Position numbers and translations under genes: made by a program. A model generated the notes under the pieces. The model was not told the DNA's origin and ran no database searches. It was given only the letters and a program-made list of their open reading frames with translations. Below are positions 1 through 64,000 of a stretch of DNA of 64,000 nucleotides, piece after piece (the first letter of the stretch is position 1; every line of letters begins with the position of its first letter). Source of the DNA: a bacterium (GTDB taxonomy: Bacteria > SZUA-79 > Acidulodesulfobacterales > Acidulodesulfobacteraceae). Where the stretch lies: positions 1 to 64,000 of the forward strand of contig QIJE01000022.1 in NCBI GenBank assembly GCA_003232385.1, in the 5' to 3' direction.

Positions 1-316
1 TGCTATACATAGAATCGTTCCGGATTCTTTTTTCTTATTGCTCTGATCGGATGAACAGTTAAATCATTCGGCATAGACAATTTTTGAATATTTAAAAAAA
101 CATCAATTCTTTTCATATATTGCAGTATATCACAAAATAGCCAAAAAGATGGCGAGGAAGAAGTGCATTAATATGCGAGTTTAGTAAATGAGCAAGAGCA
201 AAAAGATTTAACTAATCAATTCAGCGGATAGATTAAGATCAACGTGTCTCATTGTTCTGTCAGCATAACAATTATTCAGAACTATCATTTCTCGAACATC
301 ACTAAAAGCTTCTTGA
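1..316. other. Left edge with no supportable gene
   Basis: I see no gene here that I can support. The only open frame of note is a 37-codon reading frame on the minus strand (116 to 3), which matches no family I know. A sequence resembling an extended -10 (TGATATACT read on the minus strand, near 124-132) lies just before it. The stretch directly precedes a decayed DNA methyltransferase and probably contains unrecognisable remains of its 5' part: all forward frames between 180 and 316 are broken by stops. Confidence 0.5.
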
Positions 317-550
317 AAAAGAAAACATCCGACTCAAAAATCAGCAGAATTATTAAAAAGGATTGTTTTAGCAAGCACGAATAAAGGTAACCTCATCCTT
401 GATCCGTTTACAGAGAGCTCAACAACTGGTTTGGCGGCATATCTGTTCGGACGCAAATTTATCGGGATGGATAAAAAATATATAGACTTATCAATAAAAC
501 GATTTGAAGGGCTAGTCAAGGATATGAGAAGTAAATTGGCCACAAAATAA
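317..550 (+). pseudogene. 3' remnant of a type II DNA methyltransferase
   Basis: The frame opening after a TGA at 314-316 encodes only the C-terminal end of a site-specific DNA methyltransferase (beta-class, SAM-dependent). It begins with an HPTQK motif, followed by LLKRIVLAST and then the SAM-binding motif I region, here DPFTESSTTG. Relatives usually have a glycine where this copy has Glu (DPFxG...), so even the surviving part is degenerate. The target-recognition and catalytic (DPPY-type) parts are absent upstream, where stops fill every frame. It ends 2 bp before the restriction-enzyme remnant, as expected of a former restriction-modification pair. Family assignment rests on the HPTQK/motif I pairing and is fairly safe; the exact specificity is not visible. 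Confidence 0.72.
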
Positions 551-552
551 TC

Positions 553-1120
553 ATGAAAAATTTAAAATTCTATGGAACGGCATTAAACTGTGGCACAAAA
601 GAACAAATTTTTGATTTTATTATCTCTACTCTAAAACCAAGTAATACGATTTGGTCCTATTTTGCAAATTGGGGGAAGGTCTTTACTAATACAAAACGGA
701 TTGAGCCTGCCTTGGGGGCGGAAAGAATACTAAAGGGTTTAATATCCTTTAAGGAGCTTACCTATGAAGATTATGACTTTTCTAAAAAAAATATATCTGT
801 TGACGGTATAGAAAAATATTTGAGATTTGCAAGGAAAACGGGACTAAAGGCTTTACTCACGAGTAAAAAAATCACAAACCTTGTTGATTATATGATCGGG
901 GTTGGTGGTAACGCCCGAAAAAATCGCTGTGGAGTATCGCAGTTTGTTTGACGCACTGAACAGCAAATTTAAGTTCTTTTGGATCACAGACGGTATCGGC
1001 TGGAAAAAGGTGTCAAGACCGCTGTAAGAAACCTTTAAACACAACGATTATCTTTTCAACCTAACAATGCTTGAAAAGGGTATTTTAGAATATTTATTAA
1101 AACGTAATGCATTGCTTTGA
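553..1120 (+). pseudogene. Decayed DpnII-like type II restriction endonuclease
   Basis: The frame at 553-951 starts like DpnII/MboI-type endonucleases (WSYFANWGKVFTNTKRIE) and later has the family-like NLVDY(M)IGV...NARKNR(C)G stretch. The usual VEVGLDT between IGV and NARKNR is missing. After this the sequence shifts by +1: from about 929 the second frame reads on with KFFWITDGIGW, a typical C-terminal segment, hits TAA at 1025-1027, and continues in frame (ETFKHNDYLFNLTMLEKGILEY) to TGA at 1118-1120. The segment that should hold the PD-(D/E)xK catalytic core, between NARKNR and the ITDGIGW block, is deleted. At least three lesions are visible (an internal deletion, a frameshift and a stop), so it cannot make active enzyme. 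Family identity is from memory of motifs, not a search. Confidence 0.75.
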
Positions 1121-1142
1121 TTCTAAGAGGATATGGATTGGA

Positions 1143-2021
1143 TCAGCTTATATCTCTTCTTGCAAATAATAGCGAGGATATGACGAACAGCAAAATAGTA
1201 TAGCTTAAACCGTAGATAATTCCGTAAAGTATAGCTTCAGACGAAATAGATATTTTATATGAGACTTCAGAGCTTATATTGAATATCGAAAAGTTCGGTA
1301 AAACGGAGTAGATGAGATGAACGGCTGCCGTCAGAACATAATTAGCCCGATGGACGATTATCTCCTTTCCGTTTATAATCTTTTTTGCAGGCATTACAAG
1401 GGTATTCATTCTGCTTGAAACATTACCTATAAAAAAAACCAATATGGTAAATATCGAGGCTAATGCCTTGGACGTTATTAAGGAAAAAAACAATGCTACG
1501 ACCGCAATAAACACCGATTCTATTATGATAAACAATGCCTGAATCAACAAAGACTGCGGAAGCAGATAAAGCGTAAGGAAAGTCTTTGTATGCAGCGGGG
1601 CCCTGCCGACGGAACGTATCGGAAACGGTATAACGTATTTATGCATAATCAAAAGAACAAGATAAAAAATAAACATCATTATAATCGTAGAGAATATTAT
1701 GGCAGCCGTCAATCCCATAAATCTGCCTATCAAGTATTCCGTTCTCTTTACGGGTCTTGTTATACTCAAAAAAATGCTTTTCTTTTCTATGTCGTCATAT
1801 ACTATAGAGGAGCCTATAAAAATACCGATAAAAATATTAAATATTGTTATGGCGAAAATGGAAAAATCTACCATAATCCTTCCCTGACTTATGAAACTTG
1901 TCTGCGATACAAAATAGCTCCCGAAAATAAGTACAAGCGCAAAAACCAAAAAGGAATAAAAAATCTTGGAATTCTTTATCTCATTAAAAGAATAAATCGC
2001 AGTATATAAAATATTTTTCAT
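1143..2021 (-). CDS. ABC-2 type transporter permease
   Basis: This is an inner-membrane permease of the ABC-2 class, 292 aa, with about six hydrophobic helices (roughly residues 20-40, 55-75, 105-127, 158-183, 187-203 and 264-288) and a larger extracytoplasmic loop before the last helix. The conserved segment after helix 2 (YDDIEKKSIFLSITRPVKR) is typical of NosY/YhaP-like permeases. It lies 43 bp after the ATPase gene and almost certainly pairs with it to form an exporter. The substrate cannot be read from sequence. It is the last gene of a long minus-strand run and faces the restriction-modification remnant. Confidence 0.85.
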   Translation of the reverse strand: MKNILYTAIYSFNEIKNSKIFYSFLVFALVLIFGSYFVSQTSFISQGRIMVDFSIFAITIFNIFIGIFIGSSIVYDDIEKKSIFLSITRPVKRTEYLIGRFMGLTAAIIFSTIIMMFIFYLVLLIMHKYVIPFPIRSVGRAPLHTKTFLTLYLLPQSLLIQALFIIIESVFIAVVALFFSLITSKALASIFTILVFFIGNVSSRMNTLVMPAKKIINGKEIIVHRANYVLTAAVHLIYSVLPNFSIFNISSEVSYKISISSEAILYGIIYGLSYTILLFVISSLLFARRDIS

Positions 2022-2064
2022 CGAGATACCCGTTGACTCCCTTATAGCTTTAATTTATTTAATT

Positions 2065-2865
2065 TCAATTTCTTTTGTTTTTAAGCATGAGATCATAAAG
2101 ATAAACCTCTAACGGAGTGTTATAATCGGACATTTCTGCTCCGTTTTCAGTAACGTCCGTATCGTTCGTCTTCGTTTGCAGATAATTATAGGCATCTTCT
2201 TCCAAAACGGAAATACTTTCGTCTTTAATAAGCCTGCCGCCCACTAAAACGGCTATCTTATCACACAGCTCCTTACTGTCTGCCAATACGTGTGAAGAAA
2301 AAAATATAGTTTTTTTCTTTTCCTTCAATTTAAAGATTATGTCTTTAAATTCCTTTCTTCCTATCGGGTCAAGCCCCGACAAGGGTTCGTCGAAAATTAA
2401 AATCTCCGGATCCCCCAGAATAGATACGGCAAGAGCCAATCTCTGAGTCATTCCCTTTGAGTATTTATGCACATGAATATTTCTCGCATAAAAAATACCT
2501 GCCAATTTAAGCACTTCGTTTATAGAGTTTTTATCTATTTTTTTATTTAATAACTTGGAATAATACTTAACGATATCTATCCCCTTAATACCCCGCGGAA
2601 AACTCGGATTTTCGGGTAAATAGCCGAGATTGAGACGTGCCCTGTAATCTTGAGAATCATAACCGTTTATCTCAACACTGCCGCTTGAGGGATGAATCAA
2701 CCCCACTATCATTTTGATCGTAGTGGATTTTCCGGCGCCGTTTGGACCGAAAAACCCCGTAATTTTACCTTTATCTATATTTAGGGAAAGATTTTTTACT
2801 GCATCTTTTTTGATGCCGAAAAAGCCCACTCGAAAATATTTTGTAACGTTTTTTAATTTAATCAC
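2065..2865 (-). CDS. ABC transporter ATP-binding protein
   Basis: This is the ATPase subunit (266 aa) of an ABC exporter. Walker A is GPNGAGKST (residues 40-48), the signature is YSKGMTQR in place of LSGGQ, Walker B is ILIFDEP followed by the D-loop SGLDP, and the switch histidine is in SSHVLAD. The YSKGM signature and the YLPEN segment are typical of the CcmA/NatA/YxlF group that works with ABC-2 permeases. Its start overlaps the stop of the TPR gene by 4 bp (ATGA arrangement), implying translational coupling, and the permease gene follows. Cytoplasmic and membrane-associated. Substrate unknown. Confidence 0.9.
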   Translation of the reverse strand: MIKLKNVTKYFRVGFFGIKKDAVKNLSLNIDKGKITGFFGPNGAGKSTTIKMIVGLIHPSSGSVEINGYDSQDYRARLNLGYLPENPSFPRGIKGIDIVKYYSKLLNKKIDKNSINEVLKLAGIFYARNIHVHKYSKGMTQRLALAVSILGDPEILIFDEPLSGLDPIGRKEFKDIIFKLKEKKKTIFFSSHVLADSKELCDKIAVLVGGRLIKDESISVLEEDAYNYLQTKTNDTDVTENGAEMSDYNTPLEVYLYDLMLKNKRN

Positions 2866-3632
2866 GGTTTATTATTATTTCTCGGTAAAAAAAGTTTTAA
2901 TGCATGAGGTACTTTATAATTTTTATGTTCTTTTTTAAAGAGTATCTCGTTTTTAATCGCATTTATGCGATATTTTATTATATATCTTATATAAGGATTT
3001 TTATTATTTCTATACATATCGCTAAGAAAACCAAGCGCCTTTTTAAGGTTCCCCGATTTATTAAGAATCTTCATATATAAAAATTCCAGATATTTCGGAC
3101 TGCCCTTCATATTCATTGCATATTTGAGATAATAAGCGGCTTTTTTAAAATTACCGAGGCTGTAAAAATAGTTAAACGCTATTAAAAACGGTATGTTCCA
3201 ATTTCCATTGAGATGATTCATTCCCATTTTCAATAATTTAATAGCCTTTTTGGGTTTGCCGGACAAACCTATAAGCGTTCCTCCGGCTTGATACATATAA
3301 TTAAAATTAGGATTAAGCGAAACGGTGATAACCGATATCTCATACATATACGGATAGCGCATTTTTGCAAGCCTAAAGGACGAAGATTCCTGGACAAAGA
3401 GTATCCAAAAATAATCCGAAAAAAGCGTATTGAAGTTAAAGTCTATAAATTTTATAAATTCCGGTTTTATGGAAGAATATCTTAAAAAAGACGCAAGCTC
3501 TAATTTGACGCTATGCCTCGAGGCATCTGCCGCGCGAAAGGAAAAAGATATAATATAGACCAGAAAAATCATAAATATAAATACAATTAAACCCTTAATA
3601 TATCTGCGGTATCTATGAACAAAAGTACCCAT
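2862..3632 (-). CDS. Membrane-anchored TPR-like protein of the ABC operon
   Basis: A 256-aa protein with one N-terminal membrane helix (about residues 14-33) preceded by basic residues, then a helical domain with degenerate tetratricopeptide-like repeats (for example GKPKKAIKLLKMGM, GNFKKAAYYLKYAM and GNLKKALGFL). I do not recognise a named family. The position, first gene of a TPR / ATPase / permease trio with a 4-bp overlap to the ATPase, suggests an accessory factor of the exporter, perhaps holding substrate or a partner on the periplasmic face. The orientation with the bulk outside the cytoplasm is inferred from the signal-anchor-like start. Confidence 0.75.
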   Translation of the reverse strand: MGTFVHRYRRYIKGLIVFIFMIFLVYIISFSFRAADASRHSVKLELASFLRYSSIKPEFIKFIDFNFNTLFSDYFWILFVQESSSFRLAKMRYPYMYEISVITVSLNPNFNYMYQAGGTLIGLSGKPKKAIKLLKMGMNHLNGNWNIPFLIAFNYFYSLGNFKKAAYYLKYAMNMKGSPKYLEFLYMKILNKSGNLKKALGFLSDMYRNNKNPYIRYIIKYRINAIKNEILFKKEHKNYKVPHALKLFLPRNNNKP

Positions 3633-3646
3633 ATAGGCATCTACTA

Positions 3647-4792
3647 TTAATTAGTTAATAAATTTAAATAAACCGAAGCCGTTCTTGACGCAATTTCTTT
3701 AGCATCAAACTTCAAAACAACCTCATCATGACAGTTTAAACCTATCCTCTTAATCAATTCCCGCTTATCTATACAGAAAATAATTTTATTTGCAAGCTCG
3801 TTATAATTTCCCGCCTCGAATAAAAAGCCGGTCTCATTGTTTTTTATCAGTTCGGGTATCCCTCCTACATTCGAAGCAATAACCGCTTTTTTTAATGCAC
3901 ACGACTCTATGATAATGCTCCCCATTCCTTCAAGGCCCGACGGAACGATTATTAAATCGCTTGCGAAAATATATCGTTTTATATCTTTTTTAAATCCGAC
4001 CATGATGAAATAGTCCCTAAGCCTCTTTATGTCTATCGAATCTGCTATACTACTATGCAGTTCTCCCTCTCCTATAATAACAAATTTTAAATCTTTTCGT
4101 GTTTTTATTATTAATTCTGCCGCTTTTATTAAAACCTCGTGCCCTTTTTCCTTTGATAATCTGCCGATAAGCGAGATAATTTTTTCATCCGGTTTAATTC
4201 CAAGCTCGCGCCTAACGCTTTCGGTTTCGGATTTATAAAACAGTATATCTCTTTCCAACTGATCCGCATCATAAACCCTCGGGCTGTAAATCGTTTCTAT
4301 TTTTTCGGGATCTATCTTTAAATCGGATATTAAGCCGTTTTTAATAAAATCAGAAATGGCGATAAAATTATCGGTCAGATAACGATATATTAATGCCCCT
4401 TTAAAAAAATCCACCTTATATGCCACATGTCTTGTTAAAATTTTAACGATCTTCTTTTTGTAAACCAGAATGGACGCGATACCACCAAGGAATTGGTCTT
4501 TTGAGGAATGAAAATTTATTAAATCAATATCATACTTTTTTAGAAAGTTCCTTATTTTGAATACGGCCTTAATATCGAGAAAATTTTTCATTTCAATCGA
4601 TAAGCTATAAATGCCTAAACCGTCTAATTTATTCCGCAACTTTTTATTGCCGTTATGTATTACGTAAATGTTGAACTTTTCGCCATAAAACAACTTCATA
4701 AATTTAAGCAGCATGACGATATCGTTTTGCGCACCGCCGAATTCCCTAAAACTATCAATATGAAGTATGTTAAATTTACCTCTTTTATCCAT
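3647..4792 (-). CDS. Glycosyltransferase family 4 (GT-B fold)
   Basis: A retaining GT-B glycosyltransferase of about 381 aa. The N-terminal half has the acceptor-side FGGAQ motif. The C-terminal half has SLIGRLSKEKGHEVLI, VIIGEGEL and the donor-binding E-x7-E segment in EGMGSIIIESC, followed by SNVGGIPELI and ETGFLF, all typical of GT4 enzymes acting on nucleotide-sugar donors. It probably adds a sugar to a lipid-linked glycan or LPS at the cytoplasmic membrane; the acceptor is unknown. A GTG three codons upstream (4801) is an alternative start; neither has a clear Shine-Dalgarno sequence. It follows ychF by a short gap and precedes the TPR/ABC trio by 14 bp, so it may belong to that transcription unit. 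Confidence 0.85.
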   Translation of the reverse strand: MDKRGKFNILHIDSFREFGGAQNDIVMLLKFMKLFYGEKFNIYVIHNGNKKLRNKLDGLGIYSLSIEMKNFLDIKAVFKIRNFLKKYDIDLINFHSSKDQFLGGIASILVYKKKIVKILTRHVAYKVDFFKGALIYRYLTDNFIAISDFIKNGLISDLKIDPEKIETIYSPRVYDADQLERDILFYKSETESVRRELGIKPDEKIISLIGRLSKEKGHEVLIKAAELIIKTRKDLKFVIIGEGELHSSIADSIDIKRLRDYFIMVGFKKDIKRYIFASDLIIVPSGLEGMGSIIIESCALKKAVIASNVGGIPELIKNNETGFLFEAGNYNELANKIIFCIDKRELIKRIGLNCHDEVVLKFDAKEIASRTASVYLNLLTN

Positions 4793-4820
4793 AATAAACA
4801 CGATACGGGGTATTAAAAGG

Positions 4821-5921
4821 CTAAACGTTAAATCTGAAATGCATTATATCGCCGTCCTTAACTACGTAATCCTTACCCTCAAGCCTTAAAAGTCCCATTT
4901 TTGCGGCATTAGATTCCGAACCAACTTTAATAAAATCATCGTAAGATATAACTTCCGCCCTTATAAAACCCTTTTCAAAATCGGTATGAATGGTGCCGGC
5001 GGCTTGGGGCGCTTTCCATCCGTTTTTTATTTCCCATGCCCTCACCTCCTGCTTTCCGGCGGTAAAAAAGGAAATCAGACCTAAAAGCCCGAAGCTAACG
5101 GATGCAACGGTATCTAAAGCAGAGGATTCAATGCCGTAATCTTTTAAAAAAATATCTCTATCGTCGACATTTAAAGCGGACAACTCCGCTTCCAATTTTG
5201 CACACAACTTTATCACCGGTATATTTTTAGATTCGGCAATATCATATATATTACGTATCTCACTATCGGAAATATCTCCGGACAACATGCCTTCGTCAAC
5301 ATTAAGGATATATATAACAGGTTTCACCGATATAATACCTAAGGATTTCAAAAGATTTCTCTCGCTTTCGCTAAATTCTTTATTTAATATATTCCCGTCT
5401 TTGGATAATTGCTCGTTGATGTTTTTTAAAAAATCAAGGTTAACTATGGCGGTTTTATCCCCGCTTTTAGCTGTTTTTTCAAGTTTCTGCATATGTCTGG
5501 AGAGGATCTCTATATCACTCAGGGCAAGCTCCATGCTGATAATATCAATATCCCTCATAGGATCAATGTCACCCTCGACATGTACGACCGAACTCTCTTC
5601 AAAAACCCTTATTACCTGTATAATTAAATCCACGTTCCTAATATGCGAAAGAAATTTATTTCCCAATCCTTCGCCGGATGAAGCGCCCTTTACAAGCCCG
5701 GCAATATCCACGAATTCGACATAAGCAGGTGTAACTTTTTCGGGAGTAACCATCTCTTTAAGCCTGTCTATTCTTTTATCGTTAATCGGCTTTATGCCGA
5801 TATTAGGATCAATCGTGCAAAAGGGATAATTGCTTGCTTCTACCCCTCCGGAGGTAATAGCATTAAATATAGTAGATTTTCCAACGTTAGGAAGGCCTAC
5901 TATGCCGCATTTAAGTCCCAT
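4821..5921 (-). CDS. ychF: Redox-regulated ATPase YchF (OLA1 family)
   Basis: A universally conserved Obg-related P-loop NTPase that binds ribosomes and prefers ATP. 366 aa, the full family length. G1 is GLPNVGKST (residues 9-17), G3 is DIAGLVKGAS, and the G4 position reads NVDE instead of NKxD, the substitution that explains ATP preference. A coiled-coil insert (about 120-200) and a C-terminal TGS domain (from about 278) follow. A good ribosome-binding site (GGAGGA) precedes the ATG. It lies 47 bp after pth, the common bacterial pth-ychF neighbourhood. Confidence 0.97.
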   Translation of the reverse strand: MGLKCGIVGLPNVGKSTIFNAITSGGVEASNYPFCTIDPNIGIKPINDKRIDRLKEMVTPEKVTPAYVEFVDIAGLVKGASSGEGLGNKFLSHIRNVDLIIQVIRVFEESSVVHVEGDIDPMRDIDIISMELALSDIEILSRHMQKLEKTAKSGDKTAIVNLDFLKNINEQLSKDGNILNKEFSESERNLLKSLGIISVKPVIYILNVDEGMLSGDISDSEIRNIYDIAESKNIPVIKLCAKLEAELSALNVDDRDIFLKDYGIESSALDTVASVSFGLLGLISFFTAGKQEVRAWEIKNGWKAPQAAGTIHTDFEKGFIRAEVISYDDFIKVGSESNAAKMGLLRLEGKDYVVKDGDIMHFRFNV

Positions 5922-5968
5922 ATTTATTTATCCTCCGTAAGATATAAATACCTTTGCCATCTGTAATT

Positions 5969-6571
5969 TTATTTGCGGTTAAAATTATTCATAGCCTTCA
6001 TAATGCCCTCTTCTATGAAGACCGATAGGATTTCATTTATTGTATTTAATATATCAGGCATCTCTCTAATTTCATTTTTTAAAAAATTAGACAAGACATA
6101 GTCTGCTCCTACGCTAAATTCAACCCTCTCGGAAGAATTAATACCCAATTTTATGCGTATAAAGTTTTTACTCCGAAGCGAAGTTATTACGGAATTTACG
6201 CCGTTATGCGAACCGCCGCTGCCGCCGAATTTAATCTTATACGTTCCGAAACTAAGGTCAAGGTCGTCATGTATTAAGATAAGGTTTGAGTTGTCGGCGT
6301 CATAATCGGATATATTAAAAATACCTGCTCCGTTTATTACCCCCTTAACGGCTTTTCCGCTTAAATTCATAAAGGTAAGCGGCTTGACTAAGTAAACATT
6401 TTTATCTGATATTACCTTATTTGAAACTAAATAATTCTTTTTACGAATAAATTTCGGAAAATCATTTTTTTTAAAAAAGGCATCAATGGCCATAAAGCCG
6501 AAATTATGCCTGGAAAAACAGTACTCACGCCCGGGATTTCCAAGACCGATGATAAATATATCCGCAGACAT
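5969..6571 (-). CDS. pth: Peptidyl-tRNA hydrolase
   Basis: Releases tRNA from peptidyl-tRNA dropped by stalled ribosomes. 200 aa, normal length. Visible are the N-terminal GLGNPG motif (residues 9-14), the catalytic His22 in RHNFG, the KPLTFMNLSGKAV stretch, HDDLDL and the glycine-rich GGSGGSHNGVNS segment (one residue different from the usual GGHGGHNG). It sits between rplY and ychF; this rplY-pth-ychF order is widespread. The 99-bp gap before it is AT-rich, with no promoter I can defend. Confidence 0.97.
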   Translation of the reverse strand: MSADIFIIGLGNPGREYCFSRHNFGFMAIDAFFKKNDFPKFIRKKNYLVSNKVISDKNVYLVKPLTFMNLSGKAVKGVINGAGIFNISDYDADNSNLILIHDDLDLSFGTYKIKFGGSGGSHNGVNSVITSLRSKNFIRIKLGINSSERVEFSVGADYVLSNFLKNEIREMPDILNTINEILSVFIEEGIMKAMNNFNRK

Positions 6572-6670
6572 TTTATATGATAAGGTTATATATAATTTCT
6601 AATAAAGAATGAAAAACAATAATGCTGCATAACTAAAGCCAAAGATTATCCGTAATCGAGACAGCTGATA

Positions 6671-7288
6671 CTACGATTGAGTCGGAGCGTTATTGCCGCC
6701 TTCCGCCTTAGCATCTTCGGAAACAGCCTCTTCTGCAACAGGCTCGGTCACCGTAACGATAGGTGCATCGTCTTCCACCGTTATCTCTATACCGTCGCCT
6801 AAGTTTAAATCCTTGACATGTATAATTTCCCCTATTTTTAAGGATGATATGTCTATTTCAATAGTATCATTTATATCCTTAGGGTAACCCTTAATAGATA
6901 AATGCCTCATTAAAGGACTTAAGACACCGCCGAGTTTTACGCCTTCCGCCTTGCCTATCAAGTGGATGGACGCTTCTATCTCTATCTTTTCATCCATAGA
7001 TATTTCATAAAAATCAATATGGATAACCTTATCGGTAACAGGGTCTTTTTGAATCTCTTTAATTAAGACAGTCTTGCCGTTAACACCCTCTTCCTCGCTA
7101 ACGATATTAACAAACGACGACACGGAATGCTTAGTAAAAGTCTTCATGAATTCCTTGTAACTTAATAAGATAAGAACGGAACCCGCTTGCTTTCCGTATA
7201 ATATTGCCGGTATAAGGCCTTGGTTTCTCAAGGATTTAACATTATCCTCTTTTTTCCTCGTCTCTATGTTTAAATTAACTACTTCCAA
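6671..7288 (-). CDS. rplY: 50S ribosomal protein L25/general stress protein Ctc
   Basis: Long-form bL25 (CTC) binding 5S rRNA. 205 aa: an N-terminal L25 domain (about 1-90, with the KGLIPAILYG-like segment NQGLIPAILYG and the HIDFYEI strand), then the TL5 C-terminal domain and an acidic, Ala/Glu-rich tail. The start appears to be TTG, preceded at 7 bp by GGAG; no ATG lies nearby, and the protein beginning MEVVNLNIETR has the usual family N-terminus. It follows prs by 42 bp and is probably cotranscribed with it. Confidence 0.95.
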   Translation of the reverse strand: MEVVNLNIETRKKEDNVKSLRNQGLIPAILYGKQAGSVLILLSYKEFMKTFTKHSVSSFVNIVSEEEGVNGKTVLIKEIQKDPVTDKVIHIDFYEISMDEKIEIEASIHLIGKAEGVKLGGVLSPLMRHLSIKGYPKDINDTIEIDISSLKIGEIIHVKDLNLGDGIEITVEDDAPIVTVTEPVAEEAVSEDAKAEGGNNAPTQS

Positions 7289-7330
7289 TGAAAATCTCCT
7301 TTTTTCTAATGTTTTTATATGTGAATAAAT

Positions 7331-8278
7331 TCAAATAAATAACGAGCTGACCGAATCTTCGTCCGATATCCTTTTTACCGCTTCCCCTAAAAGGTCGGCA
7401 ACACTTAATATCTTTATTTTTTTAGATAATTCCGGTCTATTCTTCTGATCAATAGTGTCGGTAATTATGAGTTCTTTTATGGGGGAATTGTCTATTCTTT
7501 TCATCGCTTCACCCGATAAAACCCCATGCGTCACCATTGCTATTACCTCTTTTGCTCCGGTGTTTAAAAGTGCCTCCGCCCCTTGAGCGATAGTGCCTGC
7601 AGTATCTATCATATCATCTAATATTATAGCGGTTTTATCCCTGACGTCCCCGATAACATTCATAATTTCCGCAACATTCGCTTTAATTCTCCTTTTATCA
7701 ATAATAGCAAGATTAGCGCCTAAATGTCTTGCAAAAGCCCTTGCTCTCTCAACGGCCCCCGTATCAGGAGAAACCACGACGATGTCCGAAGAATCATAGC
7801 CCTTTTCTTTTATATGCTCAACCAGAACCGGTGCCGCATACAGATGATCAACCGGGATGTTAAAAAAACCCTGAATTTGCCCGGCATGTAAGTCCATAGA
7901 TAAAACCCTGTTTGCGCCGGCAGTAGTAATAATATCCGCGACCAATTTTGCGGTAATAGGTACCCTCGATGCGGTTTTTCTATCCTGCCTGGCATACCCG
8001 TAATAGGGTATAACCGCGGTTATTCTTTTTGCTGATGCCCTTTTCATGGCATCTATCATTATTAATAACTCTATGAGATTTTTATCTACCGGGTTTGACG
8101 TTGATTGTACGAGGAAAATGTCGGAACCCCTTACGTTTTCATTTATATTTATAAAGGTTTCTCCGTCACTAAAGCTATAAACCTCTGCATTTCCTAAGGG
8201 TATGCAGAGATAATCCGCCATTTTTTCTGCCAGTTCCTTATTGGAATTTCCTGTAAACAATTTTAGTCTGTCAAGCAT
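7331..8278 (-). CDS. prs: Ribose-phosphate pyrophosphokinase (PRPP synthetase)
   Basis: Makes 5-phosphoribosyl 1-diphosphate from ribose 5-phosphate and ATP for nucleotide, His and Trp synthesis. 315 aa, class I length. Visible are the N-terminal SFSDGE segment, YYGYARQDRK (ATP-binding flexible loop), SMDLHAGQIQGFF, SPDTGAVERARAFA, DKRR and the PRPP-binding DDMIDTAGT. The start ATG is preceded by GAGG. It lies downstream of tRNA-Gln and upstream of rplY, the order I associate with Geobacter-like genomes. Confidence 0.97.
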   Translation of the reverse strand: MLDRLKLFTGNSNKELAEKMADYLCIPLGNAEVYSFSDGETFININENVRGSDIFLVQSTSNPVDKNLIELLIMIDAMKRASAKRITAVIPYYGYARQDRKTASRVPITAKLVADIITTAGANRVLSMDLHAGQIQGFFNIPVDHLYAAPVLVEHIKEKGYDSSDIVVVSPDTGAVERARAFARHLGANLAIIDKRRIKANVAEIMNVIGDVRDKTAIILDDMIDTAGTIAQGAEALLNTGAKEVIAMVTHGVLSGEAMKRIDNSPIKELIITDTIDQKNRPELSKKIKILSVADLLGEAVKRISDEDSVSSLFI

Positions 8279-8305
8279 ATTTTCCTCTTATTGGATTATA
8301 TAATA

Positions 8306-8334
8306 TATACACTTAACCTCCCGACCATAGACAA
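8306..8334 (-). promoter_or_regulatory. Weak candidate promoter for prs
   Basis: On the minus strand, TTGTCT (8334-8329) and TGTATA (8311-8306) are separated by 17 bp, inside the gap between tRNA-Gln and prs. The -10 region sits in a longer TATA-rich run, so its exact register is uncertain. This is weak support; transcription from spoVG or the tRNA could also read into prs. Confidence 0.3.
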
Positions 8335-8364
8335 GAGAGAGGTTTGATATCCCAAATTAACTTT

Positions 8365-8439
8365 TGGCTGGGGCGGGAGGATTCGAACCTCCGATTGCAG
8401 GAATCAAAATCCTGTGACTTGCCGCTTGTCTACGCCCCA
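8365..8439 (-). tRNA. tRNA-Gln (anticodon TTG)
   Basis: Read on the minus strand, the sequence folds as a standard 75-nt tRNA with encoded CCA end. The acceptor stem is TGGGGCG/CGCCCCA with discriminator G, the T arm contains GGTTCGAATCC, and the anticodon loop TTTTGAT gives anticodon TTG for glutamine. The weak U1-A72 pair is typical of glutamine tRNAs. It lies 28 bp after spoVG and about 86 bp before prs, so it is probably cotranscribed with spoVG and released by RNase P and other tRNA-processing enzymes. Confidence 0.96.
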
Positions 8440-8467
8440 ATTAATACTCGTTTTTCCCTTAAAACAA

Positions 8468-8731
8468 CTATTCCTGACTACTTAAAGCAGCTTCATAAGC
8501 AGCAAGAACAGCAGATTCTATCATATCTCTAGTTTCATTATTCAGGGGATGTGCCGTATCTTTAAATGTTCCGTCTTTCCTCTTTTTACTCGGCATCGCG
8601 ACAAATAAACCGTCTTTTCCGTTTATTATTTTAAGATCTCTAACAACAAAACAGTTATCAAACGTGATGGTGACATAGGCTTTTAATTTTTCTTCATCAA
8701 CCGGAAACACATTAACTTCTGTAACTTGCAT
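8468..8731 (-). CDS. spoVG: SpoVG family RNA/DNA-binding regulator
   Basis: A small (87 aa) SpoVG-fold protein. The N-terminus MQVTEVNVFPV, the central ALVTITFDNCFVVRDLKI-like strand pair and the conserved basic FVAMPSKKRKDG and DTAHPLN segments are all typical. Family members bind RNA and DNA and act as global post-transcriptional regulators; despite the name there is no sign of sporulation genes here. Strong GGAGGGA ribosome-binding site. It follows ispE and precedes tRNA-Gln, as in several Deltaproteobacteria. Confidence 0.95.
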   Translation of the reverse strand: MQVTEVNVFPVDEEKLKAYVTITFDNCFVVRDLKIINGKDGLFVAMPSKKRKDGTFKDTAHPLNNETRDMIESAVLAAYEAALSSQE

Positions 8732-8765
8732 AACAAAATCCCTCCAAAATAAATTGAGTAATAGT

Positions 8766-9674
8766 TTATAAAGTTGCCGATAAAGAACTTAAGGCAACCC
8801 TTTTATGAAAAGGAAATGATTTTAAATTATCAACATAAGTCCCTGCCGAATCAGATGTTTTGAACGCCCCAAATACAGTAGAACCGCTCCCCGACAAGAG
8901 AGAAGCCTCTGCTCCATACGAAATAAAAGATTCTTTAATCTCTTTAAGAATAGGATATTTTTCAAACATTACCGATTCAAAATCGTTTGCAAACTCCAAA
9001 GTTTTAAAATCCGAGCATTGAAAGTCTAAGTATTGAATATTATAATAATTCATATTATTTGTCAATAAAAAATCATCGTAAGACATGTATGCTTCTTTTG
9101 TATTTATTCCAAAATCCGGCAAAATTAAGACTATAAAATATTTCGGTAGGATGCCTTCTTTTATTTCAATGATATTATCTCCGAATCCTGAAACTACGGC
9201 ATCTTTTGCCGTTAAAAAAAATGGTACGTCGGAACCGATATAAAGAGCTAACTCCATCATCTTCCGCCTATTTAATACATTGCCAAACGCTTCGTTCAAT
9301 TTAGACAATAACCCGGCGGCATCGCTTGAACCGCCGCCAAGCCCCGCATTAAAAGGAATATTTTTTTCTATTAAAACATCTACCCCCTTATTCGCAATAT
9401 TCGACTTGGCAAAGAACCCCTTTGCCGCTTTTATAACTATATTATTTTCGTTGGAGATAGACTCAATATCGGCATTTATACTGCTTTTTTTTATAACTTC
9501 CCCTGAAACGACCCTAATTTTATAAGGACCGTTCGTGATTTTAAAACAAATTTTATCAAAAATACCGATCTTTCTCATTAAGGATTGAATTTTGTGAAAA
9601 TTGCTCCGTCCTTTTTCGCCGATTCTTAGAAAAAAATTAATCTTGGCGGGAGCATAGTAAATTATATCCTCCAT
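8766..9674 (-). CDS. ispE: 4-diphosphocytidyl-2-C-methyl-D-erythritol kinase
   Basis: Fourth-step kinase of the MEP isoprenoid pathway (GHMP superfamily), phosphorylating CDP-methylerythritol with ATP. 302 aa. Motif 1 is APAKINFFLRI near the N-terminus (residues 9-19), the phosphate-binding GHMP loop is GLGGGSSDAAG, and motif 3 is SGSGSTVFGAF. Its start overlaps the end of nuoN by 13 bp, so its translation is probably coupled to the complex I operon. Confidence 0.95.
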   Translation of the reverse strand: MEDIIYYAPAKINFFLRIGEKGRSNFHKIQSLMRKIGIFDKICFKITNGPYKIRVVSGEVIKKSSINADIESISNENNIVIKAAKGFFAKSNIANKGVDVLIEKNIPFNAGLGGGSSDAAGLLSKLNEAFGNVLNRRKMMELALYIGSDVPFFLTAKDAVVSGFGDNIIEIKEGILPKYFIVLILPDFGINTKEAYMSYDDFLLTNNMNYYNIQYLDFQCSDFKTLEFANDFESVMFEKYPILKEIKESFISYGAEASLLSGSGSTVFGAFKTSDSAGTYVDNLKSFPFHKRVALSSLSATL

Positions 9675-11200
9675 AGCGAGTTTACTGAATTATTGGCAAA
9701 ATTAATAAATACCTGGGGATATACCCCCATTAATATCGTAAAAATTAAACAAACGATAACCGTAAACATTAATTCACCGCTAACTTTACCGCCAATAATT
9801 CCAAAACTGCCGTTTTTGTTGCTTAATTCAATGTCAGCCGACTTTTTAGACGGCATATACATATTGGATATTATTCTTATATAATAAAATGCGGCAAAAG
9901 CACTGTTCAAAAGAGCTATAACGACTAGAAAGTTATATCCGGATTTAACGGCAGAGGAAAGCACGTAAAACTTTCCCATAAAGCCGGAAGTCATCGGAAT
10001 TCCTGCAAGAGACAATAAGAAAATAGACATGGATGCGGCAACAAACGGGTACTTATATCCTATCCCCGAATATCTTTTAATATCCAAAGATATTAAATCC
10101 AAATTTTCAAAAATAATAACTATTGCGAAAGCGCCCGCCGTCATAAAAATGTACGCCAGTAGATAAAAGAGGGTTCCGGAATATCCGTAATATCCCCCGC
10201 CTATAATACCGATAAGTATATAACCCGCCTGAGCGATAGATGAGTACGCCATAAGTCTTTTTATGTTTGGAGATAAAAGTGCGGCTATATTTCCAAATGT
10301 CATCGAAAGAATGGCAATAATCCATAATATATCGTTAAAATTCATTATATTAGAGCTATAAATCAAAAAATAGACACGTAAAAAAATTGCAAATGCGGCT
10401 ACTTTGACTCCGGTGGCCATAAAGCTGGTTATCGGGGTAGAAGCGCCTTCATAAGCGTCGGGCGTCCAAGCATGAAACGGAAACAGGGACATTTTAAAGG
10501 CTAATCCTACTAAAAACAAAATTAATCCTATGGCAAGATATGTTTTGATTCCGCCGTAACGTATCATGTCTCCATGTGAAATAAGGCTTAAAAAATGATG
10601 TATATTATATAAATTGAGGTGTCCTGTGGCCGCATAAATAAAAACCGCTCCAAAAACCAAAAATGCCGATGCAAACGAGCCCAGCACGAAATATTTAAGC
10701 GCCGCCTCGGTACTCCTCCTATTACCCTTGAGATAGCCCGTAAGTATGTAGGCCGTAATCGATAAAAATTCTATGGATAAAAATACCATTATTAAACTAT
10801 TCGATGCGATTAAAATCATCATCGCCAATATTCCGAAAAGAATGAGGCTATAATATTCGGGCAGCGGCATTTCAAAATTTTCCATGACATCCTTAGACAT
10901 CAAAACGGTAAATAAGCCGGAAAGCAGAATAACGATAAAGAAAAAAACATCAAACCTGTTAAATCCTATCTCTCCGTAAAATCCGCTGATAGTCCTCCCC
11001 GAAAGCATTAAAACATATACAATCGAAAAACCTATACCTATAATGGAAAGATAATACGGATTTTTGCTTTTAGAAAGTTTTTCGAAAAAAGTAAGAAAAA
11101 GTACTATAAAAGCAAATATTACAATGACTATTTCGGGAATAATACTCAATATACCCTTTTCCAAAAGACCCATGCTATACATTGAAGACAGGTTATACAT
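9662..11200 (-). CDS. nuoN: NADH-quinone oxidoreductase subunit N
   Basis: One of three antiporter-like proton-pumping subunits in the membrane arm of complex I. 512 aa, about 14 transmembrane helices. Visible are the LSIEFLSITAYIL glutamate segment, the LVGLAFKMSLFPFHAWTPDAYEGAS lysine/broken-helix region and KRLMAYSSIAQAGYI, the hallmark of the Proton_antipo_M domain. The start lies 8 bp inside the end of nuoM, and the end overlaps ispE by 13 bp. Last nuo gene of the operon. Confidence 0.97.
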   Translation of the reverse strand: MYNLSSMYSMGLLEKGILSIIPEIVIVIFAFIVLFLTFFEKLSKSKNPYYLSIIGIGFSIVYVLMLSGRTISGFYGEIGFNRFDVFFFIVILLSGLFTVLMSKDVMENFEMPLPEYYSLILFGILAMMILIASNSLIMVFLSIEFLSITAYILTGYLKGNRRSTEAALKYFVLGSFASAFLVFGAVFIYAATGHLNLYNIHHFLSLISHGDMIRYGGIKTYLAIGLILFLVGLAFKMSLFPFHAWTPDAYEGASTPITSFMATGVKVAAFAIFLRVYFLIYSSNIMNFNDILWIIAILSMTFGNIAALLSPNIKRLMAYSSIAQAGYILIGIIGGGYYGYSGTLFYLLAYIFMTAGAFAIVIIFENLDLISLDIKRYSGIGYKYPFVAASMSIFLLSLAGIPMTSGFMGKFYVLSSAVKSGYNFLVVIALLNSAFAAFYYIRIISNMYMPSKKSADIELSNKNGSFGIIGGKVSGELMFTVIVCLIFTILMGVYPQVFINFANNSVNSLWRI

Positions 11201-12734
11201 TGGACAACCCCGTTTTTAATTTAATTATATTATAAATAGTATCATGATGACTCACCATGGAGATAAAATGGAGCACAGTCGGATCTATCCTGCTCAAAAA
11301 AGGCATCGGGTAAAATCCAATAAAGAACATCAATAATATTAGAGGCAAGACCGTAACAATCTCCCTTAGATTCATATCCTCGAAATTTTCCATCTCAGGA
11401 TTGGTGATATCCTGAAACATTACTTTTTGGAACATACGCAACATATAAATGGCGGCAAAAATAATGCCGATCGTTGCAATAATAGTCAAAACAGTATAAT
11501 TGTGGAAAGAACCGATTAAAATTAAAAACTCTCCTACGAATCCGTTTAAACCCGGAAGCCCTATGGATGCGAGAACGGAAATCAAAAAAAGCGTAGTAAG
11601 TATCGGTGCTTTCTTTGCTATACCGCCAAAATCAGCGATCTGTCTCGTATGTGTCCTTTCGTAAAGCATTCCGGCAAATAGGAACAATGCCCCTGTACTG
11701 ATTCCATGATTTAAAAGTTGCAAGACGGAGCCGTCCACGCTTATTGCCGACATTGCAAACAGACCGAGTACTATGAACCCCATATGCGAAACACTGGAAA
11801 ATGCGATTAATCTTTTCAGGTCTTTTTGAACTACCGATACGAATGCACCGTAAATAATACCGATAACACCGAGAATAATAATCGCCGGAGCCAATACATA
11901 CGTTGCACTAGGCAATAGGGGGATGGCAAACCTGAAAAAACCGTATATTCCAAACTTCAATAAAACTCCGGCAAGTATAACACTCCCTGCCGTAGGGGCT
12001 TCGGTATGCGCATCCGGCAGCCATGTATGAAAAGGAAAAAGAGGTATTTTTACCGCAAATCCTAAAAATAGGGCAATAAACAAAATGATTTGAAGACCGA
12101 TCGGAATATGGGTATTGTACAGTTTTACTATATTAAACGTAAAGTTACCGGTCTGTTCGTAATGAAGTATATATATATAGATGAACCCGAAAAGCATCAT
12201 TAAGGAACCGGATAGAGTGTAAAGAAAAAACTTGACTGCCGCATATACTTTTTTCCCCGTTCCCCACATCCCGATAATAAAATACATAGGCACGAGCATA
12301 AACTCCCAGAACAGGTAAAACAGCAATACGTCTAAAGAAACGAACGTTCCTACCATAAATGTTTCCAAAAGAAGCATTAGAATAACAAACTCCTTAACAT
12401 GCTCTCTTATGTATCTATAACTGGATATTAAAGAAATAAAGGTCAGAAGCGTCGTAAGCAATATCAAAAAAAGACTTACCCCGTCTATTCCAAGATAATA
12501 TGATGCCCCAAACGATGGAATCCAGTGAAACTTCTCTACAAACTGAAATTTATAGGTATCGGGCTTGAAATAAACAAAAAGATAAATCGAAAAAATAAAT
12601 TCGACGAGCGATAAAAATGTGGATAGGTACCTTAGTATTCCTTCGTTTTTTTTATTTATAAAAAGCAATAAAACAGCAGAAGCAAGAGGAAAAAATATTA
12701 GTATAGACAGTAGATATTTTATGAAAAATCCCAT
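11193..12734 (-). CDS. nuoM: NADH-quinone oxidoreductase subunit M
   Basis: Antiporter-like proton-pumping subunit of complex I, 513 aa and about 14 membrane helices. The FWEFMLVPMYFIIGMWG segment contains the key glutamate, KIPLFPFHTWLPDAHTEAP the lysine/broken helix, and LKRLIAFSSVSHMGFIVLG the second conserved block. It lies between nuoL (26 bp upstream) and nuoN (8-bp overlap). Confidence 0.97.
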   Translation of the reverse strand: MGFFIKYLLSILIFFPLASAVLLLFINKKNEGILRYLSTFLSLVEFIFSIYLFVYFKPDTYKFQFVEKFHWIPSFGASYYLGIDGVSLFLILLTTLLTFISLISSYRYIREHVKEFVILMLLLETFMVGTFVSLDVLLFYLFWEFMLVPMYFIIGMWGTGKKVYAAVKFFLYTLSGSLMMLFGFIYIYILHYEQTGNFTFNIVKLYNTHIPIGLQIILFIALFLGFAVKIPLFPFHTWLPDAHTEAPTAGSVILAGVLLKFGIYGFFRFAIPLLPSATYVLAPAIIILGVIGIIYGAFVSVVQKDLKRLIAFSSVSHMGFIVLGLFAMSAISVDGSVLQLLNHGISTGALFLFAGMLYERTHTRQIADFGGIAKKAPILTTLFLISVLASIGLPGLNGFVGEFLILIGSFHNYTVLTIIATIGIIFAAIYMLRMFQKVMFQDITNPEMENFEDMNLREIVTVLPLILLMFFIGFYPMPFLSRIDPTVLHFISMVSHHDTIYNIIKLKTGLSNV

Positions 12735-12760
12735 GTGATATTGCCCCTTTTAATTCAAAT

Positions 12761-14644
12761 TTATCTGATAAAATAATAAAAAAGCAATGCCGCAACGCCT
12801 ATTGATAGCGTTAAAATATAACTCATCAGCATTCCGTTTTGAATCTTCTTCACCTTAACCGAAAAGAAAGCAAAGCTTGAAGCTACGCCGTTGACCGCTC
12901 CGTCTATAACCGAAACGTCTACGATCTTCCATAAAAAATTAAACAAAACGAATAAGGGTTTAATTATTAAAAAATCATATATCTCATCAACATACAGCTT
13001 ATTGTAAGATAACGCATATATCGGCTTAAAGGCACTTTTGAGCCATTCCGGCATAACAACCTTTCTAATATATAATAAGTATGCTGCAAATATCCCGGAA
13101 AGCCCCGCTAAAACAGATACAAGACTTAAAAGATACCACGGAGCGTTCTCTACAAACGGACTAAAATTATAAGCATTCTTAAAGTCTACATGTAAGAAAT
13201 TATAAAATATGGACGTATTGAACGGCGGAACACCGAGAAACCCCACTATAACCGCAAGCGAAGCCATTATTATTAACGGAATAGTCATCATTTTAGAGGA
13301 CTCATGTGCGTGTACTTTCGAGTCAAGATTAGACTTTCCGAAAAAAGCAAGGAATATCAGTCTGAAAATATAAAAAGCCGTCATGAAGGCCGCTAACTCT
13401 CCTATTACCCATGCAAAGTAAAAACCCTTGTTATAAGTATCTGCCAATATTGCATCTTTACTGAAAAATCCGGAGAAAGGCGGTATTCCGGATAAAGCGA
13501 GAGCGCCGACAATGAACGTAATAGCCGTGACTTTCATCTTAGAATATAATCCGCCCATCTTTCTTAAATCTAATTCACCTGCAAGCGCATGCATAACACT
13601 ACCGGCGGTCAGAAAAAGCAATCCCTTAAAAATAGCATGCGATATAAGATGAAAAATTCCGGCGGTATAAGAACCGATACCGACGGCCATAAACATATAG
13701 CCTAATTGACTTATAGTGGAATATGCTATAATTCTCTTTATATCGAACTGCGTTAAGGCAATAAATGCCGCAAAAAAAGCGCTAAGCGTTCCTATCGTCA
13801 AAACGACTTCCGATGCAACCGGAGAATAAGAAAAAATAATATGAAACCTTGCGATCATATAGATACCGGCCGTAACCATAGTTGCGGCATGTATAAGCGC
13901 GCTGACGGGGGTAGGGCCTTCCATCGCATCCGGCAGCCAGATATGCAGAGGGAGCTGTGCCGACTTTCCGATGGCTCCGACAAATAAAAGCAACGCGATA
14001 ACCGTCGTAGTAAAAACAGGGATCATCGGGATCATTTTGAAAACGGCTTCATAATTCAGGGTACCGGTCGTCGCAAATAATAGAAAAATACCTATTGCAA
14101 AACCGACATCCCCGACCCTGTTAACTATAAAGGCCTTCTTCCCTGCGTCCGAAGCAGATTTTTTCTCATACCAAAATCCTATTAAAATATAAGAACAGAA
14201 TCCGACTGCTTCCCAGAATACATATAAAAGAAGTAAATTATTTGAAATTACAAGCATGATCATCGAAAATACGAAGAGATTCAAAAATGAAAAATACCTC
14301 GAAAAACCTTTATCTCCCTTCATATAACCGATGGAATATACATGGACGATAGTGCTGACACCGGTAACCATGACGAGCATAACAACGGAAAGCCTGTCTA
14401 TAACTGCCGATATTCCTACCTTAAAGTTTGCGGCATGTATCCATGGATACAACGTACTCGTAAACCCGTGGGAATAAGATACGATAATAAAAAGAATTAC
14501 TGATAAAATAAAGGATGCAGCTACGAAAAGGCTGGCAAAATACCCCGAGTAACCCTTAAAATATTTCCCGAATAGTCCCCATAAAAGCCAGCCGGAAAGA
14601 GGAAGTAACGGAATCAACCATGTTATTAATACTTTATAATCCAC
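12761..14644 (-). CDS. nuoL: NADH-quinone oxidoreductase subunit L
   Basis: Distal antiporter-like subunit of complex I, 627 aa. It has the N-terminal Proton_antipo_N segment (IDRLSVVMLVMVTGVSTIVH), FWEAVGFCSYILIGFW with the essential glutamate, SAQLPLHIWLPDAMEGPTPV, and FDIKRIIAYSTISQLGYMF. The C-terminal extension of helices, which forms the lateral HL element along the membrane arm, is present (roughly from residue 500). It lies 20 bp downstream of nuoK. Confidence 0.97.
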   Translation of the reverse strand: MDYKVLITWLIPLLPLSGWLLWGLFGKYFKGYSGYFASLFVAASFILSVILFIIVSYSHGFTSTLYPWIHAANFKVGISAVIDRLSVVMLVMVTGVSTIVHVYSIGYMKGDKGFSRYFSFLNLFVFSMIMLVISNNLLLLYVFWEAVGFCSYILIGFWYEKKSASDAGKKAFIVNRVGDVGFAIGIFLLFATTGTLNYEAVFKMIPMIPVFTTTVIALLLFVGAIGKSAQLPLHIWLPDAMEGPTPVSALIHAATMVTAGIYMIARFHIIFSYSPVASEVVLTIGTLSAFFAAFIALTQFDIKRIIAYSTISQLGYMFMAVGIGSYTAGIFHLISHAIFKGLLFLTAGSVMHALAGELDLRKMGGLYSKMKVTAITFIVGALALSGIPPFSGFFSKDAILADTYNKGFYFAWVIGELAAFMTAFYIFRLIFLAFFGKSNLDSKVHAHESSKMMTIPLIIMASLAVIVGFLGVPPFNTSIFYNFLHVDFKNAYNFSPFVENAPWYLLSLVSVLAGLSGIFAAYLLYIRKVVMPEWLKSAFKPIYALSYNKLYVDEIYDFLIIKPLFVLFNFLWKIVDVSVIDGAVNGVASSFAFFSVKVKKIQNGMLMSYILTLSIGVAALLFYYFIR

Positions 14645-14664
14645 CTTAATCTACCTTTTTAGTT

Positions 14665-14958
14665 TTAATATTTTAATTCATTTGCTTTATCTATATCTAT
14701 AGTACCCTTCTCTCTAAAAAAGGCTATAGCAATACCGAGAGCCACCGCAGCCTCTGCCGCAGCAACCACCATAACAAAAATAACGAATATATCCCCGTTT
14801 ATAAGATGAAGATAATCGGAAACGGCTACAAAACCCAAATTTGCCGCATTAAACATGAGCTCTAAACTCATAAATATAATTATTAAATTCTTCCGCGTAA
14901 GAACACCGAGGGCTCCTATACAGAAAATCGCGCTTGCAACTATCAGGTAATCGTTCAT
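14665..14958 (-). CDS. nuoK: NADH-quinone oxidoreductase subunit K
   Basis: Small membrane subunit of complex I (97 aa, three helices). Two buried glutamates of the central proton path are visible: one in FMSLELMFNAANL, and one in the third helix in AAAEAAVALGIAI. This is the standard family pattern. The gene sits between nuoJ (17 bp upstream) and nuoL. Confidence 0.97.
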   Translation of the reverse strand: MNDYLIVASAIFCIGALGVLTRKNLIIIFMSLELMFNAANLGFVAVSDYLHLINGDIFVIFVMVVAAAEAAVALGIAIAFFREKGTIDIDKANELKY

Positions 14959-14975
14959 AAATAATCACCTATCCA

Positions 14976-15479
14976 TTAAAATTTCTTTTTGGCAAATAAG
15001 TATGCCCCTATTATAGCGACAAATAAAAGAATTGAAGCTATTTCAAACGGAAATATATATTTAGTAAATAAAAATTCGCCGATAATCTGGGTATTTCCTA
15101 TTTTCTTAATCAATGCGTGTGTAAAAATACCGACGGGTTTTTTTTGAATACCCTTGCTGATATAGAAAAATATTTCCGCAAACATAATGACGGAAATCAA
15201 TATGCCTATAAAAACTTGATGTAAATTCGACTTAAAACTTTTTATATCAGAAAGATTCAGCAACATTATGACTAATACGACGAGAACCATTATTGCCCCG
15301 GCATATACAAGTATCTGCATGACTGCAAGAAATTGCATATTTAATATTATATAAAAACCGGCTATGGCAAAAAAACATAGGATCAAATATAACGCCGATG
15401 TTAACGGGTTTCTCATCGTTACGACCATTAAGGCCGAAAAGATAGCAATAAATGAAAAGACATAAAAAAGTATTTCCAA
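14976..15479 (-). CDS. nuoJ: NADH-quinone oxidoreductase subunit J
   Basis: Membrane-arm subunit of complex I, 167 aa with five helices. The signature is the third helix MQFLAVMQILVYAGAIMVL, whose pi-bulge takes part in coupling. The C-terminus ends with a last helix and a basic tail. The gene lies between nuoI (41 bp upstream) and nuoK. Confidence 0.97.
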   Translation of the reverse strand: MEILFYVFSFIAIFSALMVVTMRNPLTSALYLILCFFAIAGFYIILNMQFLAVMQILVYAGAIMVLVVLVIMLLNLSDIKSFKSNLHQVFIGILISVIMFAEIFFYISKGIQKKPVGIFTHALIKKIGNTQIIGEFLFTKYIFPFEIASILLFVAIIGAYLFAKKKF

Positions 15480-15520
15480 AATTTACCTCTGTTTTCTATA
15501 TAAAAATTTAATAAATAATT

Positions 15521-16036
15521 CTATCGAGATTTAACTAACTTTTCTATTCCGTATATTCCGTCATCCCTGCTGCAAAAAGCTACTTCATAGTCACTCCCCA
15601 TGCTTATGGCTTCCTCGGGACAAATTTCTTCACAATAACCGCAACAAATACATCTTAATAAATCTATCTCGAACGTTGATGGGCGCCTCCTGCCGTCATT
15701 AAACGTGCCGGGTTTAAGTCCGTCTAAACTACGGTTGTGTTTTTGCCTGCTCGTAAGCTCATGGTCGTCTCCGCAATTCACATAATCTACTTTTATCTTA
15801 ATCGCCTCCGACGGGCAGACGGTCTGACACAAAAAACATGCTACGCACCTCAAGGAATCGTCATTAAAAACATTAAGCTTGGGAAAAGCCCTAAATCTTG
15901 GAGCTACGGTAAGTTTTTCTTTCGGATATTGAAACGTTACCGGTTTGCGAAAAAAAGTCTTCATGGTGGTTTTTAACCCTACCAAAAGATTTTTAACTAT
16001 TTCTATAATTGAATTTTCCTGCTTTTCGGTATTCAT
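15521..16036 (-). CDS. nuoI: NADH-quinone oxidoreductase subunit I (2x[4Fe-4S])
   Basis: Peripheral-arm ferredoxin subunit carrying clusters N6a and N6b. Two full motifs are visible, CVACFLCQTVCP and CICCGYCEEICP, separated by a longer-than-usual linker with a DGLKPGTFNDGRRRP segment. The open frame extends to 16123, but that would overlap nuoH by 76 bp. The ATG at 16036 (residue 30 of the long form), 11 bp after the nuoH stop, gives a 171-aa protein with the ordinary NuoI N-terminus (LLVGLKTTMKTFFRKPVTFQYP) and is preferred. Confidence 0.93.
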   Translation of the reverse strand: MNTEKQENSIIEIVKNLLVGLKTTMKTFFRKPVTFQYPKEKLTVAPRFRAFPKLNVFNDDSLRCVACFLCQTVCPSEAIKIKVDYVNCGDDHELTSRQKHNRSLDGLKPGTFNDGRRRPSTFEIDLLRCICCGYCEEICPEEAISMGSDYEVAFCSRDDGIYGIEKLVKSR

Positions 16037-16047
16037 ATGATTTTCAT

Positions 16048-17034
16048 TTATCCGTGAATTAATATTATTATAAAACCGGTAACTATAATATTGGCTAATG
16101 CCAAGGGTAACAAAAACTTCCATCCGAAATCCATAAGCTCATCATACCTAAGCCTCGGATAAGTCCATCTAAGCCATAGATAAACAAGCACGATAAAGAA
16201 CACCTTTATCAAAAACCATAAAACCGAAGGAAGAAAAGGGCCTTGCCATCCACCCAAGAATAACGTTACTATTATGGCACTGTTTACGACCATTTGTGCA
16301 TACTCGCCTATAAAATAAAACGCAAATTCCATGCTCGAATATTCCGTGTGAAAACCCGCTACGATTTCTCCTTCCGCCTCTCCTAAATCGAAAGGAACCC
16401 TGTTCATTTCTGCGGTGGATGCAATAAGATATATCATAAAACCCACGGGCTGATAAACTATAAACCAGATATGCGACTGTTCCGAAACTATTCCCGCTAA
16501 ACTTAGGTCGCCGGCAATCATTATTACGCCGACTATGGAAAGAACTAACGCAATTTCATAACTTATCATTTGTGCCGCCGTTCTTATGCCGCCGAGCAAA
16601 GAATATTTGCTATTGGAAGCCCATCCTCCTAAAACCACGCCGTAAATACCGAGAGAAGTCATTGCAAGGACAAACAAAATCCCTACGTTTACGTCGGTAA
16701 TCTGCAGGGGCACTATGTGACCCATTATTTTTATAGGCGCGCCGAACGGAATAACGGCAAAAGTCGTCAACGCCGGAATAACTACTATTATGGGAGCCAG
16801 AAGGAACAAAAACTTATTAGCTCCGGCCGGAATAATATCCTCTTTAAAAAACAGTTTTATTCCGTCTGCTATAGGTTGAAGCCAACCATGAAATCCGGCC
16901 TCCATGGGGCCCATTCTGTTCTGAATTCTCGCGGCTATTTTACGCTCTAAGAGGGTTAAATATGCCGCAGCCAAAAGCAAGCCGGCGAAAACAATCAATA
17001 TTTTTATAACTTCAACAATAAGCCAAAATACCAT
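16048..17034 (-). CDS. nuoH: NADH-quinone oxidoreductase subunit H
   Basis: Membrane subunit that forms most of the quinone chamber where the peripheral and membrane arms meet. 328 aa, about eight helices. Visible are ERKIAARIQNRMGP, LQPIADGIKLFFKEDIIP, and the acidic quinone-site loop NRVPFDLGEAEGEIVAGFHTEYSSM, all diagnostic. It lies 45 bp after nuoG and 11 bp before the preferred nuoI start. Confidence 0.98.
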   Translation of the reverse strand: MVFWLIVEVIKILIVFAGLLLAAAYLTLLERKIAARIQNRMGPMEAGFHGWLQPIADGIKLFFKEDIIPAGANKFLFLLAPIIVVIPALTTFAVIPFGAPIKIMGHIVPLQITDVNVGILFVLAMTSLGIYGVVLGGWASNSKYSLLGGIRTAAQMISYEIALVLSIVGVIMIAGDLSLAGIVSEQSHIWFIVYQPVGFMIYLIASTAEMNRVPFDLGEAEGEIVAGFHTEYSSMEFAFYFIGEYAQMVVNSAIIVTLFLGGWQGPFLPSVLWFLIKVFFIVLVYLWLRWTYPRLRYDELMDFGWKFLLPLALANIIVTGFIIILIHG

Positions 17035-17079
17035 AGTTTTATAATGCCGAAATATATATATTATTAATAAAAGTTAAAT

Positions 17080-19185
17080 TTAATAAAGCATATTGGATTT
17101 AGTGTCGTAATAAAACCTGCTTCGATGCTTGATCTTATTATAATGCACCACATCGCCGGTTTTTAACGAATTCGTGAAATTTAAAAGCTCGTCCTCGATA
17201 TGATTAAACGGGCGTCCGAGTCTATCGGAAATTTCCGTTAAAATATCCATAATATCGTATCTGTATTGACCAAGATTAAAATCGTTATTTAAATTAATAG
17301 TTTTACCCTCGAAATTTTCATAAAACGAATCCCTACCCTCAAGAAAGTCTTTTATCGGTATGACAACATCTGCCATGGCAGACAATATGCCTGTTTTAGA
17401 AGAGAAAACAGCCAAATACTCTAAATCCGCCGCATATTTTATTAATTCTTTCGTGACATAATCATTTACCGGATCGCCTATATATATGAGATTTTTTATT
17501 TTTCCGGCATTAAATCCGGAATATATAGAATCGTAACCGGAATTACCTGAGGGATTCAGCCCGGAGTTAACGAGCCCCCTGTAATTGAACGATTTAATAA
17601 GCGGAAAAATATATGAAATTTTCTCTTTATTTCTCAAAAAATCCGATATCTCTTTAATGACAACAAAATTATCATCCATATTACATGCCGACATCGGATA
17701 ATCGCCTATTAAAATGGAAACCACATCCGCCTTTAGAATACTTTTGACCATTTCGTCGCCTTTTTCAGAGTCGCAATCGCATAAATTCAGCCGCAAACCG
17801 TTTAAAAAATCATGAACGGACGATAATTCAATATCCTGTCTGACATAAGCAATATCTTCAAATCTCGTAAAGCCCGTTTTCGCGGATTTTTTAATATTTA
17901 TGAGTAGAAGCTTTCCTCCGTGTTCCCTGTGGGCTTTCATTATATTGTATGAAACATACGGTATCTCGTCTTCTATGGAGCCTATATATAACATAACTTC
18001 TGAATTCAGCAATGTTTTAATATCAAAATTTTCCTCATTTTTAAAAATAGACTTGAATTTGTCAAGATTTATTCTATAAAATTCAGGCTCGGCTATATCG
18101 AAATATGCCGGTTTTAAAATATTCCTTACAAAATTAGATATTATGAAACCGTCGTTTGTCGATATTCCCGGCGATACTAAAACGGCGGTGTTTTCCATCC
18201 CGCCCTTTTTAGAGATACTTTCAATTCTCGACGCAAACTCATTTACGGCCTCTTTTTTGCTCGTTTCTTCGAACATCGATTTCTTTTTAACGAGAGGGGA
18301 TTGAATATAATACCCTTCATCTTTCCCTATGCCTTCGTAAAAAAAACCGGCTTTGCATAAATATCCGCCGAATAGGGAAACGGTTCTGACTAACGATTCA
18401 TCCTTATCGTATCTGTAATACTCCATCCTGCATGCGGCGGAGCATTTATCACAAACAGATGAAAAAGGGGATTCCTGCCAGTATCTTTCTTTAAATTTCG
18501 ACGGTTTTGAAACAAGAGCGCCGACCGGGCAGACTTCCACACAATTTCCGCAATAATAGCAATCCAAATAATTTATATCGCTCTTAATTTCCGTAAATGA
18601 ACAATTTTTCGACGGAACGGAGCCCGTTTGCAAGCTGTCGTCTCCCTTTAATCCGATATAACCGTTAAATCCTTTATCTTTAATTTGAAGAAACGGATTC
18701 CCGTACATATCGGTACATACCCTGATACATCTGGAACATAGAACACACCTTGTCGCCATATATTCGATAAGGTCACTCTGGAATATATGCGTTCTATCCG
18801 GACAAACCCTCTCATTCTCCTGAGTAGTCATGCCGAATTCAAAAGAGAGGTCCTGCAGCATGCATTCACCCGATTTATCGCAAACGGGACAATCAAGGGG
18901 GTGCTCCAATAAAAGGTGAGACATCACCATCTTCCTGACATTCCATGTTTTTTCGGTATCGGTCAGGATTTCGTACCCCTCCTTTACCTTTGCGACGCAA
19001 GACGGAAGAGGATTTTTAATGCCTTTAACCTCAACTACGCAAATTCTGCAAGAACCGATCGGTTTGAGCCTTCCGAGATAGCAGAGCACTGGTATCCTTA
19101 TGCCGTTTCGTGCAGCGGCTTCAAGGATAGTAATACCCGATTTGGTCATAAATTTCTTATCATTTATTGATATTTCAATATCCAC
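17080..19185 (-). CDS. nuoG: NADH-quinone oxidoreductase subunit G
   Basis: Large Fe-S subunit of the electron-input module, 701 aa. In order: an N-terminal [2Fe-2S] domain (CYLGRL...SCRIC...C), the His/Cys-ligated N5 motif HPLDCPVCDKSGEC, two [4Fe-4S] motifs (CVLCSRCIRVC and CYYCGNCVEVCP), then a CDKCSAAC...C group suited to an extra N7-type cluster, and a reduced molybdopterin-oxidoreductase-like domain without an evident Mo-ligating residue. It is shorter than the E. coli protein (about 900 aa). It lies 53 bp downstream of the unusual NuoF-GltD-like gene, which must deliver its electrons. Confidence 0.95.
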   Translation of the reverse strand: MDIEISINDKKFMTKSGITILEAAARNGIRIPVLCYLGRLKPIGSCRICVVEVKGIKNPLPSCVAKVKEGYEILTDTEKTWNVRKMVMSHLLLEHPLDCPVCDKSGECMLQDLSFEFGMTTQENERVCPDRTHIFQSDLIEYMATRCVLCSRCIRVCTDMYGNPFLQIKDKGFNGYIGLKGDDSLQTGSVPSKNCSFTEIKSDINYLDCYYCGNCVEVCPVGALVSKPSKFKERYWQESPFSSVCDKCSAACRMEYYRYDKDESLVRTVSLFGGYLCKAGFFYEGIGKDEGYYIQSPLVKKKSMFEETSKKEAVNEFASRIESISKKGGMENTAVLVSPGISTNDGFIISNFVRNILKPAYFDIAEPEFYRINLDKFKSIFKNEENFDIKTLLNSEVMLYIGSIEDEIPYVSYNIMKAHREHGGKLLLINIKKSAKTGFTRFEDIAYVRQDIELSSVHDFLNGLRLNLCDCDSEKGDEMVKSILKADVVSILIGDYPMSACNMDDNFVVIKEISDFLRNKEKISYIFPLIKSFNYRGLVNSGLNPSGNSGYDSIYSGFNAGKIKNLIYIGDPVNDYVTKELIKYAADLEYLAVFSSKTGILSAMADVVIPIKDFLEGRDSFYENFEGKTINLNNDFNLGQYRYDIMDILTEISDRLGRPFNHIEDELLNFTNSLKTGDVVHYNKIKHRSRFYYDTKSNMLY

Positions 19186-19238
19186 TTAATTAAACCCTAA
19201 TATTTATAATAAAAATATTTTGTATTTATTTTTTTAAT

Positions 19239-21155
19239 TCAGCTTCTTTCTTCGAACTTCACGAGCATAAGAAAATAACACCTCATGCACCTTGTAGCTT
19301 CATAAATAACATCATCGCTCGTTAAACCCTTGTCAACCTCCTTAAAATTGTCGATGCGGGTTTCAACCGGCTCTTCCACCTGCTTAGCCGCAGGGTTTCC
19401 CTCTGGAAAATCGGTATAATCTATCACTTCTTTTTTGTCATAAACGCCTATCTCTTCAAATAAGTATTCAAAGAGGCAATCATCGGTCGGCTCGAAGGTA
19501 CCCGTCCTTATATATTGGTCCATCCTTCTTGCGGCATTTTTACCGTCACGATTCGAATCTACTATGCTGAGCGGACCGGTAAGAATATCTCCGCCGACGA
19601 ATACCCCCGGCATATCCGTCATATGGGTAAATTTATCGGCTACTATAATTCTATCCCTATTTGCCGTTTTAATTTGCGGTAAATCCTTTAAAAAATCGAG
19701 GTCGGGGACTTGTCCCACCGCCATGATGAATGAATCGCATTCCATGTTGAAATTTGTACCCGGCATCTCAATCGGGCTTCTACGCCCGCTTTTATCAATA
19801 CCTCCAAGCTTTATTTTTATGCATTCGACACCCTTGACTACTCCGTCCTCTTGAACAATACTTACGGGATTAGTTAAAAAATCAAACCTTACCCCTTCCT
19901 TGACAGCGGTGTCTATTTCGTAAAGCGCTGCGGGCATTTGCTCTTTAGACCTCCTATACACGACTATGACCTCTTTGCATCCCAATCTAATTGCCGTCCG
20001 GCAACAATCTACGGCAACATTACCGCCGCCTTCTATTATAACTTTATCTCCGATATCTATTTTATTTCCAAGCGCAACGTCTCGCAAAAACTTAACCCCG
20101 TCATAAAAACCTTTAAGATTGTCGTCTGATCCGGGTAAACCTATATTTTGCCCCCTGTGAGCGCCTACCGCAATAAAAACGGTTTTAAAATCTTGTTCAA
20201 AAAGATCCTGTACGGTAAAATCCCTTCCGAGCCTTTGATTTAATTTATAATCTATTCCGGTAGAAAGAGTATATCCAATCTCCTTGTCTAAAAACTCTTG
20301 CGGCAATCTATACTTTGGAATACCCACGGTCATCATTCCGCCCAAAACAGGTAATGCTTCAAATATTACCGGCTTGTATCCCATTAAGCGTAAATAATAA
20401 GCGCAACTCAAACCGGCCGGACCCGAACCTATAATCGCTACCTTAATTCCGTTACTTTTGATTGCAAACTTCGGTTTAATATCGGAATAAAACACGCTAT
20501 CAGCGGCAAATCTTCTGATTAAGCATATTTGAATGGTACCGTCTACGTTTGCCCTGCGGCAATTATCCTGACAGGGATGAAAACATGTCCTTCCTAAAAT
20601 TCCGGGTAACGGAGTGCTTCTCCTTGCGGATTCAAGGGCGTCCTCAAACCGGCCGTCCCTGACCCTTTCAATCCAATCCGGAATATCAAGCTTGGACGGG
20701 CAACCGTTAATACAAGGAGCAGTAGAATGGGCTATGTAATCCCCTCTCGGTATGAATTCTTTGCTTATTATTGCGTTTTCAAAATCTTGTTTGAAATCAT
20801 CTATTAGTTCGGTAACGGCAAGCGGACCCATATTGCCTACGGTGCATTTAGAGGAGGATAAGATCCAATCACATTGGTTTCTCAATCTATCTAAATCTTT
20901 CAAGATAGCCTGCCCGTTGCATATATGTTCTAAAATATCCGAAGCAACCGAAGTTCCAATCATACACGGGGTACAAACGCCGCAGGAAAGTTTTTGAAGT
21001 TCCTGCATATAGCATCTTGCCAGGTCGACTTTATTATCCCTATCGTCAAGCAAAACCACGCCTTTCCAATTAAGTATAGAAGATATATCGGCATGACCGG
21101 ATTTCTTAAAGTACGAAACGTCTAATCTTGAACCGATTTTATCTATAATTTTCAT
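19239..21155 (-). CDS. NuoF Fe-S domain fused to GltD-like NAD(P)H flavoprotein
   Basis: A 638-aa fusion in the place normally held by nuoE and nuoF. Residues about 30-130 match only the C-terminal Fe-S domain of NuoF, with C58-x2-C61-x2-C64 in SCGVCTPC and a fourth cysteine at 104; the FMN/NADH-binding domain of NuoF is missing. From about 145 it is a GltD/NfnB-type module: a [4Fe-4S] domain (C148, C152, and C191/C195/C199 in CFHPCQDNC), an FAD Rossmann loop (GSGPAG, 243-248) and a pyridine-nucleotide loop (GGGNV, 376-380). YRR at 400-402 follows the second strand, where basic residues often favour NADPH. A C-terminal CMRC ends the protein. It lies 12 bp after nuoD. Inferred role: electron entry to NuoG from NAD(P)H through FAD instead of NuoEF. 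Some databases would call it glutamate synthase small subunit; no large subunit is in the window. Confidence 0.9.
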   Translation of the reverse strand: MKIIDKIGSRLDVSYFKKSGHADISSILNWKGVVLLDDRDNKVDLARCYMQELQKLSCGVCTPCMIGTSVASDILEHICNGQAILKDLDRLRNQCDWILSSSKCTVGNMGPLAVTELIDDFKQDFENAIISKEFIPRGDYIAHSTAPCINGCPSKLDIPDWIERVRDGRFEDALESARRSTPLPGILGRTCFHPCQDNCRRANVDGTIQICLIRRFAADSVFYSDIKPKFAIKSNGIKVAIIGSGPAGLSCAYYLRLMGYKPVIFEALPVLGGMMTVGIPKYRLPQEFLDKEIGYTLSTGIDYKLNQRLGRDFTVQDLFEQDFKTVFIAVGAHRGQNIGLPGSDDNLKGFYDGVKFLRDVALGNKIDIGDKVIIEGGGNVAVDCCRTAIRLGCKEVIVVYRRSKEQMPAALYEIDTAVKEGVRFDFLTNPVSIVQEDGVVKGVECIKIKLGGIDKSGRRSPIEMPGTNFNMECDSFIMAVGQVPDLDFLKDLPQIKTANRDRIIVADKFTHMTDMPGVFVGGDILTGPLSIVDSNRDGKNAARRMDQYIRTGTFEPTDDCLFEYLFEEIGVYDKKEVIDYTDFPEGNPAAKQVEEPVETRIDNFKEVDKGLTSDDVIYEATRCMRCYFLMLVKFEERS

Positions 21156-21167
21156 GTTGTCCCCTCA

Positions 21168-22367
21168 TTATCTGTCCACTTCTCCTAATAATATATCGAC
21201 ACTGCCCATAATGGCAATCAAATCTGCCAATAAATGCCCTTTAGTCATTTCATTCAGGGCGCTTACGTTGCAAAAAGACGGCGGCCTTACTCTCATGCGG
21301 TAAGGAAACGCCGTGCCGTCGGACACCAAATAAAACCCTAATTCTCCTCTGGGATTTTCTATGGATTGATATGCCTCTCCCTTCGGCGGTTTTATTCCTT
21401 CCATGCCGTATTTAAAAAGCGATATCATACCTTCCATTGTAGTCAGCGCTCTTTTTTTAGGGGGTATAACATACTGCGGGTATTCGTCATAGCTTAGGTA
21501 ATCTCCTTCCGGAATATTTTCTACAGCCTGACTTATTATCTTAAGGCTTTGCCTCATCTCTTCTACTCTAATCCAGTATCTATCGTAAACATCTCCGCTA
21601 TCGCCTAAGGGAACGTCAAAATCGAAATCTTCATAGCTTGAATAGGGATTCGCCTTCCTCACGTCGTAGTCTACCCCACTGCCCCTAAGAGACGGCCCGG
21701 TTAAGGCAAAATTTATCGCATCTTCTGCAGAGATTATTCCTAAATTTTTAGTTCTTTCTAACCAGATTTTATTTTTTGTAAGCAATGTTTCATATTCATC
21801 AACCTTTTCCGGGAATATTTTAATAAAATCTCTTATCTTTTTTATATGATCCTTGTGAATATCCATTGCAAGACCGCCGACACGGTAAAATGAAGGTGTC
21901 ATCCTTGCTCCGGTAATAGCTTCTATTATGTCTAATATTAATTCTCTTTCACGAAAACAGTATAAAAACTCCGTTAATGCACCTATATCCACCGCATGAG
22001 TGGCAAGCCACACAAGATGCGAACTAATTCTTGTAAACTCCGCCAGAATCACCCTGACATACTCCGCCCTTTTAGTCGCCTTTACTCCGCAAAGTTTTTC
22101 AGCCGCAAGAATATAACCGAGATTATTGGAGGCAGCGGAAACATAATCCATTCTATCCGTAATGGTCTCTGCCTGATGATAGGTTTTAAACTCTGCGCAC
22201 TTTTCCATGCTTGTATGTAAATAACCTATTATGGGTTCTGCGTGGACTACGGTTTCACCGTCTAATTGGACTAAAACCCTCAAAACACCGTGAGTAGCCG
22301 GATGTGAAGGTCCTATATTCAGCGGAAATTTACCTACTTCTATTAAAAAATCTTTATATTCAATCAT
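21168..22367 (-). CDS. nuoD: NADH-quinone oxidoreductase subunit D
   Basis: 49-kDa-type subunit that lines the quinone pocket, 399 aa. Visible are GPSHPATHGVLRVLVQLDGE with the quinone-head-binding His, GYLHTSMEKCAEFKTYHQ, TDRMDYVSA and the C-terminal DPVLGEVDR-like end SVDILLGEVDR. nuoC and nuoD are separate genes here (46 bp apart), not fused as in E. coli. Confidence 0.98.
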   Translation of the reverse strand: MIEYKDFLIEVGKFPLNIGPSHPATHGVLRVLVQLDGETVVHAEPIIGYLHTSMEKCAEFKTYHQAETITDRMDYVSAASNNLGYILAAEKLCGVKATKRAEYVRVILAEFTRISSHLVWLATHAVDIGALTEFLYCFRERELILDIIEAITGARMTPSFYRVGGLAMDIHKDHIKKIRDFIKIFPEKVDEYETLLTKNKIWLERTKNLGIISAEDAINFALTGPSLRGSGVDYDVRKANPYSSYEDFDFDVPLGDSGDVYDRYWIRVEEMRQSLKIISQAVENIPEGDYLSYDEYPQYVIPPKKRALTTMEGMISLFKYGMEGIKPPKGEAYQSIENPRGELGFYLVSDGTAFPYRMRVRPPSFCNVSALNEMTKGHLLADLIAIMGSVDILLGEVDR

Positions 22368-22413
22368 GTCATTTAGAAAACGTTCTGAATCAGAACATTT
22401 TAATTAGAAATTA

Positions 22414-22929
22414 TTATATTCTTTCTAACTCGACATATCCCGGCGCATCAAACTCAATATCTCTCGGTTCCGGTCTTTTTCTCAAAGGATAATCCTTAAG
22501 AAGGGGATGTCCATCCCAGTCATCGGGATTCAATATCCTTTTTAGGTCGGGGTGTCCCTTAAATTTTAGCCCGAACATATCATAAACTTCTCTTTCAAAC
22601 CAGTTTGCTGCATTATAAAACGGAGTAAGACTCGGATATTCCGCTTCGTCAATTCCGCTCCTAACTTTAATAAAAATTCTAAAATTATTTTTTACGGAAT
22701 AAAAATTATAATCTACCTCTATCCTTTCGGATCTTTTTGGATAATCTACGGCAAATAAATCGCTAAGCATATCAAACGTTAATCTGGAATCGGTTTTCAG
22801 AAAGTCTGTCATTTCAAGTAAACCTTCCTTTTTGATTAATATATGAACATCACCGCACTGAACGTCAGTCGAAACAATCAGTCCCGGTTTTGATTCCTTT
22901 ATAACAGTTAATGCAAGCATAATATCCAT
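22414..22929 (-). CDS. nuoC: NADH-quinone oxidoreductase subunit C
   Basis: 30-kDa-type peripheral subunit, 171 aa. The diagnostic C-terminal block is present: WFEREVYDMFGLKFKGHPDLKRIL with DWDGHPLLKDYPL. Two in-frame ATGs (22929 and 22920) could serve as start. A 70-bp gap separates it from nuoB; the gap is AT-rich and I see no clear site in it. Confidence 0.97.
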   Translation of the reverse strand: MDIMLALTVIKESKPGLIVSTDVQCGDVHILIKKEGLLEMTDFLKTDSRLTFDMLSDLFAVDYPKRSERIEVDYNFYSVKNNFRIFIKVRSGIDEAEYPSLTPFYNAANWFEREVYDMFGLKFKGHPDLKRILNPDDWDGHPLLKDYPLRKRPEPRDIEFDAPGYVELERI

Positions 22930-22999
22930 TTTAGCAATTAAAATTCTACCTAAATTATTTTTAATGTTCGGTCGTTTGTAATATAATTAATTAATTTTT

Positions 23000-23494
23000 T
23001 TATTTTAAGACATCGGGGGGCGCTTCTTTTTTTATCGTTCCCTTTCCAATCTTTTCTTGAAGTTTAACTATGCCGTATATTAATGACTCCGGTCTTGGGG
23101 GACAACCGGGGATATAAACATCGACCGGAATAATCTTGTCGACGCCTTGCACTATACTATATACATTAAAAAGTCCGCCTGAACAGGCACAATCACCCAT
23201 AGCTATTACCCATTTAGGATTAGGCATCTGGTCGTAAATTCTTTTCACCATAGGTGCCATCTTGTATGCGACTCTTCCCGATACTATAATTAAATCCGCT
23301 TGTCGCGGACTTGACCGGAATATTAGTCCCAACCGATCGAAATCATATCTCGAAGAAGCGGTAGCCATCATTTCAATAGCGCAGCAAGCGAGACCGAATG
23401 TAGCCGGCCATATGGACCACTTTCTTCCCCATGAAACAATCTTATCCATGGATGCCGTAATAATATTATCGCCTAAATGTTCTTCTATTCCCAT
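23000..23494 (-). CDS. nuoB: NADH-quinone oxidoreductase subunit B
   Basis: PSST-type subunit that holds cluster N2, the last electron carrier before quinone. 164 aa. The N2 ligands are visible as adjacent cysteines in GLACCAIEM, a third in GDCACSGG and a fourth in [22 protein letters not shown] and [20 protein letters not shown] are also standard. Its start overlaps the end of nuoA by 10 bp. Confidence 0.98.
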
Positions 23495-23838
23495 TTGAGT
23501 GCACCCTTAAGCCATACGTAAAGCAAACCCATAACTAATATTACAATAAACAAAAACATTTCTATAAAACCGAAAAAACCTAATTTAATGAAGATGACCG
23601 CCCATGGAAATAAAAAAACGGCTTCGATATCGAAAAGAAGAAAAAATATGGCTATAAGATAGAACTTAACGTCGAACCTTACGTGCGGCTCGCCGCTAGG
23701 TTCTACTCCACACTCATAAGGCTTTAACTTCCCCTTTTCATATGTTTTTTTGCCGATGAAATTAGATATCATAATCGTGCAAACCGCAAACAATATGACT
23801 AGTACAAGCATTATAAGTATGGGTAAAAAAGAATTCAA
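23485..23838 (-). CDS. nuoA: NADH-quinone oxidoreductase subunit A
   Basis: First gene of the complex I operon. A 117-aa, three-helix membrane subunit with the diagnostic [21 protein letters not shown] and [15 protein letters not shown] segments. A strong ribosome-binding site (GGAGAGG) lies just upstream, and a well-formed promoter is present in the 81-bp gap that separates it from pepA. Confidence 0.98.
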
Positions 23839-23882
23839 AAGCCTCTCCTTTATTACTTACGTTTTACATATCTACTTTGACT

Positions 23883-23911
23883 ATAGTAACACACAAAACC
23901 CTTTTAATCAA
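23883..23911 (-). promoter_or_regulatory. Candidate sigma70 promoter of the nuo operon
   Basis: On the minus strand, TTGATT (23911-23906) and TACTAT (23888-23883) are exactly 17 bp apart, in the 81-bp gap between the pepA stop and nuoA. A transcript starting about 7 bp downstream would have a leader of roughly 40 nt carrying the strong nuoA ribosome-binding site. The match and the location agree; it is untested. Confidence 0.55.
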
Positions 23912-23919
23912 AGAAAAAA

Positions 23920-25476
23920 TTAAATCTTGTGCTGAATCAAATAATACAATAACGTTCTCGCCCCCACGCCGGTAGCCCCTTTGGGGTTATAAGAAAATCC
24001 GACCTTTGTAAAAGACGGACCCGCTATATCAATATGGCACCATTTGATTTTGTCCGATACGAATTCTTCCAAGAACATGCCTGCCGTTACAGCTCCGCCG
24101 TATTTACCCCCTAAATTTTTTATATCGGCTACCGAACTTAAAAGTTTTTCTCTCATGTCATCGTCAAAAGGCAGCTCCCACATTTTTTCACCGGAGATTC
24201 GGCTTGTAGATATGATGTTGCCGATAAGTTCTTTATCGTTGCCCATAACACCGGACGTATATTCTCCGAGCGCCACCACGCAAGCTCCGGTTAGCGTCGC
24301 AAGGTCAATAATTTCATCTGCCCCGATATTTGAAGCAAAGGATAATGCATCTGCTAAAGTCAGTCTGCCCTCGGCATCCGTATTCTCTATCTCTACGGTC
24401 TTCCCGTTAAGGGTCTTAACGATATCGTCCGGCCTCTGAGAGCCGCCATCCGGCATGTTTTCGCAGGCGGCTATAATGCCGTGAACTTCTAAATTTACGT
24501 CGAATTCGTTAATGTATTTCATTATGCCGAGCACGGCACATGCCCCCGATTTATCAGATTTCATCGTCGTCATAAAATCGGATGGTTTGAGCGATAAACC
24601 GCCGCTATCGAAGGTTACACCCTTACCAACTATAATAATCCTTTTAATTTTAGTATTTTTTGATTTATTTTTAGGCTTATAAATCAGGTGAATAAACCTC
24701 GGGGGATTTTTAGACCCCTGCCCTACCCCATAAAAAGCGTTCATTCCCTTCTTTATTATCTCTACTTCGTCAAAGATTTCACATTCCATATTTTTCTGTT
24801 TCGCTATTTCTTCGGCAATATTTGCCAAATATGCAGGCGTAACGACATTTCCGGGTTCATTTACCAAATCTCTCGTAAAATTAGTCGCAAGAGATGTTTT
24901 CTGTCCGAAATCTAAACCGTCTTTGGCGGAATCTATTAATTCTTCGGTTATTTTGAGGCCGCTGAAATATACCCTTACGACTTTCGGACCGGTAATTTCA
25001 TTATTATTTTTTTCGCTATCTTTGGTCATATATTTTTTAAATTTATACAGACCTAATTCGACACCCTCCGCGATAGCCGCCGACAGGTAAAATAAACCGC
25101 TTTTCGTATAATATTCTCCGGATAATTCCGGAATTATCAATATTATTTCTTTGGTCCTATTGGTTTCGGAAATTTTCGAAGAGATTGAAGCAAAATATCT
25201 GATAGAATCGTAATCAAACTTACTTTTTTTACCTATCCCGCAAACAGTGGAATAAATCGGATATTCGATAATCGTACTCTTACCTTTTTTTGCCTTAAAA
25301 TTAATCTGTTCCAACCTTTTGTATATAAAATCGAACTCTTTAAGATTTTTGTCTTGCAAAAAACGGTTTTCGTCTCCCTCAAAAATTCCAAATGCAAAAA
25401 TGCTCTCTAATTTGCCTTCTCCCTTTTCTTTCAAAATGTTTTTCAAAGAATCTAAAATTTTAAATTCCAACTTCAA
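23920..25476 (-). CDS. pepA: Leucyl aminopeptidase (M17 family)
   Basis: Cytoplasmic two-metal aminopeptidase that trims N-terminal residues from peptides; some homologues also bind DNA. 518 aa. The C-terminal catalytic domain shows the metal and active-site motifs GKGVTFDSGGLSLKP, MKSDKSGA and the M17 signature NTDAEGRLTLADAL. The N-terminal domain (1-170) is divergent, as is normal. It lies 68 bp after acs and upstream of nuoA on the same strand. Confidence 0.95.
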   Translation of the reverse strand: MKLEFKILDSLKNILKEKGEGKLESIFAFGIFEGDENRFLQDKNLKEFDFIYKRLEQINFKAKKGKSTIIEYPIYSTVCGIGKKSKFDYDSIRYFASISSKISETNRTKEIILIIPELSGEYYTKSGLFYLSAAIAEGVELGLYKFKKYMTKDSEKNNNEITGPKVVRVYFSGLKITEELIDSAKDGLDFGQKTSLATNFTRDLVNEPGNVVTPAYLANIAEEIAKQKNMECEIFDEVEIIKKGMNAFYGVGQGSKNPPRFIHLIYKPKNKSKNTKIKRIIIVGKGVTFDSGGLSLKPSDFMTTMKSDKSGACAVLGIMKYINEFDVNLEVHGIIAACENMPDGGSQRPDDIVKTLNGKTVEIENTDAEGRLTLADALSFASNIGADEIIDLATLTGACVVALGEYTSGVMGNDKELIGNIISTSRISGEKMWELPFDDDMREKLLSSVADIKNLGGKYGGAVTAGMFLEEFVSDKIKWCHIDIAGPSFTKVGFSYNPKGATGVGARTLLYYLIQHKI

Positions 25477-25544
25477 GCCCCCTTTATTATCTCGTTATGT
25501 TTGTATAGGTGCCTAAATCTTAAATCAAGCGCCTAAAATTTTAA

Positions 25545-27458
25545 TTAGTCTTCTTCTATGGTCGAAATATCGCCCTCGTCTATGCCTATATCCCGCGCCT
25601 TTAAAACCCTTCTCATAATTTTTCCGCTCCTCGTCTTCGGCAAGGAATCGACAAATTCTATCTCATCCGGCTTAGCTATAGGACCTAGCGTCTTACCGAC
25701 ATTAGACCTGATATCGTCCATCAGTGTATCACTTTTCTCTATATTAGGCTTTAAAACCACAAACGCCTTTATAGAATTTCCCTTAATATCGTGAGGTTTT
25801 CCTATAACGGCAGACTCCGCAACCGCTTCATGCGTAATTATTGCGCTTTCTATCTCCGCCGTTCCCAACCTGTATCCTGAGACCTTGATGACGTCGTCTA
25901 TCCTTCCCATAACATAAAAATATCCGTCTTTATCGCGTTTTGCTGCGTCTCCCGCCAGATAAACGTCGTTAAATTTAGAAAAATACGTTTTTTTATATCT
26001 ATCCTCATCCTTATAGATAGTCCTCATCATTGCGGGCCAAGGTTTCTTAATGACGAGATACCCTCCCTTGCCCGCCTCTACGCTTTTACCGCTCTCATCA
26101 AAAATATCGGCATCTATACCGAAAAACGGTTTTCCGCACGAACCCGGCTTTAAGGGCAATGATGGAACCGGGGTTATCAGAAACATGCCGGATTCCGTCT
26201 GCCACCATGTATCCATTATAGGGCATCTTTCTTTACCTATATGTTTGTGATACCAACGCCAAACCTCCGGATTTATCGGCTCCCCGACACTGCCGAGAAT
26301 TTTAAGGGAACTTAAGTTATGTCTATTCGGCCAGTTTTCACCAAATCTCATAATGCCCCTAATTGCCGTCGGCGATGTGTAAAAGATATTGACGCCGTGC
26401 TTCTCGACGATTTTCCACCATCTATCCGGATAAGGATAGTATGGTGAACCCTCTACCATAACGGTCGTCGCCCCGTTTATTAACGGCCCGTATATGATAT
26501 AGGAATGACCCGTTATCCACCCCGGGTCTGCGGCGCACCAATATGTATCGTTATCATTTATATTAAATACATATTTTGATGTTATGTATGTCCCGACGGA
26601 ATATCCGCCATGGACATGCAGTATCCCTTTGGGCTTTCCGGTAGTTCCCGACGTATATAGTATAAACAAAGGATCTTCGGAATCCATCTCTTCGGTTTTC
26701 AGATATGCATTAGCTATAGGCAGTTTCATGAGTTCATCGTAGTAAAAATCCCTTGACGTATCTATCGCGACATCCTTTCCCGTCCTCTTTACGACAATGA
26801 CGGTTTGAACGATGGGGGTTCTCGTAAGGGCTTCGTCCGCTATTTTTTTAAGCTCAATAACCTTACCCCCCCTATATGCGCCATCGGCGGTAATAAGCAG
26901 TTTGCTCTGAGCATCCGATATTCTGTCTCTTAACGCAAAAGCGGAAAAACCGGCATATACTACGCTATGAATTGCCCCTATCTTTGCACATGCAAGCATA
27001 CTTATGGCAATTTCCGGTATATTCGGCAAATATATAGTAACCGTATCCCCTTTTTTTACACCGAAACTTTTAAGAACATTTGCAAACTTATTCACCTCTT
27101 TGTAAAGGGAAAAATAGGTATAAACCCTCTCGCAACCGTCTTCACCCTCCCAGATTAGCGCAAGCTTGTTTTTGCGAAACGTCGTTACGTGCCTATCCAA
27201 TGCATTATAAACAATATTGGTCTTACCGCCGGTAAACCACTTATAAAAGGGCGGGTCGGATGCATCTAAAACCTTGTCGTAATGTTTAAACCAATTCAGC
27301 TGTTTTGCTATTTCGTCCCAGAACTTTTCGTTTTCTTTTATGGAATATTCATAGAGCCTATCGTAATTATCCACATAGCTGTTTTTTACGGTTTCCTTAG
27401 ACGGTTTATAAACTTCCTTTTCATACGTCAAACTATCAAAAGTTTCCAAGTAGCTCAC
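25545..27458 (-). CDS. acs: Acetyl-CoA synthetase (AMP-forming)
   Basis: Activates acetate to acetyl-CoA through acetyl-AMP. 637 aa. The core motif YTSGTTGKPKGILH is present, with WWQTESG, the GDAAKRDKDGYFYVMGRIDDVIKVSGYRLG hinge region, and near the C-terminus PKTRSGKIMRRVL, whose lysine is the usual acetylation site that switches the enzyme off. A very strong ribosome-binding site (AAGGAGGTGA) precedes the ATG. It follows the chemoreceptor gene by 37 bp and probably shares its transcript. This suggests use of acetate as carbon or energy source. Confidence 0.96.
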   Translation of the reverse strand: MSYLETFDSLTYEKEVYKPSKETVKNSYVDNYDRLYEYSIKENEKFWDEIAKQLNWFKHYDKVLDASDPPFYKWFTGGKTNIVYNALDRHVTTFRKNKLALIWEGEDGCERVYTYFSLYKEVNKFANVLKSFGVKKGDTVTIYLPNIPEIAISMLACAKIGAIHSVVYAGFSAFALRDRISDAQSKLLITADGAYRGGKVIELKKIADEALTRTPIVQTVIVVKRTGKDVAIDTSRDFYYDELMKLPIANAYLKTEEMDSEDPLFILYTSGTTGKPKGILHVHGGYSVGTYITSKYVFNINDNDTYWCAADPGWITGHSYIIYGPLINGATTVMVEGSPYYPYPDRWWKIVEKHGVNIFYTSPTAIRGIMRFGENWPNRHNLSSLKILGSVGEPINPEVWRWYHKHIGKERCPIMDTWWQTESGMFLITPVPSLPLKPGSCGKPFFGIDADIFDESGKSVEAGKGGYLVIKKPWPAMMRTIYKDEDRYKKTYFSKFNDVYLAGDAAKRDKDGYFYVMGRIDDVIKVSGYRLGTAEIESAIITHEAVAESAVIGKPHDIKGNSIKAFVVLKPNIEKSDTLMDDIRSNVGKTLGPIAKPDEIEFVDSLPKTRSGKIMRRVLKARDIGIDEGDISTIEED

Positions 27459-27495
27459 CTCCTTCCGATTAATTACTTAGCGTCAGATCTTAGAG

Positions 27496-29283
27496 TTAAT
27501 ATTGAAATTTTTTTAATATGCTGATAAGCTTCTCAAGCTCCCCATAAATAGAGACTGCCTCTTTAGCCGCATTTGAAGATTTTTCGGAATTAGATACCGA
27601 AAGATTAGAAACGGACTCTATATTTTGAGATATCTCGTTTGTAGCGGCAGTCTGTTCTTCCGATGCCGCCGCTATGGAACTGATTTGATCCGTGAGGCTT
27701 ATTATATTTTTTTCTATACTGCCTAAAGATTTACCGGCTTTTGAAGCATAGCCCACCGATAGATCCACTTCATGCAGGGTTGAATCCATAGACGACTTGG
27801 TATTCATAGTGCTATGCTGCATGGCCTGAACCTTAGACGCTATCTCCTTTGTAGCCCTGACCGTTCTTTCGGCTAACTTCCTCACTTCGTCGGCCACTAC
27901 GGCGAACCCCCTGCCGGACTCTCCCGCTCGAGCCGCTTCTATTGCGGCGTTAAGTGCAAGCAGGTTAGTCTGGTCGGCTATATCATTTATCACCGAGATT
28001 ATCTCTCCTATTTCAAAAGAACTCTTCTCCAATCCGTTTATAAGATCACCAAGTTGCTGCGTAAGAACGGCAACATTTTTAATCCCCGCAATAGACTTTT
28101 CTACAATATCAAAGCCTTCTTCCGCGCTGTCCGATGCTTCTTTAGCTATAGAGCTCACATTCTGGGCATTTTTCGCAATTTCCTTTATGGTCTGAGACAT
28201 CTCTTCCGAAGCCGCTGCTACGTGCGTTGCAAGTTCGGCTTGTTCGGAAGCCTTACCGCTTATTTCGTCCACATGCCCTTCTATAGAGGTGCTAACGTCG
28301 ACGATAACCATCGCCTCTTCGGTAATGGATTTCACTATTTCCCTTAACTCTATAATAAATTTATTAAATTCGTTAATAATGGACGTGATTTCATCATATA
28401 TGGAATTTTTGTAGACGTCACACCTTACACATATTGTCGTACCCTTGTTTCCATACTTATCCTGCTGTTTATCCCAGCATCTTTGTTCCAATTCGCCGTC
28501 TTCGAGCATGCAATTCTTGCTTTTTTTCATCATGATGGTTGCCCTATCGTAATAGTCCATGCGAATAAGCTTGCTTAAATCGCCGTCGCCCCTCACGATA
28601 TTGTTCAGCTTATTATAAACATCTTTCATGCTGTCTATAAAGATAAACTTTAATAAAAGGTATATGGCTAAAAGCGACAAAATGATAAAGATAACGGCAA
28701 GGATAATTACGTTTCTCATAAAAATACCGGAGGAATTCACGGTATTTCGGAGAGAATAGACGAGTTCGACCCCACCGAGTGTAGTCCCTGCCTTAACCGT
28801 ATGGCACGTAAGACAGTCTACGCCTCTTGACGACTTTTTCGCAATAAACGGAACGCCGACCCTCAAATATTTTTGACCGTTTTCTTCATAAACCTTCATT
28901 ATCTCCTTATTAGAATGAAGTATTTCTCTGTCAAATTTAGTTGTTGAAGCCTCTTGCCTTAAACCCGCTCCAAATTCTTTGTCTACCGCACTACTCCTTA
29001 CGATTTTGAAATACTTAATTCCCTTTATTTTTCTGTATATGCCGAATAGTTGTTTTCTATCCGCCTTTTTCGTTATACTTCCGTTAAGCATCATTGCGTT
29101 CAAGCCGGACAGCATCGTTTTTGCGGTAATTTCGGCATCAAACGATGTTATTTTCATAGACATTTTACTCTGATAAACTACGGAATAATAAGCCAAAAAA
29201 GAAAGGGCTAAAATTAAAATAATAAAGACGGAAGACAGCAGTTTAAACTTAATGGAAACCTTCTTAAGCTTAGATAGATTCAT
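27496..29283 (-). CDS. Methyl-accepting chemotaxis protein with haem-c motif
   Basis: A transmembrane chemoreceptor of about 595 aa. Numbered from an upstream GTG: TM1 17-36, periplasmic domain about 37-190, TM2 192-214, then a C-terminal signalling domain with the hairpin-tip signature [16 protein letters not shown]. The periplasmic domain contains C159-L-T-C162-H163, a c-type haem attachment motif, just before TM2. After TM2 a cytoplasmic cysteine group (C260, C271 in RCW, C287 and C290 in CVRCDVY) resembles a metal- or Fe-S-binding motif seen next to HAMP regions of other receptors. The ATG at 29283 has GGAG at 5 bp and is preferred to the GTG at 29289. The ligand is unknown; redox or gas sensing is an inference. 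Confidence 0.9.
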
Positions 29284-29587
29284 AAACACTCCATATTTGA
29301 AGTTACGAAATATATTGTTAAAGTAACCTATTTTATCAAAACATTTGTTAACATAATTTTAAATCAAACAAAAAAAAAATATTACAATTATCTATTAAAA
29401 TAATAAAAATAAATAATCAATTAAATTTATATATCTAATGATTTCTATATATAAACTGGCATCGACACATAATAAATCTACTGCAACACCCGGGTAAAAT
29501 TAAACAAATTGCTTGCACATATTATTATTTATAATTATAATATACCCTATATTTATGCTTTAAATCGTTGCTTACTTAAATTTATTA

Positions 29588-29616
29588 TTGACAAGAATAT
29601 TAAAAGCTATTAAAAT
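29588..29616 (+). promoter_or_regulatory. Strong sigma70-type promoter of rplU operon
   Basis: TTGACA at 29588-29593 and TAAAAT at 29611-29616 are separated by exactly 17 bp, a near-consensus promoter pointing at rplU. Initiation about 7 bp later leaves a leader of roughly 95 nt that includes the hairpin at 29630-29660. High expression fits a ribosomal-protein operon. Confidence 0.75.
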
Positions 29617-29629
29617 AACCTCTTTAAGC

Positions 29630-29660
29630 CACTTAAATATATCTTGAGATATTTTAAGTG
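29630..29660 (+). promoter_or_regulatory. Hairpin in the rplU leader
   Basis: The arms CACTTAAATATATC and GATATTTTAAGTG are nearly perfect inverted repeats (one bulged base) around a TTGA loop, placed between the promoter and rplU. A second, shorter stem with the same TTGA loop follows at about 29667-29680. Neither is followed by a run of T long enough for a clean terminator directly at the stem, so a leader that binds protein or slows decay is as likely as attenuation. Function is inferred. Confidence 0.5.
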
Positions 29661-29719
29661 CATATGCGTCTTGAGGCGTAAATTTAATTTAATTTTTATT
29701 CGGATAAAGAGGATTATCA

Positions 29720-30031
29720 ATGGACAATTACGCTATCATAAGCGCCGGTTCTAAACAATTTACCGTTTCCGCCGGGGATACTATAAGAATAGAAAGCACA
29801 GACAAAGAAAAGGGAGAGGAGATAACATTTAAACCGTTAATGTTAAAAAATAGCGACGGTTTGCTGATCAAAAAACAGGCTTTGCAGAACATAAGCGTGA
29901 CAGGTATCGTCGTCAGAAACGGAAGAGCAAAAAAAATTATAGTTTTTAAAATGAAACGCCGCAAAGACGAGAGAAAGAAAAGAGGCCACAGACAAAATTT
30001 TACCGAAGTTAGAATAACGGCCATTTCCTAA
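29720..30031 (+). CDS. rplU: 50S ribosomal protein L21
   Basis: bL21, 103 aa, binds 23S rRNA during early 50S assembly. It has the usual N-terminus [20 protein letters not shown] and the C-terminal signature [21 protein letters not shown]. First gene of the plus-strand block, with ribosome-binding site AGAGG. rpmA follows 31 bp later, the near-universal rplU-rpmA pair. Confidence 0.98.
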
Positions 30032-30062
30032 TTTAAATTTTCAAAAATATCGGAGTGATATC

Positions 30063-30323
30063 ATGGCGCACAAAAAAGCAGGCGGCAGTTCAAGAAACGG
30101 AAGAGATAGCCACGGACAGAGAAGGGGAGTGAAAAGATTTGGAGGACAGTTGGTAAAACCCGGAGAGATTATCGTCCGGCAGGTCGGTTCTTCTTTTCAT
30201 CCCGGAAAACACGTTAAATCAGGGAAAGATTATACAATTTATTCCATAATAAAGGGTTTTGTTAAATTTCACACCGGAAAAAATAACAGAAAATTCATTA
30301 GCGTTATTCCGGCAGAACAATAA
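30063..30323 (+). CDS. rpmA: 50S ribosomal protein L27
   Basis: bL27, 86 aa, whose flexible N-terminal tail reaches the peptidyl-transferase centre. The N-terminus [16 protein letters not shown] is the Gram-negative form, with no Firmicute-type cleavable extension, followed by [10 protein letters not shown] and the [10 protein letters not shown] segment. Followed after about 96 bp by obgE. Confidence 0.98.
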
Positions 30324-30419
30324 TAAATTCGCAAAATATTAGATTTTAACCTTATCTACGCTTATTATGCAATTTCTTTCCATTTATCTTAAACTATTAT
30401 AGTTCTTTAAGTCATTTTT

Positions 30420-31454
30420 ATGAGATTCGTCGATAGTGCCGTAATCACCATGGCTTCCGGTAACGGCGGCAAGGGTGCCGTAAGCTTCAGAAGAGAAAAA
30501 TTTATTCCTAAAGGGGGTCCGGATGGCGGAGACGGCGGAGACGGCGGAGATCTAATATTTGAAGCATCCCATAATATATCCAGCCTACTCGACTTTAGAT
30601 ATAAACCCAAATTTATCGCCGAAAACGGGGGTAACGGCCGGGAAAACAATAAGAAGGGGAGAAGAGGAGGGGATGAAGTCATAATGGTTCCCGTAGGGAC
30701 GACGGTAACGGATTATGATTCAAACGATGTCATGGCCGACCTCACAAAAGACGGGGGAAGAATTATTCTACTTAGAGGGGGGATCGGGGGCAAGGGTAAT
30801 GCGTTTTTTAAATCCTCGGTAAATAGAAAACCGCGCTTTTCTCAACCGGGAACCTTCGGAAAAACAAGAAAGGTTTGTCTTACATTAAAAAGCCTCGGTG
30901 ATATAGGCATAATAGGACTTCCAAATGCAGGAAAATCTACCCTTATTTCTAAATTAACCGGCTCACGTCCAAAAATAGCCCCATATCCTTTTACCACAAA
31001 AATACCCCATCTCGGTGTTTCTTACGACGAAAATTCAGATAAAAGCCTCACTCTAATAGATATACCCGGGATAATAAAGGGGGCATCCGAAGGCATGGGA
31101 TTAGGCTTAAGGTTTTTAAAACACATAGAAAGGTCGGATATGCTCCTTCACCTGATAGAGATAGGGAGCATAAAAGAAATTAAAAACAGGTATGAAACCG
31201 TTGTAAAAGAAATTGCCGAATATAACGAGGACATACTGAAAAAAAAGCAGATAGCAACAATAAACAAAATGGATCTAATATATGATGAGAAAGAATTAGA
31301 CGAAATAAAGAATGAAATGAATAAATATTTTGCGGAAAAAAATATGGCACTGTTTTTTATCTCCGCTTATACCGGTGCAGGCATAAGCGAGCTCAAGAAT
31401 ACCTTGAACGCAACGGTGAAAAAGCGCGAAATATGTAATTTATCTAAAGATTAG
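30420..31454 (+). CDS. obgE: GTPase Obg/CgtA
   Basis: Essential large-subunit assembly GTPase, linked to the stringent response. 344 aa. The glycine-rich Obg domain (1-158; GGDGGDGGD, RRGGDEVIMVPVGT) is followed by a G domain with G1 GLPNAGKST, G3 DIPGIIKGASEGMGLG and G4 NKMD. The variable C-terminal OCT domain is absent, as in many bacteria. No good ribosome-binding site precedes the ATG. Third gene of the common rplU-rpmA-obgE order. Confidence 0.97.
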   Translation: MRFVDSAVITMASGNGGKGAVSFRREKFIPKGGPDGGDGGDGGDLIFEASHNISSLLDFRYKPKFIAENGGNGRENNKKGRRGGDEVIMVPVGTTVTDYDSNDVMADLTKDGGRIILLRGGIGGKGNAFFKSSVNRKPRFSQPGTFGKTRKVCLTLKSLGDIGIIGLPNAGKSTLISKLTGSRPKIAPYPFTTKIPHLGVSYDENSDKSLTLIDIPGIIKGASEGMGLGLRFLKHIERSDMLLHLIEIGSIKEIKNRYETVVKEIAEYNEDILKKKQIATINKMDLIYDEKELDEIKNEMNKYFAEKNMALFFISAYTGAGISELKNTLNATVKKREICNLSKD

Positions 31455-31489
31455 ACTACAATCAACAAGCCGTGACTTAGATAAACCAA

Positions 31490-32338
31490 ATGACAGAAAA
31501 TTTAAATATATATCTTAATACAAAGAAGAGAATAGTTATAAAAATAGGCACGCGTATACTCTTGGACAGGGAGGGCAAACCGTCTCTATCCGCATTTAAA
31601 AGAATTTGCGAATTCTCTTCATCCTTGATCCGGCAGGGAAAGAAAGTAATATTGGTTTCATCCGGAGCAATCGCCGCGGGAAGGAGTCTGTTAAATATAA
31701 ATCCGAGGGCGGATACCTTCAGTATACCGGAGAAACAGGCTTTCGCCTCTTGCGGGCAAGCTATTTTAATGCGAAATTATAATGCCTGCTTTAAAAAATA
31801 CGGCATTAAAACAGCCCAAATCTTATTGACAAAGGATGATATATCCGTCGGAAAGAGGTTTGCCAATGCAAGAAACACTATATATGAATTGCTGAATCAC
31901 GGGGTCGTTCCGATTATAAATGAAAACGATACTGTTTCTTATGAAGAAATAAAATTTTCTGATAACGATCATTTATCGGCGCTTATTTTAAATCTGGTAT
32001 GCGCGGATATGTTCGTAATTCTCTCCGACGTCAACGGGGTTTATGATAAAAATCCGGCGATATATAAAAATGCAAAATCCGTAAAGATAATCGATAACAT
32101 AAGAACATACGTAAAAAATTTTAAAGAATCTTCTAAAAATTCATACGGAACCGGGGGGATGAAGTCTAAACTATACGCATCTCTTATCGCATCGATCAAC
32201 GGTATAGATACGATTATTATCTCCGGAAAAAACAAAAAAAGCCTTAATTCCTTTATTAGCGGAAAATCTACCGGAACGTTTATACCGTCTTCGGTTAATA
32301 AAATTAACCCAAAAAATACCGACTTTTATCTGCTTTAG
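31490..32338 (+). CDS. proB: Glutamate 5-kinase, kinase domain only
   Basis: First enzyme of proline synthesis, phosphorylating glutamate on the gamma-carboxyl. 282 aa. The amino-acid-kinase fold is complete: VIKIGTRIL near the N-terminus, LVSSGAIAAGR, INENDTVSYEE, FSDNDHLSA and GTGGMKSKLYA. The protein ends after the kinase domain; the C-terminal PUA domain of the E. coli type (about 370 aa) is not encoded. proA follows 42 bp later. Confidence 0.95.
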   Translation: MTENLNIYLNTKKRIVIKIGTRILLDREGKPSLSAFKRICEFSSSLIRQGKKVILVSSGAIAAGRSLLNINPRADTFSIPEKQAFASCGQAILMRNYNACFKKYGIKTAQILLTKDDISVGKRFANARNTIYELLNHGVVPIINENDTVSYEEIKFSDNDHLSALILNLVCADMFVILSDVNGVYDKNPAIYKNAKSVKIIDNIRTYVKNFKESSKNSYGTGGMKSKLYASLIASINGIDTIIISGKNKKSLNSFISGKSTGTFIPSSVNKINPKNTDFYLL

Positions 32339-32380
32339 TCGTTAATAAACGAACATAACAATGAAACAAAGGGGGATATT

Positions 32381-33667
32381 ATGAATCGGGTACAAGAAGC
32401 AGCATCCGCAATATCTATAGAAGAAATTGCCAAAAAAGTGAATGAATCAAGCAGCTTTATTGCAAATGCAGATTCTAAAACAAAGATTAACGTACTGGAG
32501 ACCCTCAAAAATCTTTTAATAGAGCATAAGAGTGATATAATCACAGAAAATACGAAAGACATCGAAAATGCAAAATCATGCGGACTCGGCGAAGCGATTA
32601 CCGATAGGCTTTTTATTTCGGAAAAGACATTCGGCTCCATGATAGCATCCATAGAAGACGTAATGAGAATTAAAGACCCGATAGGAGAGATAGAAAATAT
32701 AGCGGCAAGACCTAACGGGCTGATGGTCGGAAAGATGCGGATACCACTAGGCGTCATTGGATTAATTTACGAATCCAGACCCAACGTTACCGTAGATGCG
32801 TCAATACTCTGTCTGCTATCCGGAAATGCCGTAATCCTGAGGGGCGGCTCCGAGGCATTTAATTCAAACAAAATATTAGCTTACATTATATCGAAAAGCT
32901 TAAAGATTAACGGTCTTCCCCCAGAAACGGTTTCAATGGTTCCCTATACCGACAGGTCGGCTGTAAAGGAATTAATTTCGCAGAAAAAATATATTGACTT
33001 AATAATACCGAGGGGTGGCGAAGGGCTTATCTCGTTCGTTACTGAAAATTCTAAAATTCCGGTAATAAAACACGACAAGGGAATATGCCATATATATGTA
33101 GACAAAGACGCCGATATCAAAAAATCTATTGAAGTAGTTATTAACGCAAAAGCACAAAGGCCTTCCGTTTGCAATGCATTGGAAACGCTCCTGATTCATT
33201 CGGAAATAGCGGATAAATTTATTCCGTATATGCTTGCGGAACTCGAAAGGGCCGGCATTGATACGAGAACAGACGGTAAAATCTTTAGTGATTACAAAAA
33301 TAAATTTAACTTTATAGAAGCCGCCGACGATATGGACTGGGATACCGAATATTTAAGCCTTACTTTGTCTGTAAAATTAGTCGAAAATATGAATGAAGCA
33401 ATAATGCATATTGAGCGACACGGCTCCTATCATACGGAAGCAATACTGACCGAGAATTATACGAACGCCTTGGAATTCATTAGAAGGGTAAATTCATCAT
33501 GTGTTTTAATAAATGCCTCAACCAGATTTAACGACGGTTTCGAACTGGGGCTTGGGACTGAAATAGGCATATCTACTTCAAAAATCCATGCCTTCGGGCC
33601 TATGGGGGTCAGAGAGCTTACCACAACGAAATTCATCGTCTTCGGCAACTATCAGAAAAGATTATGA
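32381..33667 (+). CDS. proA: Gamma-glutamyl phosphate reductase
   Basis: Second enzyme of proline synthesis, NADPH-dependent, aldehyde-dehydrogenase superfamily. 428 aa. Visible are RIPLGVIGLIYESRPNVTVDA, GNAVILRGGSEAFNSN, the catalytic cysteine in KHDKGICHIYVD, and the C-terminal GLGTEIGISTSKIHAFGPMG. Ribosome-binding site AAAGGGGG. The stop overlaps the nadD start by 4 bp. Confidence 0.97.
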   Translation: MNRVQEAASAISIEEIAKKVNESSSFIANADSKTKINVLETLKNLLIEHKSDIITENTKDIENAKSCGLGEAITDRLFISEKTFGSMIASIEDVMRIKDPIGEIENIAARPNGLMVGKMRIPLGVIGLIYESRPNVTVDASILCLLSGNAVILRGGSEAFNSNKILAYIISKSLKINGLPPETVSMVPYTDRSAVKELISQKKYIDLIIPRGGEGLISFVTENSKIPVIKHDKGICHIYVDKDADIKKSIEVVINAKAQRPSVCNALETLLIHSEIADKFIPYMLAELERAGIDTRTDGKIFSDYKNKFNFIEAADDMDWDTEYLSLTLSVKLVENMNEAIMHIERHGSYHTEAILTENYTNALEFIRRVNSSCVLINASTRFNDGFELGLGTEIGISTSKIHAFGPMGVRELTTTKFIVFGNYQKRL

Positions 33668-34317
33668 AAATCGGGATTTTCGGAGGGACGTTTGATCCAA
33701 TTCACTATGGACACTTAAGGGCGGCGGAAGAAACGGCGGAAAGGCTTAAATTGGACAAAGTCATATTCGTTCCTACAAATATAACATCCGACAAAAAAGA
33801 GACTCTGCTTAAACCGGAAAAAAGGCTTAAAATGATAAACATCGCAATAAAAAGCCGCGAGAGATTTGAAGCCTCGGATATTGAAATAAAAAGGGGGGGC
33901 TTTTCCTATTCTTACGATACAATTGTTCAGCTTAAATATATATATCCCCAAGACGAATTATATTTTATCGTCGGTGTAGATACCTATTTGGGAATTAAAA
34001 ACTGGAAAAACGGCAAGAAAATATTCGACATAATTAATTTTATTATAGTAAGCAGGGCATGTAAAGAGCCGGGCTTGAATAATTTAACAAAGCTCAAAAA
34101 CTTTTTGCCCGATGAATTAAAAAACGGCATAATTTCCGATTATACTGAAAATAGGCTTATCACTTCAAAAAACAAATTTATATACTTTTTAAAAATCACC
34201 GGATTGGATATTTCATCAACGGATATAAGAAACAATTTTAAAAATAATGTTTCGAATCTCTTTTTGTTGCCAAATGAGGTTATTAATTATATAATAAATA
34301 ATAAGTCGTATTTTTAA
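33664..34317 (+). CDS. nadD: Nicotinate-nucleotide adenylyltransferase
   Basis: Joins nicotinate mononucleotide and ATP to form deamido-NAD. 217 aa. The N-terminal nucleotidyltransferase motif GGTFDPIHYGHLRAAEE (residues 6-22) and the C-terminal ISSTDIRNN phosphate-binding motif are intact. Translation is coupled to proA by ATGA. The proBA-nadD-rsfS order is familiar from Deltaproteobacteria. Confidence 0.97.
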   Translation: MKIGIFGGTFDPIHYGHLRAAEETAERLKLDKVIFVPTNITSDKKETLLKPEKRLKMINIAIKSRERFEASDIEIKRGGFSYSYDTIVQLKYIYPQDELYFIVGVDTYLGIKNWKNGKKIFDIINFIIVSRACKEPGLNNLTKLKNFLPDELKNGIISDYTENRLITSKNKFIYFLKITGLDISSTDIRNNFKNNVSNLFLLPNEVINYIINNKSYF

Positions 34318-34331
34318 ATTCGTTAAATTTT

Positions 34332-34338
34332 AAGGTGA
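34332..34338 (+). promoter_or_regulatory. Ribosome-binding site pointing to a non-standard rsfS start
   Basis: AAGGTGA lies just after the nadD stop and 5 bp before ATA (34344) or 8 bp before ATC (34347). It is the only Shine-Dalgarno-like site near the N-terminus of rsfS and is directly followed by the rsfS frame, which opens after a TAA at 34341-34343. Confidence 0.55.
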
Positions 34339-34343
34339 TATAA

Positions 34344-34742
34344 ATAATCGAAACAGTAAAAACAAACAGAAAACCGCTTAAGAGAACCAACAAAGACATC
34401 AGGCTTATCATAGATTCTCTTTTAGAAAAAAAGGCTCACACCGTAGTGGTGCTTGATGTAAGGAGAGTTTCGGAAATGACTGATTTTATAATTATAGCGG
34501 GGGGCTCGTCAAATCGTCAGCTAAAAGCAATTGCGAGTAATCTTATCAAGTCATTAAAAAAACGCCCTATAGGACAAGAAGGCATCTCTACTCCCGGTTC
34601 AATGTGGATTGCAATAGATTACGGCAGTATCATGATACACCTGATTCATGATGATTTACGGGCATATTATGACATAGAAGGATTGTGGCCGGAAGCAAAG
34701 GAATTAATAGTTGAAGCTTGCACCGATGAAGAACCCGCCTAA
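34344..34742 (+). CDS. rsfS: Ribosome silencing factor RsfS (Iojap family)
   Basis: Binds uL14 and blocks subunit joining when nutrients are short. The family's N-terminal helix and first strand (DIRLIIDSLLEKKAHTVVVLDVRRVSEMTDF) are encoded in one frame from about 34395, but no ATG, GTG or TTG lies in that frame before GTG 34446, which would cut off the helix. The frame opens after TAA at 34341, and a Shine-Dalgarno site precedes ATA (34344) and ATC (34347). I therefore place the start there (about 132 aa); the conservative GTG start gives 98 aa. Conserved EGxSTPGSMWIAIDYG and YYDIEGLWPEA-type segments are present. Follows nadD directly. Confidence 0.8.
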   Translation: MIETVKTNRKPLKRTNKDIRLIIDSLLEKKAHTVVVLDVRRVSEMTDFIIIAGGSSNRQLKAIASNLIKSLKKRPIGQEGISTPGSMWIAIDYGSIMIHLIHDDLRAYYDIEGLWPEAKELIVEACTDEEPA

Positions 34743-34783
34743 AGGGCTATTATAATTTTAACATTTCGAATATACTTACATTT

Positions 34784-36160
34784 ATGTATATAATTACGAT
34801 AATCATATCCGTACTCGTGCTAATTGCTTTCTTTGAGTATCTTTATGCCTTGAACCCCATAAAGGTCCCGCTGCATTATGCCCCGGGGCATTATCATATA
34901 ATAAACAATTATTTGATAATTTACATTTTTTCGGCATTTTTAATCGGCATTGCGCTTATATTAATTATAACTATATTAAATATTTTATTCCAAAAATTAA
35001 AGGCGTTGCTACACAAGAGAAGCGGATACGTAAAGACCGAATTGGACAACTCCATAAATAAGGCTTTAGATGCATATATAAAGGGACAGTATGACAAGGG
35101 TATCGATTTAATAAAAAAATATTTGTTTAAGTATCCCAATAGTATAGGCGCACATCTTTTACTGGCAAAAATTTACAAGCATAAGGGAAGGATAAAAGAA
35201 TGTGAATCTGCGCTAAATGAGGTTTTAAATATAGAAAAAGACAATGTCTCCGCTCTTAACGAGGCTGGAAATCTTTATAAGATAAACAATAACTACGATA
35301 AAGCCGTTTTTTATTTCAATAAAGCGCTGGAAGCGTCTCCGGATAATCTTTATGCCATAACGCAGCTGAAAGATATATATATAAAAAAGGAAAAATGGAA
35401 AAACGCTTACCGTTTATCTAAACTATTTCTCTCTGAATCTAAAGATAAAGAAATAAAGAAAAGAGAAGAACAGGTTATGTTGGGGCTTAAATACGAATTC
35501 GGTAAATATCTCTTAGAATCGGAAAATGATACCGAGAGATCGGCAAAGAGATTTAATCAGGTGCTGAGTCAGGATAAAAATTTCGTGCCCGCCTACATAT
35601 CGCTCGGGGATGTTTTTATTAAAAAAAATAAGCCGCATGAGGCGTTTGAATTATGGGAAAAAGCATTCTTAAAAACAGGCAACCTCGCATTGATTATAAA
35701 AATAGAAGATGTTTCCATAAAAACAAATCATCCGGAAAATATAATTAAATTTTATCAGGAACTTGTTTATAACAACCCTGAAAGGTGGGAATACAGGCTG
35801 TTTTTGGGAAAGCTATATATAAGGTTGGAGATGATAGACGAAGCCCTTTCTAATCTTACCGCAATACCGACATCTATATTCAAAGACGTCTCCTTAAATA
35901 TGCTGCTTGCGGAATGTTATTATAAAAGAGGAAAATATAACGATGCTTCCATTAATTTCAGAAAAGCACTTGAAAGCCGGTTCCCCGTTAAACTCCCCTT
36001 TGTGTGTTCTAACTGCGGATTTGCTTCTTTAAATTATTCCTCCATATGCCCTTCGTGCAATTTCTGGAATACTTTCAACATTAAAACATCGGGAACGCTT
36101 TACGAAATAGGAACAAAGAACGGATTAAAAAATAACGTACCGTCTTTCGTTTCCGAATAA
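34784..36160 (+). CDS. LapA/LapB-like TPR membrane protein with zinc ribbon
   Basis: A 458-aa protein. Two N-terminal helices (about 1-17 and 46-70) with the segment ALNPIKVPLHYAPG resemble LapA (DUF1049). They are followed by many TPR repeats (about 85-390) and a C-terminal rubredoxin-like knuckle, C408-x2-C411 and C422-x2-C425, ending CPSCNFWNTF as in LapB (YciM). In E. coli LapB recruits LpxC to FtsH for degradation and so limits lipid A synthesis; this single gene looks like both partners joined. That role here is inferred, but the window's large lipid A cluster makes it plausible. Lies between rsfS and gpmI. Confidence 0.8.
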   Translation: MYIITIIISVLVLIAFFEYLYALNPIKVPLHYAPGHYHIINNYLIIYIFSAFLIGIALILIITILNILFQKLKALLHKRSGYVKTELDNSINKALDAYIKGQYDKGIDLIKKYLFKYPNSIGAHLLLAKIYKHKGRIKECESALNEVLNIEKDNVSALNEAGNLYKINNNYDKAVFYFNKALEASPDNLYAITQLKDIYIKKEKWKNAYRLSKLFLSESKDKEIKKREEQVMLGLKYEFGKYLLESENDTERSAKRFNQVLSQDKNFVPAYISLGDVFIKKNKPHEAFELWEKAFLKTGNLALIIKIEDVSIKTNHPENIIKFYQELVYNNPERWEYRLFLGKLYIRLEMIDEALSNLTAIPTSIFKDVSLNMLLAECYYKRGKYNDASINFRKALESRFPVKLPFVCSNCGFASLNYSSICPSCNFWNTFNIKTSGTLYEIGTKNGLKNNVPSFVSE

Positions 36161-36196
36161 AAATCCGGCAAGACTTAAAATATTAAGTAAACATTT

Positions 36197-37093
36197 ATGA
36201 AAAAATTTGAGAGCGCTATTTTAATTATTTTAGACGGATTCGGGATATCCCGTAAAACGGACGGCAATGCTATAATAAATGCCAAACCGGAATTCATAAA
36301 CCATCTATTTGAAAATTATCCCTTTACAACCTTGACCGCTCACGGCACGGATGTAGGCTTACCGGAAAATACTATGGGAAATTCCGAAGTAGGACACTCT
36401 AATATAGGTGCGGGGCGGGTAATAATGCAGGATTTAACAAAAATAAATCCGCTTATAAGAAACGATAGCCTGAAAAACAATAAGGTCTTGCGTAAATTTC
36501 TTGAAAGAATAAAAAGCAACGGTTCAAGGGTTCACCTAATCGGTTTATTGTCGGAAAGCGGGGTTCATTCGGAATTATCTCACTTATTATATCTAATTGA
36601 TTTCTTTTCCAATAACGGAGTTGAAGAGATTTACGTTCATCCGTTTTTAGACGGCAGAGACTCTCCCCCGCAAAGTGCCGTAACTTTTTTAAAAAAATTA
36701 ATCGGACATATCGAATCTTTAAGCGGTGGTATTTATTTATCCACGATATGCGGCAGGTTTTATGCTATGGACAGGGATACGAGGTGGGATAGAACGGAGA
36801 CGGCATTTAATCTTCTGACTAAGTTAAAAGGTGAAATATTCGATGACCCTGTAGAAGCCGTTAAGAAATTTTATTCTAACGATATAACCGATGAATTTAT
36901 GCCCCCTATAGTAATAAATAAAGACGGAAAAAACGAGGGCAATATGCGGGAAGACGACGGGGTTATGTTTTTTAATTTTAGAGCGGACAGGGCAAAACAG
37001 CTGACGATGGCTCTTACCTTTAAGGATTTCAAAGACTTTTCTAGGGGTAATTTTAGACCGGTTAAAAATTTTATATCAATGTTATATCAATGA
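36197..37093 (+). CDS. gpmI: Phosphoglycerate mutase GpmI, N-terminal part (split gene)
   Basis: Cofactor-independent, manganese-dependent phosphoglycerate mutase of glycolysis. This frame holds the first metal site (LDGFGI) and the nucleophile Ser63 in TMGNSEVGHSNIGAGR, plus the whole phosphotransferase lid domain (HPFLDGRDSPPQSA, GRFYAMDRDTRW). It stops after FISMLYQ because of an 11-bp tandem duplication at 37071-37092. Removing one copy joins FISM directly to TKYDDSF and gives a 514-aa protein of normal family length. Alone this part lacks the second set of metal ligands. Confidence 0.93.
   Translation: MKKFESAILIILDGFGISRKTDGNAIINAKPEFINHLFENYPFTTLTAHGTDVGLPENTMGNSEVGHSNIGAGRVIMQDLTKINPLIRNDSLKNNKVLRKFLERIKSNGSRVHLIGLLSESGVHSELSHLLYLIDFFSNNGVEEIYVHPFLDGRDSPPQSAVTFLKKLIGHIESLSGGIYLSTICGRFYAMDRDTRWDRTETAFNLLTKLKGEIFDDPVEAVKKFYSNDITDEFMPPIVINKDGKNEGNMREDDGVMFFNFRADRAKQLTMALTFKDFKDFSRGNFRPVKNFISMLYQ
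37071..37092 (+). repeat. 11-bp tandem duplication that breaks gpmI
   Basis: TTATATCAATG occurs twice in direct succession (37071-37081 and 37082-37092). The extra 11 bp shift the frame, add the codons for LYQ and create a TGA, while also creating an ATGA start-stop overlap. One copy alone restores the expected GpmI reading frame. Confidence 0.95.
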
Positions 37094-37752
37094 CTAAATA
37101 CGACGATTCGTTTAAAAATGAATATATAATAAATCCGGAAAATTATGATAATATTTTCGGAGAAGTCATTTCTAACCTCGGCTTTAATCAGTTTAGAATT
37201 GCCGAAACGGAAAAGTATGCGCACGTAACGTATTTTTTTAACTGCGGAAATGAAGAACCCTTCAAAAACGAAGACAGGCTGTTAATACCGTCACCGAGAG
37301 AATATAAGACCTATGACATGATACCGGAAATGAGTGCCTTTAAGATTAAAGACGCCCTTATGAAAAACATAAAATCCGGCAATTACAAACTGATAGTTTG
37401 TAATTTTGCAAACTGCGATATGGTCGGGCATACGGGAAACTATGAGGCCGCTATAAGTGCGGTTAAAACTTTGGACTTGATTCTTGCCGAAATAATACCG
37501 GCCATTTTAAATTTGAATTACGTTTGTATAGTGACCGCCGACCATGGAAACGCGGAAACAATGATAGACGAAAACGGCATGCCGATGACCAATCATACCC
37601 TCAATCCCGTGCCATTCGTTATAGTATCTGACGGCAAAGAAGAAATTCCGGCATTAAAACCGGGCAGGCTTGCGGATATAGCACCCACAGTACTTAAACT
37701 GCTCGGGCTGGATTTACCGGAAGAGATGACCGGACGAATTTTATGGGAATAA
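37090..37752 (+). CDS. gpmI: Phosphoglycerate mutase GpmI, C-terminal part (split gene)
   Basis: The rest of GpmI (220 aa from the ATG within the duplication). It has the family's MTKYDDSF, EKYAHVTYFFNCG, PSPREYKTYDMIPEMSA, NFANCDMVGHTG and the metal-binding TADHGNAE. The ATG overlaps the upstream stop as ATGA, so re-initiation could make it as a separate chain that might pair with the N-terminal part, or the duplication may be a recent mutation or a sequencing/assembly artefact. Its stop overlaps the next gene by 10 bp. Confidence 0.9.
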   Translation: MTKYDDSFKNEYIINPENYDNIFGEVISNLGFNQFRIAETEKYAHVTYFFNCGNEEPFKNEDRLLIPSPREYKTYDMIPEMSAFKIKDALMKNIKSGNYKLIVCNFANCDMVGHTGNYEAAISAVKTLDLILAEIIPAILNLNYVCIVTADHGNAETMIDENGMPMTNHTLNPVPFVIVSDGKEEIPALKPGRLADIAPTVLKLLGLDLPEEMTGRILWE

Positions 37753-38678
37753 TTTCATTCGTATACACTCAAGACAATATCAGATTAGATTTATTCTTAA
37801 AAACACGATTGCAGGACAATACAAGGTCCTACATTAAAAAGCTCATATTAAATGGAAATATAAAAGTCAACGGGCAGATTATAACAAAACCCGCTTTCAA
37901 GCTGAAAGAGGACTGCACGTTGGCGGTAAAAGAACTGGAAATAATCAAAACCGGATTAAAAACTTTAGACGCAGATATTGAAATAATCTATGAAGACGAA
38001 TATATTGCGGCAATAAATAAACCCGCGGGCATTTCTACGCATCCCGGAAAAGGAAATTACGACAACACCTTGGTAAATATTTTAATAGGAAAAATATCCA
38101 ATCTTTCCGGCATAGGCGGCGTAGAAAGACCCGGAATAGTTCACAGGCTCGACAAGGATACGTCGGGCATTATGCTCATTGCAAAAAACGATTTTTCTCA
38201 CAATGCCCTTATGTCTTATTTTAAAAATAAAGAAATCAAAAAGACCTATCTTGCCGTATGTTACGGCCATATCTTGCAAAAAACAGGGCGCATCGAGGGA
38301 TTCATTAAAAGGGATCCAAGGAATAGGCTAAAAATGGAAATAACCAAAGAAACCGGAAAATATTGTATTACAGATTTCGAGATTTTAAAAGATATACGCG
38401 GCGGGGTTGCCGAGCTGCTCAAGGTAATGCCGCAGACGGGACGTACTCACCAGATAAGAGTATCTCTTTTTGAAGCAGGTAATCCTATAGTAGGAGACAA
38501 AACTTATAAAAGAAAAGATATGCTGAACAGATATAGAAGCTTAAATTTCGTTAAAAGACAGATGCTTCACGCTTATATGCTCGAGTTTATTCATCCTAAA
38601 ACAAAGGAAAAAATGATCTTTAAGGCAAAAATTCCGGAAGATATGGTTTGGGCAACGGGTGAGGAAGTAGAACTATGA
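37743..38678 (+). CDS. RluA/RluD-family 23S rRNA pseudouridine synthase
   Basis: Converts uridines in large-subunit rRNA to pseudouridine. 311 aa: an S4 RNA-binding domain (about 1-75; RSYIKKLILNGNIKVNG) and a catalytic domain with the aspartate in HRLDKDTSGIMLIAK, then PQTGRTHQIRVSL. The length and S4 domain fit RluD, but the exact target is not readable from sequence. Start overlaps gpmI by 10 bp; stop overlaps pgeF by 4 bp. Confidence 0.93.
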   Translation: MGIISFVYTQDNIRLDLFLKTRLQDNTRSYIKKLILNGNIKVNGQIITKPAFKLKEDCTLAVKELEIIKTGLKTLDADIEIIYEDEYIAAINKPAGISTHPGKGNYDNTLVNILIGKISNLSGIGGVERPGIVHRLDKDTSGIMLIAKNDFSHNALMSYFKNKEIKKTYLAVCYGHILQKTGRIEGFIKRDPRNRLKMEITKETGKYCITDFEILKDIRGGVAELLKVMPQTGRTHQIRVSLFEAGNPIVGDKTYKRKDMLNRYRSLNFVKRQMLHAYMLEFIHPKTKEKMIFKAKIPEDMVWATGEEVEL

Positions 38679-39394
38679 TTTACCGCATCAATGATTTAAA
38701 TGTGGAGGACAATTCCGTAGCATACGGCTTTGCCGACGACTCGTTGAATTTTAACCCGGAAAACTTAAGCGACAGAAAAAAGCTTTTAGGGCTTATCCCC
38801 TTCACTGAAATAGGTGCGCGTATATATGAAGTAAGGCAGGTACATGGCAATGACATTGCGATTTTAAATGAAAATTCAGATAATTTATCGAGTTTGACCG
38901 CTGCCGACGGAATTTTTACTCAAAAATCCGGTGCAGTATTATGCATACGAACAGCGGATTGCGTTCCCGTGCTTTTTACGAGCCTTGAGGATAGGACAAT
39001 CGGCGCCGTCCATTGCGGTTGGAAAGGAACTTACGACAATATAATAAAAAATGTAAAAGACACTTTGATAAATAAATTCGATTCTGATTTAGACAAAATA
39101 ACCGTAATGATAGGCCCGTCCGTATGCAAAAAATGCTATGAAGTAAAAGAGGATTTTTTAAATTTATTCACGGCAAAAAACCCTGCAAGCATGGATTTTT
39201 TTACGAAGAATGCCGATAAGAACGAAATAACTTTTGATTTAAAAGGATTCATAAGAAATGAACTATATTTAAACGGATTCGACGACAAAAATATTTACGA
39301 TATAAATAAATGCAGTTTGGAAGATAATAATTTTTACAGTTATAGGCGGAATAAAACGAATAAAAGACAGGTGTCTTTTATCGTAAATTTATAG
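38675..39394 (+). CDS. pgeF: Polyphenol oxidase/purine nucleosidase-like PgeF (YfiH)
   Basis: Laccase-domain (DUF152) protein, 239 aa. The three metal-ligand segments are visible: QVHGND, RTADCVPVLF and GAVHCGWKGT. E. coli PgeF removes wrongly inserted L-Ser from a peptidoglycan precursor, and relatives act on purine nucleosides; which applies here is unknown. Starts in a 4-bp overlap with the pseudouridine synthase gene. Confidence 0.92.
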   Translation: MIYRINDLNVEDNSVAYGFADDSLNFNPENLSDRKKLLGLIPFTEIGARIYEVRQVHGNDIAILNENSDNLSSLTAADGIFTQKSGAVLCIRTADCVPVLFTSLEDRTIGAVHCGWKGTYDNIIKNVKDTLINKFDSDLDKITVMIGPSVCKKCYEVKEDFLNLFTAKNPASMDFFTKNADKNEITFDLKGFIRNELYLNGFDDKNIYDINKCSLEDNNFYSYRRNKTNKRQVSFIVNL

Positions 39395-39416
39395 AAAACG
39401 TAAAATTATTGTAAAA

Positions 39417-40004
39417 ATGATAAAAATAGGCTTAACCGGCTCAATAGGGTCGGGAAAATCTACGGTTCTCAATTTATTTAAAAATTATGGATTTTTAATC
39501 TTAGATCTTGACCTCGAGGCAAAAAAAATAATTAAAAAAAATACGGAGGAATATAAAAAAATTGTTGATTTTTTCGGTAAAAACATTTTAAATAAGGAGT
39601 ATGCTATAGACGGCAAAATTCTTGCCGATATCGTTTTTTCCGATTTATTAAAAAAAAAAGCTCTTGAAAATATAATCTATCCGACTTTAAGGACTAATAT
39701 AGACCGTATACTTAAAATAAGCAAGGAACCGGCTGCAATAATCGAAGGTGCCGTTATTATCGAATCCGGATATTATCTGAAATTAGATAAGACTATTCTC
39801 GTTACCTGCGACTTACCCGGAAGGATTAAAAGAACGCATAAAAAATTCTATTTTGACGATTTTATAAAAAGGGATAAAAGCCAATTAAGTCAGGCGGAAA
39901 AGATTATAAAATCCGATTTCATAATAAACAATAATTACGGATTAAAATTTTTAACGCCTCAAGTCGAATTATTCGTGAGCTTTTTAAAAAATACTCTAAT
40001 ATGA
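39417..40004 (+). CDS. coaE: Dephospho-CoA kinase
   Basis: Last step of coenzyme A synthesis, phosphorylating the ribose 3'-OH of dephospho-CoA. 195 aa. The P-loop GLTGSIGSGKST opens the protein (residues 5-16). The lid region is divergent: the usual HP and LLFE motifs appear as YP and an EGAVIIESG segment. The C-terminal KSDFIINNN strand is normal. The family call rests on the P-loop, length and overall pattern. Confidence 0.87.
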   Translation: MIKIGLTGSIGSGKSTVLNLFKNYGFLILDLDLEAKKIIKKNTEEYKKIVDFFGKNILNKEYAIDGKILADIVFSDLLKKKALENIIYPTLRTNIDRILKISKEPAAIIEGAVIIESGYYLKLDKTILVTCDLPGRIKRTHKKFYFDDFIKRDKSQLSQAEKIIKSDFIINNNYGLKFLTPQVELFVSFLKNTLI

Positions 40005-40038
40005 TTTGCTAATTAAAGAAATACGGGGGGGTATATTT

Positions 40039-41043
40039 ATGGAAGAATATCAAAAATGCGAAGACTTGGGTTACGGGTTCATAAAAGAGCTTACGGAATT
40101 CGTCTCGCAAAAAACATCGACCGAGCAGATGCTGCATTTCGTCAATATAGCATTCGAATATACATTCGGAGTAACGGCGATAATGTTCATATATAAAAAA
40201 TATGGTTTGGAAGAGAAAGTGGAGATTTCAAGGGGTTTCTCTCATGCATATGTTAAAAAAATTAATGAGAATCCCCCCCTATCTTTACTAAAAAACATAG
40301 CATCCATAAAGAAAGGATTATATATAAATTTCGAAGAAGATAAAGAAAAATATGCGGAATATGCCTATTTGTTCGAGCATGACAACGTCTCGGAGTTCTA
40401 TGCCTGCGAACCGAAAACCGCCTATACGGATTCATATTACGTTACAATGTATTCCGTGCACGGATTTAAAAATTGCGGAAGTAACAAAATAGAAATATTC
40501 GATACTATTTTCTCGGTAATAGCATACATACTGAACTCAAATAAATGCGTTCAAATTATGAGGGATTGCTCCCAGATAGATTACGTATCCGGGCTTAACA
40601 ATTTTAAATATTTTCATGAGAAACTTTTTCAGGAGATGCAAAAAGTAAATAACACAAAGGGACTGCTATCGGTTGCGCTAATTTCAATAAATCAATTAAA
40701 CAAGCTGAATTCCGTATTCGGTCACGGCGCCGGAGACAAAAGTATCGGAATGATAGCTAATATTATTAAAAAAAATATAAGGGCATTCGACATAGCCTCG
40801 AGATACGGCAATAAATTCATAATATTATTTCCTAACATGGACGGCGCGACCGCCAAGGATATTTTGAAAACCGTTTTTTTAGAGGTAGAATCCTGTTTTG
40901 GAAAAGAAAAGCAGGATATATTATCGTTAAATGCAGGCGTATCGATGTTTCCCTCTGACGGCGGAAATGAACGAACCGTTTTAGATATGGCGGAGGGCAG
41001 GCGTATCGAGGCGAGAAGACAAGGCAAGTGGACAATATTATAA
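40039..41043 (+). CDS. Degenerate GGDEF-domain protein
   Basis: A cytoplasmic protein of about 335 aa with an N-terminal region of uncertain fold (possibly GAF-like, about 1-170) and a C-terminal GGDEF-like domain (DYVSGLNNFKYFHEKL, FGHGAGDKSIGMIANIIKKN). The signature loop reads RYGNKFIIL where active diguanylate cyclases have GG(D/E)EF, so it probably does not make cyclic di-GMP; a binding or scaffold role is possible. The ATG at 40039 is preferred to a TTG at 40006 because seven G's (40025-40031) form a ribosome-binding site 7 bp before it. Lies between coaE and rho. Confidence 0.82.
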   Translation: MEEYQKCEDLGYGFIKELTEFVSQKTSTEQMLHFVNIAFEYTFGVTAIMFIYKKYGLEEKVEISRGFSHAYVKKINENPPLSLLKNIASIKKGLYINFEEDKEKYAEYAYLFEHDNVSEFYACEPKTAYTDSYYVTMYSVHGFKNCGSNKIEIFDTIFSVIAYILNSNKCVQIMRDCSQIDYVSGLNNFKYFHEKLFQEMQKVNNTKGLLSVALISINQLNKLNSVFGHGAGDKSIGMIANIIKKNIRAFDIASRYGNKFIILFPNMDGATAKDILKTVFLEVESCFGKEKQDILSLNAGVSMFPSDGGNERTVLDMAEGRRIEARRQGKWTIL

Positions 41044-41097
41044 TAGCCGATAGGCGGCATAAAGATTTAACCAAAATAAAATTTTAATGGAGTGTTT

Positions 41098-42363
41098 ATG
41101 AATATTAAAGAATTATCGGTAAAAAAGATTTCCGAATTATTAAAGATAGCAAAAGATTACAGCATAGACGGTGCTTCCGGAATGCGCAAACAGGACTTAA
41201 TGTACGCCCTGCTTCAAGCAGAAACGGAAAAAAATCAGCAGTCGGAAAAGAACGGCTTAATTTCGGGAGAAGGTGTTCTTGAAATTTTGCCGGACCAATA
41301 TGGATTTTTGAGGTCGCTGGAGGCTAACTATCTCCACGGACCGGATGACATTTACGTATCGCCGTCGCAGATAAGAAAATTCGGACTGAGAACGGGGGAT
41401 ACTATTCGCGGAGTCATAAGGCCACCTAAAGACAGCGAAAGATTTTATGCCCTGCTTAAGGTGGAGGGTATAAATTTCGAAGACCCCGAATCTGCAAAAG
41501 AAAAGATTCTATTCGACAATTTAACCCCGCTATACCCCGAGGACGCTATAAAACTTGAGTTCGATTCTAAAAATCTATCTACGAGACTTATGGACCTGCT
41601 TATCCCTATCGGAAAGGGACAGAGGGGTTTGATAGTAGCCCCGCCCAGAACCGGAAAGACCATGCTTCTGAAAGACATTGCGCATGCTATAAATACGAAC
41701 CATAAAGAAATTTTTCTCATGGTCCTCTTGATAGACGAAAGACCGGAGGAAGTTACCGATATGCAAAGATCCGTTAACGGAGAAGTTATCAGCTCCACAT
41801 TCGACGAACCCCCTCAAAGACACATACAAATCGCCGAAATAGTTATAGAAAAAGCAAAAAGATTAGTGGAAACAGGCAAGGACGTCGTTATTTTATTAGA
41901 TTCAATCACAAGGCTTGCAAGGGCGTATAACGTCACTATACCGTCTTCTGGAAAGGTTTTATCCGGGGGGGTAGATTCAAATGCATTGCATAAGCCGAAA
42001 AGATTTTTCGGTGCGGCAAGAAATATAGAAGAGGGTGGAAGTCTTACCATAATAGCAACCGCATTGATAGATACCGGTTCCAGAATGGACGAGGTGATTT
42101 TCGAAGAATTTAAGGGAACGGGAAATTTAGAGGTAAACTTGGATAGAAAACTCTCCGAGAAGAGGATATTTCCGGCCATAGACATTAATAAATCCGGTAC
42201 GAGAAAGGAAGAGCTTCTCGTAGATAAAGATCATTTAAAAAAGATATGGATATTAAGAAAGGTATTGTCCAGCATGGATACTACCGGAGCAATGGAATTT
42301 TTAATAGATAAAATTAAAAACACGAAATCTAATACGGACTTTTTAAATATGATGAATCAGTAA
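41098..42363 (+). CDS. rho: Transcription termination factor Rho
   Basis: Hexameric RNA helicase that ends untranslated transcripts. 421 aa, compact, without large insertions. The N-terminal Rho_N helix bundle (1-45), the RNA-binding cold-shock-like domain ([21 protein letters not shown]) and the ATPase (Walker [10 protein letters not shown], then [25 protein letters not shown] and the R-loop region) are intact. The ATG at 41098 has GGAG at 5 bp; a GTG two codons upstream falls too close to that site. Its stop lies only 8 bp from the convergent waaA stop. Confidence 0.97.
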
Positions 42364-42371
42364 CGGCCGGT

Positions 42372-43709
42372 TTATTTAATATAATTCATTATATAATTCA
42401 AATTTTTTAAAGACGAACCTCTATTTTGAGATATAAGATCTAATCCCCTTTTATTTGCTTCTTTTACGGCATTTTCGTCATATAAATATTCGATAAGTGC
42501 ATTATAGAGGTCTTTAGGGGTTTTTGCTATTTTGCCGGCCTTAATTTCGAGAATTTCCCCGGCAATTTCCAAGAAATTCTCTACGTGCTTGCCGAAAACT
42601 ACCGGTTTGCCGAAAAACAAAGGTTCTAATATATTATGTCCGCCGGCATCGACCATACTGCCCCCTACAAAGGCGACGTCGCATATGCCGTAAATCGCTA
42701 ATAGTTCGCCCAACATATCCACAAGAACGACTATTGTCCCCGGCTTATTATCCGTGTTATAACCGGATGAATATATAGACGAAAGCCTGCAATAATTCAT
42801 ATCGTGATCTTTTGCATAATTCTTTATAAGGCTGTAAACTTCGCCAAATCTTTCCGGATGCCGGGGGGCGATAAAAAGGAATATGTTCTCATCTTTCCTA
42901 CTTTTATTCAACTCTGAAACAGAATTAAGAATCAGGCTTTCTTCCCCTTTATGTGTGCTGCCTGCCACTATTATTTTTCCTTTATTAAATATCCTTTTCA
43001 GGCTTTGGCCTTTATCGTCCATATCCACCGCCATATCGACAATATTAAGGTCGAATTTCATATTTCCGGTTTTATGGATATTTTCTTTTTTTATTCCCAG
43101 GTTTAAAAATTTAAGGCGATACTGTTCGGATATACAAAGGGCTAAATCAATTTTCTCGAAGACGTATTTGAAGAAAAAGCGAAAATATAAGTAATTTCTA
43201 TATGAGCTGTCGGATATTCTTGCATTTAGAATTATAACGGGAATGTTCCTTTTACCCAATATATTAAAGAGATTCGGCCATATTTCAGTTTCTATGGAAA
43301 TAAATAAAGACGGCTTTATGATTCTTAAAATACGACCGATAGAAAAATGAAAATCGTAGGGAAAATAGAACACGTAAATATTTTTATCGTTTTTATAAAA
43401 ACTGTCGGCAAAATCAAACCCTGTCTTGGTCGTAACCGAAACATATATCGGCTTATTTACCCTATTTCGTAATAACTTAATAAAATTAACGGATGCCCTG
43501 AGTTCCCCTAAGGAGACCGCATGAATCCATATCCCTCCGGTCTCCTTGCCGCTCCGGTGCAAGCGCTTAAAAGTAAAAGGAAAAATCTTATCAAGGAATC
43601 CGACGCTCCTCTTATCCTTAATTAAAACAAGCAACGTTGATAATATAATAAAAAACGGAAAAATTAGAAATAAAATAATATTGTAAAATACAAATAGAAT
43701 TATTCTCAT
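42372..43709 (-). CDS. waaA: 3-deoxy-D-manno-octulosonic acid (Kdo) transferase
   Basis: Adds Kdo from CMP-Kdo to the lipid A precursor at the inner face of the membrane. 445 aa with an N-terminal membrane anchor (about 1-28), then GT-B halves. Visible are the N-terminal GGIWIHAVSLGE segment, ETEIWPNLF, NARISDSSYRNY, VAGSTHKGEE, FIAPRHPERF and VFGKHVENF. Last gene of the lipid A block, 11 bp after msbA and convergent with rho. Confidence 0.96.
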   Translation of the reverse strand: MRIILFVFYNIILFLIFPFFIILSTLLVLIKDKRSVGFLDKIFPFTFKRLHRSGKETGGIWIHAVSLGELRASVNFIKLLRNRVNKPIYVSVTTKTGFDFADSFYKNDKNIYVFYFPYDFHFSIGRILRIIKPSLFISIETEIWPNLFNILGKRNIPVIILNARISDSSYRNYLYFRFFFKYVFEKIDLALCISEQYRLKFLNLGIKKENIHKTGNMKFDLNIVDMAVDMDDKGQSLKRIFNKGKIIVAGSTHKGEESLILNSVSELNKSRKDENIFLFIAPRHPERFGEVYSLIKNYAKDHDMNYCRLSSIYSSGYNTDNKPGTIVVLVDMLGELLAIYGICDVAFVGGSMVDAGGHNILEPLFFGKPVVFGKHVENFLEIAGEILEIKAGKIAKTPKDLYNALIEYLYDENAVKEANKRGLDLISQNRGSSLKNLNYIMNYIK

Positions 43710-43720
43710 AAATAGCCGGC

Positions 43721-45484
43721 CTATACAGCCTGTTTGGCAAGGAGGGTTTTATAAGTTCCGCCGCGGCTTATAAGATCTTCGTGGCTTCCGCTCTCTATCA
43801 CCTTACCCTTCTCTATGACGTATATCCTATCGGCTTTTTTTATCGTAGAAAGCCTGTGGGCTATAATTATTACTATCTTATCTTTACATAAACCGTGTTG
43901 ATTTTCATTTGTTCCGAATAAGGCGTTTTGAATCTCTTTTTCGGATTCTCCGTCTAAAGACGACGTAGCCTCGTCAAGTACTAAAATCTCCGAATTTTTT
44001 AAAAAAGCGCGTGCGATTAAAATCCTTTGCTTTTCTCCGCCGGAAAGCCTGAGTCCCGCTTCATCTACTATAGTATCGTAACCGTTATGGAGACTCATTA
44101 TGAAATTATGGGCAAAAGCCGACTTTGCGGCATTTATCACATCATTCAAGCTTTTATTATGACTTCCATACTCTATATTGAACCTTATCGATTCATTAAA
44201 TAGGATAACGTCCTGGAATACATACGAAACAGAATCTCTCAAATCCTTCAGGTTAAAATCTTTTATATTTATGCCGTTAAATTTTATTTCTCCGCTATCC
44301 GGTTCGTAAAAACGCGGCAACAACGCGGCAACAGTGGTTTTACCAGCCCCGGAATAGCCGACTATGGCAACAATCTCACACTTATTAATCTTCATGTTTA
44401 TATTTTCTAAATCATAATTGCCGTCTTTAGCATAGCTGAAAAAAAGATTCTTGATTTCGAGGCTATATATTACCTTCGGTATTTTAGCCGTGCCTGCAAT
44501 ATTTTCGGATTTCTCATCTAATATACTGAAAATTCTGGTTCCGGCTGCAATACCCTCTTGTATGCTGTTATTTAGACGGGATAAGCTTTTGACCGGTTCG
44601 TAAAGTAAGAGAATTGCCGTTAAAAAAGAGAAAAAATCGCCGGGAGTATAGCCGAATTTTATTACCTGCAATCCCCCTACGAATATAATAGCGGCAACCG
44701 ATGTGCCGCCTATTAATTCAACTAACGGTACGGTCAAGCCCCTTATTTTGGTCATTCTCATAAAAAACTTGTAAAGATTATTTGATATTTTTTTAAACTT
44801 GCCTATTTCCGATTCCTCCATATTATAGGCCTTAACCGTCCTTACGTTAGAAATGGTTTCGTCTAAAAATTTAGTGATGCTGCCCATTTCCGTTTGAGTA
44901 TCCGCGCTGGTTTCCCTTGCCTTCTTGCCGAGTTTGGAGACCGGAATTATAACTATCGGAAGCAGTACGAAAACCGTAATTGCAAGATAAAAATCCATAT
45001 ATAAAATTACGGCTACAAGGACTAATATTGTAAGGACATCCTTCATAACCGCACTTACCGAATCGGACACGGTTTTCTGAATAATATTAATATCATATGT
45101 GATTCTTGCAATTAAAACGCCCGTCGGAAGTTTATTTAACCTTGAAATCGGAAATTTCATTATAGCCGAATAAACTTCGTCCCTCAACGTCCTGATTATA
45201 TTCTGTCCGACCGAGCCTATATAGTAAAATTCGGCATAATAAAAAATACTTTTTACTAAAAAAATGAATACGATGAGGATAGGGATTAAGACAAGGTCCG
45301 CATAACTTTTTGTAATAAAAATATCGTTTATTAGCGGCTTTACAATATAGGCTAACGTCCCCGTCAAAATCGAAACTATCGACATACTTATAAGCGCCAG
45401 TATCAGCCTTCTTTTATGAGGAAGTATATACGGGAACAGCCTTTTTAATACGGCTATATTTTTCTTTTTATCTTTCTTAGGCAT
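43721..45484 (-). CDS. msbA: Lipid A export ABC transporter MsbA
   Basis: Fused half-transporter that flips Kdo-lipid A across the inner membrane. 587 aa: six membrane helices (about 25-310) and a nucleotide-binding domain with Walker A VGYSGAGKTT, signature LSGGEKQR, Walker B ILVLDEATSSLD and switch His in IAHRLST. Other type IV exporters look alike; the position between lpxB and waaA supports MsbA. Confidence 0.93.
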   Translation of the reverse strand: MPKKDKKKNIAVLKRLFPYILPHKRRLILALISMSIVSILTGTLAYIVKPLINDIFITKSYADLVLIPILIVFIFLVKSIFYYAEFYYIGSVGQNIIRTLRDEVYSAIMKFPISRLNKLPTGVLIARITYDINIIQKTVSDSVSAVMKDVLTILVLVAVILYMDFYLAITVFVLLPIVIIPVSKLGKKARETSADTQTEMGSITKFLDETISNVRTVKAYNMEESEIGKFKKISNNLYKFFMRMTKIRGLTVPLVELIGGTSVAAIIFVGGLQVIKFGYTPGDFFSFLTAILLLYEPVKSLSRLNNSIQEGIAAGTRIFSILDEKSENIAGTAKIPKVIYSLEIKNLFFSYAKDGNYDLENINMKINKCEIVAIVGYSGAGKTTVAALLPRFYEPDSGEIKFNGINIKDFNLKDLRDSVSYVFQDVILFNESIRFNIEYGSHNKSLNDVINAAKSAFAHNFIMSLHNGYDTIVDEAGLRLSGGEKQRILIARAFLKNSEILVLDEATSSLDGESEKEIQNALFGTNENQHGLCKDKIVIIIAHRLSTIKKADRIYVIEKGKVIESGSHEDLISRGGTYKTLLAKQAV

Positions 45485-45495
45485 AAATGATAACT

Positions 45496-46644
45496 TTAAT
45501 TATTTTTTAATATTATTCTATCATATATAAGTTTGGCAGATGATTCAAGGGGTAAGGCGTCCGTTTTAAGTGTGGAAACGGTATCGAAGATTTTATCTAC
45601 AATCGATTTTTTATAAATATCGTCTTTTAAAAATCTATCGACCTCTTTAAAAACATTGCCGGGGGTAAATTTTGATTCTATAAGTTCCGGAACGACGCAG
45701 TCGTTTGCCATTATGTTTACAAGCCCTACATATTTAATATTAACTAAAATTTTAGCCATTAAATAGGTTAAATAATTTAAATAATATATTATTATTACCG
45801 GTTTGCCGTAAAAACATGCCTCTAAAGAAGCCGTTCCGCTGGCCACGACTATCACGTCACAGGAATATAGCGCATCGCTTACCGAATCGGTAATAACATA
45901 CCACTTTTCCGGAATATTTTTCTTCTTCAAAACAGATACGAAGCGAGACGAATCAATTCCTTTCTTGAACGGGAAGATAAAAAAAGAATCCTTGTAAGCC
46001 TTTTTTATAAGCAACATTGATTCAATTATTCTGCCGCTATGATATTTAATCTCCGCTTTTCTTGAACCGGGTAAAAATGAAATCACGGGATATTTATCTT
46101 TTGAACCTATTTTTTTAACGCCGCCGGACTTCACCTCTTCATCATATGAACTATACGAAGGATTGCCAAAATAATATACCTCTATGCCGGCTTTCTTATA
46201 AATATCGTATTCAAACGGAAATATTACGATCACAAACTTTATGTATTTTTTTATGAATTTTATCCTTGCATATCTCGAAGCCCATATTTTAGGAGGAATA
46301 AAATAAATTACCGGAATTTTTAAACCATAGGATAATTTCGCTATTCTAAAATTAAAGGAGGGAAAATCTATCAGTATCACTGCATCCGGTTTGTTTTCCC
46401 TTATCCAGCCGTAAACTTTATTTAAGATTTTTTTAATGGTTTTTAGTTTGCACAGAACCTCCGTAAACCCCATGACGGATAATTTATCTATATCCGCAAT
46501 TAATTCCGCACCGGCAGATTCCGTTTGTTCCCCCCCTACAGCATAACAATCTATATTTTTACTACATTTTTTAATGGATTTAATCAAACCGGAAGCAAAG
46601 AAATCTCCGGAAGGTTCTCCCGAAATTATTAATATTTTTGCCAC
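45496..46644 (-). CDS. lpxB: Lipid-A-disaccharide synthase
   Basis: GT19 enzyme that joins lipid X and UDP-diacylglucosamine. 382 aa. The N-terminal SGEPSGDFFASGLI, DFPSFNFRIA, PPKIWASRYARIKFIKKY, FLPGSRKAEIKYH and SGTASLEACFYGKPVIIIY blocks are characteristic. Lies between lpxI (23 bp upstream) and msbA (11 bp downstream). Confidence 0.97.
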   Translation of the reverse strand: MAKILIISGEPSGDFFASGLIKSIKKCSKNIDCYAVGGEQTESAGAELIADIDKLSVMGFTEVLCKLKTIKKILNKVYGWIRENKPDAVILIDFPSFNFRIAKLSYGLKIPVIYFIPPKIWASRYARIKFIKKYIKFVIVIFPFEYDIYKKAGIEVYYFGNPSYSSYDEEVKSGGVKKIGSKDKYPVISFLPGSRKAEIKYHSGRIIESMLLIKKAYKDSFFIFPFKKGIDSSRFVSVLKKKNIPEKWYVITDSVSDALYSCDVIVVASGTASLEACFYGKPVIIIYYLNYLTYLMAKILVNIKYVGLVNIMANDCVVPELIESKFTPGNVFKEVDRFLKDDIYKKSIVDKIFDTVSTLKTDALPLESSAKLIYDRIILKNN

Positions 46645-46667
46645 TTTTAAAAAATTAAAATTTTTAA

Positions 46668-47471
46668 TTAAAAAACATACAGGGAGACGGATGCATCATT
46701 CGCCGCTTTAATAAATTCTTCCTTATGCAGGACTATAGTATTGGATTCGAACGCCAAGCACATAGCATTTACCGAAACGATCGCCCTTATAGTATCTATC
46801 CCTACCGCAGGAACGTCAAACCTTAAATCCTGAGTCGGTTTATTTACTTTTACGACAACGGCTCCCCCGCATGCCAATTTCCCCCCCCTTATTATGGCAT
46901 CATCCGTTCCCTCTATAGCCTCTAACGCCATAACCGATTTATCCTTTACAACTGCGGTTTGACCGATATCGGCACCTGCAATCAGCCTTGCGGCACCCAT
47001 GCCGAATTCTATATCGGCCATTTCTTTTTTAGTGGGAATTCTTTTTGAGACAATGCCCTTAGATAAAAATACCGATGAAATATATTTAGTCTGCGAAACT
47101 ACCGCTATACCTTCCTTCTCGAGGAAATCGCATATAGCATTTAAAATAGTATCGTCTTTTTTATCTTTAAGAGATAAAAAAAGGGTTATTGCTTTCAAAT
47201 CCGGCTTAACCTTTTTAAACATGAGGGTCTTACGAACTTTACCCACCATGATTACCTCTGTCACCCCTTCCGATTTAAAAAATTTTACTAACTTGCCTAG
47301 CTGGCCTACGCCTATATAGAGAATAGAATCCGCATGACGGACGAGGGCTTTGGCCGCCTCTTCCTCTATAGCGCAAACCTTAACCGAATAACCGCAGGTT
47401 TTTAATTCTTCGATATATATTAACGGAAAGTCTCCGTAGCCGGCAATTATGCCTATATTATTATTTTCCAT
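46668..47471 (-). CDS. lpxI: UDP-2,3-diacylglucosamine pyrophosphatase LpxI
   Basis: Cleaves UDP-2,3-diacylglucosamine to lipid X and UMP. 267 aa. Visible are the N-terminal IGIIAGYGDFPLIYIEE, VIMVGKVRKTL and the C-terminal (DUF1009) block with GADIGQTAVVKDKSVMALEAIEGTD. It takes the place of the unrelated LpxH, as in Alphaproteobacteria and many Deltaproteobacteria, and provides the UDP-diacylglucosamine hydrolysis step between lpxA and lpxB. Confidence 0.95.
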   Translation of the reverse strand: MENNNIGIIAGYGDFPLIYIEELKTCGYSVKVCAIEEEAAKALVRHADSILYIGVGQLGKLVKFFKSEGVTEVIMVGKVRKTLMFKKVKPDLKAITLFLSLKDKKDDTILNAICDFLEKEGIAVVSQTKYISSVFLSKGIVSKRIPTKKEMADIEFGMGAARLIAGADIGQTAVVKDKSVMALEAIEGTDDAIIRGGKLACGGAVVVKVNKPTQDLRFDVPAVGIDTIRAIVSVNAMCLAFESNTIVLHKEEFIKAANDASVSLYVF

Positions 47472-47495
47472 AAATTTAATTCTTATTTTTTGATT

Positions 47496-48266
47496 TTATC
47501 TTGTAATGCCCCTTTTAGAGTTAAGCACGAAATCAACAAATTTTTTTACTTTATCCTGCCCGCCCATTTCCTGTGCTATCTTCTCCGCAGCTATTTTTAC
47601 CGTAACCTTCGATCTATATAAGATCTTAAAGGCATTTTTTATCGTTTCTATTTCTTCTTTGGTAAAACCTCTCCTTTTGAGACCTATCCGATTTATCCCG
47701 TAAATCCTTGCCCTATCACCGGAGGCGATAGTATACGGCGGAATATCCTGAACCACCATAGACCCGCCGGCAATCAGCGCCGATTCCCCTATCCTCACAA
47801 ACTGATGTATTGCGCATAGACCGCCTAATATGGCATAATCCTGAATCTCTATGTGCCCGGCCAGTGTCGCATTGTTTGCAAGAACCGCATGGCTTCCTAT
47901 CGTGCAGTCGTGAGCTATATGGACATGCATCATAAATAGATTGTGATTCCCAACGACGGTAATACCGTTTCCGGTAACCGTTCCCGGATTCATAGTGACG
48001 TATTCTCTTATAATATTATTATTGCCTATTACTAACTTTGTGTTCTCCCCTTTATATTTAAGGTCCTGCGGTGCGGAACCGATAGAGGCAAACTGAAATA
48101 TAGTATTATTATCCCCTATTTCCGTATTTCCCTCTATAACAACGTGAGAGGCGATTTTATTATTCTTGCCTATCCTCCCCCCGCTTTTAACGACGGTGTA
48201 CGGTCCTATATCGGTAGAAACATCTACCGATGCCCCGGGATAAATTATTGCCGTTTTATCAATCAT
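47496..48266 (-). CDS. lpxA: UDP-N-acetylglucosamine O-acyltransferase
   Basis: First step of lipid A synthesis. 256 aa. A left-handed beta-helix of hexapeptide repeats is obvious in the first 190 residues, with the catalytic-His region MMHVHIAHDC, then GGLCAIHQFVRIGE and the helical C-terminus beginning RIYGINRIGLKRRGF. Lies between fabZ (39 bp upstream) and lpxI. Confidence 0.97.
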   Translation of the reverse strand: MIDKTAIIYPGASVDVSTDIGPYTVVKSGGRIGKNNKIASHVVIEGNTEIGDNNTIFQFASIGSAPQDLKYKGENTKLVIGNNNIIREYVTMNPGTVTGNGITVVGNHNLFMMHVHIAHDCTIGSHAVLANNATLAGHIEIQDYAILGGLCAIHQFVRIGESALIAGGSMVVQDIPPYTIASGDRARIYGINRIGLKRRGFTKEEIETIKNAFKILYRSKVTVKIAAEKIAQEMGGQDKVKKFVDFVLNSKRGITR

Positions 48267-48305
48267 GAATCTTTTCTCTATATAACATATATTATGACTC
48301 TTATA

Positions 48306-48791
48306 TCAGCCCTTGTCTGTCTGCTTGGGTAAAAAGGATGCCATGAGGTCGGCCTCTGCACACAACTTTCCGTCTACCTCCGCCCTGCCGTGGAATATCC
48401 ATACGGACTGCTTTCTTTTAATAAGCTCTACGTTCAGAATTATGACGCTACCAGGCAGAATGGGCTTTCTGAATCTTGCCTTATCTATACCCATAAAATA
48501 TGTTAACTTATTTTTTAAATCGTCTTCCTCTTCGGTTTTATACGCCAAAATACCTCCCGCCTGAGCAAGCGCCTCTAAGATAAGAACCCCCGGCATAACG
48601 GGATAAGAAGGGAAATGCCCCTGAAAATACGGTTCGTTAATTGTAGTATTTTTAACTGCGGTAATCGATTTTCCCTTCTCCATGGCTATGACCTTGTCCA
48701 CTAAGAGAAACGGATACCTGTGAGGTAATAAACTTAATATCTCCTGAATATCAATTACGCAGTCATTTACTGATTTTTCTTCTTTATTCAT
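48306..48791 (-). CDS. fabZ: 3-hydroxyacyl-ACP dehydratase FabZ
   Basis: Hot-dog-fold dehydratase of fatty-acid elongation that competes with LpxA/LpxD for hydroxyacyl-ACP. 161 aa. LPHRYPFLLVDKV and the catalytic histidine block FQGHFPSYPVMPGVLILEALAQAGG are standard. It lies 3 bp after lpxD, and this clustering couples fatty acid and lipid A supply. Confidence 0.97.
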   Translation of the reverse strand: MNKEEKSVNDCVIDIQEILSLLPHRYPFLLVDKVIAMEKGKSITAVKNTTINEPYFQGHFPSYPVMPGVLILEALAQAGGILAYKTEEEDDLKNKLTYFMGIDKARFRKPILPGSVIILNVELIKRKQSVWIFHGRAEVDGKLCAEADLMASFLPKQTDKG

Positions 48792-48794
48792 TTT

Positions 48795-49817
48795 TTAAGT
48801 CCTTTTTTTTGCAATTTCTTTCATCTTTTTGAAAAGTTCCGGAAGTTTTTTAAAAAGTACCGTAGAATTACGCCAGTCCTTTATAGGAAAAGCCGGCAAA
48901 CCTGAGACTATTTCATTGTCTCCTATGTTATTCACAACCCCCGATTGAGCTGCTATTATAACATTATTTCCTATGAAAATATGCCCCGTTATACCTACCT
49001 GCCCCCCTATGGTTACATTGTCTCCGATGACCGAACTGCCTGCTATGCCGGTCTGTGCCGCTATTGCGCAATTTCTTCCTATTATTACGTTGTGTGCAAT
49101 CTGGACCAAATTATCTATCTTCGTACCCGCGCCTATTACGGTAAAATCTACCGCTCCCCTGTCTATGGTCGCATTCGCACCTATCTCTACGTCATCTTCA
49201 AGTATCGCATAACCTGAATGAATAATTTTAACATAACGCGCTTTATCCCTTGCGTATCCGAAGCCGTCGCTTCCTATGACCGAACCTGCATGAACAATAC
49301 AATTATTTCCTATTTTAGAATTATCGTAAACGGTAACATTAGGATAAATCATAACATTATTCCCTATCGTCACGTTTTTTCCGATAACCGCATTGTTCAT
49401 TATCTTGCAACCGTCGCCTATTACGGTATCGGAACCTACGAAAACACCCTTGAATAAAACGGTATCTGCGCCCTTAACCGAGGTTTTATCTATAAAACCT
49501 TCAGTTTTGAGTTCACGTATGTTTTGCCCCTCATAAAAAAAATGGGTTGCCTTTGCAAAGGCTAAATAGGGATCCTTTGAATCCAATATGATGAATTTAA
49601 CATTCGGAAGCAACCTGTCTTTTAAGGATTCATAGTCCATTATCACGGCACAGGCTTTAGTTTCTGCAAGATATTTAACGTATTTGCGGCCCGCTATGAA
49701 AGAAATCTGTCCACTATTAGCCGCCTGCAATGAACCCATACCGGAAACAGATAAATTATCCGGAACCTCACCTATCGTATTTAACGATAATTTTGAAACT
49801 ATATCTCGCAATAACAT
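48795..49817 (-). CDS. lpxD: UDP-3-O-acylglucosamine N-acyltransferase
   Basis: Third acyl-transfer enzyme of lipid A synthesis. 340 aa: an N-terminal uridine-binding domain (1-100; [22 protein letters not shown]), then a long hexapeptide beta-helix with the catalytic His segment [26 protein letters not shown], and a C-terminal helix. Its ATG shares one base with the skp stop (TAATG). Confidence 0.97.
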
Positions 49818-50344
49818 TATTTCAAATTCATCCGCCTTAAAACCTCATCGGTAATATTAATCGAATTGACCATGTAAACAACGCTCACTCTGTTTATGAC
49901 TAACGTATAACCGTTTTCTTTCGCAATTACGGCTATGATAGAATCTGCTTTCTTTACTATACCCTTTAAAAGCTCAAATCTTTTTTGAGATACGATACCC
50001 TGAATATGCTTTTCCTCCGACGAAAACTTGGATATATCCGTTTCGAATTCCTTTGTTTTTTTTGCCTTTTCACTCGCCGACATTATAGAGCCGTTATTTT
50101 TCAAGTTAGCCTGAATGGAAGCTATCTCTTTTTTCATTGTCAGCAGTTTCGCTCTATATTGACCGATTAACGCCTTTAACTCCACACCGGCTTTTTTCCC
50201 TTGATGCGACGTAGATATTATCTTTTGCATATTAACAACCGCAATATTCGAACCGGAGGCCCATGCAGCTCCGGGACCGGATAGAATAACGGCAGTTAGG
50301 ATAAAAACCGCTAAAAAGCTTAAATTTAAAAATAAACTCTTCAT
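49817..50344 (-). CDS. skp: Periplasmic OMP chaperone Skp/OmpH
   Basis: A 175-aa secreted protein with an N-terminal signal peptide (about 1-29, ending GAAWA|SGS), then the OmpH core: [20 protein letters not shown], a long coiled-coil arm (about 60-125) and the C-terminal strand with [12 protein letters not shown]. Skp trimers hold unfolded outer-membrane proteins for BamA, whose gene is directly upstream (35 bp). Confidence 0.93.
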
Positions 50345-50379
50345 AATAATTCTCCCTGATTTTTATATATTTATTATAT

Positions 50380-53127
50380 TTAGAGCCCCGGCAGCCCTGT
50401 GCCGAGACTGAATTGAATCCTAGTAGGACTATTCCCGTTTATTGCAGTTCCGAGTATCTTGCCGTAAGTGATAGTTATGGGGCCGAACGGCGAATGCCAG
50501 TTGAAACCTATTCCCACCGCCTGAACGAGGTCAAGCGGAAATACCGATCTGTTCTGTTCCCACGTATTGCCTGCATTCCACCATAGAAATCCGTAAAATT
50601 TCATTTTTTTCATTATGGGTATAAAATATTTTGCCTGAACGGTAAGCATTTTAGTCCCGCCGATAAGAAGGCCGTTTTTTGTCGGGCCCACGGAATCATA
50701 CATGAACCCTAAGAGCGGATACGTATTCATTATACCGCCTACAAAAAATCTCCTATATATCGGCAATGGTTCGGAAGAATTGGTTCCGATTATATATCCT
50801 GCCTGTATTCCCTGCATAAAAGACGTTCCCCACCATAACGGGATATAGTGATCGGCCTGTACAACATATTTTACGAAATCGTCGTTACCGCCAAGCGGGG
50901 GACCGGCAAAGCTCATTCTAACACTATCCATATCACCAGATGTCGGGACGACAGGGTTATTTAACGTATCGTAGACCGTAGTCAAAGAAATTTCGCTGGT
51001 CATCAGTTTGCCCTGCGGCAAAACATTCGCAAGACCCGGAACTACAACGGACGTATCCTGTTCAAAGAGATATCTCAGGTACTCCGTGAGCACGTTTCCG
51101 TAAATAGGATATCCCAAGGTAACAGAGCCGCCTACCGAACGGTATGCAAATTCGGAGTAAAGAGAATTAAACGTATCATACATAGACAGATTAAAGGATA
51201 GTGGCCTATCGAAAACATAGGTAAGATACGGTTGTGAAACATTAAAGCTGTAAGATTGATACGGACCGCCGATCTGAACGTTAAGGGATGCCGATATCCC
51301 GGTTCCGAAAAGGTTAGACTCGGAGATGGAAGATATTATCATAAAAGACGTAGCGGAACTATAACCGCCGCCGACGGTGAATTTACCGGTATTTTGCTCC
51401 TTAACATGCACTGTAACGTTTAATATGCTTTTACCCGGCACTTTCTCCGTAGTTATGGCAACATGCTGAAAATACATTAAATTTTTTAGATTCTGCCTCG
51501 ATATTTTTATAAGCTCCGGATTATATTTTTCTCCGGGATGAAAAACGAGCGCCCTTAATATAACATAACTGTATGTAATATTATTTCCGGTTACCGTAAT
51601 TTTTCCAAACCTTGCAATTTTCTCTCTGTGCACGATAAGTTTCACGATGACCGAGCTTGTTTTTCTCTTGATTTTAATTGACGGGTCGACGTTTACAAAG
51701 GCATAACCCTTATTAGTGAAGTATTTGGTTATGGCTATAATCTCTTTCTCTACGCTCTTTCTGTTAAAAATATCTCCCGCTTTAGTCGTAACAAGTTTGG
51801 CTACCGCCTTATACCCTTTAGAATTCTTTTTTAATCCCTTTACGATAAGTCTTACATTGGATATTTTGTACTGAGAGCCCTGAATGATTCTTATTACTAT
51901 CGTTACATATTTTTTATTTTTTGAAAATATGAATTTCGGTTTTTTGACGCTGACGTCTATATAGCCGTAGTTATAATAAAAACTTAATAATTTTATAATT
52001 TGAGAGTTCAGTTGTACTTTCTTAAATTTGCCTTCGGCGGTTATCCATGTCAATAGGTTTACCGTTTTAATGCCCATAACCGACTTAAGTTTTCCTGCGG
52101 AAAAAGAGCTGTTTCCCTTAAATTCAACACGACTCACCATTATCGGGGAATTCTCGCTTATTAAAAAATGTATGCCGACATAGTTTCCTGAAAGGAAAAC
52201 TTTTTTTACTTTTATCTCTGCGTTATAATAACCTTCCGCCGAATATATAAATTTTAAAATTTTGACTGCTTTATATAGAGCATAAGAGCTTAACGGTTCG
52301 TCTGTTTTAATGTTGATAACGCTTCTTATTTTTTTGACCGATACCGACCCGTTCCCGAAATACTTAATAAACTTTACGTAAGGTCTTTCGGAAACCGTAA
52401 AGGTTACGACCGGCCTGTTATTATCGGCGGACAATACATTAACCGATATATTTTTAAAATATCCGGTACTGTAAAGCTCTTTGACGCTTTCGTCAATTTT
52501 TTTTATGGAATATGCGCCGTCCTTTCTTATTTTAATATGATTCATTATGAATCCGGCTCCGACTCTTATATTACCTTTTACTCTAACGGCATATATCCTC
52601 TTTGCAGAATTATGCTCAGCCTCTTTTTTTAAAAGACCGCTGAGAATTAACCTCGATACCCTTCCTGATAATATTTTTATATCCCTTTTCAAAGAGTTTT
52701 TGCCGGCGTCGGGATAATTAAATGTTTTTGAATTATAAACATCGTTAATGTCCACGAACATCGCATGAACGCCGACATTGGAACCTAATCTTAAAATGCT
52801 CCCGGTTATTATATAGTCGGAATGATACTTGGCGCCGAGTTCTCGCATCCTTACAAGATTTATTTTCTTATCAAAATTAAAATAGGGTTGTTTTTTAAGC
52901 GAGGTGTACGCAAAAACAAAGTATGGTTTTTTGGAACTCAAATATTTTTCAAAAACACCGACAAAAGAAACTTTTAAATTTTTAATCGTCGGGTTGCCGT
53001 TTTGATGAAAAAATCCGGTAAAAACGTTTTTATTGTTTAAAGCGGCGTAAGCATTAACTTCGCCTAAAATTAAAACGGCAAAAACAATAATGGCAAACGT
53101 AAAGAAAGTATATCGCAAAAATTTCAT
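50380..53127 (-). CDS. bamA: Outer membrane assembly factor BamA with N-terminal extra domain
   Basis: Omp85 insertase, 915 aa (E. coli about 810). Signal peptide about 1-28. An additional domain (about 35-165) with YHSDYIITGSILRLGSNVGVHAMFVDI resembles the TolB/CsgG-type N-terminal fold seen before the POTRA domains in some Deltaproteobacterial BamA proteins. Five POTRA domains follow (about 175-560), then a 16-strand barrel domain, with the VRGF-like segment apparently replaced by a divergent loop (GGIMNTYPLLGF) and a C-terminal strand ending in an aromatic-poor GTGLPGL. Lies between lolD and skp. Confidence 0.94.
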   Translation of the reverse strand: MKFLRYTFFTFAIIVFAVLILGEVNAYAALNNKNVFTGFFHQNGNPTIKNLKVSFVGVFEKYLSSKKPYFVFAYTSLKKQPYFNFDKKINLVRMRELGAKYHSDYIITGSILRLGSNVGVHAMFVDINDVYNSKTFNYPDAGKNSLKRDIKILSGRVSRLILSGLLKKEAEHNSAKRIYAVRVKGNIRVGAGFIMNHIKIRKDGAYSIKKIDESVKELYSTGYFKNISVNVLSADNNRPVVTFTVSERPYVKFIKYFGNGSVSVKKIRSVINIKTDEPLSSYALYKAVKILKFIYSAEGYYNAEIKVKKVFLSGNYVGIHFLISENSPIMVSRVEFKGNSSFSAGKLKSVMGIKTVNLLTWITAEGKFKKVQLNSQIIKLLSFYYNYGYIDVSVKKPKFIFSKNKKYVTIVIRIIQGSQYKISNVRLIVKGLKKNSKGYKAVAKLVTTKAGDIFNRKSVEKEIIAITKYFTNKGYAFVNVDPSIKIKRKTSSVIVKLIVHREKIARFGKITVTGNNITYSYVILRALVFHPGEKYNPELIKISRQNLKNLMYFQHVAITTEKVPGKSILNVTVHVKEQNTGKFTVGGGYSSATSFMIISSISESNLFGTGISASLNVQIGGPYQSYSFNVSQPYLTYVFDRPLSFNLSMYDTFNSLYSEFAYRSVGGSVTLGYPIYGNVLTEYLRYLFEQDTSVVVPGLANVLPQGKLMTSEISLTTVYDTLNNPVVPTSGDMDSVRMSFAGPPLGGNDDFVKYVVQADHYIPLWWGTSFMQGIQAGYIIGTNSSEPLPIYRRFFVGGIMNTYPLLGFMYDSVGPTKNGLLIGGTKMLTVQAKYFIPIMKKMKFYGFLWWNAGNTWEQNRSVFPLDLVQAVGIGFNWHSPFGPITITYGKILGTAINGNSPTRIQFSLGTGLPGL

Positions 53128-53158
53128 TTTAATAAGCTAACAAATATTAAATTTTATG

Positions 53159-53854
53159 TCAATTTATATATTCAATTATACCTGACGTAATTCTGATTTT
53201 ATGATCCATCATATCGGAGAATCCCTTGTCGTGAGTGACAATAACCAAAGTCTTGCCGTATTTCTTGTTTAAATTTATAATTATATCGTGCAATCTTTCG
53301 GCATGACCGGTATCTAAATTCCCGGTAGGCTCATCCATTAAGATAACCTTAGGCGAGCATACCAATGCCCTTGCCACGGCAGTCCTTTGCTGCTCTCCTC
53401 CCGACAACATGTACGGTTTAAAATAGAGCCTATTCTCAAGTCCCATTTCGCATAAATAATCTTTTGCCGTCTTCAATGCCTTACTTTTAGGCTCGTTTCT
53501 TATGTACAGCGGCATAGCAACATTTTCTATGCAGCTGAACTCGTTCAAAAGATAATGAAACTGAAAAACGAAACCGATATTATAATTTCTAAATTCGGAT
53601 AATTTTGCATCGGAAAGGTCGTATATGTTTGGGTTTTCAAAATACCCGACTTCTCCGGAATCAGGTTTTAAAAGCGTTCCTATTATATGAAGAAGGGTGC
53701 TCTTGCCTGTTCCCGATTCCCCCGTTATGGCAAATGTTTCTCCCTCTTTTATTTCCAAATTGGCTTTATTGAGAATATTTACTTTTTCATCGCCCGCTTT
53801 AAAAGTCTTACTTATCTTTTTTAAGGATACCGCAGTACCAAAACCATTACTCAT
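53159..53854 (-). CDS. lolD: Lipoprotein release ATPase LolD
   Basis: ATPase that powers extraction of lipoproteins from the inner membrane. 231 aa. Walker A TGESGTGKST, signature MLSGGEQQR, Walker B VILMDEPTGNLDT, and the family-specific LolD motif FQFHYLLNEFSCIENVAMPL, which contacts the permease. Its start overlaps the end of the permease gene by 8 bp. Confidence 0.96.
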   Translation of the reverse strand: MSNGFGTAVSLKKISKTFKAGDEKVNILNKANLEIKEGETFAITGESGTGKSTLLHIIGTLLKPDSGEVGYFENPNIYDLSDAKLSEFRNYNIGFVFQFHYLLNEFSCIENVAMPLYIRNEPKSKALKTAKDYLCEMGLENRLYFKPYMLSGGEQQRTAVARALVCSPKVILMDEPTGNLDTGHAERLHDIIINLNKKYGKTLVIVTHDKGFSDMMDHKIRITSGIIEYIN

Positions 53855-55088
53855 GCCTTACACCCTCCGCGGGATCTATTTTGCCGGCTTTATAAGCCGG
53901 ATATAACGTGGCTACGAAACTCAAAAAAAGTGCACTTATTCCGATAACTAAAAATTCGTCGACGGTCATTCTTACCGGTAAAGAGGTTATGTAATAAACG
54001 GACGACGGAAGACTTATTATGTGATACGTTTTTTCCACATAACCGATTAAAAACCCGGCTAACAGCCCAAGCGAAGTACCAATTGCACCTATTATAACAC
54101 CCTGCGCGATAAAAATAACCATTATATCTTTGGAGCTTGCGCCTATGGATTTTAATACGGCTATATCCTTTCTTTTTTCCATAACGACCATTATTAACGT
54201 CGATATGATATTAAACGCCGCCACAAGTACAATCAAGGATAGGATTACGAACATCGTAAGTTTTTCTAATTTTATTGCAGAAAACAAATTCTTATTAAGC
54301 TCCTCCCAACTTAATGCATAAAAGGAAGGCGAAGCGTTGCGATAATTCAGTTTGTTCTCTATTTTTTTAGCAAAAACGTTGGCGGAGGTTAAATTTAATT
54401 TGTATAATTTAACCTCTAATCCCGTGACTACATTAGTCGGCAAATCAAGAAACGCCTGTGCATTCCTGACCGAAATAAAGGAAAACGTCGAGTCGTAACT
54501 ATACATGCCGCTGTCAATAATTCCGCAAACGATAAATCTTTCGGTTTTAGGCATAACTCCGAATGGAGTGATCCGTCCTTTTGGGGAGATTATCGTTACC
54601 CTGTCTCCAACGGTAACACCAAGATTTTGCGCTAAAATCTTGCCTAAAACTATCTCTTTTCTCTTTCTATTGTCAAGCCCGGATAAATCTCCCTTTATAA
54701 GATATTTTTTGAGGTTTGTCACCTCTTCTTCCGTCTTAATATCGATACCCCTTAAGACACTACCGTTAGAAGTAGATTCGGAGGATATCATTATATCGGT
54801 ATATATAAACGGAGAAACATTTTTTACGCCGCTTATAGAAGATACGTTTTTAGCCGTTTTTCTATAGTTATTTATCAGTCCGTTATAGTTCAAAACGATA
54901 ATCTGCGATTCTATCCCTATAACCCTTTTTTCTAACGTGTGACTAAACCCGCTCATAACGGATATCACGACAATTAAAGCCATTACGCCTATCGCTATAC
55001 CCGAGATAGAAATAAAACTCAATAAAGATACAAACGAATTATTCTTGGGTCTTAAATAATGGAGGGCTATCTTCGTATGAAAACTCAT
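53847..55088 (-). CDS. lolC: Lipoprotein-releasing permease LolC/LolE
   Basis: Type VII ABC permease, 413 aa: an N-terminal helix (about 20-45) after the conserved ALHYLRPK start, a large periplasmic MacB-like domain (about 50-260) and three FtsX-type C-terminal helices (about 270-400) with KDIAVLKSIGASS. Only one such gene is present, so a homodimer-like arrangement with LolD is likely; it cannot be called LolC or LolE specifically. Lies 15 bp after lysS. Confidence 0.93.
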   Translation of the reverse strand: MSFHTKIALHYLRPKNNSFVSLLSFISISGIAIGVMALIVVISVMSGFSHTLEKRVIGIESQIIVLNYNGLINNYRKTAKNVSSISGVKNVSPFIYTDIMISSESTSNGSVLRGIDIKTEEEVTNLKKYLIKGDLSGLDNRKRKEIVLGKILAQNLGVTVGDRVTIISPKGRITPFGVMPKTERFIVCGIIDSGMYSYDSTFSFISVRNAQAFLDLPTNVVTGLEVKLYKLNLTSANVFAKKIENKLNYRNASPSFYALSWEELNKNLFSAIKLEKLTMFVILSLIVLVAAFNIISTLIMVVMEKRKDIAVLKSIGASSKDIMVIFIAQGVIIGAIGTSLGLLAGFLIGYVEKTYHIISLPSSVYYITSLPVRMTVDEFLVIGISALFLSFVATLYPAYKAGKIDPAEGVRHE

Positions 55089-55103
55089 ATCGTTTTATTC
55101 AAC

Positions 55104-56591
55104 TTATCTTAAAGGTTTAAGCAACGGAAATAATATTACGTCCCTAATGGAATGTGAATTTGTAAGGAGCATGACTATTCTGTCTATGCCTATGCCGCAG
55201 CCTGCGGTGGGAGGTAGTCCTTGTTTAAGCGCCTCAATATAATCGTTATCCATCTCTGCCGGCAACCCCTCTTTGATTTTTGCCTCAACCTGCGATTTGA
55301 ACCTTTCTTCTTGGTCTAAAGGGTCGTTAAGTTCCGAAAACGCATTACCTATTTCCCTGCCGCCGATAAATAATTCGAATCTGTCTACGATTTCTTTATC
55401 GGCATCGTTCCTCCTTGCCAGCGGGGAACTTTCGACCGGATAATCAATTACAAAGGTCGGGTTTATAAGCTTCGATTCGACCGTTTCGTCGAATAAAATA
55501 GTCAATAGTTCGCCCAGGCTGTCTTTTTCGCTTATGCCGTTGACGTTTTTACGTCTTAAAATCTCATACACCTTTGGGGCTGAATCTATTTCCTCCGATC
55601 TAAATCCGGCGATTTCATACAGACTATCCTTTAACTTTATTTTTTTAAAGGGTGGTTTAAAATTTAACTTTTCGGAAGCATAATCAATTTCGAAAGAACC
55701 GCAAATATGCTTTACCAATTTGGAGAGCATCTCTTCAAGGAAACCCATAGTGTCGTCATACGCCGCATATGCCATATAAAACTCAAGCATCGTAAACTCC
55801 GGGTTATGTTTTGTAGAAATCCCTTCGTTCCTGAAGTTTCTTCCTATCTCGTAAACTCTGTCGAATCCGCCAACGACCAATCTTTTTAAGTATAATTCGG
55901 GTGCAATCCTCATATAAAGTTCTAAATTCAGAGCATTATGATGGGTTTTAAACGGTCTTGCCGTCGCACCTCCGGGGTTGGTTTGCATAACGGGGGTTTC
56001 TACCTCTAAAAAATCGTAAGAATTTAAAAAGGAACGAATAAAGCTAATCGTATCGGCCCTTTTTTTAAAAATATCCCTGACCTCGCCATTCGAAATTAAG
56101 TCTATATATCTTTTTCTGAAACGGACCTCTACATCTTTTAAGCCGTGCCATTTTTCCGGCAAGGGAAGAAGCGATTTAGTTAAAATTTCCATATGCTCGA
56201 CCTTTACGGTCAATTCATCTGTTCCTGTCCTGAAAAGATGACCCTTGACCATGCATATATCTCCGGCATCAATACATTCGTGAAAAAGTTTAAAATCATC
56301 TTCGGTAACCTTACCTTTTTGAATATAGCATTGAATTTCTCCAAACCCGTCCCTGAGTCTAAAAAACGATGCTTTACCGAAGTTTCTTATAATAATAATC
56401 CTACCCGCCGTTTCGACGCCGATTGCGTTATTTTCAAAAAATTCCTTATCATCAGAATTATATTTTTTTATTATTTCTCCGATATTCTCCTTCTTTTTGA
56501 AATTGCCCGCAAAGGGATTAATCCCCTTTTCTTTTAATTTCTTTAACTTATCAAAACGATTTTTTTCTATAATATTCAACTCTTGTTCCAA
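55104..56591 (-). CDS. lysS: Lysyl-tRNA synthetase, class II
   Basis: Charges tRNA-Lys. 495 aa: an N-terminal OB-fold anticodon-binding domain (about 60-150; [21 protein letters not shown]), then the class II core with motif 1 in [10 protein letters not shown], motif 2 in [21 protein letters not shown] and motif 3 in [13 protein letters not shown]. Lies between prfB (32 bp upstream) and lolC. Confidence 0.98.
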
Positions 56592-56623
56592 AACAGCCTC
56601 CCTCTTGATTCCGACATACCTTC

Positions 56624-57758
56624 TTACCCCTTTGTCGTAACTCCAAGTAAATATGCCCCTATAAACTCATCTATATCTCCGTCAAAAACCGACTTGTCAT
56701 CGTATATCGTCACGCCGGTCCTATGGTCTTTAATAACGCGGTTAGGATTTAGGGTGTAAGACCTTATCTGCGAACCCCACGATATCTCTTTTTTTGTTTT
56801 ATTTATCTTCGCCTCTTCTTCTTCCTTTTTCTTTTTGTAAAAATTATAAAGCCTTGCCCTTAAAAGTTTATAGGCAATATCCCTATTCTTATGCTGCGAC
56901 CTTTCGTTTTGACAAGCAACGACTATACCGGTCGGAATATGCGTTATTCTTACCGCCGAATCGGTGGTATTAACATGCTGACCGCCGGCTCCGCTGGAAC
57001 GATACGTGTCTATTTTTAAATCCTTTTCATCTATTATTATTTCTATGGTATCGTCTACTTCCGGGTAGACAAAAACCGAAGCAAAAGACGTGTGCCGTCT
57101 TTTATTGGCATCGAAGGGAGAAATCCTGACAAGCCGATGAACCCCGCTTTCGGCTTTAAGATAACCGTAAGCGAATTTTCCGCGAACGACAAAGGTAACA
57201 CTCTTGACACCGGCTTCCTCACCGGCGTTGTACTCCATAACGGCCGTTTTTGATCCCTTTCTCTCCGCCCACCTCAAATACATTCTCAAAAGCATATTTG
57301 CAAAATCCATCGACTCGGTTCCGCCGGAACCGGCGTGAATTTCAACTATAGCATTAAGCTTATCGTCTTTTCCTGAAAGAGTCAGGAACATTTCAAGATT
57401 CAAAACCTTTTTTTCTAACAATTTAACGCCGTCGGCAATATCGGCGAGCATTTTTTCGTCGTTATCCTCTACGGAGATATCGTATAAATCCCTTATATTT
57501 TTAAATTCCTCGTAAAAATTATAAAAGGGCTTTAACTTGTTCTCTACGGAAGATTTTTCCTTTAATATAGAAGATGAAAGAGGAATATCTTTATAAAAAT
57601 CTTCTTTTGCGATAATTTCGTCTATTTCTTTAAGTCGGACTTCCAATTTAGAAACTTCAAAGCCTCCTCCGAATTTTTTCTAATTTATCATCTAAACCCT
57701 TAATACTTCTATCTAAAAGACTTAAATTTAAAACCAAATCATTCTTTGAATCAGACAT
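56624..57758 (-). CDS. prfB: Peptide chain release factor 2 (programmed +1 frameshift)
   Basis: Releases peptides at UGA and UAA. Translation starts at ATG 57758 in one frame, reaches CTT TGA at codons 33-34 (57662-57657), shifts +1 and continues to 56624, giving about 377 aa. The zero-frame start reads [16 protein letters not shown] and joins smoothly to [16 protein letters not shown]. The SPF anticodon-like motif (RISPFDA) and the catalytic GGQ ([17 protein letters not shown]) are intact. Calling only the second frame (from 57646, 340 aa) would lose the N-terminus. Ribosome-binding site AAGGAGGT. Lies 14 bp after lnt. Confidence 0.95.
57657..57670 (-). promoter_or_regulatory. prfB autoregulatory frameshift site
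   Basis: On the minus strand the sequence is GGAGG, AGG, CTT, TGA. A Shine-Dalgarno-like element sits 3 nt before the slippery CTT codon and the UGA stop, the same geometry as in E. coli prfB. When RF2 is scarce the ribosome slips +1 onto TTT and makes more RF2. Confidence 0.93.
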
Positions 57759-57772
57759 TAAAACAGACCTCC

Positions 57773-59344
57773 TTATTTTGTTTTATCGGTTTTTTCTTGA
57801 AAAAATCGATAAAAGAGCAGATATATTAGGGACAATAGAAAAATTATGCTGACTGCATAAGTAAATATATTACCATATAAAGTAAAAAATGTCTTTTTAT
57901 TAATCAATTTTACGTATCCTATAATGAATGTCCTTTTGAAGATATTAGTCTCTTCCAAGATTTTCCCTACAGGCGATATTACCCCGCTGATACCTGAATT
58001 TCCTGCTCTTGCTACGAACCGGTCGTTTTCTACGGCAGAAAAAACCGTCATAGACATATCCTGATAAGGCGCCGATGTCTTTCCGTACCATGCATCATCC
58101 GTAATGCTGATCAGAAGGTTGGCACCGTCTTTGGGAAAATGCCTTACCAACGAATCAAAATACGCCTCATAGCAAATCATAGAGCCTATTTTTAATTTTC
58201 CGCTTTTTAAAATTCTAAATTTACTTCCGGGAGTAAAATTTCCGATTCCTGAACTCTTTAAAATATGTGCCAAAAACGGTAACTGATTTCTAAGCGGAAT
58301 ATATTCGCCGAAAGGGACGAGGTGATGCTTGTCGTAATAATAATATTTGCCGGAAGTATCAAACATATAATCCCTGTTGTAATAATGATAACTCCCATTA
58401 AAAAATCTTAAACCTATGGCTCCGAAAATTAAATCTATCCCGTTTTTTTCCGCAAAGTGCATAACCTTGTTCCAGTAGTGAGGATGAATAGATATAATAT
58501 AGGGAAGGGCCGTTTCCGGCCATATTGCTATAAAGGGCTTATATTTTAACGATTTTTTAGTCAAATTCAAATAAATGCGGGTAGTTCTTTTTTTTGTAAT
58601 CTTCCATTTCCGGAACATCCCTATATTACCCTGAATCAATGCGACCCTTAACGGAGTTTTTTCTTTTAACGATTTATTTACGCTATAAATATTATAATAT
58701 CCGTAGGACACTGCCGAAACAAAAACAAACAAAACAAAAAACAGTTCTATTAAAGCCTGCCGCTTTGAAATTTTATTTTTTAAAAAAATGAAACGAAATA
58801 TGGAATAATTTATAAGAACTATGATAAAAGATAACCCGAATACCCCCGTAATATTGGAAATTTGAATAAAAGGGAGATTTAAATACTGGGAAAAACCTAA
58901 ATTTTCCCAAGGGAATCCGGTTAAAAGACGTGATTTTAAAAACTCAAAAAAAACCCAGCATGACGGAATTAAAATTATGCCTAATCTTTTATAATTGTTA
59001 AGTATAATTTTTGTAAAACCGGCAAATAAAGCAATATAAACGGATAGGTAAGAAGAAAGAAGCAGGAGAGCAAAAACGGCAATATAATATGGAAGGTTGC
59101 CGAATACATGGACGGTATAAACTATCCAGTATAGAATAACCGCGTACGATACTATACCGGCTATAAAGCCGTAGAGTAAAGATTCTTTAAAACTTTTTGA
59201 TTTATTTATTGCGTATAAAAGGGGTATTAAGGAAAACCATGCAAGAAATTCAAAATTGAAACTGGGAAATAAGAAAGCAATAGATAAACCGGACAAACAA
59301 GCTAATGCCGCATTAAGCAGTTCGGTTCTTGGAATTTTTGTCAT
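57773..59344 (-). CDS. lnt: Apolipoprotein N-acyltransferase
   Basis: Adds the third acyl chain to lipoproteins at the inner membrane. About 523 aa: an N-terminal bundle of some seven to eight helices (to about 210), a periplasmic nitrilase-like domain with the catalytic Glu in WPETALPY and Cys in GSMICYEAYFDSL, and a C-terminal helix. The ATG at 59344 shares bases with the mazG stop (TAATG) and is preferred to an upstream GTG (59371) that would overlap mazG by 28 bp. Placed in a lipoprotein/envelope block with lolC and lolD. Confidence 0.94.
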   Translation of the reverse strand: MTKIPRTELLNAALACLSGLSIAFLFPSFNFEFLAWFSLIPLLYAINKSKSFKESLLYGFIAGIVSYAVILYWIVYTVHVFGNLPYYIAVFALLLLSSYLSVYIALFAGFTKIILNNYKRLGIILIPSCWVFFEFLKSRLLTGFPWENLGFSQYLNLPFIQISNITGVFGLSFIIVLINYSIFRFIFLKNKISKRQALIELFFVLFVFVSAVSYGYYNIYSVNKSLKEKTPLRVALIQGNIGMFRKWKITKKRTTRIYLNLTKKSLKYKPFIAIWPETALPYIISIHPHYWNKVMHFAEKNGIDLIFGAIGLRFFNGSYHYYNRDYMFDTSGKYYYYDKHHLVPFGEYIPLRNQLPFLAHILKSSGIGNFTPGSKFRILKSGKLKIGSMICYEAYFDSLVRHFPKDGANLLISITDDAWYGKTSAPYQDMSMTVFSAVENDRFVARAGNSGISGVISPVGKILEETNIFKRTFIIGYVKLINKKTFFTLYGNIFTYAVSIIFLLSLIYLLFYRFFQEKTDKTK

Positions 59345-60207
59345 TATAGCGCCTTTTTTGATTCCTCCCACAAACCGTCGAGACTTTTGGCGTCAAGTTC
59401 GGAAATAGACGATGACGCGTTTTTTTCCATGTAACCGAATCTTTTTATGAATTTATCAGACGATTCGTTTAACGCTCCGCAAGGATGTATATCTAAAAAT
59501 CTTCCCGCGTTTACTATGGAAAATAAGATATCTCCATATTCTTCCTTGATCTTATTCCTGTTTAATTCTTCATCGCTCCTTAAACCGCCCTCTTGCGTAT
59601 ATAATTCTTTTTTAAGTTCCGAAATCTCTTCGTAAACCTTGCTTATTGCACCGCTCACGTTCTCAAAATCAAAACCTAATCTCTCGGCTTTTTCCTGCAC
59701 CATATATGCCCTATGGAGGGCAGGCATGCTCTCGGATATATGAACCGACGGTTTTATGTCGGAATCATGCGTGTTTTTCCGCTTCTCTTCCTTTTCCTCT
59801 CCCTTGATTCTTTCCCAATTTTTAAGAATGACGTCCTCAAGGCATTCTCCCTCTTTTAGCGAAAAATCTTTATCGAAAACATGAGGATGCCTTCTTACTA
59901 ATTTTTTATTTACTGTGTTTATAACGTCACCTATGGAAAACTCCTTTTTTTCTTCGAACACGACGGATAAAAAAATGACTTGAAGGAGTAAATCTCCAAG
60001 CTCTTCCTTAATTTCTGCCGTATCACCCGAACTTATCGCATCTACGACCTCATAAGCTTCTTCTATTATGTAAGGTTTCAAGGTCTCTTCCGTCTGTTTC
60101 TTATCCCACGGACAACCGTTTTCGGAACGTAATTTTTTTACTATTTCGATTAATCCCTTAAAATCGAAACATTTCTCGTATTCAATACCGTTCTTCTTGT
60201 CTTCCAT
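59344..60207 (-). CDS. mazG: Nucleoside triphosphate pyrophosphohydrolase MazG
   Basis: House-cleaning NTP pyrophosphatase, 287 aa with two tandem MazG domains. The first (about 15-120) has the metal-binding EEAYEVVDAI and ELGDLLLQVIF helices and the RRHPHVF segment. The second (about 170-285) has a KVYEEISELKKEL and EYGDILFSIVNAGRFL pair. Translationally coupled to lnt (TAATG). Confidence 0.95.
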   Translation of the reverse strand: MEDKKNGIEYEKCFDFKGLIEIVKKLRSENGCPWDKKQTEETLKPYIIEEAYEVVDAISSGDTAEIKEELGDLLLQVIFLSVVFEEKKEFSIGDVINTVNKKLVRRHPHVFDKDFSLKEGECLEDVILKNWERIKGEEKEEKRKNTHDSDIKPSVHISESMPALHRAYMVQEKAERLGFDFENVSGAISKVYEEISELKKELYTQEGGLRSDEELNRNKIKEEYGDILFSIVNAGRFLDIHPCGALNESSDKFIKRFGYMEKNASSSISELDAKSLDGLWEESKKAL

Positions 60208-60448
60208 ATGTTTTATATAATTTTTATGCGGCCGCTATTTATTTCGGATAGAGCAATAAACAAAATATGAATTAAAGCAAAGAACGAAGCAACCGAATTT
60301 AAGTTTAATGTAGTATATCACATAATAAAAATATAAAGAACGGCTAATTCAAATACCATAAAAAATAGTAAAAGCAAAACGAATACTCATGTTTTTTTGC
60401 ATCTTTATCTCCGGCATCATTTCCTTACCTAATTTTCAAGGACACGTT
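60208..60448. other. Intergenic gap upstream of mazG
   Basis: A 241-bp AT-rich gap between ybeY and mazG, the longest in the right-hand block. No gene is supported; a 23-codon frame on the minus strand (starting near 60423) has no family resemblance. A promoter-like element is listed separately. An 8-bp palindrome GCGGCCGC at 60228-60235 stands out only by base composition. Confidence 0.5.
60312..60320 (-). promoter_or_regulatory. Candidate extended -10 promoter of mazG-lnt block
   Basis: Read on the minus strand this is TGATATACT: a TG dinucleotide one base before the -10 hexamer TATACT, the extended -10 arrangement. The matching -35 region is poor (about TTCTTT). It would start transcription roughly 95-100 bp before mazG and could drive mazG-lnt-prfB-lysS-lol-bam-lpx. 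Confidence 0.4.
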
Positions 60449-61006
60449 TCATCCCAATAACCCGGCCAAATCCCTATAGATAAGTTTTTGCATATCTTTC
60501 ATCTCTTTATTATAATCTTCATCGTCTAAATCCAACTCATGTTCTTCATCGTGGACATATCCGAATAGGTGTAAAATGCCATGAATTATCAACAATGCGA
60601 TCTCTTTTTCAAACCCTCTTTTATCATCTTTCTCGATATTTGGCGAACCTTCGCTTCTCTCTCTCAAAATCCAGTCGGCTTTTTCCCAAAAATGCCTGTA
60701 TCGCAAAAAATTATTTTCGGCAACTACAGGGGCAATATAAATTTCGCCTATATAAAAAATATCGTTGTCGTATTCCTTTATCTCGAAAGATAAAATATCC
60801 GTGATATTATTCCTGTTCCGATAATCCTTATTTAATTTTTTAATATGAGAAGGGGAGCAAAAAATTATATCTATACCATAAGAACCGCAAAAAAGATGCC
60901 TCAGAGAGCTTTTAACGATACAGTAGACTAACTTTTGGCTTATTTCCGACCTTCTTTGAATATTCGTTATATTTATTAGGAGCGTCTCCTGCTTTTCCAT
61001 CATCAT
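60449..61006 (-). CDS. ybeY: Endoribonuclease YbeY (16S rRNA maturation)
   Basis: Zinc-dependent RNase needed for 16S 3'-end maturation and ribosome quality control. 185 aa. The metal site HGILHLFGYVHD (H-x3-H-x5-H) near the C-terminus and NKDYRNRNNITDILSFE are diagnostic. The start (three ATGs in a row at 61006-60998, after GAGGA) lies 95 bp inside the upstream HD-protein gene. The N-terminal strand LLINITN is part of the family fold, so the overlap seems real. Confidence 0.94.
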   Translation of the reverse strand: MMMEKQETLLINITNIQRRSEISQKLVYCIVKSSLRHLFCGSYGIDIIFCSPSHIKKLNKDYRNRNNITDILSFEIKEYDNDIFYIGEIYIAPVVAENNFLRYRHFWEKADWILRERSEGSPNIEKDDKRGFEKEIALLIIHGILHLFGYVHDEEHELDLDDEDYNKEMKDMQKLIYRDLAGLLG

Positions 61007-63233
61007 CGTCTTCCTCTATAGATTTACCTGCATACGGAATTCTCTGATGAAAGATGGAATTTAATACCTTTACAAAGGCATCCCCTATGGAATGCAGGTC
61101 TTTTAGCGTAAGTTCGCATTCATCAAGCTGTCCGTCGTTATATATTCTGTTTATGGTCTTCCTAACCAACGATTCTAACCTGGATGGGGAAATGTTAGTT
61201 ACTGTCCTGGACGTTGCTTCGACGGAATCCGCCAGCATGATTATACCTGCTTCCTTGGTTTGAGGCTTCCTACCGTCATACCTGAACACGCCCCTGGAAA
61301 GGCTTGCTCCCCCGTTTTCTTTAAAGGCTTTTTCGTAAAACGCCCCTATCATCGATGTTCCGTGATGCTCGTTAATTATATTTTCAATTTTATCGCCTAA
61401 TTTATATTTTTTTGCAAGTTCCAGGCCATCTTTTACGTGAGAGGCTATGATCAAACTACTCATGGTCGGGGCAAGCTTGTTATGCGGATTGTCGAAATTT
61501 ACCGTATTCTCAATAAAATAATTAGGCTTTAATATTTTGCCTATATCGTGATAAAGGCTTGCAACTCTTGTCAACAGAGGGTTGGCTCCTACCGACAAGG
61601 CGGCTGATTCCGCCAATGTGGCTACCATTATAGAGTGCTGATACGTCCCGGGGGCTACAACGGAAAATTGCCTTAAAAGCGGATGATTCGAACCGGAAAG
61701 TTCAAGGAGTTTAAAGTCGGTCGTAAACCCGAATATTCTCTCGAATACAGGTATGAGGCCGATTACCATTATTGAAGAGACGACCCCCGATAAGAATGCC
61801 AATATCACGCTATAAATATTTTGGACATTTATAAAATTAAGCCCTATCAGCGCGAATGTTAAAACCATAAAGCTATTCAAAAATCCAGTGATAACTCCGG
61901 CCTTAACCATGCGGCTCCAAGAAGAAAAATCAAAAACCTCATAAGAGGCTATTAAGCTGCCTCCGAAAGCATATATCATAAAAAAAATAGAGTTTTTAAA
62001 AATCATCGAGGTTAAGATAGAAAACAGTGCTATATAGACAACCGAAACCTCTGAATTCAATATAATCCTGACAAGCATAGGGCCGAACGCAAAAGGGATC
62101 AGATAATATATATCGTTCTCATTGATAAAAGGAAAATATAAAGATAGCGCTCCCGAAAAAATAATCCCGGCTTTAATTATAATAACGGAGGCTATTAAAA
62201 CGGATACAACGAAAACAATATTCTTAAAATTTAAGGAAGTTCTAAATTTTCTTATATATTTATAGGGAAAAAGGTAAGAAAGCAACAACAGCATGACTAT
62301 GAGCAAAAATAAGCCTATGAGCAGGGGAATGTTGTTTTTTAAGCTGAATTTGGCATTATAGGCATTTAATTCAATCGCTTTTGCTTTAGAGATAAGCTCT
62401 CCGGAATTAACTAAAAGAATCCCCCTTTTTATATGGATATAAATGGGCATATTTTCTTTTTTAATATCTTCTATCTTTTTCAGGGTAAGAAACTTGGAAT
62501 ATACTATGTCAGGTTCAATGAGGTTGTAGACTAATCTGTATATATCGTTCCGCATATAAAGCGGCAAAAAACCCAGGTTATTTTTGACATAGTAATATAC
62601 GAAACCGCTTTTCTTTTTTAGCGTAAAAAATATCTGAGGATCGCCTACAAACCTCAGCCTATTAGTCATAACATTTTTAATCTCTATGCTTTTACCGTTA
62701 GAGGGCGTCTTGGATAATACCCCTCTTTTATAAATATCGGCCATTATTTGCAAGACATACGACTCAATATTTTTATTATAATTCAAATAATAAAACTCGT
62801 TAAGAGTGGCGCCGTCTAATTTAATACCTAACTTATCGGAGAATATGCTTTTAGATATACTCGCGTTTTCCTTGCCGGACGGGTGGCTCTTCTTATACAA
62901 CTTTGCAAGAACGAAAGCGCTTTTGACCTTCCTGTAGAGTGCTATTTTTTCTTCCGGATAATACAAGTAAACTTCAGGACTATTTCTAATTTTTCTTTTC
63001 AGCACGGCGTCGGTTGCTTTCAAATCAACATATCTAAAACTTTTTTTAGCTATTATAGTCTTTGTCGCTATTTCACCCGCCTTATATTTATTTTTGACAA
63101 ATTCCGACCCGTTGTAGAGCAAAAATGTTAAAAATACGGCGGATATTAAAAGCAATGCTAAAAGAGGGTAATGTCTATTTTTAATCTCTAAAGTATTATT
63201 TTTTAGAAATTCGAGAAATTTTGTTCGTTTCAT
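60912..63233 (-). CDS. 7TM-HD phosphohydrolase (PgpH/YqfF family)
   Basis: A 773-aa membrane protein: TM1 at about 22-40, a large extracytoplasmic 7TMR-HDED domain (about 41-285), a seven-helix membrane domain (about 297-510) and a cytoplasmic HD domain with HSIMVATLAESAA, the paired SLYHDIGK and NEHHGTSM motifs, and LADSVEATSRT. In Firmicutes members degrade cyclic di-AMP; in this lineage the substrate is not established, so I give no symbol. It overlaps phoH by 38 bp and ybeY by 95 bp, forming a tightly coupled phoH-HD-ybeY unit. Confidence 0.93.
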   Translation of the reverse strand: MKRTKFLEFLKNNTLEIKNRHYPLLALLLISAVFLTFLLYNGSEFVKNKYKAGEIATKTIIAKKSFRYVDLKATDAVLKRKIRNSPEVYLYYPEEKIALYRKVKSAFVLAKLYKKSHPSGKENASISKSIFSDKLGIKLDGATLNEFYYLNYNKNIESYVLQIMADIYKRGVLSKTPSNGKSIEIKNVMTNRLRFVGDPQIFFTLKKKSGFVYYYVKNNLGFLPLYMRNDIYRLVYNLIEPDIVYSKFLTLKKIEDIKKENMPIYIHIKRGILLVNSGELISKAKAIELNAYNAKFSLKNNIPLLIGLFLLIVMLLLLSYLFPYKYIRKFRTSLNFKNIVFVVSVLIASVIIIKAGIIFSGALSLYFPFINENDIYYLIPFAFGPMLVRIILNSEVSVVYIALFSILTSMIFKNSIFFMIYAFGGSLIASYEVFDFSSWSRMVKAGVITGFLNSFMVLTFALIGLNFINVQNIYSVILAFLSGVVSSIMVIGLIPVFERIFGFTTDFKLLELSGSNHPLLRQFSVVAPGTYQHSIMVATLAESAALSVGANPLLTRVASLYHDIGKILKPNYFIENTVNFDNPHNKLAPTMSSLIIASHVKDGLELAKKYKLGDKIENIINEHHGTSMIGAFYEKAFKENGGASLSRGVFRYDGRKPQTKEAGIIMLADSVEATSRTVTNISPSRLESLVRKTINRIYNDGQLDECELTLKDLHSIGDAFVKVLNSIFHQRIPYAGKSIEEDDDDGKAGDAPNKYNEYSKKVGNKPKVSLLYR

Positions 63234-64000
63234 AAGCTTTTATTATATTTTGAACAAGTTTATGTCTTAATACGTCCGTCCTATCAAAATTTACAACCTT
63301 TATGCCGCTTATATCCGCCAAAATCTCACTTGCCGTAACAAGCCCCAATTCCTTATCCGAAGGCAAGTCGGTCTGGGTTATATCCCCGTTTACGATAATT
63401 TTAGAACCGGAACCTATTCTCGTGAGCATCATTTTCATCTGCTCGTTCGTCGCGTTCTGCGCTTCATCTAATATTACGAAAGAGTTATTTAGCGTTCTGC
63501 CCCTCATAAACGCAATGGGGGCAACCTCTATAACGTCGGTCTCTATAAGTTTCATAGCTTTTTCGAACTCTATCATCTCATAAAGAGCATCGTATAGGGG
63601 TCTTAAATACGGGTTAATCTTCTGCGAAATATCCCCCGGAAGAAAGCCCAATTTTTCACCGGCTTCAACCGCCGGACGGGTCAAAATTATTCTATCGAAC
63701 AATTGTTTTTGAAATAAAGATATGGCGCATGCCATAGATAGATAGGTCTTACCGGTTCCGGCAGGTCCTATGCCTATAACTATATCGTCTTTATAAATAG
63801 CATCGACATATCTTTTTTGATTTACCGTCCTGGGGGCTACGATTTTTCTTCTCGGAGTTATGAGGATGGGGTCATAAATATAAGAATTAATTTCAACTTT
63901 CGGATCTTTTACCTTAGCCTTTGCTAACCGCACCAATTCGTTATCGGAAATATCGGCTTTTGCCTCATACAATTTTATGAGATCGGTTATAAATCCGGCA
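63196..64000 (-). CDS. phoH: PhoH family ATPase (5' end beyond window)
   Basis: P-loop ATPase of the PhoH/YbeZ group, which works with YbeY in rRNA metabolism. Walker A is GIGPAGTGKTYLSMA, then LTRPAVEAGEKLGFLPGD, MRGRTLNNSFVILDEAQN (Walker B) and GSGSKIIVNGDITQTDLP. The frame remains open to the window edge with no ATG, so the N-terminus lies outside; the apparent TTG start at 63972 is not real. Coupled to the HD-protein gene by a 38-bp overlap. Confidence 0.95.
   Translation of the reverse strand, partial: AGFITDLIKLYEAKADISDNELVRLAKAKVKDPKVEINSYIYDPILITPRRKIVAPRTVNQKRYVDAIYKDDIVIGIGPAGTGKTYLSMACAISLFQKQLFDRIILTRPAVEAGEKLGFLPGDISQKINPYLRPLYDALYEMIEFEKAMKLIETDVIEVAPIAFMRGRTLNNSFVILDEAQNATNEQMKMMLTRIGSGSKIIVNGDITQTDLPSDKELGLVTASEILADISGIKVVNFDRTDVLRHKLVQNIIKAYETNKISRISKK

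Follow-up and report, generated by a model that had tools for sequence, protein, structure and literature searches.

Complex I is the NADH enzyme of the textbooks, and to our knowledge its natural alternatives are forms fed by ferredoxin or, as has been proposed, forms that bifurcate electrons. The canonical 14-subunit enzyme (NDH-1) carries NuoE and the FMN/NADH domain of NuoF, the 11-subunit form is built without NuoE, NuoF and NuoG, and in Nuo-Bfu the electron-input module is exchanged, NADH and ferredoxin being proposed to enter through BfuABC. SfrAB, an NADPH oxidoreductase of Geobacter sulfurreducens, is a stand-alone pair of a GltD-like flavoprotein and a NuoG-like subunit, and SfrB is about 40% identical to the GltD domain of StnC (PMC7483475). 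In the Sporomusa-type Nfn enzymes (StnABC, NfnABC), StnC is a fusion of GltD with NuoG that feeds a NuoE/NuoF-like bifurcating core; its FAD, which is reduced by NADPH and does not itself bifurcate, passes electrons linearly via two GltD-type clusters into the NuoG-like part (PMC10482914). The 2019 description of Ca. Acidulodesulfobacterales, a phylum of bacteria from acid mine drainage, gave nuoE, nuoF and nuoG as missing (PMC6776010).

Here we analyse a stretch of 64,000 nucleotides from a member of that group (contig QIJE01000022.1, the window), in which a nuo operon carries, between nuoD and nuoG, one gene that joins the [4Fe-4S] domain of NuoF to a GltD/NfnB-type FAD/NAD(P) module. We propose that this operon probably encodes a proton-pumping complex I in which NuoE and the FMN half of NuoF are replaced by a single SfrB/StnC-like flavoprotein, with NADPH as the most likely donor. 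No description of a complex I with such an input module was found in the open-licence literature, and an earlier mention elsewhere is possible.

The fusion gene and its operon

The fusion gene (19239..21155, minus strand) encodes 638 amino acids. Three Pfam domains were recognized in it, each above the curated cut-off: NADH_4Fe-4S (residues 44-127, 20775..21026, minus strand; E 1.3e-17), Fer4_20 (residues 145-222, 20490..20723, minus strand; E 8e-21) and Pyr_redox_2 (residues 238-532; E 5e-30), while Complex1_51K, the FMN domain of NuoF, gave no match within the protein. The first-pass annotation of this DNA had read the gene as the C-terminal cluster domain of NuoF joined to a GltD/NfnB-like module, and the Pfam result bears this out. 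The residues it had named are likewise exact in the translation: the N3-type ligands C58, C61, C64 and C104, which fit the NuoF cluster pattern C-x2-C-x2-C-x39-C, the FAD-binding loop GSGPAG (residues 243-248, 20412..20429, minus strand), the pyridine nucleotide loop GGGNVA (residues 376-381, 20013..20030, minus strand) and a YRR motif (residues 400-402, 19950..19958, minus strand). Alignment with full-length NuoF-GltD proteins indicated that residues ~1-43 include the NuoF stretch directly preceding the cluster domain, so that the fusion looks like a NuoF-GltD protein starting after the FMN/SLBB part.

Seven cysteines of the GltD part (C148, C152, C191, C195, C199, C623 and C626) are invariant in 28 aligned homologues, as is YRR, and C64 is lost in some distant homologues. 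The usual N-terminal CxxC, which belongs to the distal cluster of NfnB, is replaced by YIAHST. The ligands lost with this motif may come instead from the invariant EAxRCxxC at the C-terminus, which would make CMRC (residues 623-626, 19278..19289, minus strand) a candidate stand-in for it.

An AF2 model of the protein reached a mean pLDDT of 89 and a pTM of 0.88. Its closest folds are StnC-type chains of NfnABC/StnABC (rmsd 2.3-2.7 A over ~485 columns), followed in order by NfnI (1.9 A), GltD and dihydropyrimidine dehydrogenase. As read from the alignment, R239 of StnC corresponds to R283 of the fusion and K170 to R214. A K170R mutant of StnC keeps half of the activity, and bifurcating NfnB has Glu at that position (PMC10482914). 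An assignment to bifurcating NfnB was rejected on account of R214 at the position of this Glu ligand and of the YIAHST replacement.

All genes of the tight operon are collinear on the minus strand in the order nuoA-B-C-D-fusion-G-H-I-J-K-L-M-N, with gaps of 12 bp before and 53 bp after the fusion. Upstream of the fusion lie nuoA (23485..23838; PF00507), nuoB (23000..23494; PF01058), nuoC (22414..22929; PF00329) and nuoD (21168..22367; PF00346, and above the cut-off of NCBIfam TIGR01962); downstream follow nuoG (17080..19185; domain matches and motifs), nuoH (16048..17034; PF00146), nuoI (15521..16036), nuoJ (14976..15479; PF00499), nuoK (14665..14958; PF00420), nuoL (12761..14644; PF00361/PF00662), nuoM (11193..12734; PF00361) and nuoN (9662..11200; PF00361). 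All 12 remaining subunits claimed earlier for this operon (A-D and G-N) were thus found, and a Pfam scan agreed that nuoE and an FMN-binding NuoF domain are missing from it. The longest nuoI frame (15521-16123) shares 76 bp with nuoH, and alignments with homologues begin only at residue 28-30, so the start is probably at 16036, residue 30 of that frame.

The ligand set of the cofactor wire is complete. In addition to the N3-type ligands of the fusion, NuoG has those of N1b (C35/46/49/63), N5 (H95/C99/C102/C108) and the N4-type clusters, NuoI has the two CxxCxxCxxxCP motifs of N6a/b, and NuoB has the CC and the downstream Cys of N2. NuoG also contains an extra ferredoxin-type motif, CYYCGNCVEVCP (209-220), which resembles Aquifex NuoG and suggests one [4Fe-4S] cluster beyond the set of the mitochondrial subunit.

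The operon is therefore like that of canonical complex I in NuoA-D and NuoG-N, in gene order and in the ligands of N1b, the N4-type clusters, N5, N6a/b and N2, but it has a GltD-type FAD module appended to the NuoF [4Fe-4S] domain where the canonical enzyme has NuoE and the FMN/NADH domain. It was not assigned to the canonical 14-subunit form because the NuoF FMN domain and NuoE are missing from both operon and genome (see below), nor to the 11-subunit form, with which it shares the loss of NuoE and NuoF, because the operon retains NuoG and has a dedicated flavoprotein for electron input. Like Nuo-Bfu, it is a complex I with an exchanged input module; in contrast to Nuo-Bfu, it has no BfuB/C and one predicted NAD(P)H:FAD module. 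Membership of Stn/Bfu was rejected because the NuoE/NuoF-like (BfuBC) core is missing, neither PF01512 nor PF01257 being found genome-wide. Whereas StnC joins GltD to NuoG and feeds a NuoE/NuoF-like core, GltD is here joined to the NuoF cluster domain and would feed NuoG with no NuoE/NuoF. The likeness to SfrAB, in which SfrB was compared via the literature, lies in a NADH_4Fe-4S, Fer4_20 and Pyr_redox_2 flavoprotein beside a NuoG-like subunit, an arrangement common to the stand-alone pairs described below; SfrAB is a stand-alone pair, whereas here the pair appears, as judged from gene content, to be built into a complete proton-pumping complex I operon.

NuoE and NuoF in the host genome and its phylum

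The host genome (1.54 Mb, 95.5% complete, 40 contigs) was searched with profiles that gave positive controls in E. coli and others. Neither PF01512 (NuoF FMN domain) nor PF01257 (NuoE) had a match anywhere in it, and the fusion was the sole match to PF10589. A complete second nuoEF elsewhere, which the first-pass annotation had named among the findings that would overturn its reading if shown to join this complex, is thereby removed for the host organism. Eight genomes at least 90% complete are without PF01512, seven of the phylum (the host and G011, G017, G018, G023, G028 and G029) and one outside it (G346).

In a collection scan, 13 relatives with species-level genomes, among them Candidatus Acididesulfobacter diazotrophicus from acid mine drainage, carried a fusion 73-85% identical to that of the host with nuoD upstream and nuoG downstream; where the contig extends far enough, pepA and mostly also acs lie upstream of their nuo operon. 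Across the phylum, 28 of 30 genomes carry the fusion (66-86% identical), always in the order nuoD-fusion-nuoG on a single strand, and the two others are 86% and 59% complete. With so many genomes sharing the gene and its neighbours, neither coincidence nor faulty assembly accounts for the fusion.

PF01512 was found in 18 of the 30 phylum genomes and not in the other 12, and among these 12 are carriers of the fusion that are 99% and 100% complete. At the inspected loci (L059, L063-L066), the phylum's NuoF-like genes adjoin NuoG-like, formate dehydrogenase-type or hydrogenase-like subunits, and none lies between nuoD and nuoG. PntB at its curated cut-off and proteins of the Nqr/Rnf D/E family were not found in the 30 genomes, so that the altered complex I may be the sole pumping link between pyridine nucleotides and quinone. 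As for the genes reported as missing in 2019, nuoG is present after all and the fusion fills the remaining gap.

Occurrence in other lineages

Among 386 genomes sampled widely, at least 14 further ones carry the shortened form (36-41% identity; the match begins at query residue ~17-26 in a frame of ~650-690 aa), and many have full NuoF-GltD proteins of ~1020 aa. At least four lineages outside the phylum have the shortened fusion within a complex I operon: nuoABCD-fusion-G-HIJKLM in G264 and nuoD-fusion-G-HIJKLM in G127, both with a G of the formate dehydrogenase type, nuoABCD-fusion-G-G-HIJKL in G346, fusion-G-ABCD-H in G362 and fusion-G-JKLMN in the group of G052, G061 and G062. The position between nuoD and nuoG recurs at loci L088, L094 and L098. 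G127 (92% complete) and G346 (100% complete) have no PF01512 at all, and G264, G362 and the G052/G061/G062 group have it. An apparent flavoprotein-NuoG fusion in G061, an open frame of 1521, was discarded because a TGA stop separates two genes. A plasmid collection yielded chiefly GltD-like relatives and two long distant matches.

The fusion also occurs as stand-alone pairs with a NuoG-like protein (L092, L093, L095-L097) and, again stand-alone, with formate dehydrogenase (L089, L090). To the earlier question whether such fusions are always next to nuoD and nuoG, the answer is thus yes for all 28 carriers in the phylum and no elsewhere. Because the fusion also occurs outside nuo operons, it is an SfrB-like module that can be fitted to several machines. 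In phylogenetic trees the proteins of the phylum group together with full support. For the complex I-linked forms from elsewhere both trees require four label changes, although on the second tree, built from a shorter alignment, the well-supported branches force only two. The module has therefore changed partners more than once; given a very long outgroup branch, the trees have no firm root by which to tell whether full NuoF-GltD came first and then lost its FMN part or events ran the other way.

Proposed electron input and probable donor

By analogy with the described enzymes, the fusion would work on complex I like the SfrB/StnC input module. A pyridine nucleotide, most likely NADPH, would reduce the FAD in the GltD-type module by hydride transfer. 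The electrons would then move singly, by way of one or two GltD-type [4Fe-4S] clusters, to the N3 cluster of NuoF type that the same polypeptide retains. From N3 they would enter the normal wire through NuoG (N1b, N4, N5), NuoI (N6a, N6b) and NuoB (N2) to quinone, with the quinone and proton-pump modules unchanged. Four lines of evidence support the fusion as the electron input of complex I in place of NuoE and NuoF: the genome-wide absence of both, the fixed placement in 28 of 28 carriers of the phylum, the finding of the gene in unrelated lineages too, between nuoD and nuoG or immediately ahead of nuoG, and a ligand set for the clusters that has no gap along the fusion, NuoG, NuoI and NuoB. 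Whereas gene structure, domains, cluster ligands, the lack of NuoE and NuoF, the conserved linkage and the recurrence are observed, the assembly into complex I, the cofactor order, the preference for NADPH and the direction in the cell are inferred. Because the module is also found without complex I in several lineages, operon membership alone is no proof of assembly.

The same machine may run mainly in the opposite direction, the proton gradient driving electrons from quinol to NADP+ and so providing NADPH for CO2 fixation by the reverse TCA cycle during sulfide or iron oxidation. Acidophiles maintain a large pH gradient, which counts toward this reading, as does the absence of a proton-translocating transhydrogenase from the phylum (PntB search, 30 genomes). 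The hosts have been predicted to be autotrophic facultative anaerobes that use the reductive TCA cycle and possibly oxidize Fe(II) or sulfide (PMC6776010), which makes reverse flow to NADP+ a real alternative. Sulfate reduction and respiration with oxygen are predicted in the same study, and these would call for the forward direction. Complex I being reversible, the sequence gives no decision on direction, and on balance we regard mainly reverse flow as possible but rather doubtful.

For forward flow, the physiological potentials of -380 mV for NADPH, -280 mV for NADH and -74 mV for menaquinone (PMC9304861) give by simple arithmetic 59 kJ per two electrons from NADPH to menaquinone against 40 kJ from NADH, or four protons moved against up to ~153 mV with NADPH and 103 mV with NADH, menaquinone being possibly not the host's quinone. 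The NADPH pool being more reducing than the NADH pool, four protons could be pumped on electron transfer to a low-potential quinone, and the larger energy would sustain this against a higher gradient.

The donor is suggested by the YRR motif, which the first-pass annotation had taken as a hint of NADPH. The literature strengthens this hint: in NfnB this motif holds the phosphate of NADP, and in DsrL its presence goes with NADP specificity, the NADP-only DsrL-2 having it and the NADH-preferring types not (PMC7596348). Together with its invariance in the fusion, this role favours NADPH, although YRR is a hint only, as it also occurs in GltD relatives of other function. It is unlikely that the flavoprotein changed and the donor did not, the module being specific for NADH or using both nucleotides; GltD-type modules are able to use NAD(H), and DsrL-1A of A. 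vinosum prefers NADH (PMC7596348), but the invariant YRR in 28 aligned homologues and its absence from NADH-preferring DsrL speak against such a donor, as do the best structural matches, which are NADPH-linked enzymes. Ferredoxin, also put forward earlier as a donor, found no positive support here.

The stand-alone pairs with NuoG-like proteins, and the existence of a ferredoxin-fed complex I without the N module (PMC11238625), would fit a separate soluble enzyme, SfrAB-like or transhydrogenase-like, that is merely co-transcribed with a complex I which, like the 11-subunit enzymes, is fed by ferredoxin, here at NuoG or NuoI. This we consider quite improbable: the sole adjacent NuoG-like partner is the operon's own NuoG, with the complete wire kept, the fusion keeps the N3-type domain, through which NuoF passes electrons on to NuoG, and all 28 genomes place the gene between nuoD and nuoG, as do L088, L094 and L098. 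Still less probable, and in our opinion very improbable, is that the FAD bifurcates or confurcates in the manner of Nfn, so that NADPH and either ferredoxin or NADH would meet at complex I. The GltD/NfnB fold does include bifurcating NfnB, and Nuo-Bfu complexes, whose module is a different one, have been proposed to bifurcate (PMC9304861); however, no NuoE/NuoF partner was found in the genome and no NfnA-like gene in the operon, the BfuB/C core is absent, and R214, at the place of the bifurcation-linked Glu ligand of NfnB, is nearer to the Lys of non-bifurcating StnC. Finally, that NuoE and NuoF lie in the unassembled few percent and that the fusion is an ordinary glutamate synthase subunit is hardly credible, for although an assembly 95% complete in 40 contigs leaves room for such genes, several near-complete carriers independently lack PF01512 (eight genomes at least 90% complete), and the fusion falls below every NCBIfam GltD/GltA equivalog cut-off in a context unlike that of GltD, with no gltB adjacent to it at this locus and further GltD-like genes elsewhere in the host genome.

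We therefore return to a complex I with an NADPH-type input. As to the wider claim that a dedicated NADPH:quinone complex I exists, standard in this phylum and reached in several lineages through the attachment of an SfrB-type flavoprotein to NuoG, we put the chances at about even. If true, it would show that the input module is exchangeable, an NADPH-type input being the standard of one phylum and recurring in unrelated lineages, and such an enzyme could also generate NADPH directly by reverse electron flow. It would likewise settle the reported absence of nuoE, nuoF and nuoG in Ca. Acidulodesulfobacterales; annotation pipelines are likely to score operons of this kind as incomplete NADH dehydrogenases, as in PMC6776010.

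Related arrangements

Several loci combine GltD modules with complex I genes in other ways. The full-length NuoF-GltD proteins, whose genes adjoin [FeFe] hydrogenases or belong to one of the two nuo operons at L057 and L105, have the same C-terminal architecture as the present fusion but retain the FMN domain of NuoF and a NuoE-like N-terminal segment, both missing here, and could thereby handle NAD(H) and NADP(H) together. At L057 (3-6268) such a protein (1019 aa, FMN domain kept) is encoded directly upstream of nuoABCD and nuoG. L105 (2483-17746) has two input modules in a row, the first consisting of NuoD, NuoE, NuoF and a formate dehydrogenase-like G, the second of NuoE, a full NuoF-GltD fusion (1026 aa) and a formate dehydrogenase-like G, followed by NuoH, NuoI and NuoL. 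At L098 (3215-7949), in a genome without the NuoF FMN domain, the fusion is followed by tandem NuoG-like genes (758 and 822 aa).

The operon 'NuoG' of L088 (5944-8625) and L094 (5271-7955) is split by an in-frame TGA within the motif VDHCARL(TGA)HSSTVAGLA, which resembles selenocysteine formate dehydrogenases; these complex I operons may thus receive electrons from both formate and NADPH. In another lineage, L061 (5544-13745) encodes a NuoI-GltD fusion (609 aa) beside NuoB, NuoC, NuoD, NuoH and two NuoL-like proteins, which is a different way to attach a GltD module to a complex I-like enzyme.
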